This document shows, one piece after another, positions 1-32,147 of a DNA stretch of 32,147 nucleotides. The notes beneath the pieces are model-generated. The model saw nothing but the letters and a program-made list of their open reading frames with translations, did not search any database and was not told the DNA's origin. The stretch's first letter is position 1. Each line of letters begins with the position of its first letter. The stretch covers positions 1-32,147 of the forward strand of contig JAJZVN010000020.1 of NCBI GenBank assembly GCA_021845685.1. The letters are read 5' to 3'. This DNA is from a bacterium. GTDB taxonomy: Bacteria > SZUA-79 > Acidulodesulfobacterales > Acidulodesulfobacteraceae. The translations under genes and the position numbers were made by a program.

Positions 1-2
1 AT

Positions 3-101
3 GAGTTCGCAGAAGGCAGAATAAAGCTTGAAATATAAGCAAAGGAAAATATAATCATAATTAATATGGAAAAATTCAACTATATAAACGACTGGGAATA
101 A
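3..101 (+). pseudogene. possible tail of a broken gene at the window edge
   Basis: One plus-strand frame reads EFAEGRIKLEI, stops at 36-38, and continues in the same frame to a second stop at 99-101 (ending MEKFNYINDWE). This could be the end of a gene entering from the left with a nonsense mutation, or chance. I do not recognise the protein. The next gene is a ribbon-helix-helix antitoxin-like protein, so a decayed toxin is conceivable, but nothing in the residues proves it. Confidence 0.2.
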
Positions 102-244
102 TTAAAGTTAACTGATTTATTTTATTGTTCCAGGATATATTTTTAATTATTTTTTTTATTATTATTGTTCTATAATGAATGTATTCATATTGATTACATT
201 AGATAGAAATATTTAAGAAATTATTTGTAAAGCTGGGTGATAAA

Positions 245-469
245 ATGCTTACCGTCAGGATACCAAAAGAACTGGAGAAAAAGATACGGGCGAGAGCCAA
301 GGTCAACAATAGGACCATATCGGAACAACTTAGGGAGTATCTCTTGATTGTTACCGCGGCGGAAGAAAACGACGATTTGCCGCTTTCATTTATAAAAGAT
401 ACTTTAGAAGCTAAAAAAGAAATAGAAAACGGAATATTCTCAAATTATAAATTTGGAATATTGAAATAA
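245..469 (+). CDS. ribbon-helix-helix DNA-binding protein, orphan antitoxin-like
   Basis: This 74-residue protein begins with the short beta strand and two helices of the ribbon-helix-helix (Arc/MetJ/FitA-like) fold: LTVRIPKELEKKIRARAK, then NRTISEQLREYL. Such proteins dimerise, insert the paired strands into the major groove and commonly act as antitoxins that repress their own operon. The tail after residue 40 is acidic and would be the toxin-binding part in an antitoxin. The ATG is supported by a GGGTGA Shine-Dalgarno-like stretch six to seven bases upstream. No toxin gene follows: the next gene is on the other strand, and the stretch upstream holds only fragments. It is therefore either an orphan antitoxin or a small regulator. 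The fold is fairly sure; the role is inferred. Confidence 0.7.
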   Translation: MLTVRIPKELEKKIRARAKVNNRTISEQLREYLLIVTAAEENDDLPLSFIKDTLEAKKEIENGIFSNYKFGILK

Positions 470-575
470 AATTTAATTATTGAATTATGCAAATAATAGC
501 TTCTAATAAATTGATTATATTATTATTCTGTTTTAAGTTATTTAAATTATTTTAAGCCCAAATCCCATATTTCCC

Positions 576-1136
576 CTATTTTTGGGATATAATAATTTTA
601 GTTTTGCCGTAATTATAGGATAAAAGCCACAAAAATGAGAGATAGCTTGCGAAAATTTCTATTATAAGTATAAAATTACCGGTCCAGAAAAATAAAAGTC
701 TTGCCGCCAGATTTAAAAGAAAAGAACGCCAAAATATGCCCCACCACAAGCGTGTTGCAATATTCCATGTCAGAGGTAAATCTAAAATATTGTTATTATG
801 TTCTATAGAAAAATTGGATTCGACGCCTTTGTTATAAAAACTCTTTTTAAATATATTTGCTTTAAAAAGCCATACGCCGAATACAAATAGGGCGATAAAA
901 AAAATTAAAAGGAGTGTCGGTATTATTAATGCTATTTTCATATCGTACGGCGTGAAATGGCGCAGGTGATTTTTAAGCATTTTGGCAAATATAGCGCCTC
1001 TCCCTTTTCCAAGCAGCATTTCTCCCGAAATTAATAGAATAATACCGATAAATATCATAAAAAGCCACAATCTCCAAGTATATCTCCACCATAACCGCAG
1101 AGCCGGACTTATTTTTTTAATATTTTCAATATTCAT
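576..1136 (-). CDS. small membrane protein with an internal repeat, function unknown
   Basis: The protein has about 186 residues and four or so hydrophobic segments. I placed the start at the ATG at 1136 because a GGGAG Shine-Dalgarno motif lies about nine bases upstream; an upstream extension is possible but has no such site. Two similar Trp/Arg-rich blocks, LRLWWRYTWRLWLF near the N-terminus and TRLWWGIFWRSFLL about 110 residues later, suggest that two ancestral modules of an amphipathic segment plus transmembrane helix were joined. I do not recognise the family and see no catalytic motif. It stands alone, transcribed away from the glycosyltransferase that starts 165 bases from its start codon. 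Confidence 0.6.
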   Translation of the reverse strand: MNIENIKKISPALRLWWRYTWRLWLFMIFIGIILLISGEMLLGKGRGAIFAKMLKNHLRHFTPYDMKIALIIPTLLLIFFIALFVFGVWLFKANIFKKSFYNKGVESNFSIEHNNNILDLPLTWNIATRLWWGIFWRSFLLNLAARLLFFWTGNFILIIEIFASYLSFLWLLSYNYGKTKIIISQK

Positions 1137-1300
1137 AACAAGTACTCCCTTTTGCCTATTTCCATTTATTTTAAATATAAAAATAAATATTGTCAAATTT
1201 ACTGTAAAATTATTTAAGGTAATAAGCTATAATATCCGATATACTATCGTCTATATAAAAGTTAATAAATTAAATTATAATACTACCATAATAATACGGC

Positions 1301-2608
1301 ATGAAAATTCTTCATATAATTTCCTCAAGGGGCTGGGGCGGCGCGGAAAACAGCGCTGTTTATCTTGCAAAAAAACAGATTGAAAAAGGACATAAGGCAT
1401 TTTTTTTTATACACCACCTTAACAAAAAAATGATTTTTTTATTAGGTAGCGCCGGCGTGCCTTATTTTTCAATTTTAGATCCTGAAAGGAAAAATGTTTT
1501 TGCTGTTAAAAAAATAATAAATATTTGCAAGACGGAAAATATAGATATAATACATACCCACCTGGGAACGGGAAATTATCTCGGAGTTTTAGCCGGGAAT
1601 TTCCTTAAAATACCTGTTTGCAGCACTATTAATATTTTTAGCGGCTATCCATACTACGCCATGGCAGATAGATTGCTTTTCGATAGTCTGGCAGTAAAAG
1701 ATTATTTTATTAAATATTTATCGGGCGATGAATATAAAAGATATGCGCCTGGTTATATTGAAAGGATTATAAATAAAATTTTCAAATTAAAATATAGGGC
1801 TGCAGATATAAAAGAGATTGTAAACAAAATGGAAATAATTTACGAAAGGATAGACGAAGCAAAATTTATTGATTATGATATTAACCACGATATTAACAAT
1901 ATTAATTTGAGCAGCTGCGGCGCGGATATCAAAAATAATATAAACACAGACGTTAATTCAAAAAGCTATAATTCATATATCAACAATGGCAACGGTATTA
2001 AAAATAATATCAATAACTGTGAAAATGAAAATCTCTGTAAGTTTAAAAATTTCTTGAATATTGGAATTACAGGAAGAGTTACAGAACAAAAAGGGCAGGT
2101 CTATTTTGTTAAAGCCGCAGGGTTATTGTTAAAATCGGGTCTAAAATCTTTGTCCGGTAAACCGTTAATGTTCCATATCGTAGGAAACGGAGATGACGAA
2201 AAAAAGCTAAAAAATATGGTAAATAAAATGGATATTGCCAATAATTTTAAATTTTGGGGCTATCAATCTGATGTAAGAAAATTTGTGAGTATGTTTGATA
2301 TTGCCGTTTCATGCTCTTTAAATGAACCTTTCGGCATTAATAATATAGAATACATGTTTATGAAAAAACCCTGTATTGCGACAAATACCGGCGGAATACC
2401 TGAAGTTTACGGCGATACGAATATTATCATACCACCTAAAGATGCTATTCAACTTAAAGAAGCAATCGAAAAATATATTAAAAATCCTGATATTATGGAA
2501 AGAGAGGCATTGAGGGGTTTTGAAAGGGCGAACAGACTTTTTAAAGCCGATATTTCAGTAAATAGGATTATGGGTATTTATGAAGATGTGCGTGCTAAAC
2601 GTGCGTAG
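1301..2608 (+). CDS. GT4-family glycosyltransferase
   Basis: This 435-residue GT-B-fold glycosyltransferase is predicted to transfer a sugar from a nucleotide-sugar donor to a lipid or glycan acceptor at the cytoplasmic face of the membrane. The N-terminal acceptor domain begins KILHIISSRGWGGAEN, the usual Gly-rich loop. The C-terminal donor domain has GRVTEQKG, a WGYQSDV segment, and the EX7E motif EPFGINNIE followed by PCIATNTGGIPEV, which binds the donor nucleotide sugar in GT4 enzymes. Between the domains (about residues 192-248) is an Asn-rich low-complexity insert not expected in the family, resembling inserts in TrmD and the Hyf-like proteins here. It is monocistronic, with no polysaccharide gene beside it, so the product cannot be named. 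The start is the only sensible one, but its Shine-Dalgarno is weak. Confidence 0.85.
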   Translation: MKILHIISSRGWGGAENSAVYLAKKQIEKGHKAFFFIHHLNKKMIFLLGSAGVPYFSILDPERKNVFAVKKIINICKTENIDIIHTHLGTGNYLGVLAGNFLKIPVCSTINIFSGYPYYAMADRLLFDSLAVKDYFIKYLSGDEYKRYAPGYIERIINKIFKLKYRAADIKEIVNKMEIIYERIDEAKFIDYDINHDINNINLSSCGADIKNNINTDVNSKSYNSYINNGNGIKNNINNCENENLCKFKNFLNIGITGRVTEQKGQVYFVKAAGLLLKSGLKSLSGKPLMFHIVGNGDDEKKLKNMVNKMDIANNFKFWGYQSDVRKFVSMFDIAVSCSLNEPFGINNIEYMFMKKPCIATNTGGIPEVYGDTNIIIPPKDAIQLKEAIEKYIKNPDIMEREALRGFERANRLFKADISVNRIMGIYEDVRAKRA

Positions 2609-3140
2609 CATAAAAATGCTATAAATAATAAATAATAGATAAAGGCTAAAAAGCTTTTAATCCATGCCATTTTATATTGTATTTAAAGGTAATGTATAAT
2701 TAATTGTGTAAATTCATATGACAAAAAAGATGCACCTCGTATAAAATAATATTAATTTTTTTATTAATTTTTATAATTTTTGCTTAATAAATAACACAGT
2801 TATTTAATTTAATACCTTAAATTAAATAAAAATCAGTTAACTAAAATTTCTTTCAATGTCATTTTTGACGTTAAATTTAAAATTTAAAATTTTAATAATT
2901 AATAATTTAATAATTATAGATGAAAATATGTTACAAAATTTTAACAAAAATTTAACCCTATTGTAATAATAATTATGCTTAAATATAAATAACATTGTGT
3001 AATCTTTACCCCCTATCTCCTCTCTTGTTAACATACCGTACTACTTACTGTGAATATTTAGTACGGTATGTTATTTTTCTTAATGTGATAATAGCAGCGA
3101 TAATAGTAATTATAATTTGCATTTAATGATATAATTTGCG
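2609..3140. other. AT-rich intergenic region without a convincing gene
   Basis: About 530 bases separate the glycosyltransferase from the convergent CDF transporter gene. A 65-codon minus-strand frame (2837-3034) is Ile/Asn/Lys-rich with no recognisable motif or ribosome-binding site and looks like chance. The only clear structure is the perfect inverted repeat at 3029-3073. Confidence 0.6.
3029..3073. repeat. perfect 15-bp inverted repeat, terminator- or operator-like
   Basis: TAACATACCGTACTA (3029-3043) is exactly complementary to TAGTACGGTATGTTA (3059-3073) across a 15-base loop. A T-rich stretch follows on the plus strand, so the RNA could be an intrinsic terminator for plus-strand transcription between two convergent genes. 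A protein-binding palindrome or the remnant ends of a small element are alternatives. Confidence 0.6.
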
Positions 3141-4049
3141 CTAAATTTGATGAGCAACGCAATAACCGTTGTCTTTTTTACACATTGTTAGTTCAGGCTG
3201 TATTACGGCATGATTTATTTTAAACTTCTTTGACAGCATATATTGAATATTATTTATTATACAACATAAGTCGGCAGAATCTTTAATTTTATCATCTATC
3301 AGCACATGCGAGCTAAGAAGTATAAAAGACTTTGAAAGACTCCATATATGAAGATCGTGAACATTTTTTACACCTTCTATTTCAAGAATTTCTTCCTGAA
3401 CTTTTATGTAGTCTATTTCTTTAGGAACGGCTTCCAGCAAAATATTTATAGTCTCATTTATTACTGAAAAAGCCCCGATGGCAATGATAGGCGCTACAAG
3501 TAAACCTATAATTGCATCAAAATAATATAGCCTTGTTAAATATATTAAAATACCTGCTACTATTATCGAAAAAGAAATAATGCTATCTCCTATTATATGA
3601 AAAAAGGAGCTTTTTATGTTTAAATTTTGATGAATATCTTTATAAATTTTAAACCCTATTATTATATTAATAATAAAACTTATTGACGCAAACAAAATCA
3701 TAAGTTTAGAATTAACTATTTCAGGATGAATTAACCTTAAGTAGCTTTCATACATTAAGGCAATAGAAATGATTAATAATAAAGCCGCATTCAACAAGGC
3801 AGTAAGTATGCCGAGCCTATGAAAACCGTAAGTATTTTTAGCGGTGGGTTCTTTTTTTATTTGAGATTGAGCAATCCATGCAAGCAATAAAGAAGACGCG
3901 TCCACAAAAATATGACCCGAATCGGCATAAAGCGCCATGCTTTTTGATATTATAGCGCCGAAAAATTCCGTTGCAAGCACGCATAGCGTTAAAATAAAGG
4001 CTAATTTTAAATTTTTTTCATGCCGAATATGATGATTATGTTCATCCAT
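3141..4049 (-). CDS. cation diffusion facilitator (CzcD-type metal exporter)
   Basis: A CDF antiporter of about 302 residues, predicted to export Zn2+ or a related divalent metal across the inner membrane in exchange for protons. It has a His-rich N-terminus (DEHNHHIRH), six hydrophobic segments, and the two metal-site motifs of the Zn/Cd-CDF group: HxxxD in TM2 (ADSGHIFVDAS) and HxxxD in TM5 (HIIGD). The C-terminal cytoplasmic domain (EEILEIEGVKNVHDLHIWSLS) is the ferredoxin-like dimerisation and metal-sensing domain. The ATG at 4049 is preferred over an upstream TTG two codons earlier. It appears monocistronic. Metal identity cannot be fixed from sequence, though the His/Asp sites favour zinc. 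Confidence 0.9.
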   Translation of the reverse strand: MDEHNHHIRHEKNLKLAFILTLCVLATEFFGAIISKSMALYADSGHIFVDASSLLLAWIAQSQIKKEPTAKNTYGFHRLGILTALLNAALLLIISIALMYESYLRLIHPEIVNSKLMILFASISFIINIIIGFKIYKDIHQNLNIKSSFFHIIGDSIISFSIIVAGILIYLTRLYYFDAIIGLLVAPIIAIGAFSVINETINILLEAVPKEIDYIKVQEEILEIEGVKNVHDLHIWSLSKSFILLSSHVLIDDKIKDSADLCCIINNIQYMLSKKFKINHAVIQPELTMCKKDNGYCVAHQI

Positions 4050-4115
4050 AAACAATATATAAATATGTAAAAGAAAAGGCTTTATAAATATTTATAAATA
4101 TTAAATATTTAATAT

Positions 4116-4175
4116 TAAATATAAATATAAATATAAATATAAATATAAATATAAATATAAATATAAATATAAATA
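4116..4175. repeat. hexanucleotide microsatellite, ten TAAATA units
   Basis: Ten uninterrupted copies of TAAATA lie upstream of the CDF gene and directly against the left end of the MITE-like element. Such tracts are prone to slippage. The tract is too far from the CDF start to be called a phase-variation switch with confidence. Confidence 0.9.
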
Positions 4176-4177
4176 CC

Positions 4178-4404
4178 TTAAATCACCGTTAGAAATTTCT
4201 TTTTCCGGATTCCTGCGTTGGCAGGAATGACTTTGCTAAGGTTTAAATTTTAACCTATTTGGTGTCATTCTTATTATATAATTTAATTATATATATTGCT
4301 TTCGAGTTTAAATTTTAACCTATTTGGTGTCATTCCCGCAAAAGCGGGAATCCAGTATTTATCATATTCTGAATCAGTTTTAATAATTTCTAACGGTGAT
4401 TTAA
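4178..4404. mobile_element. MITE-like element with 20-bp perfect terminal inverted repeats
   Basis: The left end TTAAATCACCGTTAGAAATT (4178-4197) is repeated exactly inverted at 4385-4404. The ends begin and finish with TTAA, which could be the target sequence. Inside are two outward hairpins, one around TTCCTGCGTTGGCAGGAA and one around ATTCCCGCAAAAGCGGGAAT, plus a direct repeat of GTTTAAATTTTAACCTATTT (near 4240 and 4309) leading into GGTGTCATTC. It has no coding capacity. Decayed relatives of the inner part occur near 9368-9446 and 31846-32008, so this is a dispersed family that would need a transposase from elsewhere. Confidence 0.8.
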
Positions 4405-4459
4405 ATAAATATAATATAAATATAATATAAATATAACAATAACTAATTTTGCTTTAAAT

Positions 4460-4744
4460 TTATTTTATTACTCGGAAATCTTTAAAATTTGAAAGACTAT
4501 CCTGTTCATAAAGCTTTACTTCTTTTACTTTAGCGTGAACAGGTCCAATATGAACTATAGATATAAGTTCTTTAATTTTTTCCTCTTCTCCTTCAAAGAA
4601 AGCTTCAACATGCCCGTCATGGGTATTGCTAACATATCCTTTAACGCCGATTCTTTCAGCCTCCATTTTCGTGAAGTTTCTGAAATTAACCCCTTGAACT
4701 ATGCCTTTAATAATAACCCTGTAAGATTTAATATTTATATCCAT
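4460..4744 (-). CDS. acyP: acylphosphatase
   Basis: A 94-residue acylphosphatase that hydrolyses the carboxyl-phosphate bond of small acylphosphates. It carries both family signatures: GIVQGVNFRNF, whose Arg binds the phosphate, and GYVSNTHDGHVEAFFEG, whose Asn positions the water. Length and the beta-alpha-beta pattern fit the standalone enzyme. I prefer the ATG at 4744 to an in-frame TTG four codons upstream; no strong Shine-Dalgarno is visible for either. It is monocistronic and unrelated to its neighbours. Confidence 0.93.
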   Translation of the reverse strand: MDINIKSYRVIIKGIVQGVNFRNFTKMEAERIGVKGYVSNTHDGHVEAFFEGEEEKIKELISIVHIGPVHAKVKEVKLYEQDSLSNFKDFRVIK

Positions 4745-5029
4745 AACTATAACCAATTTTTCAAATATCGCAGCTATTTTTTATAAACTTTGAACTTAGA
4801 TATTATTATTATTATTTAATAAAATACTTAATTAAACAATGCCAACCCACCTTAAGAATATGAAATTTTAGTCCGAACATTGGGGAGAACTTCGGTTAGA
4901 TTATAAAATTAAAAATATAATAACATAATAATATAATTTTTCAGTATAATTATAATAAATACTATCTATCTAATCTCTTTTATATGATATCCTTTTCCCC
5001 ATATCCATTATTTATTATCATCTTAAATA

Positions 5030-5443
5030 CTACTCATTATTTTTTGTAGTTGCATTTATAGTTGCATTACTTGTATTTGCTGCTTTGTTTTTCGTATTAA
5101 ATAAATCTCTGCGCTCAATCTTAGCATCTTTGCCTGTTTTATCTCTTAAATAATAAAGTTTTGCTCTTCTGACTTTACCGCTGTAAACAAATTCTATTTT
5201 TTCAATCAATGGAGAATGAGCAAGAAATGTTTTTTCAACGCCTACACCGTATGAATTTTTTCTAACCGTAAATGAAAATCTTATTCCGGCACCTCTTTTA
5301 GCAATGACTACGCCTTCAAATATCTGTATTCTCTGTTTATCGCCTTCTTTAATTTTCTGATGAATTCTAAGAGTATCCCCTGCTTTAAATTCCGGAATAT
5401 CTGTTTTTAAGGCTTCATGTTCAATTTTTTCTACGATATTCAT
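5030..5443 (-). CDS. rplS: 50S ribosomal protein L19
   Basis: L19 sits at the 30S-50S interface. The 137-residue protein matches the family throughout: [50 protein letters not shown] and [16 protein letters not shown] (quoted in pieces). The ATG at 5443 has a good AAGGAG Shine-Dalgarno. The last 20 or so residues form an extra Asn/Thr/Ala-rich tail beyond the usual end. It is the last gene of the ffh-rpsP-rimM-trmD-rplS series; the 308-base AT-rich gap upstream with large palindromes makes separate expression or RNA processing possible. Confidence 0.96.
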
Positions 5444-5751
5444 GATAATTGTTTCGCTCCTTATTATGATATATTTATATATTTATTTGTTTAAAATTAT
5501 AATCTAATAATTTATTTTATAAAAAGATATATTACCATATTTCTTAAATTATTATTTTGTTTAATTAATTCAATTTGATAATTTAATATAAATTTAATAT
5601 AAATAATATGCATTATAAAAATAGCATATTATTTAAGTTGTTCTTTTATTCTAAAGTTATTCAAATATTTATTTAATTATTTAAATAAATATTTGAATAA
5701 ATAAATAAATAAATAAATAATTAATTATTTAAATAATTAATTAAATAAATT
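5444..5751. repeat. gap between rplS and trmD with two AT-only palindromes
   Basis: The perfect 20-bp inverted repeat 5657-5676/5681-5700 has a four-base loop and starts TTATTCAAATATTT. A second perfect palindrome of 26 bp lies at 5718-5743 around TTATTTAAATAA. Both are almost entirely A and T. They lie just downstream of trmD in the direction of transcription and may act as a weak terminator, an RNA processing site or a cruciform-forming sequence. No gene is visible in the gap. Confidence 0.7.
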
Positions 5752-6582
5752 TTAGTTTGACAGAAATTCAGGTCTATTCCTAATAGTTTTAGATATTGAG
5801 TTTTCTAATCTCCATTCCTTTATAAGTTTGTGATTGCCGTTTAGTAAAATTTCAGGAACCTCTAAACCCCTAAAGTTTTGAGGTTTAGTATATTGCGAAT
5901 ATTCCAATAAACATTTTCCTCTATCGTCGCATAAATCATCCGAATAGCTTTCTTCAGTCAATGATTCGGTATTGCCGAGAAAATTTGGATAATATCTGCA
6001 AATTGTTTCTATTAAAACAATAGAAGCAATTTCTCCTCCCGAAAGAATATAATCTCCTATTGAAACTTCTATGCTATGCGTAAGTTCAGCAACGCGAGCA
6101 TCTATACCTTCATATCTTCCGCAAATAATTATTAAATGATCGTTTTTTGCAAGATCTTTTGCAAGCGAAGAATTTAATAATTTTCCTGATGCCGACATAA
6201 TAATAGATGAAGATGTTGATTCCGCATTATTCTTATTTGTTTTATAGATATTGCCATTATTGATGTTGCTAATATCTCCGGTTATTTTATTATTAATTAT
6301 ATTTTTAGCAGTTTCGCATTTGTTATTGATATTATTACTTTTATAAGAACTGTTTGAATATTCCCATGCTTTAATAATAGGTTCAGGCATTAAAAGCTGA
6401 CCCGCCCCGCCTCCGTAAACTTTATCGTCTACTCTCCTATGTTTGTCTGTTGAGAAATCTCTAGGATTAATTATATTAATTTTTATAATATTGTCTTTAA
6501 TAGCTCTGCTGATTAATCCTGTTGAGAGAAAAGAATTAAAATAATCAGGCATTATAGAAATAATGTCAATTACTTTTTGCAT
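5752..6582 (-). CDS. trmD: tRNA (guanine-N1)-methyltransferase TrmD
   Basis: TrmD methylates G37 of tRNAs with a G at position 36, using S-adenosylmethionine, to prevent +1 frameshifting. The 276-residue sequence shows the SPOUT-fold signatures: ISIMPDYF at the start, the knot segment YGGGAGQLLMPEPI, ICGRYEGIDARV, and SIGDYILSGGE with the Asp/Gly residues of the cofactor site. Residues about 98-143 form an Asn/Lys-rich low-complexity insert between two conserved blocks, absent from typical TrmD proteins and probably a surface loop. It ends 9 bases from the end-to-start junction with rimM, as expected for one transcript. Confidence 0.96.
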   Translation of the reverse strand: MQKVIDIISIMPDYFNSFLSTGLISRAIKDNIIKINIINPRDFSTDKHRRVDDKVYGGGAGQLLMPEPIIKAWEYSNSSYKSNNINNKCETAKNIINNKITGDISNINNGNIYKTNKNNAESTSSSIIMSASGKLLNSSLAKDLAKNDHLIIICGRYEGIDARVAELTHSIEVSIGDYILSGGEIASIVLIETICRYYPNFLGNTESLTEESYSDDLCDDRGKCLLEYSQYTKPQNFRGLEVPEILLNGNHKLIKEWRLENSISKTIRNRPEFLSN

Positions 6583-6591
6583 AATTTTATT

Positions 6592-7170
6592 TTAAATTTT
6601 GTATAATTCTTCATTTTGAATTACGGCAATTTTGTTTTTAATATTTATTTCTTTAATATTGTCATCAGTCATAGGTAAAAAATATACTGCGTTTTCAGAT
6701 TTTATTTCTATAATGTCGGTATCGCCCTGATATATTTCCATAATAGTTCCTATATCGTTATTTAAGGCATTTAAGCATTTTAAACCTATTAAATCTGAAA
6801 TTAAATATTCATTTTTTTCAAGATGCAGTTGTTCTTTTTTTATAAAAATTTTAGTATTTCTAAATTTTTCAGCCTCTTCAATAGTGTCAATATTATTTAT
6901 TTTAATAAAATATTGCTTATTTCCGTTTTTTATCCGGGCTATAGATAAAGGCAAATAGCTTAATTCTAAAGCAATATTATTATTGCTGTTGTTAAAATTA
7001 TTACCGATTTTTTTTAAATATTTGCTTGTATCAAGTATATATAATATTAATTTTTTTTCTTTAATTATTTGTTCATTAAAAACAAAATCGGGATTAAAAA
7101 ATCTGGTTACAATTTCCCCTTTAATACCATGAGGCTTTATGAAACTGCCCGCGGCAATATATTCAGACAT
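6592..7170 (-). CDS. rimM: 16S rRNA processing protein RimM
   Basis: RimM helps the 30S head mature and binds ribosomal protein S19. The N-terminal beta-barrel begins YIAAGSFIKPHGIKGEI, the family hallmark, and the C-terminal PRC-barrel carries YLISDLIGLKCLN and VYFLPMTDDNIKEIN. About 192 residues is normal for RimM, with a short Asn-rich stretch near residues 60-68. The ATG at 7170 is preferred over a TTG two codons upstream. It lies between rpsP and trmD in the conserved order. Confidence 0.93.
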   Translation of the reverse strand: MSEYIAAGSFIKPHGIKGEIVTRFFNPDFVFNEQIIKEKKLILYILDTSKYLKKIGNNFNNSNNNIALELSYLPLSIARIKNGNKQYFIKINNIDTIEEAEKFRNTKIFIKKEQLHLEKNEYLISDLIGLKCLNALNNDIGTIMEIYQGDTDIIEIKSENAVYFLPMTDDNIKEINIKNKIAVIQNEELYKI

Positions 7171-7291
7171 TAACAAAATCCCGAAAAAAAGTATTTATAT
7201 ATAAAAATAATTAAAAAAAATTAAAAAATTAAATATAAATAATTAAAACAATTAAAATTAAACAGTTAAATTGAAAAAATTTATTATTTAA

Positions 7292-7546
7292 TTAATTAGC
7301 GGCGCCTATTTTGCTTGTTTTTCTAATTAAAGATTTAACCGTATCTGACGGTTTAGCGCCCAAACTAATCCATTTATCAAACTTATCTTTGTTTATTTTA
7401 AAGTCGGCCGGGTTCAGATGAGGATTATAAGTTCCTAAAATCTCAATAAATTTTTTGGTTGCAGATTTTTCGCTTGATGCCGCAACAACACGATAATAAG
7501 GTTTTTTGTGAGAGCCGATTCTTGCCAATCTAATTTTTACAGCCAC
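7292..7546 (-). CDS. rpsP: 30S ribosomal protein S16
   Basis: S16 is a primary 30S assembly protein. The 84-residue sequence starts MAVKIRLARIGSHKKPYYRV, the canonical S16 N-terminus, followed by FIEILGTYNPH and WISLGAKPSDTVKSL. The start is GTG at 7546, fixed by the family N-terminus and a strong AAAGGAG Shine-Dalgarno. It is in the conserved ffh-rpsP-rimM-trmD-rplS order; the KH-domain gene (khpA) that often follows rpsP is absent, leaving about 120 AT-rich bases. Confidence 0.97.
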   Translation of the reverse strand: MAVKIRLARIGSHKKPYYRVVAASSEKSATKKFIEILGTYNPHLNPADFKINKDKFDKWISLGAKPSDTVKSLIRKTSKIGAAN

Positions 7547-7691
7547 TTTAAATCTCCTTTGTTAATTAATAATTAATATTGTTAATTAATATTTAATGAT
7601 AATTTATTTTTTAATAATTGTATTTATTGTTTATGATTTATTTATCTATTATTAATCGTATCTATATTATTTTATTATTTATTATTGCTTA

Positions 7692-9047
7692 TTAATTAAT
7701 ATTATTAAACATATTTTTTATATTTTTTAACGGACCGCCAAATTTATTTTTTTTAAATGATTTCATCATTTTTTTTACTTCTTCAAATTTATTAATAAAA
7801 ATATTTACGTCATTAACCGTAACACCGCTTCCGAGAGCTATTCTTTTTCTTCTCCCGCCGTTTAATATATCAGGATTTTTTCTTTCTTTTTCAGTCATAG
7901 AGTTAATTATAGCTTTAATTTTGACAAGCTCTTTTTCGGCAGCTTCGGGATTAAATTTATCTTTTATTTTTGAAAAGCCGGGAATCATTGAAGCAATTTG
8001 AGCAACTCCTCCAATTTTGGAAACCATTTTTAACTGGTCTGCAAAATCTTTAATCGTAAAATCTTTTTTTGTAATACCGGCTTCTAAAGATCTGGCAGTT
8101 TTTTCATCTATTGATTCCTGAGCCTTTTCAATTAAAGAAAGAACATCACCCATTCCTAATATTCTTTCTGCTATACGATCTCCGTGAAAAACTTCAAAAT
8201 CGCTTAATTTTTCGCCGACGCCTATAAACTTAATCGGCTTATTTATCGTTTTTTTTATGGATAACGCCGCTCCGCCCCTTGAATCCCCGTCAACTTTAGT
8301 AAGAATGACTCCGCTGATGCCGAGCGTATCGTTAAATTTTTTAGCAACGTTAACGGCGCTTTGTCCAAGCATGGAATCCGCAACGAATAAAATTTCATTA
8401 GGATTAAATTTATTTTTTAATTCTTTAAGCTCATCCATAAGCGGTTCATCAATTTCAAGACGACCCGCCGTATCTATTATAATTGTGTCGTAGGCATATT
8501 TTTCAGCAATATTAATTGCTTTTTGAACTATTTGAACAGGTTTTTCATCAGGATTAGCCTCATTTCTTGTGTCGTAAACAGGAATATTGATGCTTGCGCC
8601 TATTTTTTTTAGCTGAAGTATAGCCGCCGGACGATAAATATCGGCAGGAACAAGATAAGCGCTTCTTTTAATTCTTGAAAGATAAAGCGCAAGTTTCCCC
8701 GCAGTCGTAGTTTTCCCTGAACCCTGCAAACCGGCAAGCAAAATAATTACCGGAGGTTTGGCTTTTATATCTAAAGGCTCCGATTGACCTAATAACTCAA
8801 CCATCTCATCCCTGATGATTTTAATCATTTGCTGCGATGGAGTAAGACTATCCATAACCTTTTCGCCTATTGCCTTATTTTTTACATTTTCAATAAATTC
8901 TTTGACGATAAGGTAGTTGACGTCGGCTTCTAAAAGGCTTAGTCTTACATCTTTAAGGGCGTCCTCTATGTTTTTTTCGGATAACTTACCGAATCCCCTT
9001 AGATGTTTAAATACTTTTTCTAATTTTGAACTTAAATTATCAAACAT
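7692..9047 (-). CDS. ffh: signal recognition particle protein Ffh (SRP54)
   Basis: Ffh is the SRP GTPase that binds 4.5S RNA and signal sequences and delivers ribosomes to FtsY. The N domain (LSSKLEKVFKHLRGFGKLSE) precedes the G domain with the G1 loop GLQGSGKTTTAGKLA, the DIYRPAA motif, DTAGRLEID and TKVDGDSRGG. The C-terminal M domain contains MIPGFSKIKDKF, ILNGGRRKRIALGSG and a short Met-rich end. At 451 residues it is complete. The three tandem 41-bp repeats immediately upstream may hold its promoter. Confidence 0.97.
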   Translation of the reverse strand: MFDNLSSKLEKVFKHLRGFGKLSEKNIEDALKDVRLSLLEADVNYLIVKEFIENVKNKAIGEKVMDSLTPSQQMIKIIRDEMVELLGQSEPLDIKAKPPVIILLAGLQGSGKTTTAGKLALYLSRIKRSAYLVPADIYRPAAILQLKKIGASINIPVYDTRNEANPDEKPVQIVQKAINIAEKYAYDTIIIDTAGRLEIDEPLMDELKELKNKFNPNEILFVADSMLGQSAVNVAKKFNDTLGISGVILTKVDGDSRGGAALSIKKTINKPIKFIGVGEKLSDFEVFHGDRIAERILGMGDVLSLIEKAQESIDEKTARSLEAGITKKDFTIKDFADQLKMVSKIGGVAQIASMIPGFSKIKDKFNPEAAEKELVKIKAIINSMTEKERKNPDILNGGRRKRIALGSGVTVNDVNIFINKFEEVKKMMKSFKKNKFGGPLKNIKNMFNNIN

Positions 9048-9051
9048 TATT

Positions 9052-9172
9052 AATATATTGTGTACTTATTAAATTATTTATTTTATTAATATAATATATT
9101 GTGTACTTATTAAATTATTTATTTTATTTTATTAATATATAGAGTGTACTTATTAAATTATTTATTTATTTT
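9052..9172. repeat. three tandem 41-bp repeats upstream of ffh
   Basis: Units begin at about 9052, 9093 and 9134, each containing TGTACTTATTAAATTATTTA. The first two are nearly identical and the third has drifted. They start five bases before the ffh start codon on the minus strand, so they occupy its leader and promoter region. They could be a regulatory array or simply a slippage product in AT-rich DNA. Confidence 0.75.
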
Positions 9173-9367
9173 AAATAAAAAAATAAAATAAATATGTTTA
9201 ATTATTAGTTTAGAGTGATAAATTATCTATTTTATTTAATTTTATAGATTATGTCAATAACAAATTTACCTTAACCCTTTCATTGAAATTTATTTTCTGG
9301 ATTACCGCTTCGCTCTCGGCTTATAGCATCGTGAACAGAAACGGCGTGCATATCTATCTTCGGAACT

Positions 9368-9511
9368 TTCCTGCCTGCGCAGAAATGACTTTTAGAGATT
9401 TTATCCTTTCACCTATCTGGTGTCATTCCCGCAAAAACAGGAATCTAATGTTCCTTAATGCATTGATGTATACATTGATGTATATTCAACAATCTCAATC
9501 CGGCAATTTTG
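9368..9511. repeat. decayed copy of the dispersed MITE/REP family
   Basis: TTTCCTGCCTGCGCAGAAATGACTT followed by CACCTATCTGGTGTCATTCC and GCAAAAACAGGAATCT parallels the inner part of the 4178-4404 element, in the same orientation. CGGCAATTTTG at 9501-9511 matches the end sequence of the element at 31846-32008. The hairpins are degraded. Confidence 0.6.
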
Positions 9512-9709
9512 GGATATATTTATATATTTAAATTTTTTTTCTTGCAATTTTAAATATATAAATATACCATATTAAATTAAAAATAATTAAAATTTTATAT
9601 GATAAAATAAGGGTTTTATTTGCTTATAAAATAAAATGACGAAAATAAAAACTATTTTATTTATTTTTACTTGGGGCGAACCGATACTTTGAACGGCGCA
9701 GTTATTTTA

Positions 9710-11920
9710 ATGGTTATTTTAATAGTTATTTTATTTTTATTCCTGTTATCAATACCTTTTATTATTTCATTTAATCCAAAACTATCTTTAATATTCAGTT
9801 CTGCAATATATCTGCTCCTTTCCGTTTTTCTGCTATTTTCATTATTGTTCGGATATGCAAAATTGCCGCTATCATTGCCGTTTTCTATTCAGCTAAGCGA
9901 ACTGTTCGGATTGCGCTCATCTACTTCAGACCATATTACTTATTTAACCACTATACCTTATCTTAAATTTTCATATCTTTTTGACAGCCTGTCGCTTTTC
10001 TTCGGTTTTTTAATAGCATTTTTAGGTTTTATTTCTTCTTTATATTCATTTAATTATTTATATGAAGAACATTATAAAAATAAATCATTGTTTGTAATAT
10101 TATTTAACGGGTTTATTATTTCAATGCTTTTTGTTGTGTTCAGCGCTAACGGGCTGTCATTTCTTATATTCTGGGAAATTATGTCAATTCTTTCATTTTT
10201 TCTTGTCTTATTTGAGTACGAAAAAGAAGAAAGCAAAAAAGCGGCTAATCTTTATATAATTATGACTCATATCGGCACATTTTTCATTTTCTTGCTATTC
10301 CTTTATATGTTCATGAAAACAGGAAGTTTTTCTTTTGAAACATGGAAGCATTTAGGTATTAGCGGCGGTTTAAGCGTTGCTGGCATGACGATAATTTTCA
10401 TCCTTACCCTTCTTGGCTTTGGAATGAAAGCAGGTATTTTTCCGCTTCATGTATGGCTTCCTAAGGCTCATCCTGAGGCTCCGTCTAGCGTATCCGCTTT
10501 GATGTCCGGTATTATGATAAAAACGGCAATTTACATGATGATAAGATTTTATTTTGAATTTATGAAATCATACGGGTGGGGTTTTGGATTTACTATTCTT
10601 TTAATTGGCGCTCTTACGTTAATTTACGGGGTTCTGAATGCCGGAATTCAGGATAATATAAAGCGGCTTTTAGCGTATTCTTCAATGGAGAATATCGGAA
10701 TAATGCTTATGGCATTAGGTTTAGCAATGATATTCTATTCTCAAGATATGTATCTTCTTTGCGCATTTGCAATGATGGCTCTTTTGTTTCATATTATGAA
10801 CCATGCTTTATTTAAAGGACTTTTATTTCTCGGTTCAGGCGCTATCGCTTCTCAAACCCATACAAAAAATATGAATAAATTAGGAGGGCTTGTTAAAAAA
10901 ATGCCTGCAGCCTCATTTATTTTTCTTATCGGAGTTTTATCGGCGTCAACGCTTCCGCCCTTTAACGGTTTTGTCAGCGAATGGATGATTTATCAATCTT
11001 TACTGATGGCAAGCAGTGTTAATATTGAAATTATTAAAGTATTTACGCCGATATTTGCTTCGGTTATGGCCTTAGCCGGCGGGTTGGCGGCGCTTGCGTT
11101 TGTTAAAGCATACGGCATATCTTTTCTTGGAAGAGCAAGATCTCAAGGAGCAAATAGCGCAAAAGAGCCTCCTTTTTTAATGCTTGTATCAATGGGAATT
11201 CTTGCGTTCTTATGTTTTTTGCTGGGTATATTTTCATTTATAGGACTTATGCCTATAAACAAAGTAGTTAAAGAAATCACGGATATATCTATTTATAAAA
11301 ATATTACAATATCTTACGGTTCAATAGTTACTCTCCCAAAGTACAGTTTAGGAGTTGTTTCTCCGTTAGGGCTATTAGCCGCAGGAGTTATTTTTATGGC
11401 TGCGGTATATCTATTTATAAAAATATTTGGAAATATGAAAATAAGAATTTTTGAAACATTTGCATGCGGTCTTGAAAATAAAGATGTTTATAATTTTTCT
11501 GATGCGCAAATCAGTAAAGATGTTTGTAATGCAGGCACCAGCAATAATCATGAAGGTAATAATGATAATACAAATAATGACAATATAAATGCATATACTA
11601 AAATCAATAATGCTCAATATAGTTCAACAGGTTTTTCTCAGCCGTTAAGAAGAATTTTTGAAAAAATATATAACATTAAAGAAAACTTAATAAATGAAGA
11701 GTATAAAAGAAAATATTTTTTTCCGGTTAAAAACTATATATTTAAAGCCGGCGATTTATTTGAGTGTTTTTACAATTCATTTGCAAGCAAATTTTTAGAA
11801 AAAATTTCAAAATTAAGAGCCTACATTCAGGGCGGAGTCGTTCAGACTTATATAGCTTACATAGTCGGCACCCTTATAATTTTATTAATATGGGTAAGCT
11901 GGTTTTATCATGCGGGCTGA
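9710..11920 (+). CDS. HyfB-type membrane subunit (NuoL/Mrp antiporter-like) of an Ehr/Hyf-like complex
   Basis: A proton-pumping-type membrane subunit of roughly 736 residues, homologous to HyfB/HycC and the antiporter-like complex I subunits. Conserved blocks are GFGMKAGIFPLHVWLPKAH PEAPSSVSALMSG (the channel Lys, His and Pro-broken helix) and LAYSSMENIGIM. About 14 to 16 hydrophobic helices fill residues 1-590. An Asn/Asp-rich hydrophilic insert (around protein residues 610-650) precedes a last C-terminal helix, making it longer than E. coli HyfB. The ATG at 9710 is preferred; a TTG 39 bases upstream is possible and no clear Shine-Dalgarno decides. It opens the gene series hyfB-C-E-F-G-I. 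Ion translocation is inferred from family membership. Confidence 0.88.
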   Translation: MVILIVILFLFLLSIPFIISFNPKLSLIFSSAIYLLLSVFLLFSLLFGYAKLPLSLPFSIQLSELFGLRSSTSDHITYLTTIPYLKFSYLFDSLSLFFGFLIAFLGFISSLYSFNYLYEEHYKNKSLFVILFNGFIISMLFVVFSANGLSFLIFWEIMSILSFFLVLFEYEKEESKKAANLYIIMTHIGTFFIFLLFLYMFMKTGSFSFETWKHLGISGGLSVAGMTIIFILTLLGFGMKAGIFPLHVWLPKAHPEAPSSVSALMSGIMIKTAIYMMIRFYFEFMKSYGWGFGFTILLIGALTLIYGVLNAGIQDNIKRLLAYSSMENIGIMLMALGLAMIFYSQDMYLLCAFAMMALLFHIMNHALFKGLLFLGSGAIASQTHTKNMNKLGGLVKKMPAASFIFLIGVLSASTLPPFNGFVSEWMIYQSLLMASSVNIEIIKVFTPIFASVMALAGGLAALAFVKAYGISFLGRARSQGANSAKEPPFLMLVSMGILAFLCFLLGIFSFIGLMPINKVVKEITDISIYKNITISYGSIVTLPKYSLGVVSPLGLLAAGVIFMAAVYLFIKIFGNMKIRIFETFACGLENKDVYNFSDAQISKDVCNAGTSNNHEGNNDNTNNDNINAYTKINNAQYSSTGFSQPLRRIFEKIYNIKENLINEEYKRKYFFPVKNYIFKAGDLFECFYNSFASKFLEKISKLRAYIQGGVVQTYIAYIVGTLIILLIWVSWFYHAG

Positions 11921-12051
11921 TTAAATTAATTAATAAGTTAATAAAAATTGCTAATAAATTAATAAATTAAAAATAAATAAAATCAATTAATAATTAAAAA
12001 TAATAATTGAAAATATATCTATAATTAAAAATTAAATTAAATTATAAATCT

Positions 12052-12066
12052 CTATCGGCAATTTTG
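12052..12066 (+). repeat. solo copy of a MITE end sequence
   Basis: CTATCGGCAATTTTG in the gap between the HyfB- and HyfC-type genes is identical over 15 bases to the right end of the element at 31846-32008. No left end is seen near it, so it is a solo end or a relic. Confidence 0.6.
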
Positions 12067-12131
12067 GATAATTAATAATATTTGCAATTTTTATTTAATT
12101 AAATTAAAAAAAAATAAGTTAAAAAGTAAAA

Positions 12132-13109
12132 ATGTGGAATGATATATTAAATTTAAAGGTGGCTTTAATCGGGATAGCACAGATTTTAATCCTTATTATA
12201 ATAGCGCCTTTTATAAATTCTTATATAAATAAAATAAAAAGCATTTTAAGAGGACAACGCGGAAGACCTTTGCTTCAAGGGTATAAAGACATTTTTAAAC
12301 TTATACGCAAAGAAGTTGTTCTTTCAGAAGATGCGTCATACATTTCTAAAATTGCGCCGTATATAGTTTTTGTTTCTATTCTGGTATCGGCTTGTTTTCT
12401 TCCTGTATTTAGCCCGCAGGCTTTGCTTTCATTTACGGGAGATATTATAGCATTAGTTTATACAATTGGGCTAGGTACTTTCTTTATGGCTTTATACGGT
12501 ATGGATCAGGCTTCAAGTTTTGGCGGTCTGGGTTCAAGCAGGGATATTTTAATAGCTTCTTTAGCAGAGCCTACCCTTATGCTTGTCATTTTTGCTTTTG
12601 CTCTGCAAACAAAAACAACCAACATAAGCCAAATTTTTATTGATATACATAAAAACGGATTCTTAAATTACCCTGTTTCTTATGTTTTTGCATTAATGGC
12701 ATTTTTGATAATTTCTATTGCTGAAAACGGAAGAATACCGGTTGATAATCCTGATACCCACTTGGAACTGACTATGGTTCATGAAGCTATGATTCTTGAA
12801 GGTTCAGGAAGACATCTTGCCCTGTTTGAGTATTCGTCATATTTAAAATTAATAATATTTATAACGCTTGCTTCTAATATCTTTCTCCCTATCGGTGTTT
12901 ACAGCGGTGTTTCGTCTTCAATTTCATCTTTTTCATTTTTAACGATATTATATGCGATTTTATTTTATATTTTGAAGGTGTTAATTTTTGCAACACCGAT
13001 TGCTTTTATTGAAATATCCATGGCAAAATTAAGGTTTTTCAGGGTACCTGATTTCTTAATGCTCGGTTTTGTGCTGTCTATAATTTCATTAGTCCTTTAT
13101 TCAATTTGA
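12132..13109 (+). CDS. HyfC/HycD-type membrane subunit (NuoH-like)
   Basis: This 325-residue protein is homologous to NuoH/HycD, the membrane subunit that contacts the peripheral electron-transfer arm and forms the quinone-like cavity and first proton path. Seen blocks: RGQRGRPLLQGYKDIFKLIRKE, GLGSSRDILIASLAEPTLML, AENGRIPVDNPDTHLELTMV and HEAMILEGSGRHLAL. The acidic residues in these loops are the conserved ones of the family. It has about eight transmembrane helices and ends normally. It lies 211 AT-rich bases after the HyfB-type gene, wide for an operon, but all genes in the cluster are loosely packed and on one strand. Confidence 0.92.
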   Translation: MWNDILNLKVALIGIAQILILIIIAPFINSYINKIKSILRGQRGRPLLQGYKDIFKLIRKEVVLSEDASYISKIAPYIVFVSILVSACFLPVFSPQALLSFTGDIIALVYTIGLGTFFMALYGMDQASSFGGLGSSRDILIASLAEPTLMLVIFAFALQTKTTNISQIFIDIHKNGFLNYPVSYVFALMAFLIISIAENGRIPVDNPDTHLELTMVHEAMILEGSGRHLALFEYSSYLKLIIFITLASNIFLPIGVYSGVSSSISSFSFLTILYAILFYILKVLIFATPIAFIEISMAKLRFFRVPDFLMLGFVLSIISLVLYSI

Positions 13110-13355
13110 GCCGTCAAAAACGGAAAAAACGAAAAATAAGAAGTGAGAAGTGATATAAAATTAATATTAAATAAAACATTATAATCGCATTATAATCGAG
13201 TCTATAATTTCATTAGTTTTTATGTTATCAGATTTGATAGTATTTGATCGGAAAGATGTCAATAAATTATTAAATTATAAATAATTATAAATATAAACGA
13301 TTATAAACGATTATAAACAATACAGATAAAATATTATAAATCTATAAATTTAATT

Positions 13356-14009
13356 ATGCTAAATATCGCAAGTTTTATTGAATTGATGGGCGCTTTTGTT
13401 TTATTTTTTGCAATACTGCAAACCGCCAGCCACAGAGTTGATTTTTCAATCAAAGTTTACAGTATTCAATCTTTATTTTTAAGTATAACTATTTTTGTTA
13501 TGGGCATACATTCAAATAACGGCGAGTTATATTTGTCCAGTTTCCTTACTTTTGCAATAAAAGTTGTTGCGATACCATTTTTTTTAAATAAAGTAACGAG
13601 GAGAATTTCTATAAGAGAAAAGATTATCCCTTATATTAATATGACAAATTCCGTGCTTATTACAGGAGCTATAACCATATTTGCCTTTTTTATTACGAAA
13701 GGAGATTTTGCAAGCCATGAATTTATAGCCCGCCGTGTCTTTCCAACCGCATTGGCGGTTATTTTGATAGGTGTTTTTATAATGATTGCGCGCAAAAAGG
13801 CAATTATACAGATTATCGGTTTTTTGACCCTAGACAATGGAATCATTCTTGCTGCAACTTCAATAACTAAAGGCTTGCCGCTTGTCGTGGATATAGGAGT
13901 ATTTTTTGACGTATTTATAGGAGCTATTATGGCGGGAGTGCTAATATACCGCATAAGAACATCATTTGACAGTCTTGATACGTCAAAAATGTCAAACTTA
14001 AAAGAATAA
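13356..14009 (+). CDS. HyfE-type membrane subunit (NuoK-like)
   Basis: A 217-residue, six- to seven-helix protein matching HyfE of hydrogenase 4, whose C-terminal part corresponds to NuoK. Near-family features include FFLNKVTRRI, the segment ILIGVFIMIARKKAIIQIIG, then LTLDNGIILAATSITKGLPLVVD and GVFFDVFIGAIMAGVLIYRI. In complex I the NuoK glutamates line the proton path. Its presence separates this cluster from the simpler HycCD-only formate hydrogenlyase and points to the Hyf/Ehr type. A short repeat of the preceding gene's last codons (TCTATAATTTCATTAG) occurs in the gap at about 13200. Confidence 0.87.
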   Translation: MLNIASFIELMGAFVLFFAILQTASHRVDFSIKVYSIQSLFLSITIFVMGIHSNNGELYLSSFLTFAIKVVAIPFFLNKVTRRISIREKIIPYINMTNSVLITGAITIFAFFITKGDFASHEFIARRVFPTALAVILIGVFIMIARKKAIIQIIGFLTLDNGIILAATSITKGLPLVVDIGVFFDVFIGAIMAGVLIYRIRTSFDSLDTSKMSNLKE

Positions 14010-14335
14010 AAATTAAAAGTAATAATAAATTGAAAGATAAAATAATAGATTACAAAGTAAATTAAAAAACAAACAAGAATAGCTAAAAAATAGCTAAAAA
14101 TATACAAATAAAAACATAAAAAAATAAAAATACGATATAAATTTCAATAATAGATTGATAATAGACAATTAAAACAATAAAAATAGATTTTTAGATTATA
14201 ATTTTAGATTCTATGTCTATGTCTATGTCTATATCTTTTGTTATTAACCGTTAATATTTTAATATATTAACGGTTAAAAGCTTGACATAGAGTCATGAAC
14301 GGTATCTATATAATAAAAAAGGAAAAAATAATCAA
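14010..14335. promoter_or_regulatory. palindrome and candidate promoter before the hyfF-like gene
   Basis: The 326-base gap contains tandem TCTATG hexamers (about 14211-14230), a 14-bp perfect inverted repeat with a six-base loop (TTAACCGTTAATAT 14244-14257 with its complement 14264-14277), and a TTGACA box at 14282-14287 followed by TCTATATATAAT-type -10 candidates at 14305-14314. The palindrome directly abuts the -35 box, an arrangement typical of an operator. An AAGGA lies upstream of the GTG start. No regulator gene is nearby. Confidence 0.45.
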
Positions 14336-15802
14336 GTGATAGTTCTAGTTTTAACATTTTTAATTTTTGCAATTTTATACAGATTTATAAACATAAAGCT
14401 GACATTTTTAATTCAGCCCGTGATAACTTTTTTAATTTTATTATATGCTTTATTTCTTACTAATATCGTTCTTAAGCGCCAGATAATTTTCAGCTTTTAT
14501 AATCTTTTATTTTTAGATTCTTTAAATACTATTCTTATTATTATAATTACTTCGCTATCTTTTTTAGTTGCTATTTATTCTATTGGATACTTTAAAAAAG
14601 AATTAAAATCAGGACTGCCCGGAAAAAAAATAAAAGAATATTACTTCTGGATGAATTTTTTTATTTTTGCTATGCTTTTGCTTTCAATTTCAAACAATCT
14701 CGGTGTCTTATGGGTAGCAATTGAAGGAACTACGCTTGCAACTACTTTTCTCATCAGTTTTTACAGAAATAAAGAAGCGGTTGAAGCCGGCTGGAAATAT
14801 ATTATAATCTGCTCGGTAGGAATTGCTTTTGCTTTTTTTGGAATAGTGCTTTTATATTTTGCATCTTCAAGTTTTCTGGGAGAAAGTTTGAGCGCTCTTA
14901 ACTGGACTGATATGATGAAGGTTGCTCCTCATTTTAATAAACATATCCTAGATATTGCTTTTATTTTTGTTTTAGTCGGTTTCGGCACAAAAGTTGGTTT
15001 TGCTCCCTTTCATTTCTGGCTTCCGGATGCACATTCAGAGGCTCCGACACCTGTAAGCGCTTTAATGTCCGGAGTATTATTAAATTGCGCTTTATATGCC
15101 ATTATAAGAGTTTACGCTATTTTAAATATGGACGGTCAGGCATATTTTGCCAACGAACTTTTGATGTTTTTCGGATTGTTTACGGTATTTATCGCGGCTA
15201 TTTTTATAATCAAGCAAAATGATTACAAAAGGCTGCTGGCATATTCTTCAATGGAACATATGGGTATAATTGCTTTTGCTTTTAGTATAAGTACTCCCCT
15301 CGCTATATTTGCCGCAGTACTTGGAATGATAAATCATGCTTTTACTAAAAGCCTCATGTTTTTTTCAACGGGTTCTATACTTTCAAATTATCATACAAAG
15401 AAAATATCAGACATTAGAGGATTATTTAAAATTTTGCCCTTTACCGCAGTATTTATGATAATAGGAGTTTTGGCTATTACCGGAAATCCGCCGTTCAGCA
15501 TTTTTATAAGCGAATTTTTAACATTGATTGCTTCATTTAAAGCAAATTATGCTCCCGAAGGTATATTACTTTTAATTTTTTTAGTTGTTATATTTATTGG
15601 GTTTATCAGGCATTTTATTGGAATGGCTGCCGGAAAACCGACTCTTGAAAAGAAAAAAGAAAGTATTTATATGATTTTGCCGATGTTTTTAATTTTAATA
15701 GTTATATTGAGTTTTGGAATTTATATTCCCGTCGATTTTAAAATTTTAGTAAATAATATTGTGGTGATAGTTAAAGGAACTAATAACGGCAAGGGATTAT
15801 AG
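14336..15802 (+). CDS. HyfF-type membrane subunit (NuoN/NuoL-like)
   Basis: A 488-residue antiporter-like subunit, second in this cluster, homologous to HyfF. It contains the broken-helix region GFGTKVGFAPFHFWLPDAH, SEAPTPVSALMSGVLL, and LLAYSSMEHMGIIAFAF, with the conserved channel Lys and His. About 14 helices are visible. The start is GTG at 14336 with an AAGGA upstream; the protein begins directly in the first helix. Two antiporter-type subunits plus HyfE- and HyfC-type subunits imply a membrane arm able to move several ions per electron pair. The next Hyf-type gene does not begin until 18259, because the kinase cassette lies between. Confidence 0.9.
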   Translation: MIVLVLTFLIFAILYRFINIKLTFLIQPVITFLILLYALFLTNIVLKRQIIFSFYNLLFLDSLNTILIIIITSLSFLVAIYSIGYFKKELKSGLPGKKIKEYYFWMNFFIFAMLLLSISNNLGVLWVAIEGTTLATTFLISFYRNKEAVEAGWKYIIICSVGIAFAFFGIVLLYFASSSFLGESLSALNWTDMMKVAPHFNKHILDIAFIFVLVGFGTKVGFAPFHFWLPDAHSEAPTPVSALMSGVLLNCALYAIIRVYAILNMDGQAYFANELLMFFGLFTVFIAAIFIIKQNDYKRLLAYSSMEHMGIIAFAFSISTPLAIFAAVLGMINHAFTKSLMFFSTGSILSNYHTKKISDIRGLFKILPFTAVFMIIGVLAITGNPPFSIFISEFLTLIASFKANYAPEGILLLIFLVVIFIGFIRHFIGMAAGKPTLEKKKESIYMILPMFLILIVILSFGIYIPVDFKILVNNIVVIVKGTNNGKGL

Positions 15803-16067
15803 TATAGGATTATAGTATATATAATTGATTATAAAACAACTGATGTAATATTAAAAAATATTAAACTTTATCCTGCTATAGGATTTTATATTCTGGATGG
15901 CTGCCTATGCAGATGACTTTGAGCTCCTTTATCCTTATTCAGCTTACACACGCAATGGGAGAGGCAAAACAAGATATTACTCTCGGCATTGACAAAGAAG
16001 AAATTAAAGCTAAAAAGTTGTAGAAAGTTATAAATAATTTCTGCTATATAAAAACAGGGAGCTAAAA
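15803..16067. other. junction between hyfF-like gene and kinase cassette, with a possible 38-codon ORF
   Basis: Most of this 265-base junction is AT-rich, but composition becomes more balanced from about 15890. A small frame at 15907-16023 (ATG, 38 codons, ending KEEIKAKKL) fits that change. It has no clear Shine-Dalgarno and I do not recognise it; it may be the tail of a lost gene. A good AGGGAG site at the end of the gap belongs to the kinase gene. Confidence 0.3.
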
Positions 16068-16766
16068 ATGAGAGGATTTACGGATTATAATATTGATGTA
16101 GTTATAAAATTCGGCGGGAGCATACTTGCCGATAAGGATATGTGCCAGAAAACTATTAACTCGATAACCAGCTTAGTCGAAAACAGGTATAGAGTTATGG
16201 TTATTCCCGGCGGAGGACCCACGGATAATACAATAGAGGCTTTAGATAAAAAGCATCCCTTCAACCCCGATACCCACCATAAAGCCTGCGCGAGAGCGCA
16301 AGACCAGACTGGTCTTATGATTTCCGACCCTGTCTGGAACGGCAGGTTAACTCCGTGCGAAACCCTCTATGACGTAAGAAAAGCAAACGATAACGGGTTT
16401 GCGGGAGTGCTTCTCCCATCAAGGCTGATATTCGATTTGGATCCATTTGAACGGACGTGGGAAATTACGTCCGATGCCATGAGCGTATATTTCTCTTGGC
16501 TTGTAGGAGCAAGGCGCACTATTATCCTGACAAATGTTGACGGCATTTATTTGGATGGCGATATAAATAATCCAGATAAGTTCGTAAAAAGTATAACAGC
16601 GGGCGAACTCGAACTCTTAGGACATACTGCCGTCGATGTTTGCACTCCTGCGTTTCTTAAAGCCAAAAAAATGGATTGCTTTGTAATGAACGGACTCCGT
16701 TCGAAAACCATGCTTGATTTCTTAAGTGGCAAAGAAGCAATAGGAACTTTTATAAAAGGGGCATAA
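16068..16766 (+). CDS. amino-acid-kinase-fold protein (UMP kinase / MoSto / MfnE-like)
   Basis: This 232-residue protein has the amino acid kinase fold, whose members phosphorylate carboxyl, phosphate or alcohol groups with ATP, or in MoSto store molybdate. Visible motifs: VVIKFGGSIL (residues 11-20, Lys14 and the GG phosphate loop), VIPGGGPTDN (46-54), WEITSDAMS (131-139) and ILTNVDGIYLDG (153-164), plus the UMP-kinase/MoSto-like end VMNGL...GTFI. It lacks regulatory ACT or PUA domains. A strong AGGGAG Shine-Dalgarno precedes the ATG. Its stop overlaps the next start (TAATG), implying translational coupling with the NDPK-like gene. Base composition is visibly richer in G and C than the flanking Ehr-like genes, suggesting separate acquisition. 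The substrate is unknown; the partner suggests nucleotide or phospho-metabolite chemistry. Confidence 0.8.
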   Translation: MRGFTDYNIDVVIKFGGSILADKDMCQKTINSITSLVENRYRVMVIPGGGPTDNTIEALDKKHPFNPDTHHKACARAQDQTGLMISDPVWNGRLTPCETLYDVRKANDNGFAGVLLPSRLIFDLDPFERTWEITSDAMSVYFSWLVGARRTIILTNVDGIYLDGDINNPDKFVKSITAGELELLGHTAVDVCTPAFLKAKKMDCFVMNGLRSKTMLDFLSGKEAIGTFIKGA

Positions 16767-17926
16767 TGAATAACATTGCAAAAGAAAAAATAAAACAGTC
16801 TAAGCTCGGAATGCTTGTTTTTTCCCCAGACGCGATAAAGAGTAATTCGCCCGGAAGTATTATTTTTAAAATCAGAAAGGACATAGGATTAAATAATATC
16901 GGACAGCAATGGTTCCAGCACAGTGATAATTCTATTATAAAATTTTACCAGAACAGCATACCGGATAATGCCCCACATATTCATTTAATCCAGAAGCTCT
17001 TTACTTATTCCAAGGTTCTTGTAACATTCTGGAAAGGCGAAGATGTTTTTACTAAACTTCAGAAAATAAAAGGCGCAAGCCACCCTGCGGACGCTAAAGC
17101 AGGCACTATCAGAAGCAGTTTTTATTGCGATAACTCGATAACTAATTTAATACATGCAAGCGACAATGCCGATGAAATGCTGATGGAAATGGACGTGATG
17201 GGAATATCTGAAATACCCAGCACGATTTATCGAAACTCTGAAGTAAATGCCTATAGTTTTGAGCATAACGGCGGTTATCAGCTCTTAAAGGCGTTACAAC
17301 AGTATGTAAGACCGTTAGATAAAATTAAACGCAGTATGTTCTTTATCCCGCACGATAATATTCCGGCCGATGCGGACGCACGGAAAACTTTTAATGTTGT
17401 TTCAGGGATATTAAAAAAAATAGAAGTTGAAACCCAGGACGATACGGTAAAAATGGCGGTAAAATGCTTTTTTGAAAGCAAGGCATGCGAACTTGATAAT
17501 ATCCTGCTTAATAATCCCGGTATGGATGTAAGTCCATGGAGTAGGATAGTTATCCAAAGCGGTTCGGTTTGCATAGGTAAATGGCGCAGATTAAGAATAG
17601 ACGACGTAGTCCATAAATTAAAAACAATACTTGGGGATTCTAAATATTTAATAAGCGGTAGTTCAGCTTTGTATTTAAACGATATATCTGTAAAACCTAA
17701 TGATATTGATATATGGTGTGATGAGGATAATCTTGTTGAAATAAGCAAAAAACTTAATATAAAAATAATTAAAGACGAAAATCAATTTTATACGGCAAAT
17801 AAGGTTTTACTTAATATGGACGGTTGGGATATTGAGATAGTCGGCAATGTTTATCTTAAATCAGATAAACATCTTTTTATAGACGAGTTAATGCTGAAAA
17901 CATCAAAAAACAAGGTGGAATTATAA
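16766..17926 (+). CDS. NDP-kinase-like domain fused to a nucleotidyltransferase-like domain
   Basis: Residues about 13-145 resemble nucleoside diphosphate kinase: MLVFSPDAIKSN in place of the usual IKPDA strand, a middle WKGEDVFTKLQKIKGASHPADA, AGTIRSSF (Arg116), and NLIHASDNADE with His130 in the position of the phospho-histidine. The Lys of KPDA is Ser here, so activity may be changed. A linker of about 140 residues follows without a recognised motif. Residues 290-360 look like a DNA-polymerase-beta-type nucleotidyltransferase: SGSSALYL (297-304), NDIDIW with Asp313 and Asp315, and a later WDIEI carboxylate. At 386 residues it is far longer than normal NDPK (about 140-150). It is coupled to the amino-acid-kinase gene. 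Both domain calls are by motif only; the C-terminal one is less sure. Confidence 0.7.
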   Translation: MNNIAKEKIKQSKLGMLVFSPDAIKSNSPGSIIFKIRKDIGLNNIGQQWFQHSDNSIIKFYQNSIPDNAPHIHLIQKLFTYSKVLVTFWKGEDVFTKLQKIKGASHPADAKAGTIRSSFYCDNSITNLIHASDNADEMLMEMDVMGISEIPSTIYRNSEVNAYSFEHNGGYQLLKALQQYVRPLDKIKRSMFFIPHDNIPADADARKTFNVVSGILKKIEVETQDDTVKMAVKCFFESKACELDNILLNNPGMDVSPWSRIVIQSGSVCIGKWRRLRIDDVVHKLKTILGDSKYLISGSSALYLNDISVKPNDIDIWCDEDNLVEISKKLNIKIIKDENQFYTANKVLLNMDGWDIEIVGNVYLKSDKHLFIDELMLKTSKNKVEL

Positions 17927-17932
17927 AGCGTT

Positions 17933-18047
17933 TTCGGCATCCGCTTTTAAAATTTACCCTAAAGGTTCCCGTTTATTTACAGCGCGCAACGGCAAGCGCG
18001 TAAAAAAATGTCCGTGCCGTTAAAAATCTTTGGGGGTAAATGCCGAA
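17933..18047. ncRNA. candidate structured RNA with a pseudoknot
   Basis: Within a 331-base gap, complementary segments nest: TTCGGCA (17933-17939) with TGCCGAA (18041-18047), TTTACCC (17953-17959) with GGGTAAA (18034-18040), and a hairpin CGCGC (17983-17987) with GCGCG (17996-18000), extended by TTTA (17976-17979) with TAAA (18001-18004). The hairpin loop AACGGCA (17988-17994) matches TGCCGTT (18015-18021), making a possible 7-bp pseudoknot. It is much more GC-rich than its surroundings. The orientation is not certain, but plus fits the neighbours. I recognise no known riboswitch. There is no T-tract, so it is not a plain terminator. The remaining gap to 18258 is AT-rich. Confidence 0.45.
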
Positions 18048-18258
18048 TTGTGATACCACCACTGATAATTAAATAAATTTGTTCGGAGTTTATAAACAAA
18101 AATTTTAAAAAAAATAAAAAAAATTAAAACCGCCGGTAATAGAAAATATCAAGGTTTTAGGGATTAATAAAAGATAAAAATTAATTTATTTTTTCAGCAT
18201 CTCGGAAAAATCGTATATATAACAGGAATAAAAAAAATAAATAAAGAGGGCAGTAAAA

Positions 18259-19980
18259 ATGAAAAATAAATTAGATTTTATTCAAAATTTAGATAAAGAT
18301 ATTAAGGAAGCCGTAACGGAAAATTTTTATAATCAGGATAATGAACTTGTTTTAAAAATAAACTTGAAAGATTTAAAAAAAATATGTCTGTATTTTTTTA
18401 AAGATTTAAAATTTTATTTGTTATCAGCTTTTGCAGTCGATGAAAGTAAGAATGACGGCAATAAATTTAAAATAAGATATATTTTTTCTCATTCATCTAT
18501 AGATTTGTTCATAATTATTGAAACGGAGACGAGTGGGACATTTCCGTCTTTATCGGAAGAAATACCGGCTTTAAACTGGTACGAAAGAGAGATGAAAGAT
18601 TTATTCGGATTAATTCCGGAAGGACATCCTGACCCCAGACCGCTCATGCTGTTTCCTGAAAATTATCCGCAGGATATTCAAAATATGCATCCTCTAAGGA
18701 AAGACTATCCGTTTAATTTCAGACCGGAATTCAAAAAATACGGCGAATATAATTATAATAAAGACGTTAAAGGAGTCGGGGTTTTTAATATATTAGTCGG
18801 ACCTGTTCATGCAGGTATCATTGAACCGGGGCATTTTAGATTCAGCATGTCGGGAGAACCGATACTGCAATTGGAAATAAGGCATTTTTGGAAGCATAGA
18901 GGGATAGAAAAAATTGCCGAAGGGAAAACAATATATGAGGCATTATCTTTAGCCGAAAAAATATCTGGAGACCATTGTGTAGCCCATTCTTTAGCCTTTT
19001 TGGCGGCAGCCGAAAAGATTTTAAATATAAAAATTCCTGAAAACGTATTATATATAAGAACTATTTACGCCGAATTAGAAAGATTATTGTGTAATATCAA
19101 TGATTTTGCTTGGCTGTTTCAGGATGCGGGGTACAGTTTCGGCGCTCAGGAAACTTTTGTGTTAAAAGAAGATATTATGGAATTAAACAAATATTTGTCC
19201 GGAAGCAGATTTAATAAAGGCATCTTATCTCTTGGGGGAATAAATACCTGCGGGAATATTGATAACTTGAGAAAAAATGTTTTGAAGGAAAAATTATCTG
19301 ATTTTAGCAAACGTTATCTGAATTTAAAAAAAATGCTTTTAAATTCATCAACTATAGGCGAAAGGTTTGAAGAAACAGGATATATAAACAAAGAAACTAT
19401 TTTAGATTTATGCGCTTTGGGTTTCGCGGCAAGAGCATCGGGAGTGCCGTCAGACACTAGAAAAGAACATCCTTACCTGATTTATGATAAATTGCATTTT
19501 AACTCAAAAGTTTTAAAAAACAGAGATGTTTTTGCAAGGCTTTTAATAAGATTTTACGACATAGAAGAAAGTTTTTCAATTATAACGCAGTGTTTAAACG
19601 AACTGCCGGCAGAGGATATAAATAAAGCAGGCGGAGAGTACGCTGATAATAATGTTAATAATACAGGCGATAATATAAGTAAAAATAAAAGCAAAAATGA
19701 CCGCTGTATTATAGCTAAGAATGATAAAATAGACGCAGCTCAACAGTTATCAACTGATAGTTTACGCTCATGGGCATTAGGCTATTGCGAAAGCCAGAGG
19801 GGCAATATCATTCATTTTGTTAAACTTGATGAAAAATCAAGAATTTCAAGGTGGAAAATAAGAGACCCTTCTTTTCATAATTGGCAATTAATAGAATTTG
19901 CGGTTATAGGAGATATAATAGCCGATTTTCCAATAGTAAATAAAAGTTTAAATCTAAGCTATGCCGGAAATGATTTATAA
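18259..19980 (+). CDS. HyfG/NuoCD-type large subunit without Ni-Fe ligands (Ehr-type)
   Basis: A 573-residue fusion of a NuoC-like domain (residues 1-155, with ALNWYEREMKDLFGL and HPLRKDYPF) and a NuoD/hydrogenase-large-subunit domain (175-573, with GPVHAGIIEPGHFRF and IRHFWKHRGIEK). In [NiFe] hydrogenases the metal site is held by CxxC near the start of this domain and CxxC at the C-terminus. Here the first site reads SGDHCVAHS (Ser236, His239) and the last reads SLNLSYAGNDL (Ser567, Gly570), so all four ligands are gone and the protein ends where the second motif would lie. This matches Ehr complexes, not active hydrogenases. An Asn/Lys-rich insert lies near 455-495. A GAGGG Shine-Dalgarno supports the start. 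What it oxidises or reduces is unknown. Confidence 0.9.
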   Translation: MKNKLDFIQNLDKDIKEAVTENFYNQDNELVLKINLKDLKKICLYFFKDLKFYLLSAFAVDESKNDGNKFKIRYIFSHSSIDLFIIIETETSGTFPSLSEEIPALNWYEREMKDLFGLIPEGHPDPRPLMLFPENYPQDIQNMHPLRKDYPFNFRPEFKKYGEYNYNKDVKGVGVFNILVGPVHAGIIEPGHFRFSMSGEPILQLEIRHFWKHRGIEKIAEGKTIYEALSLAEKISGDHCVAHSLAFLAAAEKILNIKIPENVLYIRTIYAELERLLCNINDFAWLFQDAGYSFGAQETFVLKEDIMELNKYLSGSRFNKGILSLGGINTCGNIDNLRKNVLKEKLSDFSKRYLNLKKMLLNSSTIGERFEETGYINKETILDLCALGFAARASGVPSDTRKEHPYLIYDKLHFNSKVLKNRDVFARLLIRFYDIEESFSIITQCLNELPAEDINKAGGEYADNNVNNTGDNISKNKSKNDRCIIAKNDKIDAAQQLSTDSLRSWALGYCESQRGNIIHFVKLDEKSRISRWKIRDPSFHNWQLIEFAVIGDIIADFPIVNKSLNLSYAGNDL

Positions 19981-20054
19981 TGAAGATTTATAATGAACTA
20001 TTTTTAAAAATAATAATAATAATATAAAAATAAAATATACGGAAAAAAAATTTT

Positions 20055-20594
20055 ATGTTCAATATTATAAAAACACGAATAAAAGAAGGAATAAAAACAA
20101 AAAAAATAAATATAGAAGATATTAAAAAAGATAATATTGTTATATTCAATGAAGAGCTAAAAAATAAATTACTGAATAAATCAAAAAATAAAAACTTTAC
20201 CAACAATATTTCCGTAAGAGTCGTTGATTCCGGAAGCTGCAATGCCTGCCTCCATGAAATGTCCGCCCTTACTAATCCTTATTATGATATGGAGAGATTT
20301 GGATTTAAGTTTGTGGCGGCTCCAAAACACGCTGATGTTTTAATGGTCGCGGGATGCGTGGCAAGAAATATGTATTCGGCATTGTTAAAAACATACGAGA
20401 ATATTCCACATCCGAAATTTGTCGTTGCTATAGGCGATTGTGCAATGAACGGAGGTGTTTTTAAAGACAGCTATGCTACATTAGGCGGCATTCAGGATAA
20501 ATTGACGGTTGATATTTTAATAAAAGGCTGTCCGCCGGAACCTATAGACATATTAGCAGGTTTATTATTAGCTTTTGGAAAATCTGCAAAATAA
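20055..20594 (+). CDS. HyfI/NuoB-type small subunit with Fe-S cluster
   Basis: A 179-residue electron-transfer subunit homologous to HyfI/HycG and NuoB. The conserved part begins at residue 54 with VRVVDSGSCNACLHEM (Cys62, Cys65), followed by GCVARN (Cys101), IGDCAMNGG (Cys129) and KGCPPEPIDI (Cys159). Cys62, Cys65, Cys129 and Cys159 would bind the proximal [4Fe-4S] cluster; Cys101 replaces the usual Gly-Pro/Gly position. The first 50 residues are Lys/Asn-rich and of low complexity. Unlike the large subunit, its cofactor residues are intact, so electron transfer is retained. The last 45 codons are repeated, diverged, at 23517-23654. Confidence 0.9.
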   Translation: MFNIIKTRIKEGIKTKKINIEDIKKDNIVIFNEELKNKLLNKSKNKNFTNNISVRVVDSGSCNACLHEMSALTNPYYDMERFGFKFVAAPKHADVLMVAGCVARNMYSALLKTYENIPHPKFVVAIGDCAMNGGVFKDSYATLGGIQDKLTVDILIKGCPPEPIDILAGLLLAFGKSAK

Positions 20595-20653
20595 GGGTTC
20601 AAAATCAGTATATTTACACTTGACTTTCTGAATTATCGGGTTAAAATAAAAGT

Positions 20654-21922
20654 ATGGAGCTAATTAAAAGAAATATATATAAAGACCTGCTTTCCCACGC
20701 TGAAAAAAAAGAGATTTCGCTTCTCACAGGTCCAAGACAATCCGGCAAAACAACTTTAATGAATTTAATGAAGTCCGAGCTTGAAAAAGACGGAAAGCAC
20801 ACACTGTTTTTAAATTTGGACAGCGAAATGGATAAAAATTATTTTTCTTCGCAGCAGATGTTATTAAAAAAAATAGAACTGGAATTTGGAGATAAAAAGG
20901 GTTATATATTTATAGACGAGATTCAGAGAAAAAACGATGCGGGTATTTTTTTAAAGGGATTATACGATATGAATCTGCCCCATAAATTTATCGTTTCCGG
21001 TTCAGGCAGTCTTGAATTAAAAGAAAAAATTCATGAGTCTTTAGTTGGCAGAAAAAGAATATTTGAGTTAGGTACGGTTTCTTTTGATGAATTCGTAAAT
21101 TTTAAAACAAATTATAAATATAAAGATGAATTGTCAGCTTTTTTTGAATTAGAACATGAATTAATAAATATTTATTTGATGGAATATCTTAATTTTGGAG
21201 GCTATCCCAGGGTTATTTTAGAAAAAGAACAAAGGGAGAAAATTTTTATTATAAATGATATTTTTCACAGTTATTTAGAAAAAGACATTTCTTATTTATT
21301 AAAAGTAGAAAGAGTAGATGCATTTTCCGACTTGATAAAAATTATTTCAGGCAGATTTGGGAGCCTTACAAATTATTCTAATATCGCTTCTGAAATAAAT
21401 ATTTCCGTTCAAACTTTAAAAAATTATCTTTTTTATGCTGAAAAAACATTTATTTTGCAAAAATTGACGCCTTATTTTAAAAATTCTTCAAAAGAAATCG
21501 TAAAATCCCCCGTTTATTATTTTTACGATATCGGTTTAAGAAATTTTAGTATAAATTTATTCGGTAATATTACAGATTTTGGACATGTTTTTGAAAATTT
21601 AGTTTTAAATATTATTAAAGAAAAAATTAAATTTACCAACGGAAGTATTCATTTCTGGAGAACATTAGATAAAGCAGAGGTTGATTTTGTTTTAGATTTC
21701 GGTAAAGAAATTATCCCTATAGAAGTTAAATATAAAAAATATAAATTGCCGAAATTAGAAGCATCGCTAAGAAGTTTTATAGACAAATATGCGCCTAAGA
21801 AGGCATTTGTAGTAAACTTAGAATTAAATGCCATGTTAAATGTTAATAATACAAATGTTTATTTTATTTCGTTCGGCGAATTGTTTAAATTAAAAAGCCC
21901 CATTGCTGCATTGAATATATAG
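20654..21922 (+). CDS. AAA ATPase with DUF4143 C-terminal domain
   Basis: A 422-residue protein of the AAA_14/DUF4143 group, widespread ATPases of unsettled role, many in accessory DNA. Walker A is GPRQSGKTT (residues 26-34), Walker B is YIFIDEIQ (84-91) and a sensor-like FIVSGSGS follows. A helix-turn-helix-like part (ASEINISVQTLKNYL) sits mid-protein. The C-terminus WRTLDKAEVDFVLDFGKEI with PIEVKYK resembles a PD-(D/E)XK nuclease-like core. It begins 60 bases after the HyfI-type gene. A TTGACT box with TAAAAT 16 bases later ends only six bases before the ATG, so its message could be leaderless. Confidence 0.87.
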   Translation: MELIKRNIYKDLLSHAEKKEISLLTGPRQSGKTTLMNLMKSELEKDGKHTLFLNLDSEMDKNYFSSQQMLLKKIELEFGDKKGYIFIDEIQRKNDAGIFLKGLYDMNLPHKFIVSGSGSLELKEKIHESLVGRKRIFELGTVSFDEFVNFKTNYKYKDELSAFFELEHELINIYLMEYLNFGGYPRVILEKEQREKIFIINDIFHSYLEKDISYLLKVERVDAFSDLIKIISGRFGSLTNYSNIASEINISVQTLKNYLFYAEKTFILQKLTPYFKNSSKEIVKSPVYYFYDIGLRNFSINLFGNITDFGHVFENLVLNIIKEKIKFTNGSIHFWRTLDKAEVDFVLDFGKEIIPIEVKYKKYKLPKLEASLRSFIDKYAPKKAFVVNLELNAMLNVNNTNVYFISFGELFKLKSPIAALNI

Positions 21923-22068
21923 TGGCGCATGAATTAATCCATTTATTAGAAAAAAACCATAATAAAACATTTTTCTGTTATATGGATAAATTTATACCTA
22001 TATGGAGAAGCTATAAAAAAGAATTAAATGAATACTTATCGCCGTATGACGCGATTAGCTTTTCTTAA
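21922..22068 (+). pseudogene. C-terminal remnant of a YgjP/DUF45 metallopeptidase-like gene
   Basis: An open stretch starting VAHELIHLLEKNHN and ending at TAA 22066-22068 reads as the last 48 residues of the YgjP (DUF45, M48-related) family. The HELIH zinc motif, the following ExxH-like segment and IPIWRSYKKELNEYL are present. The upstream two thirds of the gene are missing: the preceding sequence belongs to the ATPase, whose stop codon overlaps the first base. It is a fragment left by recombination, not expected to work. Confidence 0.75.
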
Positions 22069-22105
22069 ATTGATTTTTTAAAATTTGACCAGTATAATAA
22101 TAACT

Positions 22106-23122
22106 ATGAATGAAATTAATAAAATTGAAGATTTTTGCGGTAATCATGATAGTCACGCTTCAAATTGCCTGATTTGCGGAAGCAAGCTTCAATACTTGCA
22201 ATCTTCCAAAGAATTAACGTGTTTTTACTGCGGAAAAAAGGAAAAATCAAATATAGTCTGCGCAAATGACGAATCGCATTATGTTTGCGATGACTGCCAC
22301 AATATTTCTTCAATTAGTTATATTAAAGAATATGTCATAGACACTGCTGCCGAAAATCCTTTCGAAATTGTATTTTCTATATTAGAAAATAAAGATATTC
22401 CTATGCTGGGCTGTCATCATAGCTATATTTTAACGGGAGCGGTTCTTGCCGGTTTGAAAAACAAGAAACTTTTTAATATAAACAATGATGACATAGAAGA
22501 GGCTTTTTTCAGATTATCGAAACAGGCTGTCGGCGGATATTGCGGATTAAGCGGAGTATGCGGAATTGTCCCTGCTTGCGGGGTAATTTATTCTATTTTA
22601 ACAGGGGCGGTCTGCGGCAAAGATATAGAGCAAAAAATTACTATGAGTTTAACCTCTTCCGTTTCAAGCGCCGTTTATGAACTCACAGGACCTTCATGCT
22701 GCAAAGCATATATGTTTAAAGCCCTTGAAATTATTATTTCAGGTATTTATCAAGATTTTGGAGAAGCGCTTGCCGTTAAAGATTTTGAAATTAAATGCGG
22801 TTTTGTCGAATTGCATCCTCACGGATGCAGAAAAGGAAAATGTCCTTATTACTCAGGTGTAATATTCAATGTTTACAACAATAACAATCAAGCTGTTTGC
22901 ATACCTGCAGTCGCGACGGAAAACTGGAATACGTCGGTTTCCTCAGTTTCCTTAAATTTATCTGCTTCGTCTTCATCCGTTTCATCTGCCGCTATAACAA
23001 ATGTCAGTGTATGTGATGCCGGCGTACAGTCTGCTGAATATAATAATAAAATGAATACAATGAATACGATAAAATATACGTTTGGCGAAAATAAAGTAAA
23101 AGCCGATAGCGCGCCGTGCTGA
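22106..23122 (+). CDS. DUF5714 domain protein, Cys-rich, probable zinc binding
   Basis: A protein of about 338 residues recognised as DUF5714, a family of unknown function seen mostly in anaerobes and archaea. The N-terminus is a zinc-ribbon array: CLICGSKL, CFYCGKKE, then NIVCANDESHYVCDDCH. The core has GCHHSYILTGAV, GGYCGLSGVCGIVPACG and GPSCCKAYM, with HPHGCRKGKCPYY near the end. This many conserved Cys and His suggests a metal- or Fe-S-binding role. The last 70 residues are a Ser/Asn-rich low-complexity tail. The ATG at 22106 is preferred over an upstream TTG. The gene is alone between fragments, inside the segment bounded by the two HyfI tails. Confidence 0.75.
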   Translation: MNEINKIEDFCGNHDSHASNCLICGSKLQYLQSSKELTCFYCGKKEKSNIVCANDESHYVCDDCHNISSISYIKEYVIDTAAENPFEIVFSILENKDIPMLGCHHSYILTGAVLAGLKNKKLFNINNDDIEEAFFRLSKQAVGGYCGLSGVCGIVPACGVIYSILTGAVCGKDIEQKITMSLTSSVSSAVYELTGPSCCKAYMFKALEIIISGIYQDFGEALAVKDFEIKCGFVELHPHGCRKGKCPYYSGVIFNVYNNNNQAVCIPAVATENWNTSVSSVSLNLSASSSSVSSAAITNVSVCDAGVQSAEYNNKMNTMNTIKYTFGENKVKADSAPC

Positions 23123-23140
23123 GGCTCCAAAGCCTGAGTT

Positions 23141-23270
23141 CAGGTAATGCAAAAAATATTAAAGAAGACATAGAGAAAAAACCTTTCAGAGATGTGCTTA
23201 ACAGGCTTGAAAAATTAGAAATCATTGAAAATGCAAATGTCTGAATTGAATTAAGAAAAGGCAGAAATAC
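23141..23270 (+). pseudogene. decayed copy of the HepT-like gene
   Basis: From 23161 the sequence matches 25621 onward of the intact HepT-like gene with roughly one difference in ten bases over about 107 bases: KEDIEKKPFRDVLNRLEKLE, then IIENANV and a TGA where the intact gene has TGG. The sequence before it also resembles the gene but with a deletion. The fragment lacks the start and the RNxxxH active site. Confidence 0.8.
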
Positions 23271-23352
23271 GAAGTTTTTTTTATGATATTATATAATTTT
23301 ATTAAATAAAACATAACTATAGTATAGAAAGAAGTTAATAAAAAGTTCCTGT

Positions 23353-23475
23353 ATAATTAGAATTACAAGAAATACCGATTTTAATATAGAAAAAGGTGTT
23401 GAAGATTTATCGGAAACAATAGAATACGAACTTTCTAAAAGAAAAAAGGGAAACATTCTAAGATTTGAGCTATAG
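23353..23475 (+). pseudogene. polyphosphate kinase (ppk1) fragment
   Basis: The frame reads IIRITRNTDFNIEKG, VEDLSETIEYELSKRKKG and NILRFEL, then stops. This is the RVTRNADL...EDLLEAIEEELRKRRRG...VRLEV block in the middle of PPK1 (the head/N2 region), about 40 of roughly 700 residues. Everything else of ppk1 is absent. A second frame opens just behind it (23472) and runs straight into the HyfI-tail fragment, producing a chance chimeric frame. Confidence 0.7.
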
Positions 23476-23516
23476 AAAATATAGAAAACAATCTAAACTT
23501 AATCTTGCAAGACTTC

Positions 23517-23654
23517 AACGGAGGCGTTTTTAAAGATAACTATGCTATATTAGGCGGCATTCAGGATAAATTGCCGGTTGATATTTCAATAAAAGGCTGT
23601 CCTTCCGAACCTATTGATATATTGTCAGGCTTATTATTAGCCTTTGGAAAATAG
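23517..23654 (+). pseudogene. duplicated 3' end of the HyfI-type gene
   Basis: This segment encodes NGGVFKDNYAILGGIQDK, LPVDISIKGCPSEPIDILSG and LLLAFGK, matching the last 46 residues of the intact gene at 20448-20594. By hand count about 15 of 135 bases differ. The reading frame and the stop are kept, although the rest of the gene is missing. It begins a second DUF4143 ATPase context, exactly as the intact gene precedes the first one. Confidence 0.85.
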
Positions 23655-23659
23655 GTTTT

Positions 23660-23710
23660 TATATAATAATGCAATTTGAAAGTTTAACTTGCAAATTGCA
23701 TTATTATATA
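23660..23710. repeat. 19-bp perfect inverted repeat upstream of the second DUF4143 ATPase
   Basis: TATATAATAATGCAATTTG (23660-23678) pairs exactly with 23692-23710 around a 13-base loop that itself contains AAGT/ACTT. It starts six bases after the HyfI-tail stop and ends 20 bases before the ATPase ATG, so it could be an operator, a hairpin in the leader or the end of an inserted segment. Confidence 0.7.
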
Positions 23711-23730
23711 ATATAGTTTATAATATTATT

Positions 23731-24900
23731 ATGATAAAGAGAATAATAGAAGATGTTTTAAAAAATCTTGCAAATCAATATCCCGTCGTTACTATAACAG
23801 GTCCGCGGCAAAGCGGAAAAACTACGTTAATAAGAAACGTCTTTGCGAATAAGCAATATGTAAATCTTGAATCACCGGATATAAGGCAGTTTGCCGTTAA
23901 CGATCCGAAAGGTTTTTTAGCTCAGTATAATAATGCAATTTTAGATGAGATTCAGCGCGCTCCCGAATTACTTTCTTATATTCAACCGATTGTGGATGAA
24001 AATAAGGAGCAGGGGCAGTTCATTATTACCGGAAGCCAACAATTTGAGGTTTTAAACAATATATCCCAATCTCTTGCAGGCAGAACCGCTTTGCTTAAAT
24101 TACTTCCGTTTAGTATTTCGGAAATAAAAAATATTGTCGACGTATCGTTAACGAATAAGCTTATTTATACGGGCTTTTATCCAAGAATTTATGATATGAA
24201 TTTAGATCCGCATCAAGCAATAGGAGATTATATCGTAACATATGTTGAACGGGATATAAGGCAGCTTATTTCTATTAAAGATTTAAATCTTTTTGAAAAG
24301 TTTCTTAAATTGTGTGCGGGAAGAATAGGACAATTATTAAATTTCCAGGGATTAGCTAACGACGTCGGAGTATCCCATACAACTGTCAAATCATGGATTT
24401 CAATACTTGAAGCAAGTTATATAATTTTTTTATTGCCCCCATGGTATAATAATTTTTCAAAAAGATTGGTAAAATCGCCTAAATTATATTTTTACGACGT
24501 AGGACTTGCTTCTTATTTACTTGGAATAGAAAATGAAAAGCAGGTATTTCGCGACCCTTTAAGAGGCAATTTATTTGAAAATTTAGTTGTAGCCGAAGTT
24601 TTGAAATATAGATTTAATAAAGGCAAAAAAAGTAATTTATTTTTTTATAGAGATAGCACGGGTTTGGAAATAGATTTAATTTACGAGACAGGCAGGAATA
24701 TTTATCCTATTGAAATAAAATCAGGCGCAACGATATCCGAAGATTTCTTTAAAAATCTCAAAAAATTCATTAAATTTGATGGGTTAGACATTCCTTACGG
24801 CGGCGCTATATTTTACGGCGGCAATGAAATACAAGAAAGAACGGATTTTAAAATTTATCCTGTTTCAAAAACAACCGAATTGCTTAATTCTATTCCTTGA
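23731..24900 (+). CDS. AAA ATPase with DUF4143 C-terminal domain (second copy)
   Basis: A 389-residue paralogue of the ATPase at 20654, but clearly diverged. Walker A is GPRQSGKTTL and Walker B AILDEIQRAPEL; FIITGSQQFEVL follows as a sensor-like segment and AGRTALLKLLPFS is the family hallmark. A helix-turn-helix-like VGVSHTTVKSWISIL lies in the middle, and the C-terminal YRDSTGLEIDLIYE and PIEIKSG resemble a PD-(D/E)XK core. The ATG at 23731 fits the family start; a longer TTG start runs through the hairpin and is unlikely. Its function is unsettled, as for the family. Confidence 0.88.
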   Translation: MIKRIIEDVLKNLANQYPVVTITGPRQSGKTTLIRNVFANKQYVNLESPDIRQFAVNDPKGFLAQYNNAILDEIQRAPELLSYIQPIVDENKEQGQFIITGSQQFEVLNNISQSLAGRTALLKLLPFSISEIKNIVDVSLTNKLIYTGFYPRIYDMNLDPHQAIGDYIVTYVERDIRQLISIKDLNLFEKFLKLCAGRIGQLLNFQGLANDVGVSHTTVKSWISILEASYIIFLLPPWYNNFSKRLVKSPKLYFYDVGLASYLLGIENEKQVFRDPLRGNLFENLVVAEVLKYRFNKGKKSNLFFYRDSTGLEIDLIYETGRNIYPIEIKSGATISEDFFKNLKKFIKFDGLDIPYGGAIFYGGNEIQERTDFKIYPVSKTTELLNSIP

Positions 24901-25054
24901 CATACTTATAATAGCTCTATAAGCTTACAGGCTTTACAATTTTGGCAATTGTATAAATTGTATATTTTATAAACCTATTATATAATCTATTATATAAACA
25001 TATAAACTTCCCCCTATATTTATAAATTTATAATATAAAATATTCACGCAGCTT

Positions 25055-25354
25055 ATGAGACTAAAACAGCAAGAATTAGATATAATTAAACAGAGTGCGA
25101 TAAAATTTTTTGGAGATAGTTCTCATATATATATCTTCGGGTCAAGAGTTGACGATGCAAAAAAGGGCGGAGATATAGATATTTTTATTGAAACAAATAA
25201 AAACGAAAATATTTTAGAATCTAAAATAAAATTTCTTGTTGAACTTGAAAAAAAATTAGGTGAGCAAAAAATAGATTTAATTGTTCAAAATATCAATTCC
25301 GATGAAATTCTGCCTGTATATGATATTGCTAAGCGTCAAGGAGTGCGTTTATGA
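25055..25354 (+). CDS. mntA: MntA-type minimal nucleotidyltransferase antitoxin
   Basis: A 99-residue minimal nucleotidyltransferase. The catalytic pattern is IFGSRVDDAKKGGDIDIFI (Gly29-Ser30, Asp40, Asp42), with a third carboxylate in KIDLIVQ (Asp74). In MntA-HepT systems such proteins transfer AMP to a tyrosine of the HepT RNase and neutralise it. The gene overlaps the next by four bases (ATGA), the standard coupling for this pair. Alternative reading: a HI0073-type nucleotidyltransferase whose partner is only a substrate-binding subunit. Confidence 0.85.
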   Translation: MRLKQQELDIIKQSAIKFFGDSSHIYIFGSRVDDAKKGGDIDIFIETNKNENILESKIKFLVELEKKLGEQKIDLIVQNINSDEILPVYDIAKRQGVRL

Positions 25355-25863
25355 CGGAAAATAAATATAAAGATAAATATATTGATAAATACAATATAGA
25401 GCAAATGAGGTTACGCAGTGCAATTAGCGAATGCGAAAAACATATTCTAAAAATAAATCATGCCATATCAAAAATGGAAAGTTTTATGCCTTTAACTCCG
25501 GATAAATTAAATTCATTATCAGAAGACGATAAAGAACATATAGATCAATTGATTTTTAGATATTCTAAATTACAGGATGTAATGGGTGAAAAACTTTTTC
25601 CTTCCGTATTAATAAATCTTAAAGAAGACATAGAAAAAAAACCTTTCAGAGATATACTTAACAGACTTGAAAAATTAGAAATCATTGAAAATGCAGATGT
25701 CTGGATTGAATTAAGAAATAGTAGAAATATTTTATCGCATGAATATTCTTCAGAAAATAATGAATTATCAAACAATATAAATGAAATATTTTATAAAAAT
25801 ACCCCTGATATATTTTCTATTTATTATAAAATTTTTGAATATGTTAAAAAAAATATATTTTAG
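25351..25863 (+). CDS. hepT: HepT-type HEPN RNase toxin / nucleotidyltransferase partner
   Basis: A 170-residue helical HEPN protein. Its active-site-like segment RNSRNILSHEY holds Arg125-Asn126, His130 and Tyr132, i.e. the Rx4-6H motif followed by the xY target of AMPylation in HepT toxins. It overlaps the MntA-type gene and would form a toxin-antitoxin complex with it; HEPN toxins cut RNA. It is somewhat longer than the common HepT and also fits the HI0074 substrate-binding group. A decayed copy of its middle lies 2.4 kb upstream at 23141-23270. Confidence 0.82.
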   Translation: MTENKYKDKYIDKYNIEQMRLRSAISECEKHILKINHAISKMESFMPLTPDKLNSLSEDDKEHIDQLIFRYSKLQDVMGEKLFPSVLINLKEDIEKKPFRDILNRLEKLEIIENADVWIELRNSRNILSHEYSSENNELSNNINEIFYKNTPDIFSIYYKIFEYVKKNIF

Positions 25864-25944
25864 TATATTTTATATTTTTTTTTATTTATAAATTTAATAT
25901 TGTATTATATATATTATTTATATTAAATTATATTAAAACAGCTA

Positions 25945-26181
25945 ATGAGCGAAATAATAGAAATAGAAGTAAAAACGGGTTCAAAATTAAAAAAATTTGA
26001 AATATCGGAAAAAACAGGCAATAAAAAAATTAAGCTTTATATTCCAGAAAGACCTGTTGACAATAAAGCAAATGAAGCGGTAATAAAATATCTCTCCGAA
26101 ATTTTAAACATTCCTAAAAAAAATATTGAAATAATTAAGGGATTAAAAATTAAAAATAAACTTGTTAAAATTTCTGAATAA
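25945..26181 (+). CDS. DUF167 (YggU) family protein
   Basis: A 78-residue protein of the DUF167/YggU family, whose members are small alpha/beta proteins without an agreed function. The diagnostic part is PERPVDNKANEAVIKYLSEIL followed by KKNIEIIKGLKIKNKLVKI, equivalent to the family's P-x-x-G-x-AN and G-x-x-S-x-x-K blocks. Length is normal. It converges with the metallo-beta-lactamase gene 34 bases away and seems to be a single gene. Confidence 0.85.
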   Translation: MSEIIEIEVKTGSKLKKFEISEKTGNKKIKLYIPERPVDNKANEAVIKYLSEILNIPKKNIEIIKGLKIKNKLVKISE

Positions 26182-26215
26182 ATACGATATGAGTCATTTA
26201 TTTTTATTTGTTAAT

Positions 26216-27841
26216 TTATTTAATCGTTATTTCTTCAGCATAAGACGGGATATAGGCATTGAAACCCAAAGGAGTAATTTTTTCTTTAAAAATTTCCATT
26301 TTATCGTCGTCGCCGTGAATTAGACATATTTTTGTTTTTATCCGGTTTTTTAATGCGCTGAGCCATTCTATAAGCTCGTTTTGGTCGGCATGCGAAGAAA
26401 AACCGTTTATAGTATGAACCGACGCATTTACGTCTATATGCTCTCCAAAAACCTTAATTGTTTTATTTCCTTCAACGATTCTTCGTCCCAATGTTCCTCT
26501 TGCCTGATATCCTATAAAAATAATAGAATTTTCTTTGCGCCACAAATTATGCTTTAAGTGATGAAGCATCCTTCCGCCTGTGAGCATTCCGCTTCCCGCA
26601 ATTATTATCGCGCCTTCGGAAAACTTATTAATTTCTTTAGATTCTTCTATATCTCTTGTTTCTGTGAGATTTGGCATTTCAAAAGGATTATTATTAGTAA
26701 ATAGCCGCAGCTCGTCTTTCCTGAAATATTCAGGATTTCTAAGAAATATATCGGTTATATTGATTGCTAAAGGAGAATCAAGAAATATTTTGCATTTCGG
26801 AAGTTCACCGCTTTTGTAAAACTCTTTTAATACATATAAGATATCTTGCGTTCTTTCCATAGCGTAGCTTGGTATCAAGACATTGCCGCCGCTGTTAATT
26901 GTTTTTTGTATAATATTTAAAAGCTCAACTTTTGAATCGTCAAAACTTTTATGCAGCCTATCCCCGTAAGTAGTTTCAATATAAACGGCATCGGCTTCAT
27001 CAGGGTAGGAAAAATTATTGACTATCGGTTTGTTTTTATTTCCGAGGTCTCCTGAAAATATAGCCGATTTATTGCCTATTGTAAGTTTTACAAAGCTTGA
27101 ACCCAGAATATGCCCGGCATCTTGAATTTCTACGGCAATATTATGTTTTTCATCTATAACAAAAGGCGTGTTATAAGCTAATATAGGGTTAAAATGGTCT
27201 AAACTTTCAAACACATCAATTTCATTATATAAAAGTTCCGCATTAAAATTATATTCATTTTTGCTGCCTTCATTTTCGGTGTTTTTGCTTTTGTCTATGT
27301 TTATGCTATGTGCTGCAGCAGTATGATGATTATGTTTATCATAATCATGATGATTGCCGTAATTTGTCTCATGGGTGAAACGATTAGCGGTATAAGCCGT
27401 ATGATGATGAGTTGTTTGAAATTTTTCACTGTTTATATAAGCTTTATCAGATTTATTTGAATTTAAAATATTTTCTTCCGTTGCTTTTTTGGGATTATAC
27501 CTGAGCCGTCTTTTTAAATTATGTTTGTAATCTTCAAGCATAATTTTAGCGGTATCAAGCATTATTAGTCTTGCAAGCTGAAAAGTAGGTTTTGTGCAGT
27601 AAATTTTTCCTTTGAAACCGCCTTTGATGAGCATAGGAATCCTTCCGCAATGATCAAGATGCGCATGCGTCAATATTAAATAATCAATTTCTTCCGGATT
27701 AAAACCTAAATCAGAATTTTTGCTTTCTTCATCTTTGCCCTGAAAAAGTCCGCAATCTATCATTACAGAAACATCACCTTTTTTAACTATATGACAGCTT
27801 CCTGTAACAGTTTTTGCCGCTCCAAAAGATTGTATTTTCAA
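26216..27841 (-). CDS. beta-CASP metallo-beta-lactamase RNase-like protein
   Basis: A 541-residue MBL-fold, beta-CASP protein of the mRNA 3'-processing/RNase-like group (YSH1/CPSF-73-like, also RNase J relatives). Motifs in order: DCGLFQG, the zinc motif THAHLDHCGR (motif 2), GHILGSSF (motif 3), SGDLG (motif 4), then PSYAMERTQD, AGSGMLTGGRMLHHL, GYQARGTLGRRI and SSHADQNEL in the beta-CASP part. An Asn/His-rich insert (about residues 125-195, with HHH, HNHH runs) separates the zinc motif from motif 3 and is atypical. Predicted activity: zinc-dependent ribonuclease. Its first 100 residues are repeated as a truncated copy at 29476-29801. Confidence 0.9.
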   Translation of the reverse strand: MKIQSFGAAKTVTGSCHIVKKGDVSVMIDCGLFQGKDEESKNSDLGFNPEEIDYLILTHAHLDHCGRIPMLIKGGFKGKIYCTKPTFQLARLIMLDTAKIMLEDYKHNLKRRLRYNPKKATEENILNSNKSDKAYINSEKFQTTHHHTAYTANRFTHETNYGNHHDYDKHNHHTAAAHSINIDKSKNTENEGSKNEYNFNAELLYNEIDVFESLDHFNPILAYNTPFVIDEKHNIAVEIQDAGHILGSSFVKLTIGNKSAIFSGDLGNKNKPIVNNFSYPDEADAVYIETTYGDRLHKSFDDSKVELLNIIQKTINSGGNVLIPSYAMERTQDILYVLKEFYKSGELPKCKIFLDSPLAINITDIFLRNPEYFRKDELRLFTNNNPFEMPNLTETRDIEESKEINKFSEGAIIIAGSGMLTGGRMLHHLKHNLWRKENSIIFIGYQARGTLGRRIVEGNKTIKVFGEHIDVNASVHTINGFSSHADQNELIEWLSALKNRIKTKICLIHGDDDKMEIFKEKITPLGFNAYIPSYAEEITIK

Positions 27842-28280
27842 TTTTCCTCCAAATTATGATATGTAATGTATTTATATAATATGTAATATGATAAATAATT
27901 ATGATATATAAAATATAATATAATGTAATATTATATTTTATATACCAATGCAATAATTTTTAAAGAATAATTTAGATATTTATGTTTATTGTGTATTTTG
28001 TGTATTTTTATTTATCTTTACAATTGTATCTTACAGTCTCTTATTATATAATATCATATTGTTAAAAAATTTTAGATAAAATAATAAATTTTATGCTTAC
28101 TTTAAAATGTTCTCAAATTAATAGCAATATTTATTAGCATGTTTTATTATCAGGTTAGTTTGGTATATTGTTTATAACATAGTTCAATGTTCTCAAGCGG
28201 ACAATGGAGTGATTATAATGGAGTGATGAATTTTTTGTTTTAATAAAGTTAATAAATATTATTAGAGGATTTTAAATTCT
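27842..28280. other. gap between MBL gene and first lipoprotein, holding a PilZ remnant
   Basis: The first 220 bases are AT-rich and carry the divergent leader of the MBL gene; part of it is similar to the leader of the truncated copy near 29802-29840. From about 28063 the sequence follows the PilZ-to-lipoprotein junction of the second copy (30598 onward). No intact gene is present. Confidence 0.6.
28066..28137 (+). pseudogene. C-terminal remnant of the PilZ gene
   Basis: The 24 codons KILDKIINFMLTLKCSQINSNIY and stop correspond to the end of the intact PilZ gene at 30595-30666 (KILDKIINFMLTL...INSNIYY). Everything upstream in the gene is missing. The following spacer to the lipoprotein is also alignable with the second copy, so this marks the left copy of a segmental duplication. 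Confidence 0.85.
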
Positions 28281-28703
28281 ATGTACTATTCAAATAATTT
28301 AAAAAAAATAACATATTTTTTTGTTTTTTCTTTTACAATAATTACTTTTTCCATTTTTTTATCAGGCTGCCCAGCTAAACCAAAACCTAAGCATATATAT
28401 TCTTTAAAGTATTATAAATCTCATATAAAAAAGGCAAAAGCCGAAGTATTTAGCTGCAATCAAATCCTTGTTGCCGCTATCGCTCCTCATATTCCGAAAA
28501 AACCGATACACTGGAAAAAAAATATTGGAGATAATTTTAGGCATCTTGCCGATTTATACGGAACTCTCCTTGAACCTGTTCAAACATATAGGAATATTAT
28601 AACAGGCGGCGGGTATAGTTTTAAAAATTGTATAAATGCTTTATCGGTGCTTTATCATAAAAGCAAAGGAATATATAAAAAACAACATCCTTCAATGTTT
28701 TAA
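28281..28703 (+). CDS. EexN-like small lipoprotein (copy 1)
   Basis: A 140-residue lipoprotein with an N-terminal hydrophobic segment and lipobox LSGC (Cys30 lipidated after cleavage). The mature part has YSLKYYKSHIKKAKAEVFSC (38-59 region) and KNCINAL (115-121), a pattern like the EexN entry-exclusion family (YYxxH...C...NCxNA). EexN proteins of conjugative plasmids block entry of related DNA, but chromosomal relatives have no known role; this match is by pattern only. The sequence is the same as the copy at 30807, with one silent change near the end. It overlaps the end of convergent vapC by 12 bases. An AGAGGA Shine-Dalgarno lies about 14 bases upstream. Confidence 0.75.
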   Translation: MYYSNNLKKITYFFVFSFTIITFSIFLSGCPAKPKPKHIYSLKYYKSHIKKAKAEVFSCNQILVAAIAPHIPKKPIHWKKNIGDNFRHLADLYGTLLEPVQTYRNIITGGGYSFKNCINALSVLYHKSKGIYKKQHPSMF

Positions 28704-29081
28704 TTTTATTAAAATATCCTCTTTATGCAGCATTGGATAATGTTTTGTATTTAAAGTAAATAATTTAAAACTATAAATTTTTGCAGCTGCTCCAATAATA
28801 GCGTCCGCTAATTCAATGTTATGCGATTTTCTATATTTATGCATATATTCTCCTGCTAATTCGCCTATTGGTTTATTTATATCTAAAAAATAAAAGCTTT
28901 CTATCAGTTCTTTAGTTTTTTTTGTTTCATTATTCATCATACCTGAATAAATCTCGGCAACTTGAATAGGCGTTATGTATATTTTTCCGTGTGTTTCTAC
29001 GGATATCAATTTAGCTTTAGATACTATATCGCTATCGCCTCTTAATATCCAGATAATAATATCGGTATCAAAGATTATCAA
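28692..29081 (-). CDS. vapC: VapC-type PIN-domain RNase toxin
   Basis: A 129-residue PIN-domain ribonuclease. Acidic active-site residues are Asp5 and Asp7 in MIIFDTDIII, Glu43 in VAEIYSG and Asp93 in ELADAIIGA; Asn111 follows in TLNTKHY. VapC toxins cut tRNA or rRNA under stress and are held by VapB. The start overlaps the vapB end by 14 bases, giving coupled translation. The gene is convergent with the lipoprotein gene and sits between the two copies of the duplicated segment. Confidence 0.9.
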   Translation of the reverse strand: MIIFDTDIIIWILRGDSDIVSKAKLISVETHGKIYITPIQVAEIYSGMMNNETKKTKELIESFYFLDINKPIGELAGEYMHKYRKSHNIELADAIIGAAAKIYSFKLFTLNTKHYPMLHKEDILIKLKH

Positions 29082-29313
29082 TTCTGTTTCCTTTTCTTAA
29101 TTTTCTTATAAAGCTGTTTACCTCAAAATTAGTTTTGTCTTTCCATGCACCTTTAGAGTTATCTATGGCATTAATAATTTTTTGCTGCCGGTTCAAAATA
29201 GAATCTTTCAAATTTTCCCTTATTATTTGGGAAGCGCTCTTTCCAAGGAGTTTGCTTTCTTTTTTTACAATATCATAAATTTCTTCATCTAAATATATTT
29301 GAGTTCTTCTCAT
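29068..29313 (-). CDS. vapB: VapB-type ribbon-helix-helix antitoxin
   Basis: An antitoxin of 81 residues whose N-terminus RRTQIYLDEEIYDIVKKES, then GKSASQIIRENL, is a ribbon-helix-helix fold that binds the operator. The C-terminal part wraps around VapC. The ATG at 29313 has an AGAGGTGA Shine-Dalgarno, better than the upstream in-frame start. It is upstream of and overlapping vapC on one transcript, likely autoregulated by the complex. Confidence 0.87.
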   Translation of the reverse strand: MRRTQIYLDEEIYDIVKKESKLLGKSASQIIRENLKDSILNRQQKIINAIDNSKGAWKDKTNFEVNSFIRKLRKGNRIDNL

Positions 29314-29431
29314 TAAAATCACCTCTTTTGCTATTAACAAAACATATCTTATATGATGTATATTATATATTAATTATATGTATATATCAATTAGAAAAAA
29401 AATATAAAAAAATAAATTAGGATATAAAATT

Positions 29432-29450
29432 GGGGGAGGGGGTGGGTGGG
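29432..29450 (+). other. G-quadruplex-forming motif
   Basis: GGGGGAGGGGGTGGGTGGG consists of four runs of at least three G separated by single A or T bases, the pattern for a very stable G-quadruplex, and stands in strongly AT-rich DNA. It is on the plus strand, just beyond the broken end of the truncated MBL copy and inside its last open codons. Confidence 0.9.
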
Positions 29451-29475
29451 AAAAAAAATCGGTTGACAATATTTT

Positions 29476-29801
29476 AAATCGTGCTTGGAGTCTTCAAGCA
29501 TAATTTTTGCCGTATCCAGCATTATCAGTCTTGCAAGTTGAAATGTCGGTTTTGTGCAGTAAATTTTTCCTTTGAAACCGCCTTTGATAAGCATAGGAAT
29601 CCTTCCGCAATGATCAAGATGCGCATGCGTCAATATTAAATAATCAATTTCTTCCGGATTAAAACCTAAATCATAATTTTTGCTTTCTTCATCTTTGCCC
29701 TGAAAAAGTCCGCAGTCTATCATAACTTTAACGCCGTTTTTCTGAACTATGTGACAGCTTCCCGTGACAGTTCTTGCTGCGCCGAATGATTGTATTTTCA
29801 A
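29476..29801 (-). pseudogene. truncated copy of the beta-CASP metallo-beta-lactamase gene
   Basis: The first 103 or so residues match the intact gene at 26216-27841 almost everywhere: KIQSFGAARTVTGSCHIV, THAHLDHCGR and ARLIMLDTAKIMLEDSKHDL. Then the sequence leaves homology and runs through unrelated codons to a stop at 29391. It keeps the first zinc motif but lacks motifs 3 and 4 and all of the beta-CASP domain, so it cannot be an active RNase. The leader in front of its start is also similar to that of the intact gene. Confidence 0.92.
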
Positions 29802-29940
29802 TTTTCCTCCAAATTATGATATATTAATAATTATATAATATATAATATAGTAAATAGGCTCGCAATAAAATAAATATAATAAATATAAATAATAAAAAAT
29901 ATAACTAAAATTAACCGAAAACAATATTATAATTAATTTA

Positions 29941-30666
29941 ATGGATAATAATATAGGTTCCGGTAATGCAAAAGTTCAGCTTTTAAAAATTAATAAACCG
30001 GAAATAATTGACCAAATTTTAAATAATGTTTTAATTTCTAGAAAAAATATATTAATTGTTTTATATCCGAGTGAAGAATATTTTAAATCTTATTTAATAG
30101 AAACTACAAAAAAATCTATAATAATAGATTCTCTTATGCCTTTTGAAGGCAATAAAAATATTATATCGTCAAAATTTTTAAAGATTGGCATCGGAAACGG
30201 CGATGATATTTTCGAAAGATATTTTTTAACTAATTATATAAATATTATATCTATAGATAATAATGATTATAATTTTGAGATAAATAAACCTAAAGAAGTT
30301 ATATTTATTGAAAAAAGGAAGGCGTTAAGAGTTTCAACCGATGATACTGATACAGTCTATATTAGTTTTTTATACAATAAAAATATTTTATTCTATAAAG
30401 TTTACGATTTGAGTGCGGGAGGTCTTGCTTTTGATAGCGATATTAAATTTGAACAAGGTATTGTTTTTAAAAATGTTTTAATAAAACTTGAAAACGATGA
30501 TTTTAAATTAGATATAAAAATTATGCATTCAACTTATATAAATATAAATGGAAAATATAGAATAGGGATTATGTTTATAGATATTCCCTCAAAAATTTTA
30601 GATAAAATAATAAATTTTATGCTTACATTAGAGCGTTCTAAAATTAATAGCAATATCTATTATTAG
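29941..30666 (+). CDS. PilZ-domain, YcgR-like c-di-GMP-binding protein
   Basis: A 241-residue protein with an N-terminal YcgR-like beta domain (residues about 1-120) and a C-terminal PilZ domain (about 124-240). The c-di-GMP residues are visible: RKALR (126-130, the RxxxR loop) and DLSAGGLAF (156-164, the DxSxxG strand). Such proteins slow flagella or act on other targets when c-di-GMP rises; no flagellar gene is nearby, so the target is unknown. It lies between the truncated MBL copy and the second lipoprotein, and its tail is repeated at 28066-28137. No clear Shine-Dalgarno is visible. Confidence 0.88.
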   Translation: MDNNIGSGNAKVQLLKINKPEIIDQILNNVLISRKNILIVLYPSEEYFKSYLIETTKKSIIIDSLMPFEGNKNIISSKFLKIGIGNGDDIFERYFLTNYINIISIDNNDYNFEINKPKEVIFIEKRKALRVSTDDTDTVYISFLYNKNILFYKVYDLSAGGLAFDSDIKFEQGIVFKNVLIKLENDDFKLDIKIMHSTYININGKYRIGIMFIDIPSKILDKIINFMLTLERSKINSNIYY

Positions 30667-30806
30667 TAGTAGCATGTTTTATTGCCATGCTTGGTTTAGT
30701 CTATCGTTTTTTAACGCAATTCCACGTTCTTAAGCGGATAAGAGAGCAATGAATATTTCTTTGTTTTAATAAAGTTAATAAATATTATTAGAGGATTTTA
30801 AATTCT

Positions 30807-31229
30807 ATGTACTATTCAAATAATTTAAAAAAAATAACATATTTTTTTGTTTTTTCTTTTACAATAATTACTTTTTCCATTTTTTTATCAGGCTGCCCAG
30901 CTAAACCAAAACCTAAGCATATATATTCTTTAAAGTATTATAAATCTCATATAAAAAAGGCAAAAGCCGAAGTATTTAGCTGCAATCAAATCCTTGTTGC
31001 CGCTATCGCTCCTCATATTCCGAAAAAACCGATACACTGGAAAAAAAATATTGGAGATAATTTTAGGCATCTTGCCGATTTATACGGAACTCTCCTTGAA
31101 CCTGTTCAAACATATAGGAATATTATAACAGGCGGCGGGTATAGTTTTAAAAATTGTATAAATGCTTTATCGGTGCTTTATCATAAAAGCAAAGGAATAT
31201 ATAAAAAACAGCATCCTTCAATGTTTTAA
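30807..31229 (+). CDS. EexN-like small lipoprotein (copy 2)
   Basis: The encoded 140-residue protein is the same as copy 1 at 28281, and about 40 upstream bases including the AGAGGA site are also alike. I find one base difference, silent, near the end of the gene. Its stop overlaps the next gene's first possible start (TAATG), a coupling absent from copy 1, where vapC converges instead. This copy therefore probably keeps the original downstream context. The EexN-like features are as in copy 1 (lipobox Cys30, Cys59 and NCINA at 116-120). Confidence 0.78.
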   Translation: MYYSNNLKKITYFFVFSFTIITFSIFLSGCPAKPKPKHIYSLKYYKSHIKKAKAEVFSCNQILVAAIAPHIPKKPIHWKKNIGDNFRHLADLYGTLLEPVQTYRNIITGGGYSFKNCINALSVLYHKSKGIYKKQHPSMF

Positions 31230-31630
31230 TGAGGCCGCAAATATTTATGGATAATATTAATAATAATTTAAATAATTTGATAAAAGTATTAAAGATATTA
31301 ATATTTACAACACTTGTTAGTTTAATAATTTTTTTTAATGCAAGTTTTGTATATGCTAATACTAACGTTAAATTAATCAGCCCTGAATCAACCGTCAATA
31401 AATCAATCAATATTACAATTAATAATACTAAAACGGCCGTTCCGCATATAAACTTAAATAAAAGGCTTTATTCGGTAAATTATTTTAAGAAACATAAAAA
31501 GCAATATGAAGCCGCCCTTAAAAAATGTAAAACGCTAAATTATCAAACAGCCTCTTTAACGGCAAGAAATAATTGCAGTAAAGCTACAATGCTAAAGTTT
31601 TTTAAGGTAATTAAAATTAAAAAAAAGTAA
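31229..31630 (+). CDS. exported EexN-like small protein
   Basis: A 133-residue protein with an N-terminal hydrophobic signal segment (about residues 17-43, likely cleaved after VYA) and no lipobox. The C-terminal half reads YSVNYFKKHKKQYEAALKKC, then NNCSKATML. It shares the YSxxYxKxH...C...NC spacing of the lipoproteins upstream and of EexN. It may be an anciently diverged paralogue or partner of the lipoprotein. The ATG at 31229 overlaps the lipoprotein stop; an alternative at 31247 is preceded by GAGG. Its C-terminus is basic. Confidence 0.65.
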   Translation: MRPQIFMDNINNNLNNLIKVLKILIFTTLVSLIIFFNASFVYANTNVKLISPESTVNKSINITINNTKTAVPHINLNKRLYSVNYFKKHKKQYEAALKKCKTLNYQTASLTARNNCSKATMLKFFKVIKIKKK

Positions 31631-31691
31631 TTTATGATTGTATTAATTGATTATTTAAAGTTAAAAAATAAAAACATATTTTAATCACTGT

Positions 31692-31841
31692 TCATATATT
31701 TATTTCTCTCCTGTGCCCTATTGCCTGAATTATTAAAGAATCCGATTCAATCGTATAGATAACTCTCCAATCGCCGACTCTAAATTTGAATAACCCATAC
31801 AATTCGCCGGATAAAGGTTCAGGAATTATATTTTCGGTCTG
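31692..31841 (-). pseudogene. RelE/ParE-type toxin remnant
   Basis: The minus strand encodes EPLSGELYGLFKFRVGDWRV, IYTIESDSLIIQAIGHRREI and a stop, the C-terminal half of a RelE-family toxin (LYKLRVGDYRVIY...GHRREVY). An in-frame stop at 31842-31844 and the inverted-repeat element directly beyond it remove the N-terminal half. It keeps the Arg/His segment but lacks a start. Confidence 0.85.
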
Positions 31842-31845
31842 TTAC

Positions 31846-32008
31846 TCAAAATTGCCGATAGAGATTTTAAAATTGCTTCAAAGTGTTATAAATACTGGAT
31901 TATAGCTTTAGCGGGAATGACACCTGTTGGGTGAAAACTTAAAAATCTACAAAGTTATCCCAGCTAAAGCGGAAATCCAGAAAAATAATTTTCTATCGGC
32001 AATTTTGA
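31846..32008. mobile_element. 163-bp MITE-like palindromic element
   Basis: The ends TCAAAATTGCCGATAG (31846-31861) and CTATCGGCAATTTTGA (31993-32008) are perfect 16-bp inverted repeats. Inside, CTGGATTATAGCTTTAGCGG pairs imperfectly with the CTAAAGCGGAAATCCAG region, so the whole could fold into one long hairpin. It shares the outer hairpin theme (GGGAATGACACC) with the 4178-4404 element. It has no coding capacity. It lies against the broken RelE gene. Confidence 0.75.
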
Positions 32009-32147
32009 ATGTTAATTATTTCTGTTGTCAACTTTTAATTTGTCTATTGAATTTAACTTTTAATTTGTCATAATATCCTTTGTATTATTATTTTGCCTTT
32101 TAATACGTTTTATTAATAATCGCAATCAACTTCCATCACCCCCTTTG
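32009..32147. other. right-edge AT-rich stretch with a short direct repeat
   Basis: AACTTTTAATTTGTC occurs twice (from about 32030 and 32058). Nothing recognisable is coded on either strand; a minus-strand GGGGGTG next to an ATG (near the window end) opens only seven codons and may be the start of a broken gene. Confidence 0.4.

Follow-up and report, generated by a model that had tools for sequence, protein, structure and literature searches.

Why should a kinase gene and a gene for a nucleoside diphosphate kinase (NDPK)-like protein lie between two subunit genes of an Ehr-like cluster? The window, by which we mean the whole stretch of 32,147 nucleotides analysed, contains both open reading frames, gene 1 at 16068-16766 (232 aa) and gene 2 at 16766-17926 (386 aa), and at their junction, TAATG, the stop and start codons overlap. 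The original prediction had described two translationally coupled genes between a hyfF-like and a hyfG-like gene, and the coordinates, the overlap and the flanks are all borne out. The host, an uncultured bacterium from a phylum with a single family, is probably a member of the acid-mine-drainage lineage SZUA-79 / Acidulodesulfobacterales. We give about an even chance to the explanation that the pair came in by horizontal transfer from a rare operon of natural-product type, has since been partly eroded, and is functionally unrelated to the Ehr complex that it interrupts. The features of the locus are as follows, with G000 denoting the window's own genome and G005 a sister genome.

14336 to 15802, plus strand: hyfF-like antiporter subunit of the Ehr-like cluster, left flank, outside the cassette
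15891 to 15932, no strand: palindromic repeat of which the left half remains, marking the left edge of the insert
15913 to 16022, plus strand: short open frame of 36 aa that arrived with the insert, in G005 too
16068 to 16766, plus strand: gene 1, amino-acid-kinase-fold kinase of a distinct clade near MfnE
16766 to 17926, plus strand: gene 2, fused NDPK-like / linker / putative nucleotidyltransferase protein of 386 aa
16814 to 17197, plus strand: NDPK-like domain, gene 2 residues 17-144
17594 to 17923, plus strand: putative nucleotidyltransferase domain, gene 2 residues 277-386, with the GSS...NDIDI motif and a later acidic residue (WDIEIV)
17927 to 18258, no strand: AT-rich spacer with an imperfect inverted repeat of ~115 nt (about 17933-18047), in G000 and G005 only of the genomes checked
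18259 to 19980, plus strand: hyfG-like (NuoCD-like) subunit of the Ehr-like cluster, right flank, outside the cassette

The site is empty in four congeners (G002, G003, G004 and G006), in which hyfF and hyfG are directly adjacent. The flanking genes of G002 are 96-98% identical to those of the window and are separated by a spacer of ~280 bp with a complete palindromic repeat, which reads ...CTGGATGACTGCC...GTCATTCCCGCGTAGGCGGGAATCCAG... Of this repeat the window has kept the left half alone; the right half GTCATTCCCGCGTAGGCGGGAATCCAG, intact in G002, has been replaced, and homology with G002 stops at 15932 and restarts at the hyfG start codon at 18259. The hyfF-hyfG spacers of G003, G004 and G006 are short and hold none of the cassette genes. 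The insert is shared with G005 only, at 97-98% identity, and there gene 2 is deleted beyond its first ~28 codons. Because the site is empty in the congeners and gene 2 has been deleted in G005, the insert is evidently young relative to the genus, with decay already begun in one of its two carriers.

Base composition was compared with a background of 83 genes from 124 kb of the host genome. The kinase (GC 0.435, GC3 0.431) exceeds every one of them (z = 2.8 and 3.6), gene 2 is a weaker outlier (GC 0.352, GC3 0.342; GC3 z 2.0), and the nucleotidyltransferase part of gene 2, at GC 0.279, is AT-rich like the genome. The expectation that the cassette differs in composition from its flanks thus holds for the kinase, less clearly for gene 2 and not for its nucleotidyltransferase part; that the cassette was inserted is confirmed by the four empty sites. 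To judge from these comparisons, the gene pair is a foreign insert.

The 36-aa frame at the left edge of the insert (MTLSSFILIQLTHAMGEAKQDITLGIDKEEIKAKKL) resembles the tail of a lost gene and occurs, among the loci compared, in G000 and G005 only. At the other end, the AT-rich spacer abuts the hyfG start codon, and its inverted repeat, just past gene 2, pairs TTCGGCAT...TTTACCC with GGGGGTAAATGCCGAA. We considered this repeat as an RNA or a mobile element and dropped both ideas, as no second copy was found in the five genomes searched, Rfam gave no match and the fold is unexceptional (z -1.47). Palindromes of the form GTCATTCCCGC-N4-GCGGGAATCCA, resembling dRS3-type repeats, are dispersed over the window at 4206-4231, 4329-4354, 9422-9447 and 31896-31921 (up to 3 mismatches allowed; 0 expected by chance), and another copy occupies the empty hyfF-hyfG site of G002, at the spot where the window has the cassette. 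Near the end of the Ehr-like cluster lie two ATPases with a DUF4143-type look (20654-21922 and 23689-24900); G005 has the second only, right behind its hyfI-like gene, which suggests another hot spot of insertion or deletion. The hyfG-like gene of G004 (L036) and G003 (L037) matches in pieces with internal stops, so that in some members of the genus the Ehr-like cluster itself may be falling into decay.

What could the two proteins do? Gene 1 passes the Pfam threshold for AA_kinase (PF00696; 4.7e-18, 66.2 bits against a gathering score of 24.9). Its best NCBIfam match is MfnE, the [5-(aminomethyl)furan-3-yl]methyl phosphate kinase (NF040622; 4.3e-34), whose cut-off of 300 bits it misses with 118.1 bits; in the PDB it matches 7qrh best, an entry named aspartate/glutamate/uridylate kinase. 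UMP kinases, isopentenyl phosphate kinases and acetylglutamate kinases rank next in a profile search of the PDB. UMP kinases and isopentenyl phosphate kinases transfer the phosphoryl group to an acceptor that is itself a phosphate group, and since these relatives act on phosphate, the acceptor of gene 1 is most likely a phosphate- or phosphonate-bearing substrate.

Residues 17-144 of gene 2 pass the Pfam threshold for NDK (PF00334; 3.1e-16, 59.9 bits against a gathering score of 27), and the domain stays below the NCBIfam equivalog cut-off (58.8 bits against 155). The catalytic His130, within NLIHASD (NxxHxSD motif), is invariant in 6/6 sequences, and Arg116, Asn127, Tyr61 and Glu141 are kept as the counterparts of the canonical Arg105, Asn115, Tyr52 and Glu129. 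The canonical Lys12 of the KPD motif, which contacts the nucleotide, is replaced by Ser20 in the window (SPD), relatives having GPE or SPE, and the position matching Arg88 seems to be changed too. Retention of His130 together with the change of nucleotide-contacting residues suggests that the NDPK-like domain performs phosphotransfer on a substrate other than the usual one. An ordinary ndk is present elsewhere in the host genome.

For the C-terminal part of gene 2, Pfam returns DUF7277 and DUF6036, both below cut-off. A three-homologue profile of this region hits TM1012, a putative nucleotidyltransferase of known structure (2ewr, 4hx0), with E ~5e-7, and the region contains a complete GS/DxD motif (GSS...NDIDI) and a later acidic residue (WDIEIV); we regard it as a putative nucleotidyltransferase domain of the Pol-beta-type, TM1012-like kind. 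Both Pfam families and the TM1012 profile match agree with the kinase-fold protein and the NDPK-like/nucleotidyltransferase-like protein originally predicted. AlphaFold, for which two sequences were usable as input, gave mean pLDDT values of 44 and 37 for the two proteins, too low for the models to be of use.

A longer form of the unit occurs in G022 (JAKAOK010000018.1), a genome of another genus in the same family, with protein identities of 84% for the kinase and 80% for gene 2. This pair lies outside any Ehr cluster and adjoins glycine-cleavage genes. The gene order is kinase, fused NDPK-nucleotidyltransferase (442 aa) and class III aminotransferase (406 aa), the last beginning directly after the stop codon of gene 2. 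The window and G022 are homologous from the kinase start codon as far as window position 17908. Set against the 442 aa of the G022 homologue (L021), gene 2 of the window, at 386 aa, has lost its C-terminal ~56 residues. The window copy is therefore without the end of the nucleotidyltransferase and without the aminotransferase, of which no orthologue was found in G000, G005 or G002, only paralogues of 24-38% identity. On this comparison, the window copy is evidently a truncated piece of a longer unit. The pathway first proposed, in which a small molecule is phosphorylated and a nucleotide then activated or transferred, stands as regards the pair but not as a complete two-gene pathway, since elsewhere the operon is longer and includes a class III aminotransferase.

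The pair also travels together in unrelated bacteria. Kinases of at least 37% identity occur on 13 plasmid records, from Rhizobium, Sinorhizobium, Neorhizobium, Roseibium and Acinetobacter, and every one of the 13 carries a long NDPK. In the rhizobial and Roseibium records the kinase is followed by the NDPK and usually by a small protein encoded on its own (~180 aa), which bears a GSS...PNDIDI motif. For this rhizobial gene, the nine best matches all fall within plasmid records that have the kinase and the long NDPK; with the fused domain it has the catalytic motif alone in common (hhalign probability 9.6%). On two Acinetobacter plasmids the NDPK and nucleotidyltransferase form one fused protein, like gene 2 of the window, which is encoded 4.4 kb away from the kinase and on the opposite strand. 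A second group comprises eight more rhizobial kinases, at 33-36% identity, and in the three loci of this group that were read (R. jaguaris, CIAT899 and CB3090) an NDPK was not detected.

The plasmid loci of Sinorhizobium garamanticum, Rhizobium CB782 and Roseibium have one gene order in common: the kinase comes first, then the NDPK and the nucleotidyltransferase-like gene, and after these a class III aminotransferase, a small protein and a GMC oxidoreductase. In S. garamanticum and Rhizobium CB782 this aminotransferase is fused with a methyltransferase. Its identity to the G022 aminotransferase is only ~27%, and the latter may have been recruited independently. S. garamanticum, S. numidicum, Roseibium and Neorhizobium also have a DegT aminotransferase just upstream, the Neorhizobium one in pieces, and a DegT relative is present in the Acinetobacter cluster. 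Several rhizobial copies are frameshifted or trimmed.

Loci L068 and L070 have a methyltransferase domain followed by a fused HemL-like class III aminotransferase; in L065, L092 and L093 the methyltransferase part alone remains and the aminotransferase part is gone. On the Acinetobacter plasmid L066 (1-17000), two D-Ala-D-Ala ligases, a dTMP-kinase-like gene and a split transketolase surround the kinase and NDPK, and an AMP-binding enzyme and an acyl carrier protein are also found there. The extra D-Ala-D-Ala ligase could serve self-resistance and so hint at the target of the product.

The gene pair is rare. The 386 genomes centred on the window yielded G000, G005 and G022, plus five further kinases that are MfnE-like or have lower scores. 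No kinase reached the E 1e-30 threshold in 399 sampled Pseudomonadota, a set without a positive genome, so that this empty result proves little. Long-frame NDPKs in the distant genomes G045, G051, G055 and G056 are not NDPK-nucleotidyltransferase fusions. On the 13 plasmids, as in G022, the two genes keep each other's company independently of Ehr clusters, contrary to what would have refuted the original prediction, their occurring apart everywhere, and no homologue with a known housekeeping function turned up, the host's own ndk sitting elsewhere.

The operon contexts, with their aminotransferases, methyltransferase and GMC oxidoreductase, fit a natural-product operon better, judged by gene content alone, than the cofactor or signalling pathway that the original prediction had envisaged. 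The pair is most likely the phospho-activation module of an undescribed natural-product operon. In such an operon, the aminotransferase would make an amino compound bearing a phosphate or phosphonate, and the MfnE-like kinase would put a second phosphoryl group onto that phosph(on)ate. The NDPK-like domain would then move a further phosphoryl group on or off a non-nucleotide substrate, and the nucleotidyltransferase domain would attach a nucleotide, so that the compound ends up either as an activated intermediate or masked and non-toxic. We infer the order of these steps from family chemistry only. In the host, the pair may provide a residual detoxifying or modifying step, or may be heading to loss like gene 2 of G005.

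More broadly, and with somewhat less than even confidence, we propose that such biosynthetic operons form a new class. In them, the joint work of an MfnE-like kinase, an NDPK-like histidine phosphotransferase and a nucleotidyltransferase would yield a small molecule, perhaps a phosphonate, that is an oligophosphate or carries an activating nucleotidyl group, and the operon would be shared horizontally among rhizobial symbiosis plasmids, Acinetobacter and a candidate phylum. If this is true, the NDPK fold would have a new activity, on a metabolite that is not a nucleotide, and would have been recruited to secondary metabolism jointly with an MfnE-like kinase. It would also mean an undescribed natural-product family, partly encoded on the symbiosis plasmids of root-nodule bacteria, and the combination of kinase, long NDPK and nucleotidyltransferase would be a three-domain sequence hook for finding such operons.

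Could the cassette instead be a functionless relic in its present host, on its way to being lost? We consider this possible, though rather unlikely. Gene 2 is ~56 aa short, the third gene is missing, the sister genome has already deleted gene 2, and several rhizobial copies have decayed too. On the other hand, both frames are open with their motifs intact, and dN/dS is low: the G000 and G022 copies give 0.07 (kinase) and 0.13 (gene 2), the G000 and G005 kinases 0.075. These values indicate that both genes were constrained for most of their history, a constraint that could predate a loss of function. Whatever its activity now, the locus is a clear instance, at the level of the genome, of accessory genes that settled between subunit genes for a respiratory-type complex and afterwards began to decay.

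The natural-product explanation also has a narrower version, which does not exclude it: the module would serve C-P (phosphonate) natural products specifically. The kinase would then phosphorylate a phosphonate in the way FomA does fosfomycin, the NDPK-like domain would add the next phosphate like FomB, and the nucleotidyltransferase would form a nucleotidyl-phosphonate, which in this host would amount to a stray self-protection or detoxification step. PEP-mutase-family genes do lie ~0.2-2.1 kb from the kinase in six rhizobial loci, and the PEP mutase of R. jaguaris scores above the TIGR02320 cut-off with its EDKLFPKRNS motif intact. A phosphonate cluster with an NDPK and a nucleotidyltransferase gene is also known, that of argolaphos (PMC8976061). 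However, 108 plasmid records, most of them rhizobial or agrobacterial, carry aepX-like genes, and mostly without the kinase; because they are so common on rhizobial plasmids, we downgraded the proximity of PEP mutase to weak evidence. Several of the nearby rhizobial mutases have an altered EDK motif (EGN, DGK or DDK), and the more distant kinase loci of R. jaguaris, CIAT899 and CB3090 are the ones in which no NDPK was detected. PEP mutase was not found near the Sinorhizobium, Roseibium, Neorhizobium, CB782, Acinetobacter and G022 copies, and is absent genome-wide from G000, G005, G002 and G022. Finally, no FomA structure is named among the PDB matches of the kinase profile up to E 0.01. Restriction to phosphonates is therefore doubtful in our view.

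A kinase next to a nucleotidyltransferase, sporadically distributed, might alternatively form a defence, toxin-antitoxin or nucleotide-signalling unit, and the nucleotidyltransferase superfamily includes toxins of toxin-antitoxin pairs. This is very unlikely, given that PADLOC gave no model match up to E 1 and PHROGs no match, that neither a relative on a viral contig nor a phage record with the kinase was found, and that the neighbours in other genomes are biosynthetic enzymes. A defence or phage origin is thus unsupported.

A role of gene 1 as MfnE itself, in methanofuran or methylofuran synthesis, is more improbable still. MfnE has been assigned to the F1-pyrophosphate intermediate of methanofuran synthesis (PMC8141765). 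It is the best NCBIfam match of gene 1, and the PDB match to 7qrh points the same way, but the score falls far short of the family cut-off. Moreover, MfnB (PF04476) is absent from G000, G005, G002 and G022, and was detected in G126 and G253, two distant genomes with MfnE-like kinases that served as positive controls; without MfnB, methanofuran synthesis is excluded in the host. To the idea that the pair modifies or matures the Ehr-like complex, suggested by its location between the hyfF and hyfG genes, which G000 and G005 alone show, we assign next to no probability and reject it, since the distribution contradicts it: the genes are missing from the Ehr clusters of G002, G003, G004 and G006 and lie outside Ehr in G022 and on plasmids, so that the link is, as had been foreseen, only positional.

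How does the proposed phospho-activation module compare with known systems? With nucleoside diphosphate kinase (PF00334) gene 2 shares His130, Arg116, Asn127, Tyr61 and Glu141; it differs in that Lys12 is exchanged for Ser or Gly and in being joined to extra domains by fusion or linkage. The C-terminus resembles TM1012 (2ewr, 4hx0) in its profile match and its GS and DxD motifs, but sits behind an NDPK-like domain, and the window copy is short by the last ~56 residues. Gene 1 has in common with MfnE the amino-acid-kinase fold, the glycine-rich start and the TSD and VDG motifs, and is set apart by its own motif HHxACAxAQDQTG, by its NDPK-nucleotidyltransferase partner and by a host without MfnB. 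The fosfomycin kinases FomA and FomB carry out successive phosphorylations, beginning with an amino-acid-kinase-fold enzyme. Only this idea of two phosphorylations in succession, the amino-acid-kinase-fold enzyme first, is shared with them, whereas the second enzyme here is NDPK-like and the kinase profile has no FomA match in the PDB. The argolaphos (alp) cluster, a phosphonate cluster that has been heterologously expressed, encodes AlpE, an NDPK of 291 aa, and AlpM, a nucleotidyltransferase proposed to activate the phosphonate with CMP to CMP-phosphonate (PMC8976061). Compared by description, not by sequence, it resembles the cassette in combining an NDPK of unusual length with a nucleotidyltransferase, but no amino-acid-kinase gene is listed for it, its NDPK and nucleotidyltransferase are separate proteins, and it has a PEP mutase of its own.

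Follow-up and report, generated by a model that had tools for sequence, protein, structure and literature searches.

The window, by which is meant the whole analysed stretch of 32,147 nucleotides, was found to encode six subunits resembling those of hydrogenase 4 and complex I. Their genes are all open, lie on the forward strand and were identified as follows:

9671..11920, forward strand: HyfB-like antiporter subunit, 749 aa (Pfam Proton_antipo_M, 5e-56; NCBIfam hydrogenase 4 subunit B, 572 bits)
12132..13109, forward strand: HyfC-like (NuoH-type) membrane anchor subunit (Pfam NADHdh, 1e-34; aligned)
13356..14009, forward strand: HyfE-like (NuoK-type) membrane subunit (NCBIfam hydrogenase 4 membrane subunit, 1.5e-23)
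14336..15802, forward strand: HyfF-like antiporter subunit (NCBIfam hydrogenase 4 subunit F, 460 bits)
18259..19980, forward strand: HyfG / EhrL-like large subunit without [NiFe] ligands, 573 aa, ATG start
20055..20594, forward strand: HyfI / EhrS-like small subunit (Pfam Oxidored_q6, 5e-29; alignment)

Proton-path residues were found to be kept in both antiporter subunits, these being E169 (TM5 Glu), K253 (TM7 Lys), K284, H378 and E437 of HyfB, the TTG start of which may be internal, and E130 (TM5 Glu), K219 (TM7 Lys), H308, H334 and E393 of HyfF. HyfI possesses C62, C65, C129 and C159, the ligands for one [4Fe-4S] cluster, and all four are retained by bacterial HyfI across phyla. An earlier note on this DNA had described the membrane subunits as intact and the small subunit at 20055 as retaining its cluster cysteines, and the alignments agreed with it on both counts. 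Domain searches of the operon identified neither NuoI/HyfH nor any other ferredoxin subunit, and NuoEFG and NuoI were not found adjoining it in the window. The order hyfB-C-E-F-G-I was shared by most complete loci across phyla.

Genes at 16068-17926, between hyfF and hyfG, were rejected as subunits, being absent from a close relative (G002); they comprise an amino-acid-kinase-like gene (MfnE-related) and an NDK-domain gene, are of higher G+C and are partly present in another genome (G005). At 22085-23122 lies a gene for a DUF5714 protein related to the double selenoprotein MbdU, at a score below the family cut-off, and a DUF5714 gene is also found near the hyf genes of several congeners. Downstream of it, a duplicate of a hyfI 3' fragment (23514-23654; 83% identical, residues 131-177) was identified as a trace of rearrangement. 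Local duplication was seen in two ORFs with identical 140-aa products (28281-28703 and 30807-31229) and, as part of the same event, in a metallo-beta-lactamase/beta-CASP gene (26216-27841) with a partial second copy (29391-29801). Elsewhere in the window genome (L027:354-8815, contig G000:C23), a second, divergent Cys-less Hyf-like complex is encoded, with site AG(M/T)H / SVAA and an N-terminal ferredoxin-like region on its HyfI.

The [NiFe] site of the large subunit

In the product of 18259-19980, Pfam recognised NuoC-like and NuoD-like domains along with a short stretch matching NiFe hydrogenase; the closest relative of solved structure by sequence is E. coli HycE. Alignment with E. coli HyfG, HycE and NuoCD gave the following at the two CxxC motifs:

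18964..18975, forward strand: S236-G237-D238-H239 at the first CxxC, equivalent to HycE C241-G-I-C244
19957..19968, forward strand: S567-Y568-A569-G570 at the second CxxC, equivalent to HycE C531-Y-S-C534

The earlier note had read SGDHC (Ser236/His239) and SLNLSYAG (Ser567/Gly570) at these places and all four Ni-Fe ligands as gone; its reading proved residue-exact, with no cysteine at any of the four positions. No other CxxC pair in window HyfG can act as ligand, which disposes of the note's own counter-case of an intact motif elsewhere. Cys240 adjoins the first motif but stands out of register by one residue, and it is not conserved in relatives. The protein ends three residues past the second motif and so has no C-terminal maturation extension, unlike E. 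coli HyfG and HycE, where one is present.

Orthologues within the genus (82-97% identity) and in other genera of the family Acidulodesulfobacteraceae (47-48%) read SGD(H/N) at the first site and LSY(A/S)GND at the second. Relatives in many genomes have these replacements too, and the replaced site is therefore not a sequencing slip. Nor is the absence of ligands due to a lack of maturation, since the same genome encodes a full-length classical (group 1-type) hydrogenase large subunit, with hypD on that contig, and an ordinary NuoD (G000:C29).

The best explanation is that window HyfG keeps the hydrogenase/NuoD fold, as predicted by modelling, and makes no [NiFe] site. The AlphaFold model (mean pLDDT 81.5) had HycE 7z0s_E as its top structural match (Z 44.1, 509 residues, rmsd 2.7) and shared its fold with NuoD (Z about 40-42); its quality is low at the beta1-beta2 loop and over the last residues, and pocket geometry is thus unreadable from it.

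The Cys-less clade and its pocket residues

When species genomes were scanned with the family alignment, relatives came to light in close MAGs and Candidatus Acididesulfobacter diazotrophicus (96% identical), with further ones in Aquificota, Campylobacterota, Nitrospirota, Methanocellales and one Woesearchaeota-labelled bin. The large-subunit alignment held 99 non-redundant proteins, 33 with all four cysteines and 54 of S-x-S-G type. The latter, from the window's phylum, Aquificota, Campylobacterota, Nitrospirota (including Nitrospira sp. RSF151, L059) and methanogens, carry, in the first motif, S (rarely C)-G and, if the second is complete, S-Y-x-G-x-D there.

An unrooted tree, built with the four ligand columns removed and without published EhrL (Geobacter, comammox) or Thermococcales MbxL/MbsL, separated 44 Cys-less S-type rows, among them a divergent paralogue from the window genome, from 29 others (active hydrogenases and NuoD) by a split of 100/100. 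Forcing window HyfG among Cys-bearing enzymes was 201 log units worse (AU p = 4e-50), and branching inside active hydrogenases, which the earlier note had named as the outcome that would count against it, is rejected. By the testimony of alignment and tree, the replacement of the [NiFe] site is ancient and fixed. The note's word "lost" gives only the likely direction of change, the tree being unrooted. An active hydrogenase with unusual ligands, for which the cofactor could be made given the group 1-type enzyme and hypD of this genome, is extremely improbable for a protein with no cysteine at the four positions, no maturation tail and a place outside the active enzymes.

The window genus grouped with Aquificota (98/92) and not with its own phylum, and constraining that phylum to stay together gave p = 0.048, a post hoc and borderline value. 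This may be read as a sign of transfer, in line with identities for HyfC/E/F/G of 55-63% to a Hydrogenothermaceae locus as against about 37-46% to sister genera.

Pocket residues were compared across the 54 clade members, with HycE residue roles taken from PMC9474812:

18823..18825, forward strand: Glu189, equivalent to HycE Glu193 in the beta1-beta2 loop, kept (E in 52/54)
19798..19800, forward strand: Arg514, equivalent to HycE canopy Arg478, kept (R in 46/54)
19951..19953, forward strand: Asn565, replacing HycE canopy Asp529 (N in 45/54)

The canopy Asp529 position holds Asp in all 33 active enzymes and all six NuoD compared. The quinone His of complex I (beta1-beta2 loop) corresponds to Ile188 and its quinone Tyr (first motif) to Gly237, with Ile and Gly, respectively, in 54/54 relatives; Gly237, Ser567, Tyr568, Gly570 and Asp572 are invariant wherever present in the clade. 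From the readings at the ligand, quinone and canopy positions, the HyfG pocket cannot be classed as a hydrogenase site, nor as a classical quinone one, and the earlier note's suggestion of a quinone standing in for hydrogen in the same pocket is weakened. The complex could nevertheless be a quinone oxidoreductase, its pocket holding quinone as in complex I and the HyfI cluster being the counterpart of N2, as the shared NuoD fold would allow and as is consistent with the quinone acceptor proposed for FDH-Ehr complexes (PMC6349859). This is considered unlikely, with both quinone residues replaced in every relative, the canopy Asp mostly Asn in the clade and an ordinary NuoD already encoded in the genome.

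Selection, natural variants and an archaeal branch

Pairwise dN/dS between intact copies of the genus was about 0.09-0.18 for hyfG and 0.03-0.09 for hyfI, with hyfC and hyfE still lower, values which clearly point to maintenance of the complex by purifying selection. Within two congeners, G003 (L019:10917-13409) and G004 (L018:6219-8477), hyfG is cut at the same point; in place of its 3' part and hyfI stands a segment that carries a cation-efflux gene, a homologue of which lies in the window at 3141-4055. No other close hyfI was found in these genomes, and their hyfB/C/E/F show low dN/dS despite the absence of hyfI and the hyfG end; both are MAGs, so that assembly or binning could explain the lesion. 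At 95%, the two lesion regions are closer to each other than much of their flanks, although the hyfG of G004 is closest to that of the intact G001, which suggests that the lesion may have spread by recombination. Such truncated copies are what would be expected of a decaying hydrogenase, and Geobacter Ehr is treated as non-functional in a 2026 paper (PMC13194489). For the window lineage, decay is contradicted by low dN/dS, six open genes and site residues fixed clade-wide, making it very improbable.

Among small subunits collected from the methanogen branch, all four [4Fe-4S] cysteines were absent in 33/33, and HyfI of this type was found in methanogen and related archaeal genomes (L055, L057, L058, L196-L199, L201-L235). 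The cysteine places read DNST, DNAA or DGSP, then GDD or GDE, then GNPP or GDPP, a replacement pattern (D-x-x-T/A/P, D/E, N/D) conserved in this branch, and the large subunits carry SGDE or CGDE with SYAGTD-type motifs. The branch keeps its six-gene operons and antiporter residues intact, and dN/dS among the closest three members was about 0.06-0.13. One sampled archaeal phylum gave a small-subunit match (E 1e-35) in 50/393 genomes, about 30 of them close. In a nearby relative (G346), HyfI instead has a ferredoxin domain fused to it.

Tentatively, and with slightly less than even odds, the methanogen branch may represent a full six-subunit complex I relative without redox cofactor ligands, the window complex, which has one cluster and no metal site, being an intermediate type; this is read from sequence, namely from the lack of [NiFe] ligands and quinone residues in HyfG and of cluster cysteines in HyfI. 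No report of a cofactor-free archaeal Ehr was found in openly licensed literature. If true, some process other than electron transfer would drive or gate the archaeal ion-moving arm. The series of metal site plus cluster, cluster only and neither would offer a direct test of the redox chemistry needed by a complex I-type pump. A non-redox role might extend to the window complex, the soluble part sensing or turning over a ligand to gate ion flow, with the cluster being structural. The archaeal branch, having kept its operon and proton-path residues at low dN/dS, speaks for such a role, which the retention of all four cysteines by bacterial members across phyla, the window included, renders quite unlikely.

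Candidate mechanism and comparison with known complexes

For the window we favour, at a probability of about 0.6, a six-subunit Ehr pump in which electron transfer through one cluster is coupled to ion translocation. A soluble cytoplasmic donor would pass electrons to the single [4Fe-4S] cluster of HyfI, which would exchange them with a small partner in the remodelled HyfG pocket (Ser236, Glu189, Arg514, Asn565, Ser567); turnover in the pocket would then be relayed via HyfC to HyfE, HyfF and HyfB, moving H+ or Na+. The fold is a predicted one, and we infer the electron transfer, its direction and its coupling from what was observed, namely the clade-wide conserved site replacement with its 100/100 split when ligand columns are left out, the purifying selection, the intact cluster cysteines and proton-path residues and the recurrence of hyfBCEFGI across phyla. 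Also counted in favour were a molybdopterin gene upstream in sister genera and the formate links of Geobacter and Nitrospira. Counted against the pump were electron entry, which the lack of a ferredoxin subunit in the operon leaves unaccounted for, the molybdopterin gene being unlinked to the operon in the window genus, the membrane genes still under selection in G003 and G004, and the archaeal branch, from which it follows that the scaffold can persist without the HyfI cluster.

In several loci of the sister genera, hyfB is preceded at about 90 bp by the molybdopterin oxidoreductase gene, whose homologue in the window genus is on another contig; other genomes have homologues at a distance from Ehr too, and the link is therefore weak. 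Geobacter Ehr subunits were of higher abundance on formate (PMC7894505), and formate or CODH genes are linked to the hyf-like cluster of Nitrospira (PMC5596200). By analogy with these relatives, the best lead for the donor would be oxidation of formate or another one-carbon compound. Sister genera also have NuoEF-fusion and FdhA-like genes downstream of hyfI; these were rejected as partners, since other genes intervene and the arrangement is not constant. No conserved partner gene was identified in the neighbourhoods of Aquificota, Campylobacterota, Nitrospirota and methanogens, which held mostly unrelated housekeeping, transport and sensor genes.

Ehr complexes were reportedly defined by Marreiros in 2013 and Coppi in 2005. 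They are group 4-like complexes without the Ni-Fe residues (PMC6349859, PMC10284858, PMC10432482), and the window likewise encodes a group 4-like large subunit without both CxxC motifs together with small, NuoH-like, HyfE-like and antiporter-like subunits. The earlier note's identification of an Ehr-type complex without hydrogenase chemistry is supported by ligand loss, gene set and membrane arm; the electron transfer and ion movement it also named belong to the favoured reading above. Ehr complexes are widespread and conserved, and have been treated as dead genes in one recent paper; from the selection and site data we argue that they work, and that their pocket is probably a third type beside hydrogenase and quinone sites.

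E. coli formate hydrogenlyase HycE and hydrogenase-4 HyfG are the best sequence and fold match and share the N-terminal NuoC-like domain, but possess the four Cys ligands in two CxxC motifs, the canopy Asp and the maturation tail, none of which is present in window HyfG, which branches apart from ligand-bearing enzymes; HyfA, D, H and J of the E. coli system are absent from the window. Complex I NuoD/NuoCD shares the fold and, as in window HyfG, ends directly after the last motif, whereas its quinone His and Tyr are missing here, as are NuoE/F/G/I from the cluster. Ehr complexes of Geobacter, Nitrospira and others share with the window a Cys-less large subunit and small, NuoH-, NuoL- and HyfE-like subunits (PMC7894505, PMC10284858), and no defining difference was found, the window having two antiporter subunits and no ferredoxin subunit. 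The gene set is identical to hyfBCEFGI of Acidithiobacillus ferrooxidans, classed as non-hydrogenase for Acidithiobacillus (PMC7735108), and of Nitrospira, where it is termed hyf-like (PMC5596200), with neighbouring genes differing in that CODH or formate genes are linked in Nitrospira. Given the published descriptions and this shared gene set, the window complex is, as judged by homology, a six-subunit Ehr complex (hyfBCEFGI) of an already described family.
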